From Sphingopyxis granuli NBRC 100800 (GTDB taxonomy: Bacteria > Pseudomonadota > Alphaproteobacteria > Sphingomonadales > Sphingomonadaceae): a stretch of 55,910 nt of DNA. The stretch lies in assembly GCF_001591045.1 (NCBI RefSeq), contig NZ_BCUA01000019.1:1-55910 (forward strand). The letters run 5' to 3'. Made by a program: the position numbers and the translations under genes. The stretch's first letter is position 1. Each line of letters starts with the position of its first letter. Below, piece by piece: positions 1 through 55,910 of this stretch. The notes below the pieces were generated by a model. It worked only from the letters and a program-made list of their open reading frames with translations, had not been told where the DNA came from and made no database searches.

Positions 1-175
1 CCGCTTCGAGGCGGGGCTGGCGCGGCGGCGCCAGGCGCGCGGCGCACCGGCATCGACCGCCGCGATTCCGGTCGAGACGCCACCGGCGAACGAGGATGCC
101 GAGCCGCCCGTCGATTTCGCGCTCGAAGCGGCGCTCAGCACCCTCCAGCGCATGACCGGCCGCGCCGTCGGCTGA
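1..175 (+). CDS. C-terminal end of an unrecognised protein (5' truncated)
   Basis: An open frame enters from the left edge in the second frame and stops at TGA 173-175, giving the last 57 residues of a protein. The visible part begins with an Arg-rich stretch (GLARRRQAR), continues through a Pro/Ala/Glu-rich linker and ends in a short predicted helix (FALEAALSTLQRMTGRAVG). No catalytic or binding motif is visible and the family cannot be named from this fragment. Codon use fits a real high-GC gene. It is followed by a palindromic repeat and then by the convergent end of the small reverse-strand operon. Confidence 0.5.
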   Translation, partial: RFEAGLARRRQARGAPASTAAIPVETPPANEDAEPPVDFALEAALSTLQRMTGRAVG

Positions 176-204
176 TCGATCATCGTCTTTGATTGAACAG
201 CCGC

Positions 205-290
205 GTGCTCCCGCGGAGGCGGGAGCCCAGAGCGGCACAAAGCCTGCGTTGGCGTCAGGACGCTCTGGGTTCCCGCCTCCGCGGGGACAC
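205..290. repeat. Inverted repeat, two 30-base arms
   Basis: Arms at 205-234 and 261-290 are inverted copies that match at about 27 of 30 positions. Each arm also carries its own palindrome (CTCCCGC-GGA-GGCGGGAG in the left arm), so the element can fold as one long stem or two short ones. It lies between the partial gene ending at 175 and the convergent gene ending at 314. It may help end transcription from both sides, but it has no T-run typical of an intrinsic terminator. Similar GC-rich palindromes recur throughout the window. Confidence 0.8.
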
Positions 291-313
291 GGCGTTGTTT
301 CGTTCAAGGCCGA

Positions 314-640
314 TCAATCCTCCACCGTCAGCACCTCGATGCGAAGGCCGCGCCCGCTAGCGTCGGATTCGACCGCGATGTCGGCGACGATATGCCCCGG
401 CAGTCGCCATTCGACGGCGCTCAGCCGCGCGCGTAGCGAGCGGCGGATCGCTTCGAGGTCGCCGACCGCCGCCTGACAGGGGAACGCATGGCGCGCGCCG
501 ACGAAGCTGGCGCTTGCCCACGGCCGCGACGTCGATGCGCCGAGCGTGAGGCCGGGCGGCAGTTCGCGCGCGATCAGACGGCCCAGCCGGCCGTGCGGGC
601 ACGCATGGGGTCGCGGTGTGGCGAGGGACGTGTGGATCAT
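314..640 (-). CDS. Hypothetical protein, 108 aa, second gene of the small operon divergent from the S24 repressor
   Basis: I do not recognise this protein. It is 108 residues long, soluble, with no signal peptide or membrane segment. The C-terminal half (DLEAIRRSLRARLSAVEWRL, then a beta-rich tail with many Asp, Val and Ile residues) looks like a small alpha/beta fold. The start at 640 is chosen because its ATG overlaps the TGA of the upstream 87-aa gene (ATGA at 637-640), a usual sign of translational coupling. It is therefore probably made together with the HTH-like protein and controlled by the operator region at 945-999. It could be a partner or an effector of that switch; the sequence does not say which. 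Confidence 0.6.
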   Translation of the reverse strand: MIHTSLATPRPHACPHGRLGRLIARELPPGLTLGASTSRPWASASFVGARHAFPCQAAVGDLEAIRRSLRARLSAVEWRLPGHIVADIAVESDASGRGLRIEVLTVED

Positions 641-900
641 GGCCGGGCCTCCATCGTGGCGGCGCGCATTGCGCGGGTGCGGCGGTCGCCGCTCGGGCCG
701 ATGCGCCCGGCATGCCGCTCGGCCCGCCATTTGTTCATGAAATGTTCCACGCGGCATTCGACGCTGCGCCCCACCGTGCGCCCGCCGCGCAGGTCGCTGA
801 CCAACCGCGGGTCGTGGACGGCGTCCCGACCGAGAACGCTCGGCGGCATCCGCGATTCGGTCAGAAAGGCCTCGATCCGTTGCAGCAGCGTCTTTTCCAT
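637..900 (-). CDS. Small HTH-like protein, 87 aa, possible Cro-like partner of the S24 repressor
   Basis: The protein is 87 residues with the pattern of a compact lambda-repressor-type helix-turn-helix: RIEAFLTES / PPSVLGRDA / DPRLVSDLRGG / SVECRVEHFM, followed by a basic tail rich in Arg. The same four-helix spacing occurs in residues 12-61 of the S24 protein encoded divergently at 1036, where the matching steps are RLLQERG / YAQLSARIG / NPAYIQQYIKRG / DRARIAAYL. The start at 900 is preceded by GGGAGGAA at a normal distance. It has no peptidase domain. The resemblance is by eye and needs a structure prediction. Role inferred: a DNA-binding antagonist that acts at the shared operators. Confidence 0.6.
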   Translation of the reverse strand: MEKTLLQRIEAFLTESRMPPSVLGRDAVHDPRLVSDLRGGRTVGRSVECRVEHFMNKWRAERHAGRIGPSGDRRTRAMRAATMEARP

Positions 901-944
901 TCCGTTCCTCCCTATCGACATCCGGTAGCGGGCGAGTCGCCTTT

Positions 945-999
945 AATAGGATTTTTCCTATTTGAGATAGGATTTCCTACTTGTCTAGGAAAATTCCTG
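945..999. promoter_or_regulatory. Three palindromic operator-like sites between divergent regulator genes
   Basis: Three imperfectly identical palindromes lie in the 135-base divergent intergenic region. Site 1 (945-962) is AATAGGA-tttt-TCCTATT. Site 2 (968-979) is TAGGA-tt-TCCTA. Site 3 (986-999) is TAGGA-aaat-TCCTG. Their centres are near 953.5, 973.5 and 992.5, so they are 20 and 19 bases apart, about two DNA turns. A further half site (AATAGGA, 1013-1019) overlaps the ribosome-binding region of the S24 gene. The segment is very AT-rich compared with the surroundings. This is the architecture expected for cooperative repressor binding. That the S24 protein or the 87-aa protein binds here is inference. 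Confidence 0.75.
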
Positions 1000-1035
1000 T
1001 TGCTACATGCGAAATAGGAAGGAGCCCGCTGGCCG

Positions 1036-1707
1036 ATGACCGATTTCGACGACGATCCGCGTGCCGCGCTCGATCGCCTGCTGCAGGAAAGGGGGATCGA
1101 CTATGCGCAGCTTTCGGCGCGCATCGGGCGCAACCCCGCCTATATCCAGCAATATATCAAACGCGGTTCGCCGCGCCGGCTGGCGGAGGAGGACCGGGCG
1201 CGGATCGCCGCCTATCTGGGCGTGGCCGAAGCGCTGCTGGGCGGCCCGGCGCGCCGTGTCGCCGCGCCGGCGTTGCAACGCGGCGCGGGCGACATGGTGC
1301 TGGTGCCGAAGCTGGCGATCGGCGCTTCGGCCGGCGCGGGCGCGAGCATCGACGGCGAGCCGGTCGAAGGCGCGGTGGCGTTCGATCCGCGCTGGCTGCG
1401 CGACCTGGGCGCCGACCCGCGCGCGCTCAGCATCATCCGCGTCGCGGGCGATTCGATGGCGCCGACGCTGGGCGACGGCGACGACATATTGGTCGACGGC
1501 AGCGACGCGGCGACGCTGCTGCGCGACGGCATCTACGTCCTGCGGATGGACGATGCGCTGATGGTGAAGCGCGTCGCGCGCGCGCCGGGGGAGGGGCGGA
1601 TTTCGGTGATCAGCGACAATCCCCACTATCGCAGCTGGGACGATCTGCCGATGACCGCGGTGCAACTCGTCGGCCGTGTGGTATGGACCGGGCGCCGGGT
1701 GCGCTAG
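1036..1707 (+). CDS. S24 family peptidase / LexA-CI-like transcriptional repressor
   Basis: The protein has 223 residues. The N-terminal part (about 10-65) is a helix-turn-helix of the lambda-repressor type. The C-terminal part (about 88-220) is an S24 self-cleaving peptidase domain: the nucleophile Ser140 sits in VAGDSMAPTL and the general base Lys178 in ALMVKRVA, as in LexA, UmuD and CI. An Ala-Gly pair in the linker (GASAGAGAS, about 97-104) could be the self-cleavage site. Start 1036 follows GGAAGGAG at 1017-1024. In this family DNA damage and RecA filaments can trigger cleavage; whether this member responds to RecA is not known. It is divergent from two small genes and faces three palindromes, so it probably represses both directions. 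Confidence 0.9.
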   Translation: MTDFDDDPRAALDRLLQERGIDYAQLSARIGRNPAYIQQYIKRGSPRRLAEEDRARIAAYLGVAEALLGGPARRVAAPALQRGAGDMVLVPKLAIGASAGAGASIDGEPVEGAVAFDPRWLRDLGADPRALSIIRVAGDSMAPTLGDGDDILVDGSDAATLLRDGIYVLRMDDALMVKRVARAPGEGRISVISDNPHYRSWDDLPMTAVQLVGRVVWTGRRVR

Positions 1708-1750
1708 CGTCCTATCCGCGAAGACATCCCCCTCGGGCCGGCCGGTCCGA

Positions 1751-2056
1751 CTACATCGGCTCGGCCATCACCGCTTCGATTTCGTGGCTCAGCACCTCGG
1801 CGCGCTGGCACTGGTCCTGTCGGCCGTCGCGGCATTTCTGCGCCGCCTTGTCGCGCTGGCGCGTCAGCTTGCCGACGCGTTCCTCGCGCTGGCGCAGGGC
1901 GCGGCCGCGGTTGCGGTCGGCTTCCTCCTGGCTGGTCGTCGACCAGTCGGCAACCTGGCCGACCGCCTTGACGGGGGCGGTCACCACCGTCTTCACCGCG
2001 CTCACGCAGCCGGCAAGCAGCGGGGCGGCCGAAAGGGCGAGAAGCATTGCACGCAT
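1751..2056 (-). CDS. Small lipoprotein, about 101 aa
   Basis: The N-terminus MRAMLLALSAAPLLAGC is a lipoprotein signal with a lipobox LLAGC, so the mature protein should be anchored to a membrane by Cys17. The mature part has a short Val/Thr-rich segment and then a long charged helix with many Arg, Glu and Gln residues (EEADRNRGRALRQREERVGK and onward), a probable coiled coil with two further Cys residues near the end. Start 2056 is chosen because GGAGA lies a normal distance upstream and the signal peptide begins there. Function unknown. Its gene converges on the S24 gene; the two stops are 43 bases apart. Confidence 0.75.
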   Translation of the reverse strand: MRAMLLALSAAPLLAGCVSAVKTVVTAPVKAVGQVADWSTTSQEEADRNRGRALRQREERVGKLTRQRDKAAQKCRDGRQDQCQRAEVLSHEIEAVMAEPM

Positions 2057-2273
2057 CGACGGGTCTCCGGGGAGGGCGGATCGGCCAGTGTCATCGCACG
2101 GTCGCGCCGCCGCGGCCACAGGATTGCGACGAGCCGCGCCATTGCCCGGCCGCCCTTCGCCCCGAATCCCGCCGCGGGACACATGGTTTACAAGGTCTTG
2201 CCGCGCCCTTTCCCTGTGTTAGGCTGATCCGCGCGCCGGCAGCGCGATGACCGCCGGCGGGGAGGAGGGTCAT

Positions 2274-2999
2274 ATGACGAATATGCAAAAGGGTCTGGCC
2301 GAGGGCATCGGCACCTTCTGGCTGGTGTTCGGCGGCTGCGGCAGCGCGGTGCTCGCGGCGGCCTTTCCCGATCTCGGGATCGGCTTCGCCGGCGTGGCGC
2401 TGGCCTTCGGTCTGACGGTGGTGACGATGGCCTATGCGATCGGCCATATCTCGGGCTGTCATCTCAATCCCGCGATCACCGTCGGGCTGTGGGCGGGCGG
2501 GCGCTTCGACGCGCGCGACATCCCGCTCTATGTCGTCTCGCAGGTCGTCGGCGCGATCGCCGCGGCCTTCCTGCTCTATTATATCGCGAGCGGCAATCCG
2601 GGCTATGATCTGGCGACCAACGGCCTCGCCGCCAATGGTTTCGGAGAGGGGTCGCCGGGCGGCTACGACCTGATATCGGGCTTCACGATCGAGATCGTGC
2701 TCACCGCCTTCTTCCTGTGGATCGTCATGGGGTCGACCGACGGCCGCGCGCCCGCGGGCTTCGCGCCGCTCGCGATCGGCCTCGCGCTGACGCTGATCCA
2801 CCTGATCGCGATCCCGGTGACGAACACCTCGGTCAACCCGGCGCGCAGCACCGGCCCGGCGCTGGTCGTCGGCGGCCTCGCGCTCCAGCAGCTCTGGCTG
2901 TTCTGGGTCGCGCCGCTGCTCGGCGGGCTCGTCGGCGGCTGGCTTTACCGAACGGTGGGGGCCGACAGCTTCCCCAAGCCCAATATCGAGGGCGAATGA
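2274..2999 (+). CDS. aqpZ: Aquaporin Z-type water channel
   Basis: The 241-residue membrane protein has both NPA boxes of the major intrinsic protein family: HLNPAITVG near residue 63 and [13 protein letters not shown] near 187, each in a re-entrant half-helix, with six transmembrane stretches arranged as two repeats. The first loop and the residues after the second NPA (ARSTGPA) follow AqpZ rather than the glycerol facilitators, which carry Asp after the second NPA. Role: rapid water movement across the inner membrane. Start 2274 is supported by GGAGGAGGG just upstream; an earlier in-frame ATG at 2247 lacks this. It converges with galU across a strong hairpin. Confidence 0.93.
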
Positions 3000-3006
3000 C
3001 GGCGGT

Positions 3007-3028
3007 GCCGGCGGCTCCGGCCGCCGGC
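3007..3028. terminator. Perfect 9-bp hairpin between convergent aqpZ and galU
   Basis: GCCGGCGGC at 3007-3015 pairs perfectly with 3020-3028 around a TCCG loop, between the stop of aqpZ (2999) and the stop of galU (3034). There is no T-run on either side, so it is not a textbook intrinsic terminator, but its position between two converging genes fits a shared transcription barrier. Confidence 0.55.
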
Positions 3029-3033
3029 GCGCG

Positions 3034-3897
3034 TCAGGTCAGAAGATCGACAGCGAAGGCCCGAACGTCGGCGGCGATATCGGGGCGTTCGAGCGCGAGC
3101 GCGAGATTGGCCTGGATATAGCCGGCCTTCGACCCGCAGTCGTAGCGCGCGCCGTCGAAAGTCACGGCGTGGAAGGGCTGCGTGCCGATCATCGCCGCCA
3201 TTGCGTCGGTAAGCTGGATTTCGCCCCCGGCGCCCTTTTCCTGCCGTTCGAGCACGCGCATCACCTCCGGCTGGAGGATGTAGCGGCCCGAGATGATCAG
3301 GTTCGACGGCGCGGCCTCGACCGCCGGCTTCTCGACCAGCCCCCGAACCTCGGTCAGCGCGTCGTCGCGGGAGCCGGGGGCGATCACGCCATAGCTCGAA
3401 ACCTGCTCGCGCGGCACTTCGAGCACCGAGATCAGGTTGCCGCCGACCTTGCGATACGCATCGACCATCTGCTTCATGCAGCCGGGCGAGCCGTGCATGA
3501 ATTCGTCGGGCAGGAAGATGGCGAAGGGTTCGTCGCCGACGATGTCGCGCGCGCACCAGATCGCGTGGCCCAGCCCCATCGGTTCCTGCTGCCGGACATA
3601 GGCGCAATTGCCGGGTCCGAGGCGCGTCGGTTCGAGCACCGACAGGTCCTTGCCGCGCTCGGCCATCGTCTTCTCCAGTTCGAAGGCGATGTCGAAATGA
3701 TCCTCGATCGCGCTCTTGCCGCGCCCGGTGACGAAGATCATCTGCTCGATTTCCGCCTCGCGCGCCTCGTCGACGGCATATTGGATCAGCGGCCGGTCGA
3801 CCACCGGCAGCATCTCCTTGGGAATCGCCTTGGTCGCGGGCAGGAAGCGGGTGCCGAGGCCGGCGACGGGGAAAACGGCTTTGCGGATCGGTTTCAT
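3034..3897 (-). CDS. galU: UTP--glucose-1-phosphate uridylyltransferase
   Basis: The 287-residue enzyme has the GalU signature near the N-terminus (AGLGTRFLPATKAIPKEMLP, about 13-32), followed by DRPLIQYAVDEA and the FVTGRGKSAIEDHFD segment; the later EKP and LTD motifs of the nucleotide-binding fold are also present. It makes UDP-glucose from glucose-1-phosphate and UTP in the cytoplasm, supplying glycosylation and surface polysaccharide synthesis. Length and motifs are complete. It appears to be transcribed alone, 53 bases after the end of the yfiB-like gene. In this window it may supply sugar donors to the glycosyltransferase at 19.4 kb, but nothing links them directly. Confidence 0.93.
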   Translation of the reverse strand: MKPIRKAVFPVAGLGTRFLPATKAIPKEMLPVVDRPLIQYAVDEAREAEIEQMIFVTGRGKSAIEDHFDIAFELEKTMAERGKDLSVLEPTRLGPGNCAYVRQQEPMGLGHAIWCARDIVGDEPFAIFLPDEFMHGSPGCMKQMVDAYRKVGGNLISVLEVPREQVSSYGVIAPGSRDDALTEVRGLVEKPAVEAAPSNLIISGRYILQPEVMRVLERQEKGAGGEIQLTDAMAAMIGTQPFHAVTFDGARYDCGSKAGYIQANLALALERPDIAADVRAFAVDLLT

Positions 3898-3950
3898 GCG
3901 CGGCAGCCTTAGCGGCGAAAGCCCGCCGGGAAAAGGCCGCGCGAAAGGCC

Positions 3951-4451
3951 TTATTGGGGTTCGACGATCACCACCACGCGCCGATTGTCCTGCCGCCCCT
4001 CGGGCGTGTCGTTGGGCGAGATCGGCAGGCTTTCGCCACGCCCGACGATCTGGTCGGGGGTGAAGCGCATGCCGTTCGCCTGCATCGGCGCGGCGACCGC
4101 TTCCGCCCGCGCCTGCGACAGGGTCAGGTTATAGGCGTCGCTACCGGTGGAATCGGTGTGGCCTTCGACCCGCGCGGTGGCGATGCCGACCGACTGCAGG
4201 CGATGCGCCATCGTCGAAATCCGCTCGATCTGCTCGGGACGGAGCGCGCTTTCGTTGACCCCGAAGAGCAGTCGTTCGTTGAGCGTCAGCTCCCAGTCGG
4301 GCCCGGTGTCGACGAAGCCTTCGGATTGCAGGACGGCGATCTGTTCGGGGGTGAAGCCGGACTTCACCGGAACGCTTTGGCAAGCGGCGAGCAGGCCGGC
4401 GATGGCGGCGGCCAGGATGGCGCGGCGGACGATGGGGAGAGAAAGGGTCAT
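3951..4451 (-). CDS. yfiB: OmpA-family lipoprotein, YfiB-like
   Basis: The 166-residue protein has a lipoprotein signal ending in LLAAC (Cys24) and a C-terminal OmpA-like peptidoglycan-binding domain (about 50-166) with VEGHTDSTGSDAYNLTLSQA and the closing GRGESLPI...RRVVVIVEP pattern. Start 4451 follows GGAGGT at normal spacing. It is the last gene of a reverse-strand group yfiR-yfiN-yfiB. In Pseudomonas YfiB is the outer-membrane sensor that sequesters YfiR and so frees the cyclase YfiN. The same role is inferred here from order and domain content; the gene order differs from the Pseudomonas yfiBNR. Confidence 0.82.
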   Translation of the reverse strand: MTLSLPIVRRAILAAAIAGLLAACQSVPVKSGFTPEQIAVLQSEGFVDTGPDWELTLNERLLFGVNESALRPEQIERISTMAHRLQSVGIATARVEGHTDSTGSDAYNLTLSQARAEAVAAPMQANGMRFTPDQIVGRGESLPISPNDTPEGRQDNRRVVVIVEPQ

Positions 4452-4467
4452 GATCGGACCTCCATGA

Positions 4468-5667
4468 TCATGTCTGCGAACGTTTGGCGAGTTTTTCGGC
4501 ATACATGGCGGCGTCGGCCGCGGTCAGCAGCGCGGCGGGATCGGCACCGTCGGTCGGGAAGGCGGCGACGCCGATACTGACCGCGAGGCGATAGGTGTCG
4601 CCGCCCGGCAGAACGACCGGATCGGCCATGCCCGTGCGGATCGGGCCGGCGAGCGTTTCCGGATCGGTAGCGATGTCGAGCGGATCGACGAGCACGATGA
4701 ATTCGTCGCCGCCGATCCGCGCCGCGAAATCGCCGGGCCGCAGCGTCGCCTTGATCCGTTCGGACAGCGCGACGAGCAGCGCATCGCCGGCGGCGTGCCC
4801 GAAGCTGTCGTTGGCGAGCTTGAAATTGTCGGCATCGACGAACAGCAGGGCAAAGCGCGTGCCGTCGGCCCCCGCCTTGCCGATGCGTTGCGCGAGCTGT
4901 TCGTCGAAGGCGGCGCGGTTCGGCATCGCGGTCAGCGGATCGTGCGACGCGCGGTGCGCCAGCATGCGATGCTCGCTTTCCATATGCCCCTGCCACCCCT
5001 GCAATTCGTCGAGCAGCGCGTTGATGTCGCCGCCCAGCCGGTCGAGCTCGGCGATGCCGAGCGGCTGGACGCGCTTGTCGAAGCGGCGGTGCAGCCGCAC
5101 GTCGTGCGCGACGGTCGCGATCTCGCCGAGCGGCTTGACCAGCTCATATTCGAAGCGGCGGGCGAGGATGATCGTGCCGAGCGCGGTGACCAGCAGGCAG
5201 CCGAGTCCCGCGAGCAGCCCGATCCGGACATAGGCGGTCAGTGTCGACGAATCGCCCCACACCTCGATCGTCCCGATCGCCGACCCGTTGCGGCGGACCG
5301 TCATCGTGGACGGTTTGCCGAAGAAGAGATCGGTCAGCAGCGGCGCCGGGTCGGCGTGGGGCGACGTCCATTCGGTCAGCGGCCGGCCTCGGTCGTCGAG
5401 CACGAGCAGCCGGGCGATCCCCGGAATATGGGTGAGCGGATCGAGACCCTCGCGCGCCGCCTCGGGATCGTTGAAGACCAGCGCCGGTTCGACGCCATAG
5501 GCGCCGAGCTGCGCCGCCAGTTCGAGGTTGCGGTCGGCATAGCCGCGCAGCGCGGCGACGCCGGCGAGCAGGATGGTCAGGCCCGACAGCGCCACCGCGA
5601 ACAGGGTGACGCCGAAGTGGAAGCGCGACAGCAGCTTCTGCAAGGTCGTCCGGGTCGGAGCGGTCAT
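4468..5667 (-). CDS. yfiN: Membrane diguanylate cyclase, YfiN/TpbB-like
   Basis: The 399-residue protein has a transmembrane helix at about 18-40, a periplasmic CHASE8-like sensor (about 45-145), a second transmembrane helix (about 148-170), a HAMP-type linker (about 171-225) and a GGDEF domain (about 240-395). The active-site GGDEF is intact at about 319-323 and an RxxD product-inhibition site (RPGD, about 310-313) lies five residues before it. It should make cyclic di-GMP from two GTP and be switched by periplasmic YfiR. Its ATG overlaps the stop of the YfiR-like gene (ATGA at 5664-5667), which indicates translational coupling. Confidence 0.9.
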   Translation of the reverse strand: MTAPTRTTLQKLLSRFHFGVTLFAVALSGLTILLAGVAALRGYADRNLELAAQLGAYGVEPALVFNDPEAAREGLDPLTHIPGIARLLVLDDRGRPLTEWTSPHADPAPLLTDLFFGKPSTMTVRRNGSAIGTIEVWGDSSTLTAYVRIGLLAGLGCLLVTALGTIILARRFEYELVKPLGEIATVAHDVRLHRRFDKRVQPLGIAELDRLGGDINALLDELQGWQGHMESEHRMLAHRASHDPLTAMPNRAAFDEQLAQRIGKAGADGTRFALLFVDADNFKLANDSFGHAAGDALLVALSERIKATLRPGDFAARIGGDEFIVLVDPLDIATDPETLAGPIRTGMADPVVLPGGDTYRLAVSIGVAAFPTDGADPAALLTAADAAMYAEKLAKRSQT

Positions 5668-6209
5668 GGGGCGCCTCCGTCGGATCGGCCGATCTTGAGC
5701 ACGCGCGGGTCGATGCGCAGCGGTCCCCGGCCGATGGCGTCGAGATTGACCGAAAAGCCGATGCCCCCCGGCTTTTCGGCAAGACAGAACATCGCGCCGT
5801 AAAGGCAGTCGGGGTCGTCGTCGCTGATCGTCAGCACCGGACGGTCGCGCACCCAGGCGATCAGGCGTCGCCGATCGTCGACAGGCATGCGGCCCAGATA
5901 AAGAATGTCGCAGTCGTCGCCGCCGGTCGCGACCGCCGCGGTGGTCCTTCGCACCACGACGTGCCCGCCGCCGGGCAGGACCGGGGCAGGCCGGCTGGTG
6001 AGCCGCGGCGCGCCGACGACGCACATCGTCGGCGGCGTGCCCGGCGCGTCCCCCGGCCAGCGCGTATAGCTGATGATGCCGCCGATCATGCGGTCGACCG
6101 CGCGCGCCACGCCCGCGGCGCCATCCTCCACGATGGTCTGGCTGGCGGCCTGGACCGACATCTGCGGCGTCGTGACCGCCGCTCCTATCAGGAACAATGA
6201 TGCCAGCAC
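5664..6209 (-). CDS. yfiR: YfiR-like periplasmic regulator of the diguanylate cyclase
   Basis: This 181-residue protein starts with GTG at 6209 and has a signal peptide (MLASLFLIGAAVTTPQMSVQA). The mature part shows the YfiR family features: a basic YTRWPG segment, a central DDCDILYLG, and near the end DDPDCLYGAMFCLAEKPGGI followed by FSVNLDAI. Four Cys residues occur at the positions expected for the two family disulfides. YfiR binds the periplasmic part of YfiN and holds it inactive; oxidative or envelope stress, or YfiB, relieves this. It is the first gene of the operon and is coupled to yfiN by a 4-base overlap. Confidence 0.85.
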   Translation of the reverse strand: MLASLFLIGAAVTTPQMSVQAASQTIVEDGAAGVARAVDRMIGGIISYTRWPGDAPGTPPTMCVVGAPRLTSRPAPVLPGGGHVVVRRTTAAVATGGDDCDILYLGRMPVDDRRRLIAWVRDRPVLTISDDDPDCLYGAMFCLAEKPGGIGFSVNLDAIGRGPLRIDPRVLKIGRSDGGAP

Positions 6210-6347
6210 CCTGTCGCGACCCTATAACTGCGCTTCGGGGTCATCCTGCCCGCGCAGAACCGGGTCCGCTAGTCCGGACGGCCGTAAAGTCAATGAAAAT
6301 TAACCTTATGCGACTCGAATGCAACACTGGGCCGGTCGCGCGCGGCC

Positions 6348-6884
6348 TCAGTCTTCGCGCAGGCGGTCGGCGAAGCCCTTGCGCAGCTTGGCGAGCTTCG
6401 GCGGGATGGAGGCAAGGCAATAGGGGCTGCTCTGTCCCTCGCCGTTCCAATAGGCCTGGTGATAATCCTCCGCCGGATACCATGGAGACACCGGCTCGAT
6501 CGCGGTGACGATCGGTTGCGGCCAGTTGGGCTGTGCACGGTCGATCGCGGCGCGCGCTGCGGCGGCCTGCTGGTCGTTCAGCGGAAAGACGGCGCTGCGA
6601 TACTGCGTGCCGATGTCGTTGCCCTGACGGTTGAGCTGCGTCGGGTCGTGCGTCGCGAAAAGCACGTCGAGCAGATCGTCGTAGGCGATGACGGCGGGAT
6701 CATAGGTGATGCGGATCGCCTCGGCATGACCGGTGTCGCCGTTGCAGACCTGCTTGTAGGTCGGGTTGGCGACGCTGCCCCCGGTATAGCCGCTCTCGAC
6801 GCGCTCGACCCCCGCGAGCGATTGAAAGACCGCTTCGGTGCACCAGAAGCAGCCTCCGGCGAAGACGGCGGTGTCGTGGGGCAT
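6348..6884 (-). CDS. msrA: Peptide methionine sulfoxide reductase MsrA
   Basis: The 178-residue protein carries the MsrA active site [12 protein letters not shown] near residues 11-22 and the family segments [23 protein letters not shown] and [10 protein letters not shown]. It reduces methionine-S-sulfoxide in proteins and free form, repairing oxidative damage. Start 6884 is preferred because AAGGA lies eight bases upstream; an ATG three codons earlier (6893) has its ribosome site too close. Further Cys residues (NGDTGH preceded by Cys; PYC near the end) can act as resolving cysteines. Its gene runs in the same direction as yfiR, 138 bases upstream of it. Confidence 0.95.
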
Positions 6885-6940
6885 GGCGGGCATCCTTGCG
6901 AAGAGTGGGAGGAGGCCCTTCAGATAGGAGGCCGCGCCCG

Positions 6941-7939
6941 CTATTCCAAGGGCGACATGTCGTCGATCAGCGGCGGATGCAGCGGTTCGCCGGCGGCGCG
7001 TGCGGCCGCGATCGCCGCCGCTTCGCGCTCGACCGAAGCGACCCTGTCGCGCCACCCCGGATGGGTCAGCGCCGGAAAGAGCGGGCGCCCCTTGCGTCCG
7101 CCGAACTTGCGCCAGAAGCGCGCCGCGGCTTCGGGATCGTAACCCGCACCGGCGAGCAGCCAGACCGACAGCCGGTCGGCCTCGGCCTCGGTCTGGCGGA
7201 ACAGGCGGGCGCTGCGGCCGAGTTCCTTGAAAAGGCCGCGATCGACCCCCGCCGCGTCGAGCCGCGCGGGGTGGCGCAGGATATTGTGCGCCAGTTCGTG
7301 CGCGACCGCCGCCGCCAGTTCGGCATCGTCGGTCGCGAAGCTCGCCAGCCCGGCACTGATCCGCACCAGCCGGCCGTCGGCGCCGCCGGCAGGCCGGTCG
7401 GCCGCCTCGACGCGGAAATCGCTCGCACAGCCGACGATGGGGATGACCTCCGCATCCCGTCCATCGGCGATCGTGAGCGCCGCGGGCGCCTCGACAGGCA
7501 GCGCGGCGGCTTGCGTCTCCAAAACGGCGATACGGGCAAAAGGGTCCGCGTCATCGGCGGGCGGCACGGGGATGCCGTCGATCGCGAACACCGGCGTTCC
7601 GCGATGCAGTCCGGCGCGCGCGGCGGGCGAGTCGGGCGCGACGGCGGCCAGATAGGGCGTGTCGGCGTCGGGTGCGGCATAGGCGGCGAGTGCGGCGGGG
7701 CGCCGGTTCTCGTCATAGAGGCGCGGATCGCCCCAGATCCAGCCGAACTGCGGTTGCTGCGCGGTGCACCACGCCGCATTGGCGGTGGTCAGACGAAAGC
7801 CGATCGCCGCGACCCGCGCCTCGAGGCCCGCGAGCTGGTCGTAAAGACCGGCTGGCCCGGGTGTCGCCGCGACCGCGGGCGTGGCGGTGCTGGCGGCGAA
7901 GGCGGTCAGGATGGGCAGGAGGAGACGGACGCGCGGCAT
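6941..7939 (-). CDS. Secreted M48-family metalloprotease with PDZ-like domain
   Basis: The 332-residue protein begins with a signal peptide ending near TPAVAA (about 24). Residues 90-150 hold a PDZ-like segment ([21 protein letters not shown]), and the C-terminal half has the zinc motif HELAH (about 215) with the third ligand in [12 protein letters not shown]. It should be a periplasmic zinc endopeptidase, comparable to envelope-quality proteases of the M48 family. The PDZ-like segment lies before the protease core rather than after it. It is separated from msrA by 56 bases and probably shares its transcript. Substrate unknown. Confidence 0.85.
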
Positions 7940-8390
7940 CGGTCCGCCCTATCAATCCTCGCCTGTCGCAGCCATGAATTTCAGTATCGCTCCCCTCCTG
8001 CTCGCGGGAGGGGGCAGCGAGCGTTGCGAGCTTGCTCGCTACGCGCAGCGGGGTGGGCCTTGGCCATGCCGCTGGCCCGCCCGATCTCTCTCGCTAGAGC
8101 ATCGTGCGTTAAACCTGCATCATCCTTTCTGCCGTTCGTGCTGAGCTTGTCGAAGCACCGTCGTTCTTCTTGCGGCGCCAAGAGAAAGGACGGCCCCCTT
8201 CGACTGCCTTGCAGGCGCTCAGGACAGGCTTCGACAGGCTCAGGACAAATGGTTCAGATTTAACGCACGATGCTCTAGCGAGAGGGAGACCCGGCCGAGG
8301 AAGACAAGTGCGCCTCTCAAGGCCAGATGGCGCCACCCTCCTCCCTTCGGGCCCTTGCCTATCGCATCGCAAGCGGCGATAGGGCGGGCG
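7940..8390. other. 451-base intergenic region with nested palindromes
   Basis: Between the M48 protease and heme A synthase I find no credible gene. Near 7992-8012 is a CTCCTGC/GCGGGAG hairpin, then GC-rich sequence with a GCGAG repeat, then the composite inverted repeat at 8088-8284, then about 100 bases leading to ctaA. The promoters of the two divergent genes must lie at the flanks, but I cannot place clear -35 and -10 boxes. Confidence 0.6.
8088..8284. repeat. Composite element: perfect 26-base inverted repeat around inner palindromic repeats
   Basis: The outer arms 8088-8113 and 8259-8284 are perfect inverted copies 26 bases long (CTCTCGCTAGAGC... and its complement). Between them lie the inner arms GAGCTTGTCGAAG near 8143-8155 and CTTCGACAGGCTCAG near 8229-8243, which belong to the same repeat family as the element at 34360-34447. 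The whole unit is about 197 bases, carries no gene, and sits upstream of ctaA. It looks like one repeat nested in another or a small non-autonomous mobile unit. Confidence 0.85.
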
Positions 8391-9419
8391 ATGACGCAGG
8401 CTCCCGTTCATCCCCGCCCGGCGGCGCTCGCGCGCTGGCTGTGGGCCGTTGCGCTGCTGGTGATCGCCGTGGTCGCCGTCGGCGGCATCACCCGCCTCAC
8501 CGAATCGGGACTCTCGATCACCGAATGGAAGCCGGTGTCGGGCGTGTTGCCGCCGCTGACCGACGCCGCCTGGCTGGCCGAGTTCGAGAAATACAAGCAG
8601 ATACCCGAATATCGGGAGATCAACTTCGGCATGTCGCTCGCCGCGTTCAAGGCGATCTTCTTCTGGGAATGGCTGCACCGCATTCTCGGCCGGCTCGTCG
8701 GGCTGGCGCTGATCGTCCCGCTCGCCTGGTATGCGTGGCGCCGCGCGGTTCCCGCGGGCTATGGCTGGCGGTTGCTGGCGCTGGCCGCGCTCGTCGGATT
8801 GCAGGGCGCGATCGGCTGGTGGATGGTCGCCTCGGGACTCGTCGATCGCACCGACGTCAGCCATTACCGTCTGGCGACCCATCTGCTGACCGCGCTCTTC
8901 CTGCTCGCCGCGCTGGTCTGGACCGCGCGCGATCTCGGCACCCTCGCGCGCGATCCCGCTGCCCGGCCCGCGCCGTTGACCGGGCCAGGGATCGCCATCG
9001 CGCTGATCCTGACCGTCCAACTTCTGCTTGGCGCCTGGGTCGCGGGGCTCAACGCCGGCTATGTGGCGAGCGACTGGCCGATGATGAACGATCATTTCGT
9101 GCCGCGCGGCATCGATTGGTCGAACGGTGTCTGGTTCGCCATCACCAACGACCCCTTTCTGCTGCATTTCCTGCATCGCTGGTGGTCCTGGGTTGCCGCG
9201 CTTGCGCTGTTGCTGCTGGCGCGTGTGCTGGCGCGGCGCGGCGCGCGGGTCGAGCCGGCGCTGCTGCTGCTCGTCGTCGCGGCGCAGATGACGCTCGGCA
9301 TCCTCACCGTCGTCAGCGGCATTTCGATGTGGATCGCGGTGCTGCACCAGTTGACGGGCGCGCTGCTGGTCGCGGTGACGGCGGCGGCGCTGCATCGGCT
9401 CGGCCGCCGCACCGCATGA
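8391..9419 (+). CDS. ctaA: Heme A synthase (COX15/CtaA family)
   Basis: The 342-residue membrane protein has about eight transmembrane helices in two related halves and the four conserved heme-ligand histidines, in WEWLHRILGR, YRLATHLLTAL, LHFLHRWWSW and VLHQLTGALL. The N-terminal GGITRLTESGLSITEW is a strong COX15 signature. It oxidises the C8 methyl of heme O to make heme A for cytochrome aa3 oxidase. ATG 8391 has a modest GGGCGGG upstream; an in-frame ATG at 8355 would add 12 residues without homology. Its stop overlaps the next start by ATGA at 9416-9419. Confidence 0.95.
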   Translation: MTQAPVHPRPAALARWLWAVALLVIAVVAVGGITRLTESGLSITEWKPVSGVLPPLTDAAWLAEFEKYKQIPEYREINFGMSLAAFKAIFFWEWLHRILGRLVGLALIVPLAWYAWRRAVPAGYGWRLLALAALVGLQGAIGWWMVASGLVDRTDVSHYRLATHLLTALFLLAALVWTARDLGTLARDPAARPAPLTGPGIAIALILTVQLLLGAWVAGLNAGYVASDWPMMNDHFVPRGIDWSNGVWFAITNDPFLLHFLHRWWSWVAALALLLLARVLARRGARVEPALLLLVVAAQMTLGILTVVSGISMWIAVLHQLTGALLVAVTAAALHRLGRRTA

Positions 9420-10183
9420 TGTTCGCCGCCGCGTTGCTGTGGCTCGCCGGCCCGGCATCCGCGCCGCCGCCCGTCGTCGTCCCGGCGCCTGCGGCATCGG
9501 TCGTCTTTGCGCCGCCGCTCGACCGGCCGATGCGCTATCGCGTGACGACCCGCCGCCTGGGGCGCGACGGCGGGCTGCTCGGCTTCTCGTTGCTCTACGA
9601 CCTGCAATGGCAGCGCGCGGGGCGCGGCTACCGGCTGGTCGCGACGCTGCGCCGGATCGATTCGGACGCGCCGCCCCGCGCCGTGCGCGCGCTGACCGCG
9701 GTGCTCCAGCCGCTGGTCGGCGAGGCGATGACCTATCTCGTCGCGCCCGATGGCGGCCGGATCGACCTGATCGACGCCGAACGGCTGTGGGATCGCGCGA
9801 TGGCGCGCACCGAAGCGCTTGCCGCCGCCGCGGACCAGCCCGAGGCGAAGCAACTGGCGGCGCTGGTCGCGGCGCTCTCGCCCGATGAGCGCGCGGCGCT
9901 CGCGAGCGCCGACATCCGCGCGCTGCTCGCGCCCGCCAACGCCGCCAGCCGGATCGGCGGCACCGTGTCTCCGGACGGCGACGGCAAGCGCGAAACGGCG
10001 GCAAAGGTCGAGGCTGCGACCGCCGCGGCGCAGCCGCTCACCGTCGAGAGCCTGTGGACCATCGACCGGACGACGGGACTGGTCCTGCGCGAGCAGCGGC
10101 AGAGCTGGATCGTTGGGGACGGTGGCGGCGCCCGCACGCTCGTCGAGGAGCGGATTCGCGCGATCGAACCCGACGTCTCCTGA
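9416..10183 (+). CDS. Exported protein of unknown function coupled to ctaA
   Basis: The 255-residue protein starts in the ATGA overlap at the end of ctaA. It has a signal-like N-terminus (MMFAAALLWLAGPASA), a Pro-rich linker and then a soluble beta-rich domain beginning RPMRYRVTTRRLGRDG, with a second conserved-looking region ending VESLWTIDRTTGLVLREQRQ. This layout resembles periplasmic beta-barrel or lipoprotein-localisation-like folds that bind hydrophobic material, but I do not recognise the family. Coupling to ctaA suggests a link to respiratory-complex assembly, which is only an inference. Confidence 0.75.
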   Translation: MMFAAALLWLAGPASAPPPVVVPAPAASVVFAPPLDRPMRYRVTTRRLGRDGGLLGFSLLYDLQWQRAGRGYRLVATLRRIDSDAPPRAVRALTAVLQPLVGEAMTYLVAPDGGRIDLIDAERLWDRAMARTEALAAAADQPEAKQLAALVAALSPDERAALASADIRALLAPANAASRIGGTVSPDGDGKRETAAKVEAATAAAQPLTVESLWTIDRTTGLVLREQRQSWIVGDGGGARTLVEERIRAIEPDVS

Positions 10184-10186
10184 TCA

Positions 10187-10202
10187 AGGTATCATGATAC
10201 CT
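10187..10202. promoter_or_regulatory. Perfect 16-base palindrome upstream of rplM
   Basis: AGGTATCATGATACCT at 10187-10202 is fully self-complementary and starts four bases after the upstream stop codon. A TTGACT box follows at 10224-10229, which could be a -35 element; I see no convincing -10. The remaining leader to 10357 is GC-rich with several possible hairpins. The palindrome could be a regulator site in the L13-S9 promoter. Confidence 0.45.
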
Positions 10203-10357
10203 GTCGGCAAAGCCGCGCGATACTTGACTTTCCGCACCGTTCCCGCCATTGGCCCGCTCCGAAGCGCCGCTTCGCCCCTTGCGGGCAGGCGGCGCGGCTT
10301 GTTTCGGGGCGGCGGCCGGTTCCGTCGCCCAGTTCCATCTCTGTCAAGGAGCGTGCC

Positions 10358-10837
10358 ATGAAGGCGCTGACCAAGACGACCCAGTCGGCGAACGCCGCGA
10401 CGGTCGAAAAGAAATGGGTGCTGATCGATGCCGACGGCCTGGTCGTGGGCCGCGTCGCGACGATCATCGCCAACATCCTGCGCGGCAAGCACAAGCCGAG
10501 CTTCACCCCGCACGTCGATTGCGGTGACAATGTCATCGTCATCAACGCCGAAAAGGTGAAGTTCACCGGCAAGAAGCTGACCGACAAGAATTATTACAAG
10601 CACACCGGCTATGCCGGCGGCATCAAGGAAATCTCGGCGCAGAAGGTGCTCGAGGGCCGCTTTCCCGAGCGCGTGCTCGAAAAGGCCGTCGAGCGCATGA
10701 TCCCGCGCGGCCCCCTCGGGCGCCAGCAGATGCGCAACCTGCGCGTCTTCGCCGGCAGCGAGCATCCGCACGCCGGGCAGAACCCCGAAGTGATCGACGT
10801 CGCGTCGATGAACCGCAAGAACAAGGTGGGTGCATAA
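10358..10837 (+). CDS. rplM: 50S ribosomal protein L13
   Basis: The 159-residue protein has the L13 core: [44 protein letters not shown] and the later [23 protein letters not shown]. It is an early-assembly protein of the large subunit and binds 23S rRNA. The ATG follows AAGGAG at normal spacing (CTGTCAAGGAGCGTGCC). It overlaps rpsI by one base (TAATG), the usual arrangement of the L13-S9 operon. A short N-terminal extension of about 15 residues precedes the conserved core, common in alphaproteobacteria. Confidence 0.97.
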
Positions 10838-11334
10838 TGGCTGACGAACAGACCATGACCGATCTCAAGGATCTCGCCGGCGCCGTCGAAGGCACCGTCG
10901 CCCCCGCGGCCCCGGCCGCGCCGCTGCGCGAAAAGCAGGTCGACAAGCAGGGCCGCGCCTATGCGACCGGTCGCCGCAAGGACGCCGTCGCCCGCGTGTG
11001 GGTGAAGCCCGGTTCGGGCAAGATCACCATCAACGGCCGCGACCAGGAAACCTATTTCGCGCGCCCGACGCTGCGCCTCGTCATCAACCAGCCGTTCGGC
11101 GTCGCCGATCGCGTCGGCCAGTATGACGTCGTCGCGACCGTCAAGGGCGGCGGCCTGTCGGGCCAGGCGGGCGCCGTTAAGCACGGCATCGCGCAGGCGT
11201 TGACCCGCTTCGAGCCCGCGCTGCGCGGCACCGTCAAGGCGGCCGGCTTCCTGACCCGCGACAGCCGCGCGGTCGAGCGCAAGAAGTACGGCAAGGCGAA
11301 GGCCCGCCGCAGCTTCCAGTTCTCGAAGCGCTAA
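10837..11334 (+). CDS. rpsI: 30S ribosomal protein S9
   Basis: The 165-residue protein has an acidic, Ala/Pro-rich extension of about 35 residues and then the S9 core ([45 protein letters not shown]) ending in the basic tail [17 protein letters not shown] whose last Lys-Arg reaches the P-site tRNA. It starts on the last base of the rplM stop. The extension is longer than in Escherichia coli but usual in sphingomonads, as I recall. An intrinsic terminator follows. Confidence 0.97.
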
Positions 11335-11367
11335 TCAGCTTTTTCCGCCGACGGGTGGAAAAGAGGA

Positions 11368-11395
11368 GGGCGGTCCGGCAACGGGCCGCCCTTTT
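11368..11395 (+). terminator. Intrinsic terminator after rplM-rpsI
   Basis: GGGCGG at 11368-11373 and CCGCCC at 11386-11391 form a GC-rich stem with an inner CC/GG extension, directly followed by TTTT at 11392-11395. It lies 34 bases after the S9 stop, as expected for the end of the ribosomal protein operon. Confidence 0.9.
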
Positions 11396-11424
11396 CGCAT
11401 CGGGACGGGTGCCGCCCCGGTGCG

Positions 11425-12468
11425 CTACAGCAGGTCGAGGCTGCCGAGCGCCAGCGCCTGGCGTGCCGGGCGTTCGGCCATCACCGCGAACATCTCGTCG
11501 CCGCGATCGGTGCGTTCGACATTCATCGAAGCGAAGACCGCCATGAAATAGCCGCTGAGGGCGCCGACGCGATAGTCGGTCCACAGCGCCGGGGCATCAG
11601 CATCGATGCCGCGCGCGCGCAACGCGGCGATCCAGCGGTCGAAAGCGGGCCGGTCGGCCGCGGCGCGCTCGGCCGGATCGGCGATGCTGGTGCCGACCAG
11701 ATAGGCGAGATCGGTCGCGCCGCTGCCGCGTCCCAGCGTCTGCCAGTCGACGAGCCAGCAACGCGCCGCGTCGGGAGAGAAGAGGATATTGTCGATCCGG
11801 AGGTCGCCGTGGACGATCGTCCGGGCGGCGGGCACGCGTGTCAGCCAGGCGTCGAGCCGGTCGACGATCCCGGCGCCGAGATCAAGCGCCTCGCGGTCGA
11901 GCCGCGCCGCGTAGCGCTCGCGAAAGCCCGCATAGAGCTGGGGGAAGAGCGCGCGGACGACATCGGCGCTGTCGCGCGCGAGCCACGGCAGCGCATCGAG
12001 CCGTGCGTCGTTCCACAGCAACGCATGCAGCCCCGCCGCCGCGTCGATGCACGGGCCGAGCCCGGCGAGACCCAGCCCGGCCAGCTGGTCGCCTTGCCGT
12101 GCCGGCGCGAGGTCGGACAGGATCAGGATGAAGTCGACGGCATTGTCGGCGATCTCGGCATGGTGGCAATGCGGTGCGGCGACCCCGCTTCCCGCCGCAA
12201 GTTCGCGATACCAACTCACCTCCTTGACATAGGTGCCGACGACCGCCGCGATGTGACGGCTCGCTTCGTCGCGGCTCGGGCATTTGGCGACGACCGTCGC
12301 TGGGGTTTCGGCGCCATCGATCCAGTCGAGCGTCAGGCGGAAGCTGTCGCACATCTGCCCGGTGCCGATCGGCGTCGCGGTGAACCCGCGGAGCGCGCCC
12401 GGCGGTCGGCCGAGCGCGCCCGCGAGCCAGTCCGCCGTCATGTCATCCGGCGTCGTCGGAAAGCTCAT
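11425..12468 (-). CDS. Phosphotransferase of the aminoglycoside/choline kinase-like fold
   Basis: The 347-residue protein has the kinase-like phosphotransferase signatures: an N-lobe with VVAKCPS (ATP-binding Lys), the catalytic loop IVHGDLRIDNILF (about 237-249) and the metal-binding VDWQTLGRG that replaces DFG. In this family the substrate may be an aminoglycoside, choline, ethanolamine, fructosamine, acyl-CoA-related alcohol or a steroid; I cannot tell which from sequence. It starts in an ATGA overlap (12465-12468) with the gene at 12465-13565, so the two are made together and probably act on the same compound. Confidence 0.85.
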   Translation of the reverse strand: MSFPTTPDDMTADWLAGALGRPPGALRGFTATPIGTGQMCDSFRLTLDWIDGAETPATVVAKCPSRDEASRHIAAVVGTYVKEVSWYRELAAGSGVAAPHCHHAEIADNAVDFILILSDLAPARQGDQLAGLGLAGLGPCIDAAAGLHALLWNDARLDALPWLARDSADVVRALFPQLYAGFRERYAARLDREALDLGAGIVDRLDAWLTRVPAARTIVHGDLRIDNILFSPDAARCWLVDWQTLGRGSGATDLAYLVGTSIADPAERAAADRPAFDRWIAALRARGIDADAPALWTDYRVGALSGYFMAVFASMNVERTDRGDEMFAVMAERPARQALALGSLDLL

Positions 12469-13565
12469 GTCGCAGGGTCCATCAAGCCGGAAAGGCCGCT
12501 CGGCGCATGCGGGCCGACGAAAAGCTGTTCGAGCACTCCGACGCCGCGCTGCACGCCGCCGCCATCGGCGAGTTCGGCCGCGACGAAGGCCTGGATATGC
12601 ATGGCGAGCGGATTGCCCCAGTCGCGCTCGGCTTCGCTCAGCCTGTCGTGCGCGACGGCGTCGCCGCCATGGTCGAGGCCGTGGCCCCAGACCGGGTGGC
12701 CATAGCCCAGTCCGCTCATCGCGAACACCGGCCCCGACGGGGTAAGCGTCAGCGACCGGCCGGCGCCGAGGGCGGCGGTCAGCTTCGCGATGCGCCGCGT
12801 GCCGCCTTGCCAGGCGATTTCGAAGGTCGCGGCATCGAAATGCCGTTCGCTGCCCCCCGTGCTCGAGGTATCGCCGACGATCACGGCGCGGCGATTCCAC
12901 GGCGCCCCCGCGCCATCGTCGTTGCTGTGGAAGAACAGCGAGCTCCGGTCGAAGTTGCACGGCGTCCACAGCCAGAAGAACTGGTTGAAATTGCCCTCGG
13001 GCGGCGGCTGCGGCTCGCTGGCGCCGACCGGGCGCACGCCCCAGCTCCGGTCGCGCGTTCCCGTCCAGTCGGCGCCGGCGTCGATGCGGACGCCGTCCAC
13101 CGACAGCCAGCCCGTCCAGCGGCCGTTCTGCGTCAGCCGCGTATAGTCCATGAACAGGCGCGTCCCGTTGCGGCGGATGAAGCGCGGCTCTTCGATCGGA
13201 AAATGGCGGCCGGTGAAGCTGAGTTCGGCGGCCAGGGGACCGTCGTTCGGGGCGATGCGCAGCGTCAGCCGTACGAGCGGCGCGTCGATGCGGATCGCGA
13301 TCGGGCCGACCGCCAGGTCGAGCCGCTCGCCGCCCGAGCGCCGGCTTGCGCGCAGATTATACTGAATGCCGTCGACGATCGCGCAAAAGCTGGCGTCGAC
13401 GATGCCGAGCTGCGGATAGAAGCCCATCGCCGCGGCGAAGAAGACCGACCCGTCCGGGCTGGCGCCGTTGAAGAAATAGCGATCATAGAAATTGCGGTCG
13501 GTGCCCGCGAACGCAATCGGCTCGCTGGTCTGGTGAAGCGGAAAATCGTCGCCCTTGGTCAGCAT
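12465..13565 (-). CDS. Uncharacterised beta-rich protein (CrtC/DUF7064-like), coupled to the phosphotransferase
   Basis: The 366-residue protein lacks a signal peptide and is rich in Trp, Phe, Tyr and Gly. It has NFYDRYFFNGASPDGS, GRWTGWLSVDGVRI, TRDRSWGVRPVG and NQFFWLWTPCNF, all consistent with a double beta-barrel of the type seen in hydroxyneurosporene synthase CrtC and DUF7064/7065 proteins. The RDRSWG motif is characteristic of that group as I recall. It may bind or hydrate a hydrophobic ligand. No catalytic residues can be assigned with confidence. The 4-base overlap with the downstream phosphotransferase suggests one pathway, perhaps terpenoid or steroid-like catabolism. Confidence 0.65.
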   Translation of the reverse strand: MLTKGDDFPLHQTSEPIAFAGTDRNFYDRYFFNGASPDGSVFFAAAMGFYPQLGIVDASFCAIVDGIQYNLRASRRSGGERLDLAVGPIAIRIDAPLVRLTLRIAPNDGPLAAELSFTGRHFPIEEPRFIRRNGTRLFMDYTRLTQNGRWTGWLSVDGVRIDAGADWTGTRDRSWGVRPVGASEPQPPPEGNFNQFFWLWTPCNFDRSSLFFHSNDDGAGAPWNRRAVIVGDTSSTGGSERHFDAATFEIAWQGGTRRIAKLTAALGAGRSLTLTPSGPVFAMSGLGYGHPVWGHGLDHGGDAVAHDRLSEAERDWGNPLAMHIQAFVAAELADGGGVQRGVGVLEQLFVGPHAPSGLSGLMDPAT

Positions 13566-13614
13566 GGTTCCTCATCCCGTTTTTCCTTGCAACCTAACGG
13601 GATGGGGCCGCGCG

Positions 13615-14463
13615 TCAATGCACCGGCGGATCGACCGGCGGCACCGCGCCGATCGGGGCGACCGGCTCGTCCGCGTCGCGCGGCGGCAGCGCGTCGGGCG
13701 GCACGGCGTCTATCTGCATGTCGCGGGTCGGGACGTGGGCGAGGTTGCAGACGCGCACCTCGACCCGCGTGCCGTCGAGGGTGATGGCGTTGAAGCTCGG
13801 CGGGGTCGATCGGATGCGCTGCGACAACGTGCCCGCGCCGATCATGCGGATCGGACCCGCGGGGGTTTCCCGCATCAGGTCGAAGGGGTCGTGGACATGG
13901 CCGGTCAGAACCGCCGCCACCCCGCGCGCGGCGAGCGCGGTCAGCGCCGCCTCGCCGCCCCGCGTCAGCGCGCGTCCCTTCGTTCCCGCCTCGACAAGTG
14001 GGTGGTGTGCGGTGACGAGGACAGCCGCGCCCTTCGGCAGCGCGTCGATCGCGGCGAGCGTCCTGTCGAGCGCGCGCGGGGTCACGCAGCCCTTCGACCA
14101 GTCGAGCCGCCACTGCGCGCGCGCCGTGGTCTTGAGCGGCACGACCGAGACGCCGGCGAGATCGAGTTCGCGTTCGACCAGCGCACGAATCCGCCCGATG
14201 CGCGCATAGGGGCGAAAGGCGCGCGCGAGAGGATTGAAATAGGGCAGATCGTGGTTGCCCACCTCGACCGTCACCGGCAGGTCGAGCGCCGCGATCCAGT
14301 CGCACGCGGCGGCGAACTCGCGTCTTCGCGCACGCATCGTCAGGTCGCCGGTGATCAGCACCGCATCGGGGCGTTCGCGCCGCACGCAGTCGCGGAACCA
14401 GGCCAGCGCATCGGGGTCCTCCAGCCCGAAATGCAGGTCGCTGATATGGAAGAGGCGCGTCAT
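13615..14463 (-). CDS. Metallophosphoesterase (calcineurin-like, CpdA/Icc type)
   Basis: The 282-residue protein has all metal-binding motifs of the calcineurin-like fold in order: HISDLHFG (DxH), ITGDLT (GD), VGNHD (GNHD), AHHPLVE and TGHVHDPF (GHxH). Class III cyclic nucleotide phosphodiesterases and several lipid pyrophosphate hydrolases share this layout. The ending is a Pro/Asp-rich tail. Its ATG overlaps the stop of the lipid-kinase-type gene upstream (14460-14463), so the two form an operon. With a kinase next door, a lipid phosphate or nucleotide-lipid pyrophosphate is a fair guess for the substrate. Confidence 0.85.
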   Translation of the reverse strand: MTRLFHISDLHFGLEDPDALAWFRDCVRRERPDAVLITGDLTMRARRREFAAACDWIAALDLPVTVEVGNHDLPYFNPLARAFRPYARIGRIRALVERELDLAGVSVVPLKTTARAQWRLDWSKGCVTPRALDRTLAAIDALPKGAAVLVTAHHPLVEAGTKGRALTRGGEAALTALAARGVAAVLTGHVHDPFDLMRETPAGPIRMIGAGTLSQRIRSTPPSFNAITLDGTRVEVRVCNLAHVPTRDMQIDAVPPDALPPRDADEPVAPIGAVPPVDPPVH

Positions 14464-15290
14464 GCCGTCGCGATGAAGTCGACCGCGCTCTGTCCGATCG
14501 CGAAGCGCGCGGGGGCGGCGATCTCGTCGAGCTCGCCGTCATATTCGAGACTGATCGGGCTTTCGCTTTCGAGGACGATCGTTTCGCCCTGCGCGAGGTC
14601 CTCGCTCGGTCCGTCGCGGAAATCGCCGCCGAGCCACGCGAGACCGTGCCGCAGCACGTCGGCCGAACCGTCGACCACCACGCCGTCGGCGCGAAGGCCG
14701 CGACGCGTCGGAGTCAGGACGATCGCCGGATAGCTCTTTCCATCGCCGCCGATCCGCACGCCGGGGGCGTTCAGCATCGCGTCGATCGCCTCGGGCGCGT
14801 CGCGGCTTGCCTCGATCAGCCCTTGCTGGCGCATCGTCTCGCGCACCTCGGCCCAGCGTGTCGCGGGTCCGGCGACGACGGTGATGAACGCCTCGCGCGT
14901 TGCCGACCGGACGGTCGGAATGGGCGCGCGCCGCCCCTTTCCGCCCAGCGCATCGGTCAGGATGTCGGCCGCGGGCCGGTCGCCGTGCAATTGCTTGGAC
15001 AGCAGGTTCAGCGTTCCGCCGGGCAGCGGCAGGACCGCGCCCGGCCAGCCCGCGCATCGCGTCGCGGCCGCGTTGATCGTACCGTCACCGGTCCACACGG
15101 CCAGCAGATCGATGTCCTGCGCGCGCAATGCCTCCGCATCGGGCAGGTCGTCGTCGGGCAGCACGACGGTGGCAGCGAGCGGGACACCGGCCGCGCGGCA
15201 GGCGTCGACCAGTTGCCGGTGCACGGCTTCGTCATAGCTGCCGCTCTGGCTGTTGCAGATCAGGGCGGGGCGGTGGAAGGCGCGGGTCAT
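14460..15290 (-). CDS. Diacylglycerol kinase-type lipid kinase domain protein
   Basis: The 276-residue protein shows the DAGKc pattern: ALICNSQSGSYDE at the start, VWTGDGTINAAA (the ATP-binding GDGT box, with Thr in place of the usual first Gly), and LPLPGGTLNLLSKQL (the PxGTxN box). Family members phosphorylate diacylglycerol, sphingosine, ceramide or related lipids; the acceptor cannot be read from sequence. The C-terminal domain is typical in size. It is the first gene of a two-gene operon with the metallophosphoesterase and is divergent from the hydrolase-nucleotidyltransferase operon. Confidence 0.85.
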   Translation of the reverse strand: MTRAFHRPALICNSQSGSYDEAVHRQLVDACRAAGVPLAATVVLPDDDLPDAEALRAQDIDLLAVWTGDGTINAAATRCAGWPGAVLPLPGGTLNLLSKQLHGDRPAADILTDALGGKGRRAPIPTVRSATREAFITVVAGPATRWAEVRETMRQQGLIEASRDAPEAIDAMLNAPGVRIGGDGKSYPAIVLTPTRRGLRADGVVVDGSADVLRHGLAWLGGDFRDGPSEDLAQGETIVLESESPISLEYDGELDEIAAPARFAIGQSAVDFIATA

Positions 15291-15403
15291 GCCGCATTCT
15301 ACGCACGAGCGCGCAAATGGTGGCGGCGCTCGGCGCTTGTTCGGCGGCGCGCGGCCCTGTAGGGGCGAAATCCTGCGCGGGCGCCGCGGTGGAAAGGCGA
15401 CGA

Positions 15404-16333
15404 TTGATCAAGGTCCTCCTCCTCATCGGGCTGCTCGTCCTGCTGTTCGGTGGCGGCGCAAAGGCGGCCGTCTCCCACGGGACGAAGGCGCTCGACCTTG
15501 CCGACAAGCTGCTCGGCAGCGGCGCGCGCGCCGCGCGACGGTTGCTGGCCGGCCAGCCCTATGGCCGCGGACCGCGCCAACTGCTCGACATCTGGGTGCC
15601 GGAGGGGACGGAGCGCGGCGATCGGCTGCCGGTCGTCGTCTTCTTCTATGGCGGCGGCTGGAGCAGCGGCGAGCGCGAGAGCCATGGTTTCGTCGCCCGC
15701 GCGCTTGCCGGCGAGGGGTTCGTCGCGGTGATCCCCGACTATCGGCTGACGCCCAAGGCGCATTGGCCCGATTTCCTGGAGGATGCTGCCGCCGCGGTCG
15801 CCTGGACGCGCGATTATATCGGCGATCTCGGCGGAGACCCTGACCGTATTGCGCTGATGGGGCATTCGGCGGGCGCCTATAATGCGGTGATGCTTGCGCT
15901 CGACCCGCAATGGATGCGCGGCGCTGGAAGCGACGCATCGGTGATCCGCGGGGTGGTGGGCCTCGCCGGTCCCTATGATTTCCTGCCCTTCGAAAAGGGC
16001 GGCATGGCCGACAAGGCGATGGGCAAGGTTCGCCCGCCCGAACGGACGCAGCCGATCGCGCAGGTGCGCGGCGATGCGCCGCCGCTGTGGCTGGCGAGCG
16101 GCGACCAGGATCGCACGGTGCGTCCGCGCAACAGTCGCAATCTGGCCGCCGCAATCGAGAAGGCGGGCGGCTCCGTCACTTTGCGGCTTTATCCCGGCAT
16201 CGGACATATCGGGATCGTCACGGCACTGGCGGCGCCCTTCCGGGGCAAGGCGCCGGTGCTGGCAGACGCGAGCGATTTCCTGCGTGGCGTCACCGGACGC
16301 CGCATCGCGCCGGCAGAGGATGCCGCCCGATGA
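15404..16333 (+). CDS. Alpha/beta hydrolase with HGGG-like oxyanion motif, membrane-anchored or exported
   Basis: The 309-residue protein is likely to start with TTG at 15404, because GGAAAGG lies seven bases upstream and the hydrophobic leader IKVLLLIGLLVLLFGGGAKA begins there; GTG at 15389 is an in-frame alternative. It has VFFYGGGWSSGE (oxyanion loop), MGHSAGAYNAVM (nucleophile elbow, Ser), a catalytic-type Asp in SGDQDRTVRP and His in PGIGHIGI. This is the BD-FAE/kynurenine-formamidase-like esterase group. It is followed by two nucleotidyltransferases, the first overlapping by ATGA. Probably an esterase acting on lipid or glycan precursors; substrate unknown. Confidence 0.82.
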   Translation: MIKVLLLIGLLVLLFGGGAKAAVSHGTKALDLADKLLGSGARAARRLLAGQPYGRGPRQLLDIWVPEGTERGDRLPVVVFFYGGGWSSGERESHGFVARALAGEGFVAVIPDYRLTPKAHWPDFLEDAAAAVAWTRDYIGDLGGDPDRIALMGHSAGAYNAVMLALDPQWMRGAGSDASVIRGVVGLAGPYDFLPFEKGGMADKAMGKVRPPERTQPIAQVRGDAPPLWLASGDQDRTVRPRNSRNLAAAIEKAGGSVTLRLYPGIGHIGIVTALAAPFRGKAPVLADASDFLRGVTGRRIAPAEDAAR

Positions 16334-17112
16334 CCGCCGCGCATCCGGTCTGCGTCCCCGCCATCCTTCTCGCGGGCAGCCGCCCCGGCCCCGATCCGCT
16401 GCTGACCGGAAGCGGCGTGTCGACCAAGGCGCTGCTGCCGGTCGCGGGCCAGCCGATGCTCGTCCATGTCGTCGCGGCGCTGCGCGCCTCGCCGCTGGTC
16501 GGGCCGATCACCATCCTCGCGCAGGCCAGCGCCGAACTGGCGGCGGAGCCGGGGCTGGCGGGGTTCGCCGACCTGCATTTCGCGGACTCGGGACAGGGGA
16601 TCAGCGCCTCGCTCGCCGCCGCGCTGCCGGAGGGCGACGCGCCGGTGCTGGTGACGACCGCCGACAATGTGCTGCTGACCCCCGCGATGATCGCCGCCTT
16701 CCTGACCGGCGCGGAGGACAGCGATGTCGCGGTCGCGATGGTCGAGCGCGGGGTGCTGTTGGCACGCTATCCCGAATCGAAGCGGACGTGGCTCAAGTTT
16801 CGCGGCGGCTGGTGGTCGGGGGCGAACCTGTTCCGCCTGCGCGGTCGGCGCGTGCTGCCGCTGCTCGATTTCTGGGGCCGCATCGAGCGCGACCGCAAGA
16901 AAGGATTGAAGATCGTCGCCGCCTTCGGCCCGTGGCTGCTGATCGGGGCGCTGCTGCGGCTCTTCACGATCCATCAGGGCATCGCGCGCGCCGGGCGGCG
17001 CTTCGGGCTGAAGGCGAAGGTCGTGCCGATGGCGGAAGGCGAGGCGTGCATAGACGCCGACAAGCCCGCGGATATCGAGCTGATCGAGCGGATTTTCGCC
17101 GCGCGCCGCTGA
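16330..17112 (+). CDS. Nucleotidyltransferase, MobA-like NTP transferase family
   Basis: The 260-residue protein begins with AILLAGSRPGPDPLLTGSGV then KALLPVAGQPML, the nucleotide-binding loop and conserved Lys of the NTP_transf_3 type, and has TTADNVLLT containing the metal-binding Asp. The second half is basic with FRGGWWSGANLFRLRGRR and a hydrophobic segment (WLLIGALLRLF) that may touch the membrane. It should transfer NMP from CTP, GTP or another NTP onto a phosphorylated compound. The 4-base overlap with the hydrolase and nearness to the next nucleotidyltransferase define one operon. Confidence 0.82.
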   Translation: MTAAHPVCVPAILLAGSRPGPDPLLTGSGVSTKALLPVAGQPMLVHVVAALRASPLVGPITILAQASAELAAEPGLAGFADLHFADSGQGISASLAAALPEGDAPVLVTTADNVLLTPAMIAAFLTGAEDSDVAVAMVERGVLLARYPESKRTWLKFRGGWWSGANLFRLRGRRVLPLLDFWGRIERDRKKGLKIVAAFGPWLLIGALLRLFTIHQGIARAGRRFGLKAKVVPMAEGEACIDADKPADIELIERIFAARR

Positions 17113-17167
17113 ACGCCGCGGTCGCTTTTTGTGGCAACCGGCGCCAAGCGGTTCTAGGGCGGCGGCC

Positions 17168-17932
17168 ATGAGCATCAAGAAAGCCATCATCCTGTCCGCC
17201 GGGCAGGGGTCGCGGCTGCTGCCGCTGACCCGCGACCTGCCCAAATGCCTGATCGAGTTCAACGGGCGCAGCCTGCTTGGCTGGCAGGTCGCGGCGCTCG
17301 CCGCCAATGGCGTCGAGGATATCGTCGTCGTGACGGGATTCCGGACCGAGCGGGTCGAGGATCACGCACTGGAACTCTATCGCGATACCGGCGCGCGCGT
17401 TCGCACGCTGTTCAACCCCTTCTTTCAGGTTGCCGACAATCTGGGCACCTGCTGGATCGCGCGCGGGGAGATGGACCGGGATTTCATCATCCTCAACGGC
17501 GATACCATCGTGTCCGACGAGATCGTGGCCCGGCTGATTGCCGGTGCGAGCGACCCGATTACGGTCACCGTCGACGTCAAGGATGCCTATGACGACGACG
17601 ACATGAAGGTGACGCGCGATGCCGAGGGGCGGCTTCACGCCGTCGGCAAGCGTCTGTTGCCTCCCGATACCAATGCCGAATCGATCGGCATGCTGGCGTT
17701 CGTCGACGACGGCCCCGCGATCTTTCGCAACCAGGTCGACCAGATGATGCGCACCCCCGACGGCGTCGAGCGTTGGTATCTGCGGGCGATCGACATCATC
17801 GCCAAGGGCAATCGCGTCGGTACCGTGTCGATCGCGGGTCTCGACTGGCAGGAGGTCGATTTCCCGCAGGACGTCGAGGCGGCCGATGCGCTGACCGCCC
17901 GCTGGGCGACCGAGGGACGCTACGCGAAATAG
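17168..17932 (+). CDS. Phospho-alcohol cytidylyltransferase-type nucleotidyltransferase (LicC/IPCT-like)
   Basis: The 254-residue protein has a canonical sugar- or alcohol-phosphate nucleotidyltransferase start, AIILSAGQGSRLLPLT, then LPKCLIEFNGRSLL; the PKCL form is typical of choline-phosphate and inositol-phosphate cytidylyltransferases. Further signatures are NPFFQVADNLGTCW, as in LicC, and ILNGDTIV with the metal-binding Asp. It should make a CDP-alcohol such as CDP-choline, CDP-inositol or CDP-glycerol. A CDP-alcohol phosphotransferase is encoded convergently at 18345-19427, so the two are probable consecutive steps. The last 13 bases overlap the end of the HIT gene on the other strand. 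Confidence 0.85.
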   Translation: MSIKKAIILSAGQGSRLLPLTRDLPKCLIEFNGRSLLGWQVAALAANGVEDIVVVTGFRTERVEDHALELYRDTGARVRTLFNPFFQVADNLGTCWIARGEMDRDFIILNGDTIVSDEIVARLIAGASDPITVTVDVKDAYDDDDMKVTRDAEGRLHAVGKRLLPPDTNAESIGMLAFVDDGPAIFRNQVDQMMRTPDGVERWYLRAIDIIAKGNRVGTVSIAGLDWQEVDFPQDVEAADALTARWATEGRYAK

Positions 17933-18348
17933 GGCTTGAGCCAGGCGGCGAGCGCCGCGACTTGCCCGTCGTCCAGCTTCACCGCCTGGCCGAGATCGGG
18001 CTGGCCGGGCCAACCAGCGTCGACGGCGGCCACGCCCGCCGCGGATCGTTCGCCCTCGTAGCGGGGCAGGACGTGGAAGTGGACGTGCGGGTCGACCATC
18101 ATCAGCATCAGATAGTTGATTCTGGCATAGCTCACGGCGGCGGTCAGCGCCGATTCGATGGCGACCGTCACCGTCTTGAGCTCGGCATGGGCGGCAGCGG
18201 GCAGATCGCCGAAGGCGGTCGCGTCGGACTTTGCCGCCAGCACCAGCGAGCCGAGCGTCGGCTGGGCGGGGCGCAACAGGACGAGCCAATGCTCGAACTC
18301 GGCGATCAGCGTCGCCGGATAGCCGAATTTCTCGATGGTTGCGTTCAT
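17920..18348 (-). CDS. HIT-family hydrolase
   Basis: The 142-residue protein has the histidine triad in VDPHVHFHVLPRYEG, where the last His of the triad is replaced by the LPRY continuation seen in some branch members; the HxHxH core is intact. HIT proteins hydrolyse or transfer nucleoside phosphoramidates, dinucleoside polyphosphates or similar compounds. Its start overlaps the CDP-alcohol phosphotransferase stop (ATGA at 18345-18348), which places it as the last gene of the reverse-strand glycan/lipid operon. Here it may clear nucleotide-linked by-products, an inference from context. Confidence 0.82.
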   Translation of the reverse strand: MNATIEKFGYPATLIAEFEHWLVLLRPAQPTLGSLVLAAKSDATAFGDLPAAAHAELKTVTVAIESALTAAVSYARINYLMLMMVDPHVHFHVLPRYEGERSAAGVAAVDAGWPGQPDLGQAVKLDDGQVAALAAWLKPYFA

Positions 18349-19427
18349 GGCGCGGCCTCCTCCATCCAACTGACGATCGGGCGCCCGGATCGGCGCATTC
18401 GATAGGCCTGGGCGAGCCGCACTGCATGGACAATCAACGAGATGACCGTCCACCAGGCAAGCGCGATCAGGCCGATGTCGGGCCGGCCGGCGAGCGTCGC
18501 GACGAAAAGGATCGCCATGTTCGGGTTGCGGCGCGCGGTGATCAGGCGAAAGCGGCTGTCGAATTTCTGCCAGACATGGATGTCCATGCCGAAATCCTTG
18601 ATGAACAGCCCCTCGATCACGCGCTGGAGGATATAGCCCGCGATCACCGCGACCATGACCAGCAGGAACGCCTGGCCCGACAGGGCAAGCCCCCAGGCGG
18701 AAAGGCCGACGCCCCAGAAATACCACCAGAAAGGCGGGTGGATCAGGTCGACGCCATGATCGGCGACATTGCCCCATTTGGACGAGGTGATGGTGCAGCG
18801 CGCAAGCTTTCCGTCGACCGTGTCGAGCACCATGAAGATGAATCCCGCCAGCATCCCCGTCCAATACTGCCCCTGCGCGAACAGGACGGTGGCATAGACG
18901 CACAGCGCCGCACCGATCGCGGTCACCATGTTGGGCGTCATGCCCAGTCGGGCCGCGATCCGCGTCAGCCACAGCGCGAGTTCGGGCCACAGATATTTGG
19001 TAAGCAGGTCGGTCACGCCCTTATAGGCGCCGAAATAGCTTTGCCGTTCGATGGCTCGGCTTCTTTCCGGTGTCAGCCGCTCGGCAAACGGCGTTTCCAG
19101 CTTGCGAAGCTGCTCGTTGTAAAAGCTGCGGTTCTCCAGCGGCAACCGTTCGATCCCGTCGAGCCGCAGGGGATCGGTGTCGTCCGGCAAGACGCCCAGC
19201 ACCAGTTCGCCGCCGATCGTCAGCGCGACGCCCGGGCGCTTGATCGCCTCGTCGATCAGCGTCGGATCGAAGGCGAAGGCAAGATTGACGTACAGTGCCT
19301 CGCCCGGTGCGATCCGTTCGGCGATGGCGCGCTTGACGGCGAGCCGCCGCACGCGCTCGGCGTTGCTCATTCCCCAGATCGGCGTGGCATTGTCGCCGAT
19401 CAGGCGCAGCGCGGATATGTCACCCAT
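18345..19427 (-). CDS. CDP-alcohol phosphotransferase with an extra N-terminal domain
   Basis: The 360-residue protein has an N-terminal region of about 130 residues without membrane segments and then an integral membrane domain. The family signature is complete: DTVDGKLARC, then WGNVADHGVD, matching DxxDGxxARx8GxxxDxxxD. About six hydrophobic helices follow the PN start motif (GMTPNMVTAIG). It should transfer a phospho-head group from a CDP-alcohol to an acceptor alcohol. The soluble N-terminal part is unlike the short PgsA or Pss enzymes and recalls bifunctional inositol-phosphate enzymes with a degenerate nucleotidyltransferase part; I see no intact LSAGxGxR loop. Start 19427 follows AGGA. 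Confidence 0.85.
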   Translation of the reverse strand: MGDISALRLIGDNATPIWGMSNAERVRRLAVKRAIAERIAPGEALYVNLAFAFDPTLIDEAIKRPGVALTIGGELVLGVLPDDTDPLRLDGIERLPLENRSFYNEQLRKLETPFAERLTPERSRAIERQSYFGAYKGVTDLLTKYLWPELALWLTRIAARLGMTPNMVTAIGAALCVYATVLFAQGQYWTGMLAGFIFMVLDTVDGKLARCTITSSKWGNVADHGVDLIHPPFWWYFWGVGLSAWGLALSGQAFLLVMVAVIAGYILQRVIEGLFIKDFGMDIHVWQKFDSRFRLITARRNPNMAILFVATLAGRPDIGLIALAWWTVISLIVHAVRLAQAYRMRRSGRPIVSWMEEAAP

Positions 19428-20532
19428 GATTGTCCTGTCCCTCACCCATCGCGGCCAGGTGGCTCGCGACGGCATTGGCTGTTGTATAGGGAAGCGCGAA
19501 ACGTCTGAGATCGGTGCGCGGAGGCGGTGCCTCGAGCCATTTCCGCAGCGCATCGCTCAGCGCTTCCGTCGACCGCTCGACCGTCGCGCACCCGGGCAGG
19601 TCGGCCAGCAATTCGCGTGCGCTGGCGAAGCAATCGGTGCTGACGACCGGAAGGTTGGATGCCAGGGCCTCGATCACCACCGCGGGCAGTCCTTCGTAAT
19701 CCGAGGACAGGACAAACAGGTCGGCTGCGGCCATCTGCGCCGGCATGTCCGGTGTATAGCCGATCATCTCCACCCGATCCGCCACGCCGAGATCGGCGGC
19801 AAGCGCGGCGAGGGCCGCGCGCTGCGGACCGTCGCCCGCGATGCGCAGCCGCGCGTCGCGCGGGTTGGCGGCGGCAAAAGCCCGCAGCAGCCGGTCGAAA
19901 CGCTTTTGCGCGGTCAGTCGGCCGGCGCCGAGCAACAGGATCGGGCCATCTGCGCGCCCTTCGCGCTCGGGCGCGGCAAAGGCATCGGTCAGATAGGCAT
20001 TGTGCACCATATGGAACCGGTCGCCTGCGGCCGGAAACTGCTTCCGGAGCAGCGTCGTTTCCGCATCGCTCAGCGTCAATACCCCGGCGGCGCGGCGAAA
20101 GATCAGGCCATAGACCGCACGCCGCAGCCGGCCGGCGACGGCGCCGTCCGACTGGCGGACGATCGGGTTCGTCGTCTTGATGTAATAGCGCGCGTGCGTT
20201 TTGGCTGAGATCACGCCCAGCGCCGCGAACCAGTTGATATTGTTTCCGGTCGCCAGCACGATGTCGGGACGATGCTTGCGCAACCAGCGGCGATAGGAAA
20301 GGAAGGTGACGATCTGTCCCAGCGCCCGGCTGCGCTGGCGGCGGTCGGCGAGCGCATGGCTTTCGACGCCCGGGCGCGGCATGTCTTCCAGATCGGGAGC
20401 CAGACCTGTCGAGGTGCAATAGAGGATGGCCACCCGGTGCCCGGCTTCCGCGAAGCCGTTGGCGAGATGGTTCAGCACGCGCGTCGTTCCGCCCTGATCC
20501 GCAGCATAGGCTACGAGTGTTATGAAGGCCAA
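19420..20532 (-). CDS. Glycosyltransferase family 4-type
   Basis: The 370-residue protein is likely to begin with TTG at 20532, preceded by AAAGGA at seven bases; no ATG or GTG fits. It starts ITLVAYAADQGGTTRVLNHL, the N-terminal loop of GT4 enzymes, and has the donor-side features GAGRLTAQKRFDRLLRAF, then RIAGDGPQ and SSDYEGLPAVVIEALA (EX7E motif). It transfers a sugar from a nucleotide-sugar to a lipid or glycan acceptor at the cytoplasmic face of the membrane. Its stop lies within the first codons of the CDP-alcohol phosphotransferase gene (8-base overlap). Confidence 0.85.
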   Translation of the reverse strand: MAFITLVAYAADQGGTTRVLNHLANGFAEAGHRVAILYCTSTGLAPDLEDMPRPGVESHALADRRQRSRALGQIVTFLSYRRWLRKHRPDIVLATGNNINWFAALGVISAKTHARYYIKTTNPIVRQSDGAVAGRLRRAVYGLIFRRAAGVLTLSDAETTLLRKQFPAAGDRFHMVHNAYLTDAFAAPEREGRADGPILLLGAGRLTAQKRFDRLLRAFAAANPRDARLRIAGDGPQRAALAALAADLGVADRVEMIGYTPDMPAQMAAADLFVLSSDYEGLPAVVIEALASNLPVVSTDCFASARELLADLPGCATVERSTEALSDALRKWLEAPPPRTDLRRFALPYTTANAVASHLAAMGEGQDNHG

Positions 20533-20597
20533 GCCGGGGTCCTTTGCGCAAACCGGCCGATGCCGTCGGGGGGTCCTACTAGAGCCATTGGACGCGT

Positions 20598-21290
20598 TCA
20601 AGCCGGGCGTGAGAAGTCGACCAGCGTCCATCCATGTTCGCGCGCCTGCCGTGCCAGCTTGCGGCTTCGTCCGACGGCATAGCGTTCCTCGGCCAGCGCG
20701 AAGCTGGGCGCGTCGCTGGCGTGGTCCGAGTAGAAGCGCAGCCGGCGCCGGCCCGGACCCGCATGTTCGGCGAGCCATTTTTCGATCCGCCGGGCCTTTT
20801 CGGCCCCATAGCAGTTGGTTCCGTCGATCGTCGGCAGCCACGCGCCGTCGGCTTCACGCAAGTGCCGCGTCGCGACCACGCCGTCGAATCCGAGCGCCGC
20901 GCCGATGGCCTCCGCATAGAATTCGGGCGCAGCGGTGGCGAGCAGCAGGCGATATCCCTCCGCCCGGTCGCGCGCTATCGCCGCCGCGGCTCCGGGCGGA
21001 ACATCGGCCGGCACGCGCCAAGCGGCGAAGCGCTGTGCCAGATCGGCCGCGCGCGCGGTGGAAATCCGTTTTCCCAGCATCAGCCGGATCGCAGCGGGCT
21101 TGAATCGGTCGCGCCCGAACAGTTTCAATCCGGCCCCCGCCAATAGAAGCAGCAGCACTGGCAGCGCCAGCAGCCGCCACGGCGCGACGCGCGCGGCCGC
21201 CCACAGCAGGAACAGCGTGAAGGTCGGCTTGCGCAGCACGGTGCGGTCGAGGTCGTAGATTGCGATACGGACGGGGGTGGGCGAGGTCAT
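20598..21290 (-). CDS. HAD-superfamily phosphatase (subfamily IB)
   Basis: The 230-residue protein opens with IAIYDLDRTVLRK, the DxDxT nucleophile motif of HAD phosphatases, followed by a hydrophobic hairpin (about 30-58) that may associate with the membrane, a LLLATAAPEFY threonine/serine motif and later DHASDAPSFA with the acidic Mg-binding residues. Subfamily IB enzymes include SerB and lipid- or glycan-phosphate phosphatases. It is 12 bases after the flippase gene and 65 bases before the glycosyltransferase, all on the reverse strand, so it probably dephosphorylates an intermediate of the same pathway. Confidence 0.85.
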   Translation of the reverse strand: MTSPTPVRIAIYDLDRTVLRKPTFTLFLLWAAARVAPWRLLALPVLLLLLAGAGLKLFGRDRFKPAAIRLMLGKRISTARAADLAQRFAAWRVPADVPPGAAAAIARDRAEGYRLLLATAAPEFYAEAIGAALGFDGVVATRHLREADGAWLPTIDGTNCYGAEKARRIEKWLAEHAGPGRRRLRFYSDHASDAPSFALAEERYAVGRSRKLARQAREHGWTLVDFSRPA

Positions 21291-21302
21291 GGCTTGGGGC
21301 TT

Positions 21303-22832
21303 TCAAAACAGCCGCAGTCGGCGCCCGGTCTTGCCCAGCGACGCCCGGTCGGCGAGCGGCAGCGCGAAGCGCAGGGCGGCCCAGATCGATGCGGCCGCAA
21401 TCAGGGCGATCAGGGGCAGGGCGACCGGATCCGGCAACTGCGCGGCGAGCAGCGCCGCGCCGCCCGCCGCGACCGTGATCGCGATCCCGTGCAGGGCGAC
21501 GGTGGGAAACCGGGCATCGAACGGGTGCAGCTTCTCGCTGATCGCGAGTTGGGTCATGGGAATTGCCGCCATCGCGACGAGGCCGATCGACATGGCCAGG
21601 GTGACGCCGGTGAGCGGGTCCAGATGCCCGACGATGACCCAGCCCGCGCCGACCGCGATCGCCAGCCCGAACAGGCCCGCGACAAGCTGGTGGCGAAAGG
21701 CGGCGACGACCTGAAGCACGGGCAGCGAGATGCCGAGCACCGCCTCGAAAGCGCGCGCGAACAGCAGGATCACGACGGCGGCCTGCGCGACATGCGCTTG
21801 CGCCCCGAACAGACTGAGCAGCGACGAACTGCCCGCGGCGAGCACCGCGGCGAGCGGTAGCGCGATCGCAAAGATCAGCCGCGTCGCATAGGCATAGATG
21901 TCGGCGACCTGTGCGCGGTCGGCGCGCTCGGCACTCGCGGCAAGCGGCGCGAGCACATAGGAGAAGGCGATGCGAACGAGTTGGACGACGCTCGACAGCT
22001 TGCGTGCGATGGTGAACAGCCCCGCCGCCGCGGCGCCCGCCGCACCGGGAAGCAGCAGGTTGAGGATCAGCGCGGGCGCATCGCCGAACAACCGCCCGAT
22101 GATGTTCGACGGCAGGATCGACAGCCCCGCCCGCAAGGTGTCGCGCTCGGCCGTGCTGCCGCGTCCCCCGCGCCGCAGTTCGGCGAAATCATAATAGCGC
22201 GCCAGCAGGCGAACGCACAGCAAGGCGGTCACGGCGAGCGAACAGAGGTGCGCGATGAACAGGCCCTTGAGCCCGAGTCCGCCCGCGAAGAACAGTCCCG
22301 CGAACACCAGCCGCAGAATCTGCTCCCAGACGATGCGGAGGCGGATTTCGGCGCCGAATACCATGCGCGCGCGCATCGCGCTGGTCGCGATCTCGACAAA
22401 GGCCCACAGCGGCAGTGCCCAGACGAACAGTTGGATCGCGGGTACGACGAGCGGCCGGTCGCGCTCGGCGACGTTGAGCAGCGGCGCCAGGTCGGCGGCG
22501 AAGGTCGCGATCAGCGCCGCGACGACCAGGCATGGCACGACGCCGAACAGCATCGCGGTGCGCAGCGCCGCCGCGGCCTCGGCTTCGCTCGCCGACTGCG
22601 GCACGGTGCGCTGCAGCGCGTTCGTCATGCCGGCGTCGCAGATATTCTCGAGCAGATTGACCGCCGCCCACAGCACCGCATAGAGCCCATAGCCGGCGAG
22701 GCCGAACATCAGGACATAGAGCGGCTGCGCGACGATCTCGATCACCCCGCCCAGTCGTGCGAGCACCGTCGTTCCCAGCCCGCGCGCGACATGGCGGCTG
22801 GTCACGGCGGGCTGGGCTGGCGTGTCGGTCAT
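21303..22832 (-). CDS. Polysaccharide/oligosaccharide flippase, Wzx/MATE-like
   Basis: The 509-residue protein has about 12-14 hydrophobic helices with the polysaccharide exporter pattern GLGTTVLARLGGVIEIVAQP near the start. It should move a lipid-linked oligosaccharide or other lipid across the cytoplasmic membrane. It is the first gene of the reverse-strand operon of flippase, HAD phosphatase, glycosyltransferase, CDP-alcohol phosphotransferase and HIT. No polymerase (Wzy) or initiating transferase is visible in the window, so the unit is probably small and lipid-bound rather than a long polymer. Confidence 0.85.
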   Translation of the reverse strand: MTDTPAQPAVTSRHVARGLGTTVLARLGGVIEIVAQPLYVLMFGLAGYGLYAVLWAAVNLLENICDAGMTNALQRTVPQSASEAEAAAALRTAMLFGVVPCLVVAALIATFAADLAPLLNVAERDRPLVVPAIQLFVWALPLWAFVEIATSAMRARMVFGAEIRLRIVWEQILRLVFAGLFFAGGLGLKGLFIAHLCSLAVTALLCVRLLARYYDFAELRRGGRGSTAERDTLRAGLSILPSNIIGRLFGDAPALILNLLLPGAAGAAAAGLFTIARKLSSVVQLVRIAFSYVLAPLAASAERADRAQVADIYAYATRLIFAIALPLAAVLAAGSSSLLSLFGAQAHVAQAAVVILLFARAFEAVLGISLPVLQVVAAFRHQLVAGLFGLAIAVGAGWVIVGHLDPLTGVTLAMSIGLVAMAAIPMTQLAISEKLHPFDARFPTVALHGIAITVAAGGAALLAAQLPDPVALPLIALIAAASIWAALRFALPLADRASLGKTGRRLRLF

Positions 22833-22870
22833 GGTCCGCGCGCCCTAGCGGCAAATTTCGCCCATTACAC

Positions 22871-22900
22871 CCTTCCTCTTCGGGGAAGGGGTTTTATTGC
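22871..22900. repeat. Hairpin CCTTCC-GGAAGG followed by TTTT, upstream of the 22968 gene
   Basis: CCTTCC at 22871-22876 pairs with GGAAGG at 22884-22889, followed by GGTTTTATT. It reads like a weak intrinsic terminator on the forward strand, but no forward gene precedes it. It may instead be one of the palindromic repeats common in this window. Confidence 0.4.
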
Positions 22901-22967
22901 CGCCCCCTTGTCCCTGCCGCGCGACGAGTCTAGTCGAGGCCGCCACGGCATCGGGGGGAGTCAGCAT

Positions 22968-23738
22968 ATGGCCCAGTCTCGCCGGACGGGGGACGACCAG
23001 GGTAGGGAGGCGGTTGACGCGACAGGCCCCGCTTCAGCCCCGGGGAGTAGGTTCCGCAGGTTTTCGCCCGCGAACGGCTGGTCCGGCTTCATCACCGAAC
23101 TGGTCATCGTTGTCCTCGGCATCCTGATCGCGCTCGGCACGCAGCAGGCGGCGGACGGGTGGAAAGACCGCAGGGATGTAGCGGCCTTCCGCCGGGCGCT
23201 GAACGCCGAACTGGCCTTCAATCTGGCCGCATATCAGACGCGGGCAGCGCAGAGCGATTGCGTGGTGCGCCGGCTGGATCAGCTCGAACAGTGGCAACGG
23301 GAGTGGCAGGACGGCGATGGCCCGGCCATGAGCGGGATGATCGGTCGCCCGCTGGCGCCGGGACTGCACCTTGGCGGGTGGCGCAGCGGCGGCGCCGGCA
23401 TCGCGGGCAAAATGCCGCTGGAGCAGCGGCTGAACTATACCGATGCCTATGATTCCTTCGAACTATATGATTCGCTGCGCTACCGCGAACTGGATGTCTG
23501 GTTGGAGCTTTTCGCGTATGATGGCGCTTCGCGGCTGTCGCCGCCGGAGGTCAACAAGCTGCGGGGGTTGATCCTGATGGCACGTTCGATCGACCGTTCG
23601 ATGACCCTCAACCTGCCCTCTGCCATCGAAATCTCGGCCCAGCTGGAGGTCAAGCCCGAACCTGTTGATCGGGAGGGGCAGGAGCGTTTCATCGCGCTCA
23701 GCGGCCTCTGCGCACCGCTCGCCTTTGTCCGTCGCTGA
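22968..23738 (+). CDS. Hypothetical membrane-anchored protein, DUF6090-like
   Basis: The 256-residue protein has a disordered N-terminus of about 40 residues, one transmembrane helix (ITELVIVVLGILIALGTQQA, about 45-64) and a soluble part with WKDRRDVAAFRRALNAEL, the arrangement of DUF6090-like proteins that are common in sphingomonads, as I recall. The C-terminal part contains many Tyr and Leu residues and a few conserved-looking Arg. Start 22968 follows GGGGGAG. Function unknown. Its upstream region resembles the one before sdhB at 23906, which suggests a shared regulatory origin. Confidence 0.7.
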   Translation: MAQSRRTGDDQGREAVDATGPASAPGSRFRRFSPANGWSGFITELVIVVLGILIALGTQQAADGWKDRRDVAAFRRALNAELAFNLAAYQTRAAQSDCVVRRLDQLEQWQREWQDGDGPAMSGMIGRPLAPGLHLGGWRSGGAGIAGKMPLEQRLNYTDAYDSFELYDSLRYRELDVWLELFAYDGASRLSPPEVNKLRGLILMARSIDRSMTLNLPSAIEISAQLEVKPEPVDREGQERFIALSGLCAPLAFVRR

Positions 23739-23905
23739 AGCCGGGTGAAACCGGAATTATGGAGCACGGGCGTGCGCGCTGGCGGTAAAGCCACCCATCG
23801 CGCCTGCCCTCCTCCGAGGCTGCGGGCTTAATTGCCGCCTCACCCTCTTGCCGACTCTGCCAATCGGGTCTAGTCGGACCCCGACTGCATCAGGGAGCCC
23901 GCGCC

Positions 23906-24688
23906 ATGGCCGAATTTCGCCTGCCCAAGAACAGCCGCATCCACAAGGGCGGCACGGTCCACAAGGCCGAGGGCGCGACCAACGTCAAGAAATTCAAGGT
24001 TTATCGCTACGACCCCGACAAGGGGGAGAATCCGCATTTCGACACTTTCGAGATCGACCTCGACACCTGTGGTCCGATGGTGCTCGACGCCCTGATCAAG
24101 ATGAAGAGCGAGCAGGATTCGACGCTGACCTTCCGCCGCTCGTGCCGCGAGGGCATCTGCGGAAGCTGCTCGATGAACCTCAACGGCAAGAACGGCCTCG
24201 CCTGCACCACCGCGATCGAGGATCTGAAGGGCGACATCACGATCACCCCGCTGCCGGCGATGGACGTGATCAAGGATCTTGTCCCCGACTTCACCCATTT
24301 CTATGCTCAATATGCCTCGATCGAGCCGTGGCTGAAGACCAAGTCGACGACGCCCAGCGGCAAGGAACGGCTCCAGTCGCCCGAGGAGCGCGAGAAGCTC
24401 GACGGGTTGTACGAGTGCATCCTGTGCGCCTGCTGCTCGACGAGCTGCCCCAGCTATTGGTGGAACAGCGACAAGTTCCTCGGCCCCGCGATCCTGCTCC
24501 AGGCCTATCGCTGGCTCGCCGACAGCCGCGACGAATATACCGGCGAACGGCTCGACGAACTCGAGGATCCCTTCCGTCTCTATCGTTGCCACACGATCAT
24601 GAATTGCGCCAACGCCTGCCCCAAGGGGCTCAGCCCGGCGCGCGCGATCGCCGAGATCAAGAAGCTGGAAATCGAGCGGCAGGTTTGA
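23906..24688 (+). CDS. sdhB: Succinate dehydrogenase iron-sulfur subunit
   Basis: The 260-residue protein carries all three iron-sulfur cluster motifs: CREGICGSC with Cys80, Cys85, Cys88 and Cys100 for [2Fe-2S]; [11 protein letters not shown] (171-181) and [11 protein letters not shown] (228-238) for the [4Fe-4S] and [3Fe-4S] clusters. It passes electrons from SdhA to quinone in complex II. Length and cluster spacing are normal. Upstream is an unrelated membrane gene, and sdhC, sdhD and sdhA are not next to it in this window, so the locus is split from the rest of the complex. An upstream region at 23828-23905 resembles the one before the gene at 22968. Confidence 0.96.
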
Positions 24689-24734
24689 CGTTGGCTGGCG
24701 TCGGCCTGCTCCCCCATTTCTCGAAAGTGCGGAC

Positions 24735-25226
24735 GTGAACGACGGCATCGAGGAACCGAAGCGCCGCGAGAATTTCACCGCCGAGGAACTCGCGGACGGC
24801 TGGATAAGCTGGAATATCAAGGACCCGAGCCGCTTCAACGCCTTCATCGAACCGCTTGCGGTCCGGACGGAAGGGCTGACGCCCGACGGACGGCCGCGCG
24901 CTCGCGTGCGAATGCATCCGACGCGCAAGCACAGCAATCTCGGCGACAATGTCCATGGCGCGGTCAGCCTGGCGCTCGTCGACATCGCGCTGTTCGCGGC
25001 CTCGCATCAGTTCGGCGCGCTCGACGCGGGGCATTCGGTGACGCTCGACCTGTCGACGCAGTTCGTCGGCGCCGGCCGGGTCGGCGAACCGATGGACGCG
25101 CTGGTCGAACTGGTGCGCGAGACGGGGCGGCTGGTCTTCCTGCGTGGGCTCGTCGTCCAGGGCGAAGACGATGCGCATATCGTGCTCAGCTTTGCCGGGA
25201 CGATCCGCAAGGCGAGCCGCAAATGA
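24735..25226 (+). CDS. Hotdog-fold thioesterase, PaaI family
   Basis: The 163-residue protein has the PaaI-type hotdog core: RMHPTRKHSNLGDNVHGAVS around the catalytic region, then LVDIALFAASHQFG and SVTLDLSTQFV, with the second part typical of small acyl-CoA thioesterases. It would hydrolyse an acyl- or aryl-CoA. The 46-base gap from sdhB and 34-base gap to zapE suggest transcription with them. The start with ATG at 24735 lacks a strong ribosome site (GTGAAC before), so a lower confidence in the exact start. Confidence 0.8.
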   Translation: MNDGIEEPKRRENFTAEELADGWISWNIKDPSRFNAFIEPLAVRTEGLTPDGRPRARVRMHPTRKHSNLGDNVHGAVSLALVDIALFAASHQFGALDAGHSVTLDLSTQFVGAGRVGEPMDALVELVRETGRLVFLRGLVVQGEDDAHIVLSFAGTIRKASRK

Positions 25227-25260
25227 CGGGCGCGGCCGCGAGCGGGGGCTGCCGTTCCGC

Positions 25261-26403
25261 ATGACCGACCTGCTCGCTGCCTATGATAGGCTCGTCGCCG
25301 ATGGCGAACTGAAGCCCGATCCCGAACAGCGCGCCGCCGCGGAGCGGCTGGCCCGGCTGCAACAGGAACTGGAGGCCGCGCCGCCGCGCGGCAGCCTGCT
25401 CTGGCGGATCGCCGGCCGCAGGCCGGAGGCGCCGCGCGGCGTCTATCTGTGGGGCGCGGTCGGGCGCGGCAAGTCGATGCTGATGGACCTCTTCTATGAC
25501 CGGCTGGCGATCCGGCGAAAGCGGCGGGTCCATTTCCACGCCTTCATGCTGGAGGTGCACGCGCGGATGCGCGAGGTGCGCAAGAGCGAGAGCGGCGACC
25601 CCATCCCGCAGGTGGCGGCGGCGCTGGTCGAGGATGTCCGCTGTCTCGCCTTCGACGAGATGGTGGTGAACAACAGCGCCGACGCGATGATCCTCTCGCG
25701 GCTGTTCACGGCGCTGATCGGGCATGGCGTGACCGTAGTCGCGACATCGAATCGGCCGCCGTCCGATCTCTATAAGAACGGGCTTAACCGCGAGCATTTT
25801 CTGCCATTCGTTGCGTTGATCGAGGCGAAACTCGACGTGATGAGTCTGAACGGCCCGACCGATTATCGCCGGCATCGGCTGGGCGACGGCAAGCGCTGGT
25901 TCGTGCCCGCAGACGCGGCGGCGACCGAGGCGCTGTCGGCCGCCTTCTTCCGCCTCACCGACTATCCGCCGGAGGATCGCGCGCACGTCCCCTCGCTCGA
26001 CCTCGATGTCGGCGGCGGGCGGTTGCTGCACGTGCCAAAGGCGCTGAAGGGCGTCGCCGTCTTCTCCTTCAAGCGGCTGTGCGCAGAGGCGCGGGGCGCG
26101 TCCGACTATCTGGCTGTCGCGCGCCATTTCCACACGGTGATCATCGTCGGCATTCCGCGCATGGGGCCGGAAAACCGCAACGAGGCGGCGCGCTTCGTGA
26201 CGCTGGTCGACGCGCTCTACGAATATAAGGTCAAGCTGCTGGCGAGCGCCGCGGCCGAGCCCGACCAGCTCTATGTCGCCGGCGACGGCGCCTTCGAGTT
26301 CGAACGCACGGCAAGCCGTCTCGCCGAAATGCAGTCGGACGATTATCTGGCTCTAGGCCATGGCCAGGATGATGCCGCCGACGATCTTGCCCCAACGCGA
26401 TGA
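25261..26403 (+). CDS. zapE: ZapE / AFG1-like cell division ATPase
   Basis: The 380-residue P-loop ATPase has Walker A GAVGRGKSMLMD (Lys71), the Walker B CLAFDEMVV, and the family signature RVHFHAFMLEVHARM plus VVATSNRPPSDLY (sensor 1). ZapE/AFG1 proteins assist constriction of the Z-ring in bacteria and mitochondrial proteostasis in eukaryotes. Start 25261 begins MTDLLAAYDRLVADGEL, the usual N-terminus. Its last 51 bases overlap the convergent polysaccharide deacetylase gene. Confidence 0.93.
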   Translation: MTDLLAAYDRLVADGELKPDPEQRAAAERLARLQQELEAAPPRGSLLWRIAGRRPEAPRGVYLWGAVGRGKSMLMDLFYDRLAIRRKRRVHFHAFMLEVHARMREVRKSESGDPIPQVAAALVEDVRCLAFDEMVVNNSADAMILSRLFTALIGHGVTVVATSNRPPSDLYKNGLNREHFLPFVALIEAKLDVMSLNGPTDYRRHRLGDGKRWFVPADAAATEALSAAFFRLTDYPPEDRAHVPSLDLDVGGGRLLHVPKALKGVAVFSFKRLCAEARGASDYLAVARHFHTVIIVGIPRMGPENRNEAARFVTLVDALYEYKVKLLASAAAEPDQLYVAGDGAFEFERTASRLAEMQSDDYLALGHGQDDAADDLAPTR

Positions 26404-27396
26404 GTTGATGGCGACATAGGCGACGTTGCGGACGTAGCGGACCTCGTGCGCCAGATGGCCGAACGCCTGCTCGACGACGCGGCGCGCGGTCCGCAGCGGG
26501 CGTGGCGCGGCGACCTCGATCCGTCCGGGGCGTGGTGGCGGCAGCGGCAGCGTCGCAAAGCCGCCATTCGTGATCCGCGGATCGTCGGCGACGGCCCGGC
26601 ACAGTGCTTCCATCCGCGCGACCGCCAGCCAATTGGGCACCGCGCGGTCGCGGCTCAGCAATTCGAAACTGTGGCTGAAAGCCGAGAACTGGATCGCGCC
26701 GCTCTCCGCCGCATGGTCGAGCGCGTCGCGCATTTCCTCTTCGGACATCGCGCAGAGCTGAGCGGGGCGAAAGCGGCCGCTGCCTTCCATCAGCCCGCTG
26801 ACCGGAACCTCGCAGACACCGTGGTGAAAGCGCATGCCCATGTTCGCCGGGTCGAGCGTGATCGCGCAGCCGTGATCCCGATAGGCGCCGTTGAAACTGC
26901 TGTCGTAGCGAAAGCCGAGCGCGGCGACCGCGCGCAGCGTGTCGTCGTTGGCGCCGAAGTTGCCGGCGCGGAAGGCAACCGGCCGCGGCACCCCGGCGCG
27001 CATCAATATGTCGCGGGCGAGGGCGATCAGCTTCTTCTGCGCCGGCAGGGGGAAATCGGCGATGTTGCGTCCCGTCAGCCGCCCCGCCGGATTGAACGGC
27101 GCGAACTGCAGCCATTCGGTATGGATGTGCAACTGCACCTCGTGACCGCGCCGGAGGATCGGCTCGACGATCGCCTCGACGATCCGCGGGCCATGAACCA
27201 GCGCGGGCATCGGGTCGACGAAGAAGACGCCCTTCAGGCCGTGGCGTTCGAGCATGTCCATCTGGAACAGGATGCCGAAGTCGCCTTCGCGGCAGCGACC
27301 GAGGATCGAGCTTTCGAAATTGGCGCGCGCGTCGACCCCCCGCTGGTGGAGTCCGGCGGAAAGTTCGGTGTCGAAACTGATGATTGCCCGCGTCAT
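26353..27396 (-). CDS. Polysaccharide deacetylase family protein
   Basis: The 347-residue protein begins MTRAIISFDTELSAGLHQRG with an Asp-Thr-Glu pattern like the NodB start, has FVDPMPALVHGP, EVQLHIHTEWLQF (the second metal-binding region, HxHTE), FRAGNFGAN and a C-terminal AFSHSFEL. These fit the metal-dependent deacetylases of polysaccharides, but the first Asp-Asp pair of NodB proteins is not obvious. It probably acts on an exopolysaccharide or peptidoglycan. It breaks the zapE-mdh pairing that I recall in related genomes, which suggests insertion of this gene. Converges on zapE. Confidence 0.75.
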   Translation of the reverse strand: MTRAIISFDTELSAGLHQRGVDARANFESSILGRCREGDFGILFQMDMLERHGLKGVFFVDPMPALVHGPRIVEAIVEPILRRGHEVQLHIHTEWLQFAPFNPAGRLTGRNIADFPLPAQKKLIALARDILMRAGVPRPVAFRAGNFGANDDTLRAVAALGFRYDSSFNGAYRDHGCAITLDPANMGMRFHHGVCEVPVSGLMEGSGRFRPAQLCAMSEEEMRDALDHAAESGAIQFSAFSHSFELLSRDRAVPNWLAVARMEALCRAVADDPRITNGGFATLPLPPPRPGRIEVAAPRPLRTARRVVEQAFGHLAHEVRYVRNVAYVAINSSRWGKIVGGIILAMA

Positions 27397-28761
<1,365 letters not shown>

Positions 28762-28770
28762 GTCCCGACG

Positions 28771-28814
28771 CCCCGCGAAGGCGGGGCCCGTCGCCCGCCC
28801 CCTCGAAACGAGGG
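28771..28814. repeat. Two tandem hairpins between mdh and sucD
   Basis: CCCCGC-GAAG-GCGGGG (28771-28786) is followed by CCCTCG-AAA-CGAGGG (28800-28814). The first has the same core as the palindromes at 29794-29858. They lie in the 117-base gap between mdh and sucD and may process or attenuate the operon transcript. Confidence 0.75.
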
Positions 28815-28878
28815 TGCGGGTGAACTGGTATCTGGAGGTGGTCCCGCCCGGGGCGCACGGAAAACGGAACGAAAATCT

Positions 28879-29769
28879 ATGAGCATCCTGATCGACAAGA
28901 ATACCAAGGTCATCACCCAGGGAATGACCGGCGCGACCGGCACTTTCCACACCGAACAGGCGCTCGCCTACGGCACGCAGATGGTCGGCGGCGTGACGCC
29001 GGGCAAGGGCGGCACGACGCATATCGGCCTGCCGATGTTCGACACCGTCGCCGAGGCGAAGCAGGCCACCGGCGCGACCGCGTCGGTCATCTATGTGCCG
29101 CCGCCGTTCGCCGCCGATTCGATCCTCGAGGCGATCGATGCCGAGGTCGAGCTGATCGTCGCGATCACCGAGGGTATTCCGGTGCTCGACATGGTCAAGG
29201 TGAAGCGCGCGCTGTCGGGCTCCAAGTCGCGGCTGATCGGCCCCAACTGCCCCGGCGTGCTGACCCCCGACGAATGCAAGATCGGCATCATGCCGGGTTC
29301 GATCTTCAAGAAGGGCAGCGTCGGCGTCGTCTCGCGCTCGGGCACGCTGACCTATGAAGCGGTGTTCCAGACCACGAACGTCGGGCTGGGCCAGACGACC
29401 GCGGTCGGCATCGGCGGCGACCCGGTCAACGGCACCAACTTCATCGACGTGCTCGAACTCTTCCTCGCCGACGAGGCGACCAAGTCGATCATCATGATCG
29501 GCGAGATCGGCGGCGATGCCGAGGAGCAGGCGGCGCAGTTCCTGATCGACGAGGCGAAGCGCGGCCGCAAGAAGCCGATGGTCGGCTTCATCGCGGGCCG
29601 CACCGCGCCTCCGGGGCGCCGCATGGGCCATGCCGGCGCGATCGTGTCGGGCGGCAAGGGCGATGCCGAAAGCAAGATCGCTGCGATGGAAGCCGCGGGC
29701 ATCACCGTGTCGGCCTCGCCGTCGGAGCTGGGCACGACGCTGGCGGAGGTGCTGAAAGAGCGGGTGTGA
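28879..29769 (+). CDS. sucD: Succinate--CoA ligase, alpha subunit
   Basis: The 296-residue protein has the CoA-binding start [15 protein letters not shown] with the conserved Thr-Gly pair, the family [25 protein letters not shown] and the active-site His in [14 protein letters not shown]. It is the alpha subunit of succinyl-CoA synthetase, which makes ATP or GTP from succinyl-CoA. The partner sucC is not in the window. Start 28879 has AACGGAAC upstream. In the operon it lies after mdh and before a small nuclease gene and sucA. Confidence 0.95.
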
Positions 29770-29793
29770 CCCCCAATTGCTCCCCTTTTTCGT

Positions 29794-29858
29794 GTGTCCC
29801 CGCGAAGGCGGGGACCCATTGCTGCGTCTCCTGGACCCCCGCCTTCGCGGGGGAACAC
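29794..29858. repeat. Inverted repeat with CCCCGC-GAAG-GCGGGG cores, upstream of the GIY-YIG gene
   Basis: Arms at 29794-29817 and 29833-29858 are inverted copies of GTGTCCCCGCGAAGGCGGGG-type sequence; each arm holds a short palindrome. They lie 17 bases before the GIY-YIG start (29875), in the sucD to sucA gap. Together with the hairpin at 30182-30197 they bracket the nuclease gene. Confidence 0.85.
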
Positions 29859-29874
29859 GTCGGGACGATTTAGG

Positions 29875-30165
29875 ATGGTCCCGCCCGGCTATGTCTATAT
29901 CATGGCGAGCCGGAAAAACGGGACGATCTATATCGGTGTGACCAGCGATTTGCCGAAAAGGGTTTGGCAACATCGCGAAGGCATGATCGAAGGTTTTACG
30001 AAGCGTTATGGTTGCAAACTGCTGGTGTGGTTCGATAGCTTTGAAAGCATCCACGACGCCCGGCAGCTTGAAGTGCGGATGAAGAAATGGAACCGGGCGT
30101 GGAAGATCAATCGCATCGAGGAGCATAATCCCGAGTGGAATGATTTATCCGAAACGCTGAATTAG
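29875..30165 (+). CDS. GIY-YIG family endonuclease (UPF0213-like), inserted in the TCA operon
   Basis: The 96-residue protein has the minimal GIY-YIG layout: GYVYIMASRKN, GTIYIGVTSDLPKRVWQH, and a Glu in the middle part, in the style of small single-domain nucleases of the UPF0213 group. GC content looks clearly lower than in the neighbouring genes (roughly 50 percent against about 65) and Phe/Tyr/Lys codons are less biased, so it is probably acquired. Its ATG at 29875 follows a weak GG. It is bracketed by palindromic repeats of one family, which suggests a connection between this gene and repeat movement or copying. Confidence 0.85.
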   Translation: MVPPGYVYIMASRKNGTIYIGVTSDLPKRVWQHREGMIEGFTKRYGCKLLVWFDSFESIHDARQLEVRMKKWNRAWKINRIEEHNPEWNDLSETLN

Positions 30166-30181
30166 GCCTCTGGAGATCGGT

Positions 30182-30197
30182 CCCTGCCTTCGCAGGG
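30182..30197. repeat. Hairpin CCCTGC-CTTC-GCAGGG after the GIY-YIG gene
   Basis: This 6-bp stem (30182-30187 with 30192-30197) resembles the CCCCGC-cores before the nuclease gene but with paired changes (C to T on one side, G to A on the other) that keep the stem. It lies 17 bases after the GIY-YIG stop and 20 before the sucA ATG. Confidence 0.75.
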
Positions 30198-30216
30198 GCA
30201 CGAATAGGTTGGGAAA

Positions 30217-33036
30217 ATGAACCTCGAACGACAAAGCTTCGACATCGACGAACCGCAGCCCGGACCGAGCTGGGCGCCCAGAAACTGGCCCCTGGTCGAC
30301 AGCGACGACCTGACTGCCGCGCTCGATCCGCAGCAGATGCAGGTCGCGGTGAAGGCCGCCGCGGCGAAGGCCGGCGCGCCGCTTTCGAACGCCGAGGTCG
30401 AGCGCGCGGCCGACGAGGCGATCCGCGCGATGATGCTGATCCGCACCTATCGCGTGCGCGGCCATCTGGCAGCGTCGCTCGACCCGCTCGGCCTGTCGAA
30501 GCATGAACTGCCCGCCGACCTCACCCCCGAATATCACGGTTTCGTCGGCGCCGACCAGGATCGGCCGGTCTTCCTCGGCGGAACGCTTGGGCTCGAAAAG
30601 GCGACGGTGCGCGAGATCGTGGCGATCCTGCAGGCCAATTATTGCGGGAATGTCGGCCTCGAATACATGCACATCGCCGACGTCGAGGAACGGCGCTTCC
30701 TGCAGGACCGGATGGAGGGCGCCGACAAGCATGTCGAGTTCACCCCCGAGGGCAAGCAGGCGATCCTCAACAAGGTGATCGACGCCGAGGAGTGGGAGAA
30801 ATTCCTCGCCCGCAAATATGTCGGCACCAAGCGCTTCGGCCTCGACGGCGGCGAGGCGATGATCCCCGCGATGGAAGCGATCATCAAATATGGCGGCCAG
30901 TACGGCGTGCGCGAGATCGTCTATGGCATGGCGCATCGCGGCCGGCTCAACATGCTCGCGAACGTGATGGCGAAGCCCTATCGCGTCATCTTCCACGAAT
31001 TCCAGGGCGGCAGCGCGAATCCCGAGGCCGTCGGTGGTTCGGGCGACGTCAAATATCACCTCGGCACCTCGACCGACCGCGAGTTCGACGGCATCTCGGT
31101 GCACATGTCGCTGGTGCCCAACCCGTCGCACCTCGAAGCGGTCGATCCGGTGGTGCTCGGCAAGGTGCGCGCGCAGCAGGTGGTGCGCGACGACCTGATC
31201 GAGCATGAACAGGTGCTGCCGGTGCTGATCCACGGCGACGCGGCCTTCGCGGGGCAGGGGATCGTCTGGGAATGCCTCGGCTTCTCGGGCATCCGCGGCT
31301 ACAACACGGGCGGCTGCATCCACTTCATCGTCAACAACCAGATCGGTTTCACGACCAGCCCGCAGTTCGCGCGCTCGTCGCCCTATCCGTCGGACGTCGC
31401 GAAGGGTGTCCAGGCGCCGATCCTGCACGTCAACGGCGACGATCCGGAGGCGGTGACCTTCGCCTGCAAGCTGGCGATCGACTTCCGCCAGCAGTTCAAG
31501 CGCGACATCGTCATCGACATGTGGTGCTATCGCCGCTTCGGCCATAACGAGGGCGACGAGCCGTCGTTCACCCAGCCGCTGATGTATGCCCGCATTCGCA
31601 AGCATCCGGCGGTGTCGGACCTTTATGCGCAGCGGCTGGAGGAAGAAGGGGTGATCGCGGCCGGCGATGCCGACGCGCACCGCCGCGAATTCACCGCGCG
31701 GCTCGAGGAAGAGTTCGAAGCGGCGAAGAGCTACAAGCCGAACAAGGCCGACTGGTTCGCCGGCCGCTGGTCGGGGCTGCACATGCCGGGCGATTCCGAA
31801 CATGCGCGGCGCAATATCGCGACCGGCGTTTCGGAAAAGCTGTTCGACAGCATCGGCCGCATCATGACGACCATTCCCGACGACCTGCAGGTGCACAAGA
31901 CGTTGCGCCGCGTCATCGACGCGCGCGCCGCGATGTTCGCCGACAAGAAGAATGGCGACGTGTTCGATTGGGCGACCGCCGAATCGCTCGCCTTCGGCAC
32001 CCTGCTCAGCGAAGGCTATCAGGTGCGCTTGTCGGGCCAGGATTCGGGGCGCGGCACTTTCAGCCAGCGCCACGCCGTCTGGGTCGACCAGACCGACGAG
32101 CATAAATATATTCCGCTGAAGACCGTGCCGCACGGCCGCTTCGAGGTGCTCGACAGCCCGCTGTCGGAATATGGCGTGCTCGGTTTCGAATATGGCTATG
32201 CGATGGCCGATCCGAAGAGCCTCGTGCTGTGGGAAGCGCAGTTCGGCGACTTCGCCAACGGCGCGCAGATCATGATCGACCAGTTCATCGCGGCGGGCGA
32301 GGCCAAGTGGCTGCGTGCCAACGGCCTCGTGATGCTGCTGCCGCACGGCTACGAGGGGCAGGGGCCCGAGCATAGCTCGGCGCGCCTCGAACGCTTCCTG
32401 CAACTGTGCGCGGGCGACAATATCCAGGTGTGCAATATTTCGACCCCGTCGAACTATTTCCACGTCCTGCGCCGCCAGATGCTGCGGTCGTTCCGCAAGC
32501 CGCTGATCATCATGACGCCCAAGTCACTGCTCCGCCACAAGCTGGCGGTTTCGCAGCGTAGCGACTTCATCGGCGATGCGCATTTCCGGCGCATCATGTC
32601 CGATCGCAACCCGCCCGAGGATGGCGCGATCCGGCGCGCCGTCTTCTGCTCGGGCAAGGTCGGCTATGATCTGATGGAGGCGCGCGATGCCGCGGGCCTG
32701 ACCGACACGACGATCATCCGTATCGAGCAGATCTATCCCTTCCCGGGCGAAGCGCTCGCGGCGCGGCTGAAGCGGATGACGAACCTCGAAGAGGTCGTCT
32801 GGGCGCAGGAAGAGCCGCGCAACAACGGCGCGTGGTTCTTCGTCGAGCCGCTGATAGAGGAAGCGCTGGACGAGGCCGGGCACAAGGGCAAGCGCGCCCG
32901 CTATGCCGGCCGCGCCGCCGCCGCCTCGCCGGCGACGGGCCTGATGAGCCGCCACCAGACCGAGCAAGGGGCGCTCGTCGCCGATGCGCTCGGCCTGTCG
33001 GTACGCGCCGAGATTCGCCGGACGAAGAAGAGATAA
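30217..33036 (+). CDS. sucA: 2-oxoglutarate dehydrogenase E1 component
   Basis: The 939-residue protein has the OGDH E1 order: a PSWAPRNWPL start, MAHRGRLNMLANV, then VMAKPYRVIFHEFQG, the TPP region MWCYRRFGHNEGDEPSFTQP and the C-terminal HGYEGQGPEHSSARLERFLQ. It decarboxylates 2-oxoglutarate with thiamine diphosphate and passes the succinyl group to the lipoyl group of SucB. Length is normal. Start 30217 has GGTTGGGAAA before it. The small nuclease gene sits between it and sucD. Confidence 0.97.
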   Translation: MNLERQSFDIDEPQPGPSWAPRNWPLVDSDDLTAALDPQQMQVAVKAAAAKAGAPLSNAEVERAADEAIRAMMLIRTYRVRGHLAASLDPLGLSKHELPADLTPEYHGFVGADQDRPVFLGGTLGLEKATVREIVAILQANYCGNVGLEYMHIADVEERRFLQDRMEGADKHVEFTPEGKQAILNKVIDAEEWEKFLARKYVGTKRFGLDGGEAMIPAMEAIIKYGGQYGVREIVYGMAHRGRLNMLANVMAKPYRVIFHEFQGGSANPEAVGGSGDVKYHLGTSTDREFDGISVHMSLVPNPSHLEAVDPVVLGKVRAQQVVRDDLIEHEQVLPVLIHGDAAFAGQGIVWECLGFSGIRGYNTGGCIHFIVNNQIGFTTSPQFARSSPYPSDVAKGVQAPILHVNGDDPEAVTFACKLAIDFRQQFKRDIVIDMWCYRRFGHNEGDEPSFTQPLMYARIRKHPAVSDLYAQRLEEEGVIAAGDADAHRREFTARLEEEFEAAKSYKPNKADWFAGRWSGLHMPGDSEHARRNIATGVSEKLFDSIGRIMTTIPDDLQVHKTLRRVIDARAAMFADKKNGDVFDWATAESLAFGTLLSEGYQVRLSGQDSGRGTFSQRHAVWVDQTDEHKYIPLKTVPHGRFEVLDSPLSEYGVLGFEYGYAMADPKSLVLWEAQFGDFANGAQIMIDQFIAAGEAKWLRANGLVMLLPHGYEGQGPEHSSARLERFLQLCAGDNIQVCNISTPSNYFHVLRRQMLRSFRKPLIIMTPKSLLRHKLAVSQRSDFIGDAHFRRIMSDRNPPEDGAIRRAVFCSGKVGYDLMEARDAAGLTDTTIIRIEQIYPFPGEALAARLKRMTNLEEVVWAQEEPRNNGAWFFVEPLIEEALDEAGHKGKRARYAGRAAAASPATGLMSRHQTEQGALVADALGLSVRAEIRRTKKR

Positions 33037-33117
33037 GGGCTGGCGCGCCCAACCCGATGCAAAGACAATCCCGATGGTCAGGGGTAGTCCCTGTCCATGG
33101 TCCCCAAGGAAGAAGCG

Positions 33118-34347
33118 ATGAGCACCGAAGTCAAAGTCCCCACCCTGGGTGAAAGCGTGACCGAAGCCACGGTCGGCGAATGGCTGAAGCAGCCGGGCGA
33201 TGCCGTCGCGGTCGATGAACCGATCGCGAGTCTCGAAACCGACAAGGTCGCGGTCGAGGTGCCGTCGCCGGTCGCGGGCGTGATGGGGCAGCAGGTCGCC
33301 GCCGTCGGCGACACCGTCGCGGTCGGCGCGGTGATCGCGACGATCGAGGCGGGTTCGGGCAAGGCGCCGGCCGCGGCGCCCGCTCCGGCTGCCAAGGCCG
33401 AAGCCGCAGCCCCCGCGCCCGCCGCGACGGCCAGCGACAATGCGGTCGACACGGTGACGACGATGTCGCCCGCGGTGCGCCGCCTCGTGCTCGAACACGG
33501 CGTCGATCCCACGAAGATCAAGGGGACCGGCAAGGACGGCCGCCTGACCAAGGAGGATGTGCTCGCCGCCGCCAATGCTGCGCCCGAGGCCGCTCCCGCT
33601 CCCGCTGCGCCTGCCGCATCCGCGCCGGCCGCCGGCGGCGCCCCGGGGCGCCGCGAGGAGCGCGTCAAGATGACGCGGATGCGCCAGACGATCGCGAAGC
33701 GCCTGAAATCGGCGCAGGAAACCGCGGCGATGCTGACGACCTTCAACGACTGCGACATGTCGGCGGTGATGGCGGCGCGCGAGCGCTATCGCGACAGTTT
33801 CGAGAAGAAGCATGGCGTGCGCCTTGGCTTCATGAGCTTCTTCACCAAGGCGGTCGCGCTCGCCGCGCACGATATTCCGGCGGTCAACGGCCGGATCGAG
33901 GGCGACGAGATCGTCTATCACGACTATCTGGACGTTTCGGTTGCGGTCAGCGCGCCCAACGGGCTGGTCGTGCCGGTCGTGCGCAATGCCGAGAGCCTGA
34001 GCTTCGCCGAGATCGAGAAGGCGATCGCCGACCTCGGCAAGCGCGCCAAGGACGGCACGCTGACGATGGCCGACATGACGGGCGGCACCTTCACCATCTC
34101 GAACGGCGGCGTGTTCGGCGGCCTGATGTCAACCCCGATCATCAACCCGCCGCAGTCGGCGGTGCTCGGCCTCCACCGCATCGAGGACCGCCCGGTCGTG
34201 CGGAACGGCGAGATCGTGATCCGCCCGATGATGTATCTCGCGCTCAGCTACGATCACCGGCTGGTCGACGGCCGCGAGGCGGTGACCTTCCTCAAGACGA
34301 TCAAGGAAGCGATCGAGGACCCGACGCGGCTGCTGATCGATCTTTAA
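33118..34347 (+). CDS. sucB: Dihydrolipoamide succinyltransferase (E2)
   Basis: The 409-residue protein has an N-terminal lipoyl domain with the lipoyl-Lys in [15 protein letters not shown], an Ala/Pro-rich linker, a subunit-binding domain ([16 protein letters not shown]) and a catalytic domain with the His motif [18 protein letters not shown]. It transfers the succinyl group to CoA. Start 33118 is chosen because homologues begin [13 protein letters not shown]; an in-frame ATG seven codons earlier is unlikely. It lies 81 bases after sucA, and a palindromic repeat separates it from lpd. Confidence 0.96.
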
Positions 34348-34359
34348 ATATCCCACATC

Positions 34360-34447
34360 CGTTCGGGCTGAGCTTGTCGAAGCCCCGTTCTTTTCTTGAG
34401 AGCGACGGATTGAAAAGTACGGCCCTTCGACAAGCTCAGGGCGAACG
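34360..34447. repeat. Inverted repeat in the sucB-lpd gap
   Basis: The 23-base arms at 34360-34382 and 34425-34447 (CGTTCGGGCTGAGCTTGTCG... and complement) differ at two positions. The loop also pairs partly (CCGTTCTTTTC with AAAAGTACGG). The GGAG of the lpd ribosome-binding site (34446-34449) begins at the very edge of the right arm. It belongs to the family seen inside the composite element at 8088-8284. Confidence 0.85.
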
Positions 34448-34456
34448 GAGATTGAA

Positions 34457-35854
34457 ATGTCGGACTTTGACTACGACGTCCTTGTCATCGGTGCCGGGCC
34501 CGGCGGCTATGTCGCCGCGATCCGCGCGGCGCAGCTGGGCCTGAAGACCGCGTGCGCCGAAGGACGCGAAACACTCGGCGGCACCTGCCTCAACGTCGGC
34601 TGCATCCCGTCGAAGGCGATGCTCCACGCGTCCGAATATTTCGAAGCCGCCGCCGGCGGCGCGATGGCGAAGATGGGCATCAAGGTGAAACCCGAACTCG
34701 ACCTCGATACCATGCACGGCCAGCGCAAGGACGCGGTCAAGGGCCTAACCGGCGGCATCGAGTTCCTGTTCAAGAAGAACAAGGTCGACTGGCTGAAGGG
34801 TTATGCGAAATTCACCGCGGCCGACACGGTCGAGGTCGCGGGCAAGGCGGTGCGCGCAAAGAACATCATCGTGGCGACCGGTTCGTCGGTGACACCGCTT
34901 CCCGGTGTCGAGGTCGATAACGCCAAGGGCGTGATCGTCGATTCGACCGGCGCGCTCGAACTCGCGAAGGTGCCCGGCCACATGGTGGTGATCGGCGGCG
35001 GCGTGATCGGGCTCGAACTCGGCAGCGTGTGGCGCCGCGTTGGCGCCAAGGTGACATGCGTCGAGTTCCTCGATCAGATCCTGCCTGGCATGGACGGCGA
35101 TGTCCGCAAGGAAGCGAACAAGATTTTCAAGAAGCAGGGCATCGAGTTCAAGCTCAAGACCAAGGTCACGAAGGCCGAGGTGAAGGGCAAGAAGGCGGTG
35201 CTGACGCTCGAACCCGCTGCGGGCGGCGATGCGGAGACGCTGGAAGCCGACGTCGTGCTGGTGTCGATCGGGCGCCGCCCGAACACCGACGGGCTCGCGC
35301 TCGACAAGGCTGGACTCTCGGTCAACAAGCGGGGGCAGATCGAGGTCGATCATGATTTCCGCACCGCGGTCGACGGCATCTGGGCGATCGGCGACGTTGT
35401 GCCGGGGCCGATGCTCGCGCACAAGGCCGAGGACGAAGGCATCGCCTGCGCGGAGAATATCGCGGGACTGACCGGCATCGTGAACCATGATGTCATCCCG
35501 TCGGTCGTCTACACCATGCCCGAGATCGCCGGGGTCGGCCTGACCGAGGAAGCCGCAAAGGAGCGGGGAGAGGTCAAGGTCGGCAAATTCCCGATGCTCG
35601 CGAACAGCCGCGCCAAGACGAACCACGAGCCCGACGGCTTCGTCAAGGTGATCGCCGACGCGAAGAGCGACCGCGTGCTGGGCGTCTGGTGCATCGCCAG
35701 CGTCGCCGGCACGATGATCGCGCAGGCCGCGCAGGCGATGGAATTCGGTGCGACGAGCGAGGACATCGCCTACACCTGCCACGCGCATCCGACGCACAGC
35801 GAGGCGGTGAAGGAAGCCGCGATGGCGGTGACGGGCAAGCCGATCCATATCTGA
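34457..35854 (+). CDS. lpd: Dihydrolipoyl dehydrogenase (E3)
   Basis: The 465-residue flavoprotein has FAD-binding VLVIGAGPGGYVAAIRA, the redox disulfide GGTCLNVGCIPSKAML, the NAD-binding VVIGGGVIGLELGSVW and the C-terminal active-site TCHAHPTHSEAVKEAAM. It reoxidises the lipoyl group and produces NADH for the 2-oxoglutarate dehydrogenase complex. It closes the mdh-sucD-sucA-sucB-lpd operon. ATG 34457 with GGAG eight bases upstream at the edge of a repeat. Confidence 0.97.
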   Translation: MSDFDYDVLVIGAGPGGYVAAIRAAQLGLKTACAEGRETLGGTCLNVGCIPSKAMLHASEYFEAAAGGAMAKMGIKVKPELDLDTMHGQRKDAVKGLTGGIEFLFKKNKVDWLKGYAKFTAADTVEVAGKAVRAKNIIVATGSSVTPLPGVEVDNAKGVIVDSTGALELAKVPGHMVVIGGGVIGLELGSVWRRVGAKVTCVEFLDQILPGMDGDVRKEANKIFKKQGIEFKLKTKVTKAEVKGKKAVLTLEPAAGGDAETLEADVVLVSIGRRPNTDGLALDKAGLSVNKRGQIEVDHDFRTAVDGIWAIGDVVPGPMLAHKAEDEGIACAENIAGLTGIVNHDVIPSVVYTMPEIAGVGLTEEAAKERGEVKVGKFPMLANSRAKTNHEPDGFVKVIADAKSDRVLGVWCIASVAGTMIAQAAQAMEFGATSEDIAYTCHAHPTHSEAVKEAAMAVTGKPIHI

Positions 35855-35896
35855 CGCCGCCGTCGGCGGTCGGGGCACGAACGGGGGAGAGTGACG

Positions 35897-37261
35897 ATGG
35901 CGGCACGACTGGGATTATGGATGGCGGCATCGATGGCGGCGGCGTGGCCGCTCGCCGTACAGGCGGCCGATGACGCCGTTCCGGCTGCTGCCGCGCCTGA
36001 TCTTTCGGTCGTCAGCCAGCGCCTCGACGCGTTGCTCGACCGCGATTATCCGGCGCTCGAAGCGCTTTACAAGGATCTGCACGCGCACCCCGAACTGGGG
36101 ATGCAGGAGGTGCGCACCGCCGGTATTCTCGCGACGCGTCTGCGCGAGGCCGGTTTCACCGTGACCGAGAAGGTCGGCGGCACCGGCGTCGTCGGCGTGC
36201 TCCGCAATGGCGCGGGGCCGACGATCCTCGTCCGCGCCGACATGGATGCGCTGCCGCTCGAGGAAAAGACCGGCCTGCCGTGGGCGAGCAAGGCGCGCGC
36301 GACCTATGAGGGCAAGGATGTGCCGGTGATGCACGCCTGCGGTCACGATACGCATGTCGCCTATTTGGTCGGCGTCGCGCAGGCGCTCTCCGCGATGCGT
36401 GACAGCTGGTCGGGGACGGTGGTGCTGATCGGTCAGCCCGCCGAAGAGCCGCTGAAGGGCGCCCGGGCGATGCTCGACGACGGGTTGTTCAAGCGCTTTC
36501 CCAAGCCCGATTTCGGCTTTGCCGCGCATGTCAGCAACCTGCCTTCGGGTGTGGTGGCGATCAAGGCCGGGCCGTCTTCTTCGGCGTCCGACAGCTATTC
36601 GGTCGTCTTTCACGGTCGCGGCGGCCACGGCTCGATGCCCGCTGCGACGATCGATCCGATTCCGATCGCGGCGCGCTTCGTCACCGACGTACAGACGGTG
36701 ATCAGCCGCGAAAAGGACCCGGCGGCGTTCGGCGTGCTGACAATTGGTGCGATCCAGGCCGGCAGCGCACCCAACATCATCCCCGACAGCGCCGAGGTGA
36801 AGGTCAACCTTCGTTCGCAGGCGCCCGACGTGCGCGAACTGCTGCGCAGCGGCACTGCGCGCGCGGCAAAGGCGGCGGCGCAGATGGGTAACGCGCCCGC
36901 GCCGACGATCAGCTATCTGGGCGGCACCGGCGTGCTGATGAACGACGAGGGCATGGCGGCCGCGGCAGCCGCGATGCTGAAACCCGTGTTCGGCGACCGC
37001 CTCGCCTTCGCTCCGGCGAGCGCGCCGCCGATGTCGGGCAGCGAGGATTTCTCCGAATTCGTCGATGCCGGTGTCCCGTCGATCTTCTTCGCGATCGGTG
37101 GCTACGATCCCGCTGTTCTCGCCGCGCTCAAGGCGAAGGGCGAACCGGCGCCGACCAACCACTCGCCCTTCTTCGCCCCGCAGGCCGAGCCCGCGATCCG
37201 TAACGCGGTGACGGCGATCGTGCTGTCGATCGTCGGCGGCGTTCGGCCGGCGGAGCGCTGA
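35897..37261 (+). CDS. M20-family amidohydrolase, exported
   Basis: The 454-residue protein starts with ATG 35897 behind GGGGGAGA (GTG at 35891 is also in frame) and has a signal peptide (ARLGLWMAASMAAAWPLAVQA). The metal-binding residues of the M20/IAA-amino-acid hydrolase group are present: VMHACGHDTHVAYLVG, QPAEEP, and the dimer-side GRGGHGSMP. It hydrolyses N-acyl amino acids or peptides, probably in the periplasm because of the signal. The distal His region is SGSEDFSEFVDAGVP. It is 43 bases after lpd but is probably a separate function. Confidence 0.88.
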   Translation: MAARLGLWMAASMAAAWPLAVQAADDAVPAAAAPDLSVVSQRLDALLDRDYPALEALYKDLHAHPELGMQEVRTAGILATRLREAGFTVTEKVGGTGVVGVLRNGAGPTILVRADMDALPLEEKTGLPWASKARATYEGKDVPVMHACGHDTHVAYLVGVAQALSAMRDSWSGTVVLIGQPAEEPLKGARAMLDDGLFKRFPKPDFGFAAHVSNLPSGVVAIKAGPSSSASDSYSVVFHGRGGHGSMPAATIDPIPIAARFVTDVQTVISREKDPAAFGVLTIGAIQAGSAPNIIPDSAEVKVNLRSQAPDVRELLRSGTARAAKAAAQMGNAPAPTISYLGGTGVLMNDEGMAAAAAAMLKPVFGDRLAFAPASAPPMSGSEDFSEFVDAGVPSIFFAIGGYDPAVLAALKAKGEPAPTNHSPFFAPQAEPAIRNAVTAIVLSIVGGVRPAER

Positions 37262-37274
37262 TCGGCCCGCGCCG

Positions 37275-37916
37275 ATGGATGCCATCGACAACGCGCTGCT
37301 CGTCCGCCTGCTCGACCTTGTCGGGATCGGCGTGTTTGCGCTGTCGGGCGCGCTGATGGCGGTGCGGTTGCGGCAGACTTTGGTTACGGCCTGCTTCTTT
37401 GCTCTGGTCACGGGTGTCGGTGGCGGCAGCGTGCGCGACCTGCTGATCGGCGCGCCGGTGTTCTGGGTCCAGGACGGCGCGATCGCCGCGGTGTGCATCG
37501 CGATCGCGCTGACCGTCTGGCTCACCCCCGAACGCTGGTGGCGGCGCGGGCAGTTGCTCGAATGGGCCGATGCGGTCGGCCTCGCTGCCTACAGCGTCTT
37601 CGGCACCGCCAAGGCGATGGCGTGGGGTGTGCCGCCTGTGCCGGCGCTGATGATGGGCGTCATCACAGGCTGCGTTGGGGGCACGATCCGCGACGTGCTG
37701 GCGGGCGTGCCGTCGATCATCATGCGCCCCGAAATCTATGTGACCGCGGGGGCGCTGGCATCGGGCCTGTTCCTGGCGCTGCTCTGGCTCGGCGCGGGGA
37801 CGGCGGTGGCGGCGGTGACGGGCGCGACCGCGGGTTTCATCCTGCGCGGCGTGGCGATCCGCTGGTCGCTGGGCCTGCCAACCTATGGCCGTGCCGGCGG
37901 CGACGGGGCAAGCTGA
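37275..37916 (+). CDS. TRIC/UPF0126-type membrane protein
   Basis: The 213-residue protein has two repeats of three transmembrane helices, each beginning with a Gly-rich stretch: GIGVFALSGALMAVRLRQ then TGVGGGSVRDLLIG, and later SVFGTAKAMAWG with GCVGGTIRDVLAGV. This is the trimeric intracellular cation channel (UPF0126, YicG/YadS) family. It probably conducts a monovalent cation or glycine-like solute; the bacterial role is not settled. Only 13 bases after the M20 gene, so likely in its operon. Confidence 0.9.
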   Translation: MDAIDNALLVRLLDLVGIGVFALSGALMAVRLRQTLVTACFFALVTGVGGGSVRDLLIGAPVFWVQDGAIAAVCIAIALTVWLTPERWWRRGQLLEWADAVGLAAYSVFGTAKAMAWGVPPVPALMMGVITGCVGGTIRDVLAGVPSIIMRPEIYVTAGALASGLFLALLWLGAGTAVAAVTGATAGFILRGVAIRWSLGLPTYGRAGGDGAS

Positions 37917-37972
37917 CGCTTGACCGGGGCGCGCGGCGCGGCAAGGTTGGCATCCTTTGGCAGGGGACACGC

Positions 37973-38875
37973 ATGACGACCGACCGGACGACCGCCAACG
38001 GCATCAGCATCGCCTTCGAGGACAAGGGGCCGCGCGATGCGCCCGCGATCCTGCTCGTCATGGGATTGGGCGGGCAGCTGACGCTGTGGCCCGACGAGTT
38101 CGTCGATGCGCTGGTCGCGCGCGGGTTCCGTACCATCCGCTACGACAATCGCGACGTCGGCCTGTCCACCCGCTTCGATGCGGCGGGGGTGCCTAACCTG
38201 AAATGGATGTTCGTCAAGGCCGCGCTGGGCTTGCCGGTGCGCAGCGCCTACCGGCTCGCCGACATGGCCGACGACGGCGTCGCGCTGCTTGACCGTCTGG
38301 AGATCGACCGGGCGCATGTCGTCGGCGCGTCGATGGGCGGGATGATCGCGCAGCATATCGCCGCCAGCCATCCGGGCCGCACCTTGTCGCTCACCTCGAT
38401 CATGTCGACAACCGGCAACCGTCGCCTGCCGCGCGCGAAGAAGGAAGCGATGCAGGTGCTGGCGAACCGGCCGATGAGCGGCGATCCGGAAGACATGATC
38501 GCCTATTCGGTGCGCGCCGCGCGGGTCATCGGCAGCCCCGGCTATCCGGCGGAGGAGGAGCGTTTGCAGCGCCGGGTGCGCGGCGATTTTGAGCGCGGCT
38601 GGTATCCGCAGGGCGTCGCGCGCCAGATGGCGGCGATCGTTGCCGACGGCGACCGGCGCCCGATGCTGAAGGCGGTGCGGGCGCCGACCCTCGTCATCCA
38701 TGGCGAGGCCGACCCGCTGGTCCCGATCGCGGGCGGCCGGGACACGGCGGCGCATATCGCGGGGGCGCGGCTGATGACGATCCCCGGCATGGGGCACGAC
38801 CTGCCGCTGGCGCTGGTCGACACGCTCGCCGATGCGATCGCGGAGCATGCTAGGGGCGCGGCCGTGGCGGCCTGA
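37973..38875 (+). CDS. Alpha/beta hydrolase
   Basis: The 300-residue soluble protein has LLVMGLGGQLTLW (oxyanion His is replaced by Met-Gly-Leu-Gly-Gly), the nucleophile elbow VVGASMGGMIAQ (Ser), a probable Asp in GEADPLVP and His in MGHDLP. The NLKWMFVKAALG segment between strand 3 and the nucleophile is a cap. Small-molecule ester or epoxide hydrolysis is likely; the substrate cannot be named. Start 37973 gives MTTDRTTANGISIAF; upstream in-frame codons overlap the TRIC gene. Confidence 0.82.
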   Translation: MTTDRTTANGISIAFEDKGPRDAPAILLVMGLGGQLTLWPDEFVDALVARGFRTIRYDNRDVGLSTRFDAAGVPNLKWMFVKAALGLPVRSAYRLADMADDGVALLDRLEIDRAHVVGASMGGMIAQHIAASHPGRTLSLTSIMSTTGNRRLPRAKKEAMQVLANRPMSGDPEDMIAYSVRAARVIGSPGYPAEEERLQRRVRGDFERGWYPQGVARQMAAIVADGDRRPMLKAVRAPTLVIHGEADPLVPIAGGRDTAAHIAGARLMTIPGMGHDLPLALVDTLADAIAEHARGAAVAA

Positions 38876-38882
38876 TCGGCCG

Positions 38883-40862
38883 TCACCTCAACAGCAACGC
38901 CAGCGCGGCGAACACGCCTTTCGGGCTGGTCGCGCCCGGCCGCGGCACCACCGGCAGATAGGCGCGGCAGTCGAGGCACGCCGCCTGCACCGACCCCGAC
39001 TCCGACAGCATCGACAGGTCCTGCACCAGCCGGCGTTCGGCCAGCTGCCGGTTCATCGCCGCGATGCCGAACCAGCCGCGCGGCGCGGCGGTATCGGCGC
39101 TGTCGTCGCGCGTCAGGCTGGCGAGCAGCTTCGACCACTCGCTCGGTTCGTCCTCGAAATATTTGGCGTGGAAGGCGCCGTCGACCTTTGCCAGCTTCGC
39201 CGCCGCGGCCAGCGCGTCGGGCAGGCCGCCGAACTGGTCGACCAGCCCGATCTGGCGCGCGGTTCCGCCCGCCCATACCCGGCCTTCGGCGATCGGCAGC
39301 ACCTTGTCGAGCGGCTGCTTGCGGCTCTTGGCGACGAGGCCGGTGAAGCGGGCATAGATTTGCTCGACGCTCGCCTGCGCGAGCTGGTTGAACGGTTCGT
39401 TGACGCCGCCCAATATGTCGGGCTGGCCCGACAGCGGCGTCGTCGCGATGCCGTCGGTGGTCACGCCGATCTTTGCCAGTGTCTGATCGAAACTCGGCAG
39501 GATGCCGAAGACACCGATCGAGCCGGTGATCGTGTCGGGCTCTGCGAAGATGCGGTCGGCGGGGGTCGAGATCCAGTAGCCGCCCGACGCCGCGACATTG
39601 GCCATCGAGACGACGATCGGCAGCTTCTTCGCCTTGGCGGCGAGCAGCGCCTGGCGAATCTGTTCGGACGCCAGCACCGATCCGCCCGGCGAATCGACGC
39701 GCAGCACGATCGCCTTCACCCCGCCGTCGCTCGCGGCGTCGAGGATGTGACCGGCGATCGTTTCCCCGCCGGCGGTTCCGTTCGAGGCTTCGCCGTCGAC
39801 GATCTCGCCCGCCACCGGGATCACCGCGATCGCGCGGCCCTTCTGCGCGGGCGGATTGGCGGCGACCCAATTGTCGAGCGGGATGGCGTTATAATCCCAC
39901 GGCCGGCTGTCGTCCGCGGCGCCGCTGATTTCGGCCACGCGCGCGCCGAATGCCATGCGTCCGCCAAGCTTGTCGACCAGCCCGGCGGACAGCGATGCCT
40001 GGCCCAAGTCGCCGCTTGCCGCCCGGACCGCGCCCGGCGTGTCGGCGATGAAAGCGTCGAGCTTTGCCTTCGGCCTTGCCGCCTTCACGTCGGCGAGCCA
40101 CTTGTCCCACAGCACGCCGGCATAGGCGAGGTCGGCCTGCTTCGCCTCGGGCGACTGGTCGCCGCGCAGATAGGGCTCGACCGCGCTCTTGAAGGTGCCG
40201 ACGCGATAGATGTGGGCGGTGATGCCGAGCCGGTCCATCAGCCCCTTGTAATAGAGGCGCGACCCGCCGGGCCCGGCGATGGCGACGCCGCCCATGTCGT
40301 CGGCCCATATCTCGCTGGCGTGCGCCGCGACCTGATAGCTGTCGGTCGTGTAGGCGGTGGCGAAGGCGAGCACCGGCTTTTTCTTCGCGCGCACCTTGTC
40401 GATCGCGGCGCCGATCTCTGCGAGCGAGACCTGCCCGCCGCCCAGGAAGCGGTCGAGATCGAGGACGACCGAGGTCACGCGCTTGTCGTCGGCGGCGGTT
40501 TCGAGCGCCTGGACGATGTCGCGGACGCGATATTCGCGAAGCTGCGCGCCGCCCGAAAGCGCCGCGAACGGGTCGATTTCCGCCGGCTGCTCGGTGACGA
40601 TTCCGTCGAGTTGGAGCAGGAGCGCCCCGTTGCTGACCGGCAGCGAGGCGTTGGGACGGCCCGCGAGCAGGCCGAACAGCGCCGCGAAGAACAGCAGCAG
40701 GAAGACGAGCGCCAGCCCATCCTTGATCGCCACGAGCAGCCGCCAGACCCGGCGCGGAAAGCTGATCGTGCCGCGCGGCGCATCGTCGCCGGGCAGCCGA
40801 CGGCGTACGGGGATGGCCCAGGGGCCGGCGGGATTCGGGGCGGAGGTTGGGGCGTCGGTCAT
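38883..40862 (-). CDS. sppA: Signal peptide peptidase SppA, 67-kDa type
   Basis: The 659-residue protein has one N-terminal transmembrane helix (ALVFLLLFFAALFGLLAG, about 51-68) and two SppA repeats. The catalytic Lys225 is in YRVGTFKSAVEPYLRG and the nucleophile Ser426 in VAASGGYWIST, matching Lys209 and Ser409 in Escherichia coli; RVDSPGGSVLASEQI is the conserved start of the second half. It degrades signal peptides left in the inner membrane. It is convergent with the alpha/beta hydrolase (7-base gap). Confidence 0.94.
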   Translation of the reverse strand: MTDAPTSAPNPAGPWAIPVRRRLPGDDAPRGTISFPRRVWRLLVAIKDGLALVFLLLFFAALFGLLAGRPNASLPVSNGALLLQLDGIVTEQPAEIDPFAALSGGAQLREYRVRDIVQALETAADDKRVTSVVLDLDRFLGGGQVSLAEIGAAIDKVRAKKKPVLAFATAYTTDSYQVAAHASEIWADDMGGVAIAGPGGSRLYYKGLMDRLGITAHIYRVGTFKSAVEPYLRGDQSPEAKQADLAYAGVLWDKWLADVKAARPKAKLDAFIADTPGAVRAASGDLGQASLSAGLVDKLGGRMAFGARVAEISGAADDSRPWDYNAIPLDNWVAANPPAQKGRAIAVIPVAGEIVDGEASNGTAGGETIAGHILDAASDGGVKAIVLRVDSPGGSVLASEQIRQALLAAKAKKLPIVVSMANVAASGGYWISTPADRIFAEPDTITGSIGVFGILPSFDQTLAKIGVTTDGIATTPLSGQPDILGGVNEPFNQLAQASVEQIYARFTGLVAKSRKQPLDKVLPIAEGRVWAGGTARQIGLVDQFGGLPDALAAAAKLAKVDGAFHAKYFEDEPSEWSKLLASLTRDDSADTAAPRGWFGIAAMNRQLAERRLVQDLSMLSESGSVQAACLDCRAYLPVVPRPGATSPKGVFAALALLLR

Positions 40863-40899
40863 TGTGCAAATCTAGTGCGTGATGATCCGAGATGGAACC

Positions 40900-40965
40900 G
40901 TCATTGCGAAGAGCCGAAGACGGCGAAGCGATCCCATCTCTCCTCGCGCTTGCGGGAGGGGAGAC
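40900..40965. repeat. Repeat remnant: ATTGCGA half and CTCGCGCTTGCGGGAGGGG hairpin
   Basis: The gap between the epimerase end and sppA start contains GTCATTGCGAAGAGCCGAAG, half of the CATTGCGAGCG repeat found at 46838 and 51140, and a CGCTTGCG-GGAGGGG hairpin like the one at 49472-49491. No gene is visible. Confidence 0.55.
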
Positions 40966-40969
40966 GGCG

Positions 40970-41887
40970 TCACAGCCATCCTTCCTGCCGGTACCAGCGC
41001 ACCGTCTCGGCGAGGGCATCGGCGGTGTCGACGGCGGGGCGCCACAGGTCGGGCGGCGGACAGGCGCCCTCTGCCGCCACCCAGTCCGGATGCGCGATAT
41101 AGCGGGCGCGGTCGGCGGTCAGCTTGGCGCGGTGGCGGCGCACCAGCATGTCGAGTCGGCCTCCGGCGTGCAGCAGCGGCGCCGGGACAGCGAGCGTCGC
41201 GACGCGATCGCGCCTGACGGCGCGGCCGATGGCGCGCGCGAAGCCGCGATGCGACCAGCCGCCGGGCTGGCCGTCGTCGGGTTCGTAGGTCTGCCCGACG
41301 CCGGCATGGCGCTCTGCCGCGAGCGCGACCAGCAGCCGCGCCAGTTCGTCGACGTAGATCGCCGATATCCGGCCGCGCGGTGGGATCAGCATCAGGCCGC
41401 GCCGCGCCATGCGGAACAGGTCGAGCATCTCGGTATCCCCGGGGCCGAAGACGGCGGGCGGGCGTACGATCGTCCAGTCGAGTCCGCTCGCCTCGACGAT
41501 CGTCTCGGCGCGCGCCTTCGACCAGCCATAGTGCGACAGGCCGGGTTCGCGCGCGGCGAGCGAGGAAACGTGGACGAAGCGCCGCACCCCGGCGCCGCGC
41601 GCGGCCTCGACGACATTCGCCGTGGCGACCGCGTTGCCCGCCTCGAACGCTGCGCGGGTCGGGACGTTGACCACGCCCGCGATGTGGAGCAGCGCGTCGG
41701 CCCCGGCCACCATCTCTGTAAGGCTGTCGGCCCGGTCGAGCGCGCCGGCGATCCATGTGACGCCGTCGCGCGCCTCCTGCGCCCGGCGGGTGAGCGCGCG
41801 GACGTGCCAGCCGGCTTCGACCGCCTGGCGCAGCGTCGCGCGCCCGACGAAGCCGGTTGCGCCGGTCATCGCCAGCGTGGGTTGCAT
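40970..41887 (-). CDS. NAD(P)-dependent epimerase/dehydratase
   Basis: The 305-residue protein opens with LAMTGATGFVGRATLRQA, the Rossmann GxxGxxG motif of the extended short-chain dehydrogenase family, then HVSSLAAREPGLSHYGWSKA, where the Tyr-x-x-x-Lys active site reads YGWSK, and RPPAVFGPGDTEML. It probably acts on a nucleotide-sugar or a lipid-type ketone. Its ATG is 41 bases past the proB stop on the reverse strand, so it may be expressed with obg-proB. Start 41887 by alignment with the family. Confidence 0.85.
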   Translation of the reverse strand: MQPTLAMTGATGFVGRATLRQAVEAGWHVRALTRRAQEARDGVTWIAGALDRADSLTEMVAGADALLHIAGVVNVPTRAAFEAGNAVATANVVEAARGAGVRRFVHVSSLAAREPGLSHYGWSKARAETIVEASGLDWTIVRPPAVFGPGDTEMLDLFRMARRGLMLIPPRGRISAIYVDELARLLVALAAERHAGVGQTYEPDDGQPGGWSHRGFARAIGRAVRRDRVATLAVPAPLLHAGGRLDMLVRRHRAKLTADRARYIAHPDWVAAEGACPPPDLWRPAVDTADALAETVRWYRQEGWL

Positions 41888-41927
41888 CAGAGCCGCCCCG
41901 GCACGGGAAAGATTTGGTCGCGCGTCA

Positions 41928-43034
41928 TCACAGCAGCACCATATGATCGCGATGGACGACTGCACTGCGCGGCGTATGGCCGAGCGCCGCCTCCTGCGCG
42001 TCACGCCCGAGGCCGAGGATCGCCGCGGCGTCGGCGACCGGATATTCGGACAGGCCGCGCGCGACGATGCGCCCGTCGGGCCCCGCGATATCGACGATGT
42101 CGCCGCGCGCGAAATCACCGCTGGCGGCGGTGACGCCCGCCGCGAGCAGGCTGGCGCCGCCCTGTAGCGCGCGGACCGCGCCAGCGTCGATGGCGAGCCG
42201 GCCCTTGACGGTCAGCCGTCCCGCGAGCCACGCCTTGCGCGCGCTGGCCCCCCGTTTGGGGAGGAACAGCGTATGCCGCGCCTCGGCCGACAGCGGCCGG
42301 TCGATGCGGCCCGATGCGATCGCGAGATGCGCGCCCGCGGCGTTGGCGATGCGCGCTGCCGCGATCTTCGACACCATGCCGCCCGATCCCATGCCCGAAG
42401 CCGACCCGGCGTCGGCCATCGCCTCGATCTGCGCGTCGATGCGCTCGACCCTTGCGATATGACGTGCGCCGGGGATCGCAGGATTGCGGTCGTAGAGCCC
42501 GTCGACGTCGGACAGCAGCACGACGCCGTCCGCCCCGGCCGCCTGCGCGACGCGCGCCGCGAGCCGGTCGTTGTCGCCGAAGCGGATTTCGGCGGTCGCG
42601 ACGCTGTCATTCTCGTTGATGATCGGCACGACGCGCAGCGAGAGCAGCCGGTCGAGCGTGGCCGCGGCGTTGAGGTAGCGGCGACGATGTTCGAGGTCGT
42701 CGAGGGTGACGAGCATCTGTGCCGCGGTCAGCCCCTCGGCACCGAGCAACTCGGCCCAAACTTGCGACAGCGCGATCTGCCCCGTCGCGGCGGCGGCCTG
42801 CGCATCCTCCAGGCTCGCGCGCCCGCCCTTGGCGAGCCCCAGCCGCCGCGCGCCCAGCGCGATCGCGCCCGACGACACGACCGCGACCTGCTGCCCGGAC
42901 CGCGCGCGCGCGGCAATATCGGCGGCGATCCCCGCGACCCAGTCGCGCCGCACCGCGCCATCGGGATCGACGAGCAGCGCCGATCCGATCTTGACGATCA
43001 GCCGCGGACAGGAGGCGGGAGGGAACAGCATCAT
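41928..43034 (-). CDS. proB: Glutamate 5-kinase
   Basis: The 368-residue enzyme has LIVKIGSALLVDPDGAVRRD, then VAVVSSGAIALGARRLG, INENDSVATAEIRFGDNDRLA (the glutamate and nucleotide pocket) and a C-terminal PUA domain (about 270-360, with KGRLAIDAGAVRAL). It phosphorylates glutamate in the first step of proline synthesis. ATG 43034 is followed by a second ATG at 43031; the ribosome site is weak at both. The 429-base gap from obg contains repeats, yet this is the usual obg-proB order for alphaproteobacteria. Confidence 0.93.
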   Translation of the reverse strand: MMLFPPASCPRLIVKIGSALLVDPDGAVRRDWVAGIAADIAARARSGQQVAVVSSGAIALGARRLGLAKGGRASLEDAQAAAATGQIALSQVWAELLGAEGLTAAQMLVTLDDLEHRRRYLNAAATLDRLLSLRVVPIINENDSVATAEIRFGDNDRLAARVAQAAGADGVVLLSDVDGLYDRNPAIPGARHIARVERIDAQIEAMADAGSASGMGSGGMVSKIAAARIANAAGAHLAIASGRIDRPLSAEARHTLFLPKRGASARKAWLAGRLTVKGRLAIDAGAVRALQGGASLLAAGVTAASGDFARGDIVDIAGPDGRIVARGLSEYPVADAAAILGLGRDAQEAALGHTPRSAVVHRDHMVLL

Positions 43035-43463
43035 GCCGCCGCCGATAGCGCGCGCGGCGCGGCGCGCCAATGCGAATATCCCCGAGTCGCACCGCGCAAT
43101 CTTCTTTCAAAGTATATTAAGTACACGGTACGTCCCCTCCCTCTTTCTGCCTTCTCCGCGAGGCGAAAGGCGGTGCGCGGGAGGAGGGAAGCGGACAGTC
43201 GGAGAGACATGAATGCGGAGGCTATCGCGGCGGTGCAATGTAGGACAGCGGAAAATCGCCGGCATGGCGGGGTGAAGAAATAGCCGTTCGGCGTGGATTC
43301 CAGACATACCCTGTCTTCGTCATTCCCGCGAAAGCGGGGATCCAGGGATAGGTCGGCCGACGCATGCTCTGGATTCCCGCTTTCGCGGGAATGACGAAGG
43401 GAAAATGGGAATGGCGCCTTTCGGGCGAAACCGGCTGGCCTGCGGTTTCGCCCGCCAGGTCGT
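43035..43463. other. 429-base gap between obg and proB
   Basis: I find no gene here. The gap contains an AT-rich stretch with TATATTAAGTACACGGTACG near 43112-43130, a likely promoter for proB in reverse or a fossil, and the inverted repeat at 43315-43399. Small open frames in it overlap the repeat and have no family features. Confidence 0.55.
43315..43399. repeat. Near-perfect inverted repeat, 31-base arms
   Basis: Arms at 43315-43345 and 43369-43399 match at 30 of 31 positions (CTTCGTCATTCCCGCGAAAG... and complement) around a 23-base loop. Each arm carries its own CCCGC-GAAA-GCGGG palindrome. This type of repeat is common in sphingomonad genomes as I recall, often in pairs. Confidence 0.9.
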
Positions 43464-44516
<1,053 letters not shown>

Positions 44517-44575
44517 TTACGGGGAAGGCGGGGACTTGGCTAGGGATCGTCGCCCCGGCTTGCGCCGGGCGATAG

Positions 44576-45187
44576 TCAGCAGCCCGGCTTCCCGCCCTGT
44601 TCGGCCCAGAAGGTTCCGATCCGCCCAGCGATCAGTTCGGTCGCCAGCGCGCGCGCGGTGTCGCGCGGCAGGCCCAGCGCCTCGGCCATCGGGCCGCCAA
44701 GGTGCGCGTCGCCCATCGCCATCAGCACCAGCGCCAGCGTGTCCTCGTGCATCAGGCGCTTTTCGTGCGCGTCGGGGGCCATGCCGTCGATCAGCCGATG
44801 GATCGCGGCGATGATCGGGTCGAGCGAATCGTCGTTGCCGGTTGCCGCCATCCACGTCGCCAGCGCCCCCGCGCCGCCGCTGTCGAAGGCGTCGAAGGCG
44901 AGGTCGACGATCTCGCGCACGTTGCGCTCACCCGGCGGCGAGGCGGTCATCTTGGCGGCGATCGTGTCACACACCGTTTCGGCCAGATAGGCGGCCAAGG
45001 CCTTTTGCAGGCCCGCCGCGCTGCCGAAATGGTGGAGCAGATTGGCGTGGGTGCGGTCGATGCGTCCCGCCACCGCCTTCAGCGTCACCGCCTGCGGCCC
45101 CAGTTCGATCAATATCTGACGGGCTGCTTCCAATGCGACCGACCGGCTCTCCTCCGGGCTCAGTCGCTTCTTTGCTATTGACACCAC
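44576..45187 (-). CDS. TetR family transcriptional regulator
   Basis: The 203-residue protein has the TetR N-terminal HTH (SVALEAARQILIELGPQAVTLKAVAGRIDRTHANLLHHFGSAAGL, shown in pieces: ARQILIELG, VTLKAVAGRI, THANLLHHFG). The C-terminal ligand domain is typical. Start is GTG at 45187 (second GTG at 45184). AGGA lies 10 bases upstream. The divergent hydrolase gene starts at 45261, 73 bases away, and an inverted repeat AAGTA-N9-TACTT (45191-45209) lies between, so autoregulation and control of the hydrolase are likely. Ligand unknown. Confidence 0.88.
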   Translation of the reverse strand: MVSIAKKRLSPEESRSVALEAARQILIELGPQAVTLKAVAGRIDRTHANLLHHFGSAAGLQKALAAYLAETVCDTIAAKMTASPPGERNVREIVDLAFDAFDSGGAGALATWMAATGNDDSLDPIIAAIHRLIDGMAPDAHEKRLMHEDTLALVLMAMGDAHLGGPMAEALGLPRDTARALATELIAGRIGTFWAEQGGKPGC

Positions 45188-45190
45188 TGT

Positions 45191-45209
45191 AAGTAATTCC
45201 TAGATACTT
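45191..45209. promoter_or_regulatory. Possible TetR operator, AAGTA-N9-TACTT
   Basis: A 5-base inverted repeat with a 9-base spacer lies immediately upstream of the TetR GTG and 51 bases before the hydrolase ATG. This is the typical position for a TetR operator between divergent genes. The arms are short, so chance cannot be excluded. Confidence 0.5.
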
Positions 45210-45260
45210 GCCCCTGAGGCGCCCCCGCGCCTTCACCCCCTATTCGCCGGTGAGGAAGAT

Positions 45261-46151
45261 ATGTCCAGCCTTTCGCTCTCCCCCACGCCGCATGATCTGG
45301 CGATCACCCCGCGCGACATGCGCTTCGGTCGCGACGACCGGCAGGGGCGCTGGTGGCTGAACGGCGATCCGATCGCCTCGACCTTCCACACCGCGCTGTC
45401 GGTGACCTTTCCAAAGGGCGAGGCGATGTTCATCGAGGCGGTGAAAGCCCACCGCGATGGCGTGCCCGACAAGCTGGCGCGCGAGATTCGCGCCTTCACC
45501 CAGCAGGAAGTGATCCACAGCCGCGAGCATGTCGTCTTCAACCGCAAGGCGGAGGAGGCGGGCTACGACCTCTCCGAACTCGAGGCCGATGTCGACGCGG
45601 TGATGGAACTGATCAAGCAGCGACCGCCGATCGTCAACCTGATGGCGACGATCGCGCTCGAACATTATACCGCGATGCTCGCGGCGATCATGCTCAAGGA
45701 TCCCGCCATGTATCAGGGGGCCGAGCCCGAGTGGGGCGCGCTGTGGAAATGGCATGCGATCGAGGAGATCGAGCACAAGGGCGTCGCCTACGACACCTGG
45801 CTTCACGCGACGAAGGACTGGAGCCGCTGGCGGCGCTGGAAGGCGAAGTCGCTGATGATGCTCGTCGTCACGGCGCGCTTCTGGCCGAAGCGCGTCCGCG
45901 GCATGAAGATATTGCTGCGGCAGGACGGGCTGACCGGCTGGCGGGTGACCGCGCGCATCTGGTGGTATCTGCTCGGCAAGCCGGGGGTGCTGCGCAAGAG
46001 CTTTCGGCCCTGGCTCGCCTATTTCATGCCGGGCTTCCACCCCTGGAACCATGACGATCGCGCGCTGATCGGTCGCTATGAGGGTGCTTATGCTGACGCG
46101 CTGATGCCCGCACATTCGTCGGCGGCGCCTGCGGCGGCTGCGGCCGCCTGA
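45261..46151 (+). CDS. Metal-dependent hydrolase, PF10118-type ferritin-like protein
   Basis: The 296-residue protein has the recognisable set FPKGEAMFIEAVKAHRDG, FTQQEVIHSREHVVFN, ALEHYTAMLAAIML and WHAIEEIEHKGVAYDTWLH, in which pairs of Glu and His residues are placed for two metal ions in a four-helix bundle. The family (DUF2236-unrelated, named Metal_hydrol in Pfam, as I recall) is linked to lipid or steroid metabolism in actinobacteria and sphingomonads but the reaction is not settled. It ends in an Ala-rich tail. The TetR divergent gene is its likely regulator. Confidence 0.85.
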   Translation: MSSLSLSPTPHDLAITPRDMRFGRDDRQGRWWLNGDPIASTFHTALSVTFPKGEAMFIEAVKAHRDGVPDKLAREIRAFTQQEVIHSREHVVFNRKAEEAGYDLSELEADVDAVMELIKQRPPIVNLMATIALEHYTAMLAAIMLKDPAMYQGAEPEWGALWKWHAIEEIEHKGVAYDTWLHATKDWSRWRRWKAKSLMMLVVTARFWPKRVRGMKILLRQDGLTGWRVTARIWWYLLGKPGVLRKSFRPWLAYFMPGFHPWNHDDRALIGRYEGAYADALMPAHSSAAPAAAAAA

Positions 46152-46174
46152 AGCGTCGGGCTTTCGCAAGCAGA

Positions 46175-46242
46175 GCGTTTCGCGAAGGCGGCCGGACCGG
46201 TCTTCTCTCTCCCGGTCGTCCGGCTGCCTTCGCGGAAATCGC
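46175..46242. repeat. Long imperfect inverted repeat after the PF10118 gene
   Basis: Arms at 46175-46200 and 46212-46242 (GCGTTTCGCGAAGGCGGCCGG and its complement with small bulges) flank an 11-base loop. It lies 23 bases after the stop and just before the GNAT gene. It may act as a terminator without a T-run. Confidence 0.6.
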
Positions 46243-46295
46243 GGGCTTGCATGACGGCGATTGCCGTCCGCGGCGCGATGCGGCATGGCGCACCC

Positions 46296-46826
46296 ATGAT
46301 CAGCGCTCCTCCCGTCATCGAGACCGACCGCCTGCGCCTGCGCGAGCATCGCCTGTCGGACAAGGATGTCCATATCGCGATGTGGGCCGATCCGCGCGTG
46401 ACGCGCTTCATCGGCGGCGAGCCGCGTGCGCCCGATGTCGCATGGGGCAAGTTCCTGAGCTCTGCCGGGATGTGGCCGGTGCTCGGCTATGGCTATTGGG
46501 TGTTCGCCGACAAGGCGACCGACCGGCTGGTCGGGCAGGGCGGCCTCTCCTATTTCTGCCGCGGCATCGCCGAACTGGAAGGGCAGCCGGAGGCGGGCTG
46601 GGCGTTCGACGCCGACCACTGGGGCATGGGCCTGGGGACGGAGGCGATGCGCGCGGTCCTCGGCTGGGCCGACGCGACGCTCGACGCGGCCGAAGTGCGC
46701 TGCATCATCGATCCCGGCAACGAGGCGTCGGAGCGGGTGGCGGAGAAGCTCGGCTTCCGCCTGATCGGCGACAGCGACGCGCTGGGCCATGTCGTCGCGA
46801 TCTACAGCCGCCCGCGCGGGGGGTAG
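46296..46826 (+). CDS. GNAT-family acetyltransferase (RimJ/RimL-like)
   Basis: The 176-residue protein has VIETDRLRLREHRLSDKD, MWADPRVTRFIGG and the acetyl-CoA loop WGMGLGTEAMRAVLGWA with NEASERVAEKLGF; this is the RimJ/RimL type. It would acetylate an N-terminus or small amine. The start is not certain: 46296 fits the family N-terminus, but no strong ribosome site is visible; in-frame ATG codons also occur at 46251 and 46278. It follows a palindromic repeat. Confidence 0.82.
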   Translation: MISAPPVIETDRLRLREHRLSDKDVHIAMWADPRVTRFIGGEPRAPDVAWGKFLSSAGMWPVLGYGYWVFADKATDRLVGQGGLSYFCRGIAELEGQPEAGWAFDADHWGMGLGTEAMRAVLGWADATLDAAEVRCIIDPGNEASERVAEKLGFRLIGDSDALGHVVAIYSRPRGG

Positions 46827-46837
46827 CCCCGCTTTCG

Positions 46838-46972
46838 TCATTGCGAGCGTAGCGAAGCGAGCCAGAGCGGGTTTCGCCTGCTTCATGCTGGCAAGGGGCC
46901 GTTCCCCGGCGCAAGCCGGCGCCCACGCGAGGCAGCGCCAAGCTATCAGGACCCCGGCTTGCGCCGGGGAAC
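46838..46972. repeat. ATTGCGAGCG-type half repeat and perfect 19-base inverted repeat
   Basis: At 46838-46860 is CGTCATTGCGAGCGTAGCGA, half of a repeat family also seen at 51140. At 46901-46919 and 46954-46972 are perfect 19-base inverted arms (GTTCCCCGGCGCAAGCCGG and complement). The gap between the GNAT gene and the nfeD-like gene holds no gene. The window's last 17 bases (55894-55910, GTTCCCCGGCGAAAGCC) are the start of another copy of this arm. Confidence 0.85.
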
Positions 46973-47065
46973 AGGGGTCACGAATGCTGACACAAATTCA
47001 GCACGACGGAAAAAGGATAATGCGGAAACCGGAATTCCTGCAGATCGCAGGCCGTCGACGCGGTT

Positions 47066-47512
47066 TCAGGCCGGTTCCACCACCAGCACGCCGCCATCGG
47101 CGCTGACGACGCGGACCTTGGCGCCCTCGGCGGCGTCGGGGCCATGGACCGGCCATTCGCCGTCGCCGACCTTCGCGCGGCCGCGGCCGTCCTCGATCGC
47201 CCGCGTCACGGTCAGTACCTCGCCGACCAGCCGCCCGGCGCGCTGGTTGAGGTGGGGATCGGCGGACGCGATCGGGTTGGCCTTCAGCCAGCGCCGCGCT
47301 GTGTAGAGCACGATGAACGACAGTACCGCGAAGATGCCGAGCTGCAGCGGCACCGAGATCGGCACGATCCAGGCGACGACCCCGGTGACGATCGCCGCGG
47401 CACCCAGCCAGATGAGGAAAAAGCCCGGCGCGACGATCTCCGCCGCGGCAAGCAGCACGCCGAGCGACAGCCACACCCAATGCGGGTCCATGTGCGACAG
47501 CCAGCCCGGCAT
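47066..47512 (-). CDS. NfeD-like membrane protein
   Basis: The 148-residue protein has about three to four transmembrane helices in the first 75 residues (LSLGVLLAAAEIVAPGFFLIWLG; ITVPLQLGIFAVLSFIVLY-like segment) and a C-terminal small beta-barrel (GRAKVGDGEWPVHGPD). NfeD proteins partner SPFH proteins in membrane microdomains. The gene starts one base after the SPFH gene stop at 47514 on the reverse strand, so the pair is an operon. Confidence 0.9.
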   Translation of the reverse strand: MPGWLSHMDPHWVWLSLGVLLAAAEIVAPGFFLIWLGAAAIVTGVVAWIVPISVPLQLGIFAVLSFIVLYTARRWLKANPIASADPHLNQRAGRLVGEVLTVTRAIEDGRGRAKVGDGEWPVHGPDAAEGAKVRVVSADGGVLVVEPA

Positions 47513-47513
47513 G

Positions 47514-48425
47514 TCAGGCGCCCTTGCGTTCGATGGCGTCGCGCGCCAGTTCGCCAATGCCGCCGAGCGTGCCGATCAGCTGCGTCGCCTCGACCGGGAA
47601 GAGGATCGTCTTGCTGTTCGGGCTGGTCGCGAACTGGCTGACCGCCTCGACATATTTCTGCGCGACGAAATAGTTGATCGCCTGCGCGTTGCCGCTGGCG
47701 ATCGCGTCCGACACCATCTGCGTCGCCTTCGCCTCTGCCTCCGCCTCGCGCTCGCGCGCCTCGGCGTCGCGGAAGGCGGCTTCGCGGCGCCCTTCGGCCT
47801 GCAAGATCTGGCCCTGCTTCTCGCCCTCGGCGCGCAGAATCTCCGACGCGCGCAGGCCCTCGGCCTCGAGGATCGCGGCGCGCTTTTCGCGCTCGGCCTT
47901 CATCTGCCGCGCCATCGCGTTCGAGATGTCTGCGGGCGGGCGGATGTCCTTGATCTCGACGCGGGTGATCTTGACCCCCCAGGGCGTCGTCGCGTCGTCG
48001 ACGACATGCAGCAGCCGCGTGTTGATCTCGTCGCGCTTCGACAGCGTCTCGTCGAGGTCCATCGACCCCATCACGGTGCGCAGGTTGGTCGTCGTCAGGT
48101 TCATGATCGACAGGTAGAGGTCGCTGACTTCATAGGCGGCCTTGGCGGCGTCGAGCACCTGGAAGAAGACGACGCCGTCGACCGCGACCATCGCATTGTC
48201 CTTGGTGATGATTTCCTGCCCCGGAATGTCGAGCACCTGCTCCATCATGTTCACCTTGCGCCCGACGCGGTCGAAGATCGGCATGATGAAGTTGAGCCCG
48301 GGCTGGGCGGTGTGCGTGTAGCGGCCGAAGCGCTCGATCGTATAGGCATAGCCCTGCCGCACGGGCGTCAGCGCCCAGACGAGGAACACCAGCGCCAGAA
48401 CCACCAGTGCGAGTGCGAATTCCAT
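47514..48425 (-). CDS. SPFH/band-7 protein (QmcA/stomatin-like)
   Basis: The 303-residue protein has an N-terminal anchor ([19 protein letters not shown]) and the SPFH domain: [51 protein letters not shown] and [12 protein letters not shown], then a long Glu/Ala/Arg coiled coil ([20 protein letters not shown]). It forms membrane-associated oligomers that organise lipids and proteases. It is coupled to nfeD. Confidence 0.93.
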
Positions 48426-48492
48426 CGGTCGTCCCTCCTGCAAATCCTTTCCCTTATTGCGGCAATGGCGCGGGTGCGCCACAGAAAAGCGC

Positions 48493-49299
48493 ATGATCGA
48501 CTTTGCTCCCCGCTCGCTGCTCTACGTTCCCGCCTCCAACGCGCGCGCGCTCGAAAAGGCGCGCGGGCTTGCCGCCGACATGCTGATCGTCGACCTGGAG
48601 GATGCGGTGCCGGCGGACCGCAAGGCGGAAGCGCGCGAGGCGATGCGCGCCGCGGTCGCCGCGGGCTTTCCCGGCAAGCGCGTCGCGGTGCGGATCAACG
48701 GGACCGGCAGCGCGCATCAGGCGGCCGATCTCGATGCGCTCGCCGGGCTGGCGCTCGACGCGGTGGTGCTGCCCAAGGTCGATGCACCCTCCGATCTCGC
48801 TCTCGCGCGCGGACTCGGCCTGCCGCTGTTCGCGATGATCGAGACGCCCGCCGCCATCTATGCCGCGCGCGACATCGCCGCCGACCCGGCGACGCACGGG
48901 CTGATCGCCGGGCTCAACGACCTCGCGCACGAGTTGAAGCTTCCCGACGGGACCGATCGCGGCGCAATGAGCCACGCGATCCAGGCGATCGTGCTCGCCG
49001 CGCGGGCCGAAGGCGGCTGGTGCTTCGACGGCGTCTATAACGCCATCGACGATGCGGCGGGCTTTGCGGCCGAGGCGGCCGACGGGCGGCGGCTCGGCTT
49101 CGACGGCAAGACGCTGATCCACCCGACACAAGTCGATCCGTGCAACGCCGCCTTCGCTCCGTCGCCGCGTGAGATCGTCGCCGCCGAGGCGCTCGTCGCA
49201 GCCGCGACCGGCGGGGCGCAGCGACACGAAGGACGGATGATCGAGGACATGCACGTTGCTGCGGCACGGGCGTTGCTAGAGCGGGCGGGGCGCGGATAG
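48493..49299 (+). CDS. HpcH/HpaI aldolase/CitE-like lyase
   Basis: The 268-residue protein has [36 protein letters not shown] (metal-binding Glu and Asp), [15 protein letters not shown] and MIETPAAIY, the TIM-barrel layout of CitE-like lyases acting on citramalyl-CoA, malyl-CoA or similar. The catalytic Arg of the RINGTGS loop is present. Start 48493 follows AAAGCGC poorly, so confidence in the start is moderate. Divergent from the SPFH gene, 67 bases away. Confidence 0.88.
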
Positions 49300-49301
49300 G
49301 A

Positions 49302-49491
49302 GATTCGCGCAGAGGCGCAGAGATCGCGGAGGGTTCAGGCCGACAGGCTTCCTCATTCCGCGACCTCGGTTCGAAATCTGCGGTTGAGAGAAATAGCTGC
49401 GGCGCGGAAAAGGCTATTTCTCCATACCTCCGTGTCTCCGCGTGAATCCTGTCATGCGACCACCTGTTCTCCCCTCCCGCTTGCGGGAGGG
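49302..49491. repeat. Cluster of palindromic repeats after the CitE-like gene
   Basis: GATTCGCGCAGAGGCGCAGA near 49302-49332 recurs inverted and diverged at 49427-49448. Inside is a perfect 10-base inverted repeat GAGAAATAGC (49388-49397) with GCTATTTCTC (49423-49432). At 49472-49491 is a CCCTCCCGC-TT-GCGGGAGGG hairpin, a family also seen near 7992 and 40945. This 290-base gap has no gene. Confidence 0.75.
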
Positions 49492-49589
49492 GAGGCAGGT
49501 TTTTGCGGCCAAGATGACCTGCCGATGCCTTTCGTCGTTCGACGAACGCGCCTTGCCTGCCCGGGGCGGGCATGCCATGCGGCGCATCC

Positions 49590-51089
49590 ATGAAAACGCC
49601 GAAATTCCGCGCCGCGCTTGCCGCCGTGGCGCTTGTCGCCCTTGCTGTCCCCGCCGCCCAGGCCAGGGACGATGCGCCGGTCACCGAGATCGAACTTGCC
49701 AATCATATCCGCACCCTGTCGGGCGACGCCTTCGAGGGGCGCGCGCCGGGGACCGGAGGCGAAGCGCGCGCCATCGCCTATATCGTCGGCGAGTGGGCGA
49801 AGGCGGGGCTGAATCCGGTGCAGGGTAGCGCCACCCCCTGGCTCCAGCCGGTTCCGCTGGTCGAGACGCAGGCCACGGGAAGCCAGGCGCATTTCAAGGT
49901 GCGCGGGCGCGATTTTGCGATCGAGGAGGATGGCGTCATCCTGACCGGCCGCGATGCCGCGGCGTCGCTGTCGGACCTGCCGGCGGTCTTCGTCGGCTAT
50001 GGCGTCGACGGCGAAGGCCGGGTCAACGCCGACGTGCGCGGCAAGCTGGCGATGATGCTGATGGGCAATGCGCCGTTCGGCGACGACCTGCCGCGCTATC
50101 GCGAACGGCGTCAGCTGCTCGCCGATGCGGGCGCCTCGGCGGTGCTGGTGATCGCGACCGACGCGCTGCCCTGGGCACAGCTTCGCGATGCGCTGGGCAG
50201 TCGGACGACGCGCCTCGCTGACGCGAAGGCCGGCCCGCCGATTGGCGGCTTCCTGTCGCTCGAGGCGAGCGACGCCCTGTTCGCCAAGGCGGGGGAGGAT
50301 GGCGCGGCGGCGCGGGCGGCAGCCGGGGCGGCCGACTTTCGCGGGCTGGCGCTGCCGGTCACGGCCGACCTGTCGGCGACGGCGACCGTCCGCAGCTTCG
50401 ACAGCCATAATATCATCGCGAAGCTGCCGGGCGCAAAACCCGACGGCAAGGCGGTGCTGTTCCTCGGCCATTGGGATCATCTGGGCATCTGCGCGCCCGA
50501 AGGGGCGGCCGACCGCATCTGCAACGGTGCGGTCGACAATGCGAGCGGCATCGCGGTGCTGATCGCGGTCGCCCGGCGGCTTGCCAAGGGACCGCGCGCC
50601 GACCGCGACATCTATTTCATGGCGACGACGGCGGAGGAGAAGGGGCTGCTCGGCGCGCGCTGGTTCGCCGATCATCCGGTGCTGCCGCTGACCGACATCA
50701 CCGTCGCGCTCAACATCGACACTATCGCCGTCTCGCCGCGCGGCACGCCCGTCGCGACGATCGGTCGCGGGCGCCCCGCCCACGACGCGCTGGTGCGCGA
50801 GGTCGCGTCCGCGCTCGGCCGCACGATCGACGACGATGGAGAGGCCGACCCCTTCATCCAGCGGCAGGACGGCTGGGCGCTCGGTGCCAAGGGCGTGCCG
50901 TCGCTGATGGTGGGGGGCAGCTTTTCGGACATGGGGCTGCTGGAGGCGTTTCTGGAAAGCGACTACCACGGACCCGGCGACGAATTTTCGGACAAGGTGC
51001 CGCTGGGCGGCGCGGCCGAGGATGCCGACCTGCACGTCGCGCTGGGGCGGGCCTTTGCCGATACCAAGCGGTGGCCGGGGACGAATTAG
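49590..51089 (+). CDS. M28-family metallopeptidase, exported
   Basis: The 499-residue protein has a signal peptide (AALAAVALVALAVPAAQA), a PA-type inserted domain (about 120-200, AVFVGYGVDGEG...VRGKLAMMLMG), and the M28 metal set: LGHWDHLG (His, Asp), NGAVDNASGIAVL (Asp), TTAEEKGLLG (Glu-Glu), and later NIDTI (Asp) and YHGPGDEF (His). It is a zinc aminopeptidase or similar acting outside the cytoplasm. Start 49590 gives MKTPKFRAALAAV; upstream the repeat cluster holds no promoter I can see. Confidence 0.9.
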   Translation: MKTPKFRAALAAVALVALAVPAAQARDDAPVTEIELANHIRTLSGDAFEGRAPGTGGEARAIAYIVGEWAKAGLNPVQGSATPWLQPVPLVETQATGSQAHFKVRGRDFAIEEDGVILTGRDAAASLSDLPAVFVGYGVDGEGRVNADVRGKLAMMLMGNAPFGDDLPRYRERRQLLADAGASAVLVIATDALPWAQLRDALGSRTTRLADAKAGPPIGGFLSLEASDALFAKAGEDGAAARAAAGAADFRGLALPVTADLSATATVRSFDSHNIIAKLPGAKPDGKAVLFLGHWDHLGICAPEGAADRICNGAVDNASGIAVLIAVARRLAKGPRADRDIYFMATTAEEKGLLGARWFADHPVLPLTDITVALNIDTIAVSPRGTPVATIGRGRPAHDALVREVASALGRTIDDDGEADPFIQRQDGWALGAKGVPSLMVGGSFSDMGLLEAFLESDYHGPGDEFSDKVPLGGAAEDADLHVALGRAFADTKRWPGTN

Positions 51090-51139
51090 TGCATCGAGTC
51101 TTGATCTGAGATGATGCTGACTGAACGTACGCCGCTCTC

Positions 51140-51220
51140 GTCATTGCGAGCGGCAAAGCCGCGCGGCAATCCAGAGTAGACGTAAACTACCATGGATTGC
51201 TTCGCTCCGTTCACAATGAC
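51140..51220. repeat. Inverted repeat of the CATTGCGAGCG family
   Basis: GTCATTGCGAGCGGCAAAGC... at 51140-51173 pairs imperfectly with its inverted copy TGGATTGCTTCGCTCC... at 51193-51220 around AGAGTAGACGTAAACTACCA. It lies between the M28 gene and the convergent DAHP synthase gene. Confidence 0.8.
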
Positions 51221-51293
51221 GCACCGGACAATCGAAAACCATCGCCCTGCGAAAGCCGCGGCCGCTGGCTGACGGGCGCGAGATCGTGCGTGG

Positions 51294-51311
51294 CCCCGGC
51301 TTTCGCCGGGG
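51294..51311. terminator. CCCCGGC-TTTC-GCCGGGG hairpin before the end of the DAHP synthase gene
   Basis: A perfect 7-bp GC stem lies 14 bases past the stop of the DAHP synthase gene when read on the reverse strand. No T-run follows. It belongs to the same family as the arms at 46901-46972 but may also stop transcription from both sides. Confidence 0.5.
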
Positions 51312-51324
51312 CGACGTTTATCTA

Positions 51325-52698
51325 TCAGGCCGCCTGCTTCGCCCGGTCGGCCATTTCCTGGTTCAGCATCTCGGCCAGCAGGAACGCCAGTTCCAGCGAC
51401 TGCCCGGCGTTGAGGCGTGGGTCGCAGTGGGTGTGATAGCGGTCGGCGAGGTCCATCTGGGTCACGTCCATCGCGCCGCCGGTGCATTCGGTGACGTTCT
51501 GGCCGGTCATCTCGATGTGGATGCCACTGCCGTGCGTTCCCTCGGCGCGGTGGACGGCGAAGAAGCCGCGCACCTCTGCCAGGATGCGTTCGAACGGGCG
51601 CGTCTTGTAGCCGGTCGAAGTCTTGATGACATTGCCGTGCATCGGGTCGCACGACCAGACGACGGGGTGACCCGATTCCTTCACCGCGCGCACCAGCTTC
51701 GGCAGATGCGCTTCGATCTTGTCGTGACCATAGCGGGTGATCAGCGTCATCCGCCCCGGCACATGGTTCGGGTTGAGCGTGTCGAGCAGCCGCAGCAGCG
51801 CGTCGGGCTCCAGCGTCGGGCCGCATTTCATGCCGACCGGATTGCCGATGCCGCGCAGATATTCGATATGCGCCGACCCCTCGAAGCGGGTGCGGTCGCC
51901 GACCCACAGCATGTGCGCCGACGTGTCGTACCAGCCGCCGGTCAGGCTGTCCTGCCGGGTGAGCGCCTGCTCATAGGGAAGCAGCAGCGCCTCGTGGCTG
52001 GTGTAGAAGCTGGTGCCCTTGATCTGCGGGACCGTTTCGGGCGTCACGCCGCACGCCTCCATGAAAGCGAGCGCCTCGGAAATGCGCGCGGCGGTTTCCT
52101 GATATTTCTTGGCCCATGGACTGCGGTCCATGAAATCGTGCGTCCAGGCGTTGACCTGATGCAGGTTCGCATAGCCGCCGTGCGCGAAGGCGCGCAGCAG
52201 GTTGAGCGTCGCCGCTGCCTGGCTGTAGGCGCGGACCATGCGCCGCGGGTCGGGCTCGCGCCCCACCGCCTCGAACGCGATGTCGTTGATGATGTCGCCG
52301 CGATAGCTCGGCAGCTCGACGCCGTTCACCTCTTCCATATCGGTCGAGCGCGGCTTGGCGAACTGACCCGCCATGCGGCCGACTTTCACCACCGGCACCT
52401 TCGATGCGAAGGTCAGCACGACTGCCATCTGGAGCAGGACGCGGAAGGTGTCGCGGATGTTGTTCGGATGGAATTCGGCGAAGCTTTCGGCGCAATCGCC
52501 GCCCTGCAGCAGGAACGCCTTGCCTTCGACCGCCCGCGCGAGTTCGTCCGTCAGCGCCCGCGCCTCGCCCGCGAATACCAGCGGCGGATAGCTCGCGAGC
52601 TCGCGCTCGGCCGCGTCCAGCGCGGCCTCGTCGGCGTAGGTCGGAAGCTGGCGCGCCTCGTGCGAGCGCCAGCTATGCGGTTGCCATGGTTGCGTCAT
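51325..52698 (-). CDS. aroG: 3-deoxy-7-phosphoheptulonate synthase, class II
   Basis: The 457-residue enzyme has the class II (plant-like) DAHP synthase signatures: [75 protein letters not shown] and [16 protein letters not shown]. It condenses phosphoenolpyruvate and erythrose-4-phosphate in the first step of the shikimate pathway. Start 52698 ([15 protein letters not shown]) matches the family; the ribosome site is weak. Divergent from the cyclic-nucleotide-binding-like gene across 251 bases. Confidence 0.95.
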
Positions 52699-52949
52699 CT
52701 TTTGCGTCTTCTGCTTCCAAAATCGAATCTCGCGCGCCGCCTTGGCTCGGATGGGCCAGGGAAGCAAGGACGGGAAATTAGCATCATCGGCCCATTTATG
52801 CACCCGCGCTTTTCTTGCGCCGCGGAAACTGGTAATTTGCTGCGGTTTCGGCAGGCGCGATCGGGGGCGCGCCGCCGCGCGCCGTTCGGAAATTGGTAAC
52901 CGTTTCATACCTAAGGGTCTCGACGGGACCACAACGCGAAACGAAGGTT
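52699..52949. promoter_or_regulatory. 251-base divergent promoter region with a 13-base direct repeat
   Basis: CGGAAACTGGTAA at 52823-52835 and CGGAAATTGGTAA at 52887-52899 differ at one position and are 64 bases apart. A related GGGAAATTAGCAT occurs near 52774. These could be sites of a regulator shared by aroG and the membrane sensor gene. The rest has no gene. Confidence 0.45.
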
Positions 52950-53624
52950 ATGGCACACTTCGATTCCGCCTGGTTCGGCTATGCCGCCCTGTTGTTGCTG
53001 CTCGCGACAGGCTTTGCCGTCCGCATCGATCATGTGCGGATCGGAATCGCGCTGGCGGCGCTGCTCGCCCTGCCGATGGCGCTGTTCGGGCGAGGCCCCA
53101 GCGGCGTGGCCCTGCTCCTCGCGCTGCTCGCGCTCATCAACCTGGGTCTCGGCCTTCGCGGCTGGATCCGCGACACGCGAATCGCTTTCTCGCCCGAGGA
53201 GCAGCAGTTGCGCCAGTTGCATTTCGGCGGCCTTGGTCCCGTCGAGGCGCGGCGCCTGATCGACCAGGGGCACTGGATTTCGGCGCGCCGCGGCGAGGTG
53301 CTGATCCGCGAGAACGAGGCCGTCCCCAGCCTCTTCTATCTGGCGGAGGGAGAAGCGGCGATCCAGCGCGACGGCGCCGATGTCGGCCTGCTGTCCGACG
53401 GTGCGCTGATCGGCGAGGCGACGGTGCTCGATGGGGCGAATGCGACGGGGACGGTGACGCTGGCCACCCGGGCCCGCCTGTGGTTCGTGCCCGCCGAGGC
53501 GCTGCGATCCTATCTCGCGGCGAATCCGGGGATCGCGGCGGCGTTGCACGAGGGCTTCGCGCGCGCCCTGCGCGGCAAATTGGCGAGCGCGAACACTCGC
53601 CTTGCCGACCGGACGCCGCTATGA
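52950..53624 (+). CDS. Membrane protein with a cyclic-nucleotide-binding-like domain
   Basis: The 224-residue protein has about three N-terminal hydrophobic helices (YAALLLLLATGFAV, IALAALLALPMALFG, ALLLALLALINLGLG) and a C-terminal jelly-roll domain (about 105-215) with LIDQGHWISARRGEVLIREN, LFYLAEGEAAIQRDG and GALIGEATVLDGANATGTV, as in CRP-type nucleotide-binding domains. It lacks the Arg-Ser-Ala binding loop that would fit cAMP well, and has no HTH. The layout resembles Popeye-like proteins. Ligand unknown. Start 52950 has GAAGG very close, so an upstream TTG at 52893 is possible. Confidence 0.8.
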   Translation: MAHFDSAWFGYAALLLLLATGFAVRIDHVRIGIALAALLALPMALFGRGPSGVALLLALLALINLGLGLRGWIRDTRIAFSPEEQQLRQLHFGGLGPVEARRLIDQGHWISARRGEVLIRENEAVPSLFYLAEGEAAIQRDGADVGLLSDGALIGEATVLDGANATGTVTLATRARLWFVPAEALRSYLAANPGIAAALHEGFARALRGKLASANTRLADRTPL

Positions 53625-53701
53625 CCCGGAACCGCGCGCTCATGGCAAACGCTGCAGGCTGAATAACGCGCTGTTCCAATTTGAAATTTGAAGGTGTGAA
53701 A

Positions 53702-54046
53702 ATGCCCGTCACCCTATTCGGGATTCCCAACTGCGACACCGTCAAGAAGGCTCGCGCCTGGCTTGCGGATCGCGGCGTCGATTATGCGTTTCACGATTAC
53801 AAGAAAAGCGGCGTCGACGCCGACCAGCTGGAGGACTGGACCCGCCGATTCGGTTGGGAAAAGCTGCTCAACCGGTCCGGCACCACATTCCGGAAATTGC
53901 CCGACGAGGTGAAAGCCGATCTGGACGCCGCGAAGGCGATAGCGATCATGATCGCGAATCCCTCGGCCATCAAGCGCCCGGTCGTGGTCCATGATGGCGG
54001 GGTATTGCTGGGCTTCGACGCGGCCGAATGGGAGCGGGCGCTGTAG
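53702..54046 (+). CDS. ArsC/Spx-family protein (YffB-like)
   Basis: The 114-residue protein has the thioredoxin-like LFGIPNCDTVKKARAWL with one active Cys (CxT), DYKKSGVDADQL, RSGTTFRKL and AIKRPVVVHD, as in YffB and Spx. Arsenate reductases need a further Arg pattern that is not obvious, so this is more likely a general glutathione-type or Spx-like protein. Start 53702 follows GAAGGTG. Expressed probably after the sensor gene. Confidence 0.88.
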   Translation: MPVTLFGIPNCDTVKKARAWLADRGVDYAFHDYKKSGVDADQLEDWTRRFGWEKLLNRSGTTFRKLPDEVKADLDAAKAIAIMIANPSAIKRPVVVHDGGVLLGFDAAEWERAL

Positions 54047-54082
54047 CGGACCTCGTCCACCCACAACCCGTCTTGCGGTCAT

Positions 54083-54112
54083 GGAAATTGTGAATCATCC
54101 TCGCGCGCGAGG
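54083..54112. promoter_or_regulatory. GGAAAT box and 14-base palindrome before the sigma factor
   Basis: GGAAAT at 54083-54088 resembles the -35 of FecI-type sigma promoters, and CCTCGCGCGCGAGG at 54099-54112 is a perfect palindrome just before GAGGGTGAGG, the ribosome site. If the palindrome folds in mRNA it would lie against the ribosome site and could reduce translation. Both are inferences from short motifs. Confidence 0.4.
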
Positions 54113-54121
54113 GTGAGGGAC

Positions 54122-54664
54122 ATGGTCAGACGACAGCGCCGATACGAATATAGCGAGGAAGACAGGGCGGCGCTCGACCGGCTCGACCGCGATTTCCGCC
54201 GCTCGCTGCTCAGCTGGTTCGGCCGCCGCACGCGCGACCGCGCCGATCTGGAGGACATGGTGCAGGAGGTGTTCGAGCGCCTTATCAAGCGCGGCGGCGC
54301 CTCCGAACTCGAACGCCAGAATCTCAGCGCCTATGTGTTCGAGACCGCCAGCAGCGTCCTGACCGATCATCTGCGCAAGAAAGTGACGCGCCATTCGGAC
54401 GCCCACGAACCATTCGATCAAAATCGGCATGGGGGTGCGGATTTCTCGCCCGAGCACGTTCTGATGGATCGGCAACAGCTTGCGCGGGCGACCGCCGTGC
54501 TGCTCGAACTGCCGGAACGGACCCGGGTGATATTTGTGCTGAGACGGCTCGAAGGCATGCGCCTGAATGACATAGCGAAGCGGCTCGGAATATCCGTGAG
54601 CGCGGTGGAGAAGCATATGCAGCGCGCCATCACCCACATCATGCGAAGGATCGACTTCGAGTGA
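54122..54664 (+). CDS. ECF sigma factor, FecI-like
   Basis: The 180-residue protein has sigma-70 region 2 (LDRDFRRSLLSWFGRRTRDRADLEDMVQEVFERLI, in pieces: LLSWFGRR, EDMVQEVFERL) and region 4 with VIFVLRRLEGMRLNDIAKRLGISVSAVEKHM, the HTH. These are FecI-type factors that respond to TonB-receptor signals via FecR. Start 54122 (ATG) has a good GAGGG upstream; an in-frame GTG at 54113 is also possible. Its stop overlaps the FecR start (TGATG). Confidence 0.9.
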   Translation: MVRRQRRYEYSEEDRAALDRLDRDFRRSLLSWFGRRTRDRADLEDMVQEVFERLIKRGGASELERQNLSAYVFETASSVLTDHLRKKVTRHSDAHEPFDQNRHGGADFSPEHVLMDRQQLARATAVLLELPERTRVIFVLRRLEGMRLNDIAKRLGISVSAVEKHMQRAITHIMRRIDFE

Positions 54665-55743
54665 TGACGACTCCCTCTACCTCGACCCTGCGTGGACTGG
54701 CGCCCGACGAAGCTGCCGCCACGTGGCTCGTCCGCATCGACGCGGGACCGCTCGGCCCAGAGGAACAGGCCGAGTTCGACGCCTGGCGCGCGGAATCGGC
54801 CGCGAACGCCGCCGCTTTCGCCAAGGCCGAAGCGGCATGGAAGCTGTTCGACGGCGCCCCGGGCGACCCCGCGCTGGACGCCCTGCGCGCATCGGCGCTC
54901 GCGGCCGGGAAGGAACCGCGGCGCGGCCTGTGGGCGGGTATCGGCGTCGGCATCGCGGCCTCGCTGCTTGCGGCGGTCGCGCTGAACACCGATTATCTGC
55001 CGTTCGGCCAGAAGGCCGACGCGCCGCAGCTCGCGGCCCGATCCGTCCCGGCGACCGCCACCACCCCCGAGGCGCCCGACAGCGGGGAGTTCGCCACTGC
55101 AAAGGGCGAGCGCCGTACCGTTCGCCTCGCCGACGGCAGCGCCATCACCCTCAACACCGACAGCGCGATCCGCGTCGGCTACGTCGCCGACCGCCGCCTC
55201 GTCCGCCTGCTGCGCGGGCAGGCGCTGTTCGAGGTCGCCAAGGACCCACACCGCCCCTTCGTCGTTCAGGCGGGCGTGAAGCAGGTCACCGCGCTCGGTA
55301 CCATCTTCGAGGTCCGCTTGCTCGACTCCGACCGGATGAAGGTCACGCTGGTCGAGGGCAAGGTCGTCGTCGATGAGGGCGAGGACCGGCCCGCCGCCGA
55401 TGCGTCCGTCATGGTCCCCGCCGTTCTCGTTCCCGGCGAGGCCCTGCTCGTGTCCGACGGCGCGCGGCCTGTGAAGTTCAAGGCCGACATCGACCAGCAG
55501 CTTCGCTGGCGCGAAGGCTTCGTCGAGTTCAACGACGCGACGCTGGCCGAGGCCGTCGCCGAAATGAACCGCTATGCGGGCAAGCAACTCGTCATCGGCG
55601 ATCCCGCGACCGGCAACCTGCGCGTCAGCGGCGTATTCCGCACCGGCAGCCCCGAACGCTTCGCCGCCATCGTCGGCGAGTTGCTGCCCGTCCGCCAGCA
55701 CACGCTGCCCGATGGCGGGGTCGAATTGCGCGCCGGGCGTTGA
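54664..55743 (+). CDS. FecR-family anti-sigma factor
   Basis: The 359-residue protein has the FecR cytoplasmic start (DEAAATWLVRIDAGPLGPEEQAEFDAWRAE), a transmembrane helix (GIGVGIAASLLAAVALN, about 98-115) and the periplasmic FecR domain (TAKGERRTVRLADGSAITLN, then RLLRGQALFEVAKDPHRPF and VTALGTIFEVR). It senses a TonB-receptor signal outside and controls the sigma factor. The receptor gene would be expected downstream, beyond the right edge. One-base overlap with the sigma gene. Confidence 0.9.
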   Translation: MTTPSTSTLRGLAPDEAAATWLVRIDAGPLGPEEQAEFDAWRAESAANAAAFAKAEAAWKLFDGAPGDPALDALRASALAAGKEPRRGLWAGIGVGIAASLLAAVALNTDYLPFGQKADAPQLAARSVPATATTPEAPDSGEFATAKGERRTVRLADGSAITLNTDSAIRVGYVADRRLVRLLRGQALFEVAKDPHRPFVVQAGVKQVTALGTIFEVRLLDSDRMKVTLVEGKVVVDEGEDRPAADASVMVPAVLVPGEALLVSDGARPVKFKADIDQQLRWREGFVEFNDATLAEAVAEMNRYAGKQLVIGDPATGNLRVSGVFRTGSPERFAAIVGELLPVRQHTLPDGGVELRAGR

Positions 55744-55783
55744 TCCCTCGCCCGCAGCCGGTCTCTCTTCTCCCGTCATGCTG

Positions 55784-55865
55784 AACTTGTTTCGGCATCC
55801 AAGGCCAGGCCTCTCCTTCAAGGCCGCGTTTATTCGAGGGCAGGCGATGGCCCCCGAAACAAGTT
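55784..55865. repeat. Inverted repeat AACTTGTTTCGG ... CCGAAACAAGTT
   Basis: Perfect 12-base inverted arms at 55784-55795 and 55854-55865 flank 58 bases after the fecR stop. The last 17 bases of the window (55894-55910) start a copy of the GTTCCCCGGCGAAAGCC repeat arm. No gene is visible between 55744 and the edge. Confidence 0.75.
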
Positions 55866-55910
55866 GGCAATTATCCCTTTTCGACAAAGAACTGTTCCCC
55901 GGCGAAAGCC

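Follow-up and report, generated by a model that had tools for sequence, protein, structure and literature searches.

A putative SOS-coupled two-protein switch at a phage-type S24 repressor locus of Sphingopyxis granuli

The window analysed here, the whole 55,910-nucleotide stretch of DNA that forms positions 1–55910 of contig C19 in Sphingopyxis granuli NBRC 100800, carries a gene for an S24-family repressor facing a small operon that encodes an 87-residue protein (p87) and a 108-residue protein (p108). We consider it moderately probable that this is a domesticated phage/GTA-type repressor locus which now works as a local two-protein switch, is coupled to the SOS response and gates p108. In the proposed mechanism, S24 would sit on TAGGA/TCCTA sites lying over both of the facing promoters and thereby keep the p87–p108 operon off, and LexA would act as a second lock whose position differs between lineages: at the promoter of p87 or, as in the host, inside the p87 gene and ahead of p108. 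Removal of LexA by DNA damage is established biology; at this locus damage would thus release the second lock, the S24 protein would probably cleave itself, and p87, as a Cro-like helix-turn-helix protein, could then compete for the operators and hold S24 low, with p108 as the presumed output of the switch. The features on which this reading is based are as follows.

314–640, minus strand: p108, 108 aa, a diverged relative of phage/GTA tail-completion (tail-terminator-like) proteins, as placed by iterative search and profile comparison and, tentatively, by fold ranking
637–900, minus strand: p87, an 87-aa Cro-like helix-turn-helix protein, according to its AlphaFold2 model, fold matches and occurrence in the family
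732–747, no strand: LexA box TGTTC-N6-TGTTC (GTTC-N7-GTTC at 733–747), within the p87 coding sequence and upstream of p108
947–960, no strand: putative operator TAGGA-N4-TCCTA on the p87 side, overlapping the p87 −10 read by eye
959–987, minus strand: candidate p87 promoter TAGACA-N17-CAAATA, by eye only
968–979, no strand: extra, locus-specific palindrome TAGGA-N2-TCCTA, seen in the sequence and overlapping the central dyad
974–991, no strand: central dyad TTCCTA-N6-TAGGAA, the best-conserved element of the gap, holding the shared −35 bases (by eye)
981–1009, plus strand: candidate S24 promoter TTGTCT-N17-TACATG, by eye only
986–999, no strand: operator-like TAGGA-N4-TCCTG in the S24 promoter region, seen in the sequence and kept in related loci
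1012–1020, no strand: lone half site AAATAGGAA near the S24 start, seen in the sequence and found in many Sphingopyxis loci
1036–1707, plus strand: S24-family repressor, 223 aa, with a putative N-terminal HTH and an S24 peptidase domain

The initial annotation had described the locus as a CI/Cro-like switch, and its layout, the fold of the small protein and the conservation of the pair are all supported, whereas the LexA box, the confinement of the exact operators to the locus and a paralogous pair on contig C3 had been missed. The peptidase domain that it assigned to the S24 protein is borne out by a match to Peptidase_S24 (PF00717) above the cut-off (E 2.5e-16), and residues 12–221 match the phage repressor family phrog_4 (E 4.8e-40); Pfam HTH matches to the N-terminus lie below the cut-off. 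Ser140 and Lys178, which we take to be the Ser–Lys dyad, are each kept in 166 of 168 aligned S24 proteins, and the position of Ala99–Gly100, presumably a possible cleavage site, is Ala-Gly in 162 of the 168. On the strength of these residues, the S24 protein probably undergoes self-cleavage after DNA damage. It matches 264 phage records, every one at less than 60% identity.

The open reading frames are arranged as first described, with a 4-nt overlap between the p108 and p87 genes. For p87, which had been likened by eye to a helix-turn-helix protein, the AlphaFold2 model and the fold matches agree on a lambda-repressor-like helix-turn-helix, with modest scores. Neither p87 nor p108 matched any family model at E ≤ 10, searches of PDB sequences with p87, p108 and S24 returned nothing useful, and p87 gave no match at E ≤ 1 among 50,697 phage records; three plasmid records were found (E 4e-7, 1e-5 and 0.05). 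Comparison of the p87 profile with the profile of the S24 HTH gave no significant match, and the idea that p87 is a copy of the S24 HTH was rejected, the score being exceeded by at least five of 30 shuffled controls, which were built with a slightly different column rule.

Conservation was surveyed in 246 genomes of the host order, 163 within the host family and 83 outside it. The p87 profile was found in 155 of these genomes (154 of 163 in the family and one of 83 outside) and the S24 profile, at E ≤ 1e-20, in 188 (151 of 163 and 37 of 83, respectively). The expectation that the two genes are conserved together in relatives is confirmed by their joint presence in 150 of the 163 family genomes, with p87 alone in four, S24 alone in one and neither in eight. 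Among the 150 matches listed for each profile, 105 p87 genes have S24 within 1 kb, and all 105 of these resolvable pairs are divergent, in agreement with the layout initially reported. A further 45 listed p87 matches had no listed S24 neighbour; 20 were inspected, and 16 have S24 in the locus, the exceptions being L066, L068, L069 and L074. Conversely, 45 listed S24 matches had no listed p87, 25 of them in the host family and 20 outside; of the former, 20 were inspected together with L067, and p87 was present in 18 of the 20, not in L086 and L095, while of the latter 18 were inspected and p87 was present in one (L056). From the collected loci, which include 100 of the 103 pairs listed for other genomes, 148 divergent pairs were taken, 147 of them with gaps of 71–202 nt; L067, in which p87 and S24 lie 2.9 kb apart, is included in the 148 and excluded from the 147, and L201 was left out of the pair counts because of its start choice. 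Gap sequences are distinct in 147 of the 148 pairs, but pair counts are not counts of independent events, since the loci are related to each other. The named collection returned 13 loci, in 12 of which (Sphingopyxis and one Sphingomonadales bin) p87 faces S24, with p108 next in 11 of the 12 and MIP nearby in 10 of the 12; the thirteenth match, L013, falls within a region of unrelated genes and was taken as due to chance.

The gap between p87 and S24 contains palindromes of the form TAGGA-N4-TCCTA together with the central dyad TTCCTACTTGTCTAGGAA. As read by eye, the candidate promoters of p87 and S24 face each other and have −35 bases in common; a consensus promoter scan of positions 300–1100 found none. 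The conservation of the gap elements far exceeds that in dinucleotide shuffles, TCCTA-N6-TAGGA being present in 104 of 147 gaps against 0.0 and TAGGA-N4-TCCTA in 78 of 147 against 0.05. In the 4.26-Mb genome the exact TAGGA-N4-TCCTA palindrome occurs solely at 947–960, and the central dyad, with up to three mismatches allowed, solely at 974–991; because the exact operators are found nowhere else, the switch looks local, and a dispersed S24 regulon was rejected on the lack of a second exact palindrome, or of a second dyad within three mismatches, genome-wide. In the 18 outgroup S24 loci, TAGGA-N4-TCCTA is present in four (0.0 in shuffles) and the half site in 17 (6.8 in shuffles), and in L068, L069 and L074, where p87 is present with no S24 next to it, the dyad has decayed and the LexA box is intact. 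Since outgroup S24 loci that mostly lack p87 carry the sites, and since the dyad decays without S24, the S24 protein is the likely binder of the TAGGA/TCCTA sites.

The same observations bear on the part played by p87. S24 could be the sole switch protein at the operator, with p87 serving as an antirepressor, activator or co-repressor and with no mutual repression, as might be expected from sister families in which S24 and TAGGA sites occur without p87 and from the failure of the p87 profile to match the S24 HTH. We regard this as rather unlikely, as the model of p87 is that of a lambda-repressor-like, DNA-binding domain and as p87 hardly ever occurs without S24 in the host family. In the preferred two-protein switch, p87 would act as Cro does, competing with S24 for the operators and keeping S24 low.

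Passages of PMC3323433 and PMC8565304 give GTTC-N7-GTTC as the alphaproteobacterial LexA motif, and a passage of PMC13384398 gives (T/A)TGTTC-N6-TGTTC as the Caulobacter consensus. Within the 55.9-kb window the strict consensus occurs only at 732–747; a second, loose GTTC-N7-GTTC match at 17399–17413 falls short of it. In the own genome the motif also lies upstream of lexA (contig C14, 31629–31643, with the gene match starting at 31675) and of recA (contig C57, 9845–9859, with the gene match starting at 9997). Genome-wide, GTTC-N7-GTTC is found 61 and 59 times per strand, compared with 24 and 24 for the reversed control, and many of the loose genome-wide matches are therefore due to chance. 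Across the 148 loci the box is intergenic in 55, within p87 in 60 and, as the exact motif, in neither place in 33; no locus has both, whereas 22 would be expected if the two placements were independent (Fisher p 1.2e-17). Shuffled gaps give 0.35 boxes per 147. Judged by these sequences, LexA very likely acts at the p87–S24 locus.

Whether the match inside p87 is itself an operator depends on how far the protein accounts for it. EHFMN, the peptide encoded there, lies in helix 4 of the p87 model and could be kept for protein function, with the identity of the DNA as a by-product; indeed, when the codons of p87 were resampled synonymously, the loose motif turned up in 22 of 148 loci on average and in at most 33 over 200 trials, which means that the conserved peptide by itself accounts for some of the in-gene signal. 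That the match is such a by-product and no operator is nevertheless distinctly unlikely. The identical 15-mer is present in 59 of the 60 in-gene loci, with the remaining one a single base off, whereas codon use for EHFMN predicts it in six; in these 60 loci E, H and N never vary, and in the two remaining classes they are mixed; the complete lack of loci with an intergenic box as well speaks against it; and the strict consensus, as given for Caulobacter in that passage of PMC13384398, is present in 55 of the 60 in-gene boxes, as it is in 38 of the 55 intergenic boxes. Read as an operator, the box is a clear case of a regulatory site that is embedded in a protein sequence and apparently fixes it. 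On the S24 tree (FastTree; L076 left out), at least 11 changes of LexA placement are needed. An extended version of the preferred reading can be put forward only tentatively: the LexA operator would have alternated, with at least this many changes, between the promoter and the cro-like coding sequence, never occupying both, so that the overlapping DNA site dictates part of the protein, and the output would be a protein of tail-terminator descent by which the assembly of GTA or phage tails is steered when DNA is damaged.

The flanks of the in-gene box show no conservation beyond codon constraint and no recognisable internal promoter lies ahead of p108; a roadblock formed by LexA is therefore no less likely than a promoter inside the gene. 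Both placements put the box upstream of p108, which would make p108 the common LexA target wherever it is present. It was undetected in 28 of the 148 pairs, 24 of which form a second class with an intergenic LexA box and without p108. In the 18 outgroup loci no LexA box occurs within 800 nt of S24, which says only that none is there, since chance also gives that result (0.36 expected).

The initial annotation had stated that no phage genes lie nearby, which does not hold, as phage-type sequence is present in the form of p108. A jackhmmer chain links p108 to tail-completion relatives, phmmer connects it with outgroup proteins at E 1.2e-8 in a ten-sequence set, one such outgroup relative (L048) matches PF11367 at E 9.6e-22, hhalign gives 98.4%, and fold ranking tentatively places p108 with the tail-completion/terminator proteins as well. 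Searched directly against Pfam at E ≤ 10, p108 has no match and misses the curated PF11367 score; being below Pfam detection, it is called a diverged relative and not a PF11367 member. Iterative search, profile comparison and, tentatively, fold ranking thus join p108 to the PF11367/GTA tail-terminators through sister-family members, in which the clear PF11367 form adjoins S24. It differs from the tail-terminators in sitting with regulators, and a further PF11367 gene of the genome belongs to a GTA-like cluster. This cluster (L266; G000:C106:1–10555) is of head–tail type by eye and has its PF11367 gene at 1850–2170. The kinship is a weak hint that the most likely target of p108 is the assembly of GTA or phage tails.

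It also bears on the two origins that had been proposed, domestication and independent descent. An independent regulator without phage links is disfavoured, as p108 leads to PF11367, and domestication fits better, given the kinship of p108 with a tail-completion protein of phage/GTA type. The switch is apparently derived from an old phage, and it is kept by most of the sampled family members. That the locus is a decaying, functionless prophage remnant would agree with the phage/GTA type of p108 and with the absence of both genes from eight of the 163 family genomes, yet all three genes (S24, p87 and p108) are under purifying selection, the locus is retained in most family genomes and the operators are strongly conserved, which makes such a remnant highly improbable. 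The domesticated switch therefore remains the preferred reading, and it offers a test case for phage-repressor domestication, with sister families that have S24 and a tail-completion gene, lack p87 in 17 of 18 loci and lack a LexA box within 800 nt in 18 of 18.

Like the CI (C2)–Cro systems of lambda, P22 and 434, the locus has an S24 repressor that faces a small lambda-repressor-like HTH protein, with shared operators over two facing promoters. It differs in being chromosomal and family-wide, with a built-in LexA box and with mutual repression that is putative; in addition, no similarity between the p87 sequence and Cro models could be detected, and the second gene is a relative of a tail protein instead of phage early genes. 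For Francisella, PMC13148647 is reported to describe a phage-type S24 repressor that has likewise been taken over and tied to the DNA-damage response; there the lineage is discussed for its lack of LexA, whereas here LexA is present and would form the second lock. Caulobacter higBA, as described in PMC13384398, likewise combines a local HTH regulator with LexA on one small operon of an alphaproteobacterium; those are toxin–antitoxin genes with the LexA site in the promoter, whereas here the pair is S24/p87 and the site lies within the first gene in 60 of 148 loci. A literature search covering titles and abstract openings, with subscription journals sparsely represented, found no published description of the locus. 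The results point to a switch that is linked to DNA damage and retained widely, although its small proteins are annotated only as hypothetical.

The paralogous pair in the own genome (L016; G000:C3:16000–34000), an example of the second class without p108, is located at C3:23144–24071 and has an intergenic LexA box; its p87-like and S24-like proteins are 45% and 53% identical to those of the window. It lies between conjugative-looking genes (by eye) and genes for a WYL protein, an SNF2-type helicase and a type III methyltransferase, and it may gate defence cargo.

Several related loci have a different content. Among the outgroup loci L046–L052, L056, L057 and L060, several have an ORF of about 130–180 aa between S24 and the tail-completion gene; that of L050 has no Pfam match, and that of L056 comes after p87, which may represent an intermediate state. 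At L012 (3992–5460) p108 is absent and p87 is followed by lysis-like phage ORFs (by eye), one of which resembles an ORF of L263. In genome G080 (C1:2792528–2831854; L263–L265, L066 and L086), about 39 kb separate S24 from p87; this insertion has phage-like ends (by eye) and cuts the start of p87, and the locus keeps its in-gene LexA box and p108.
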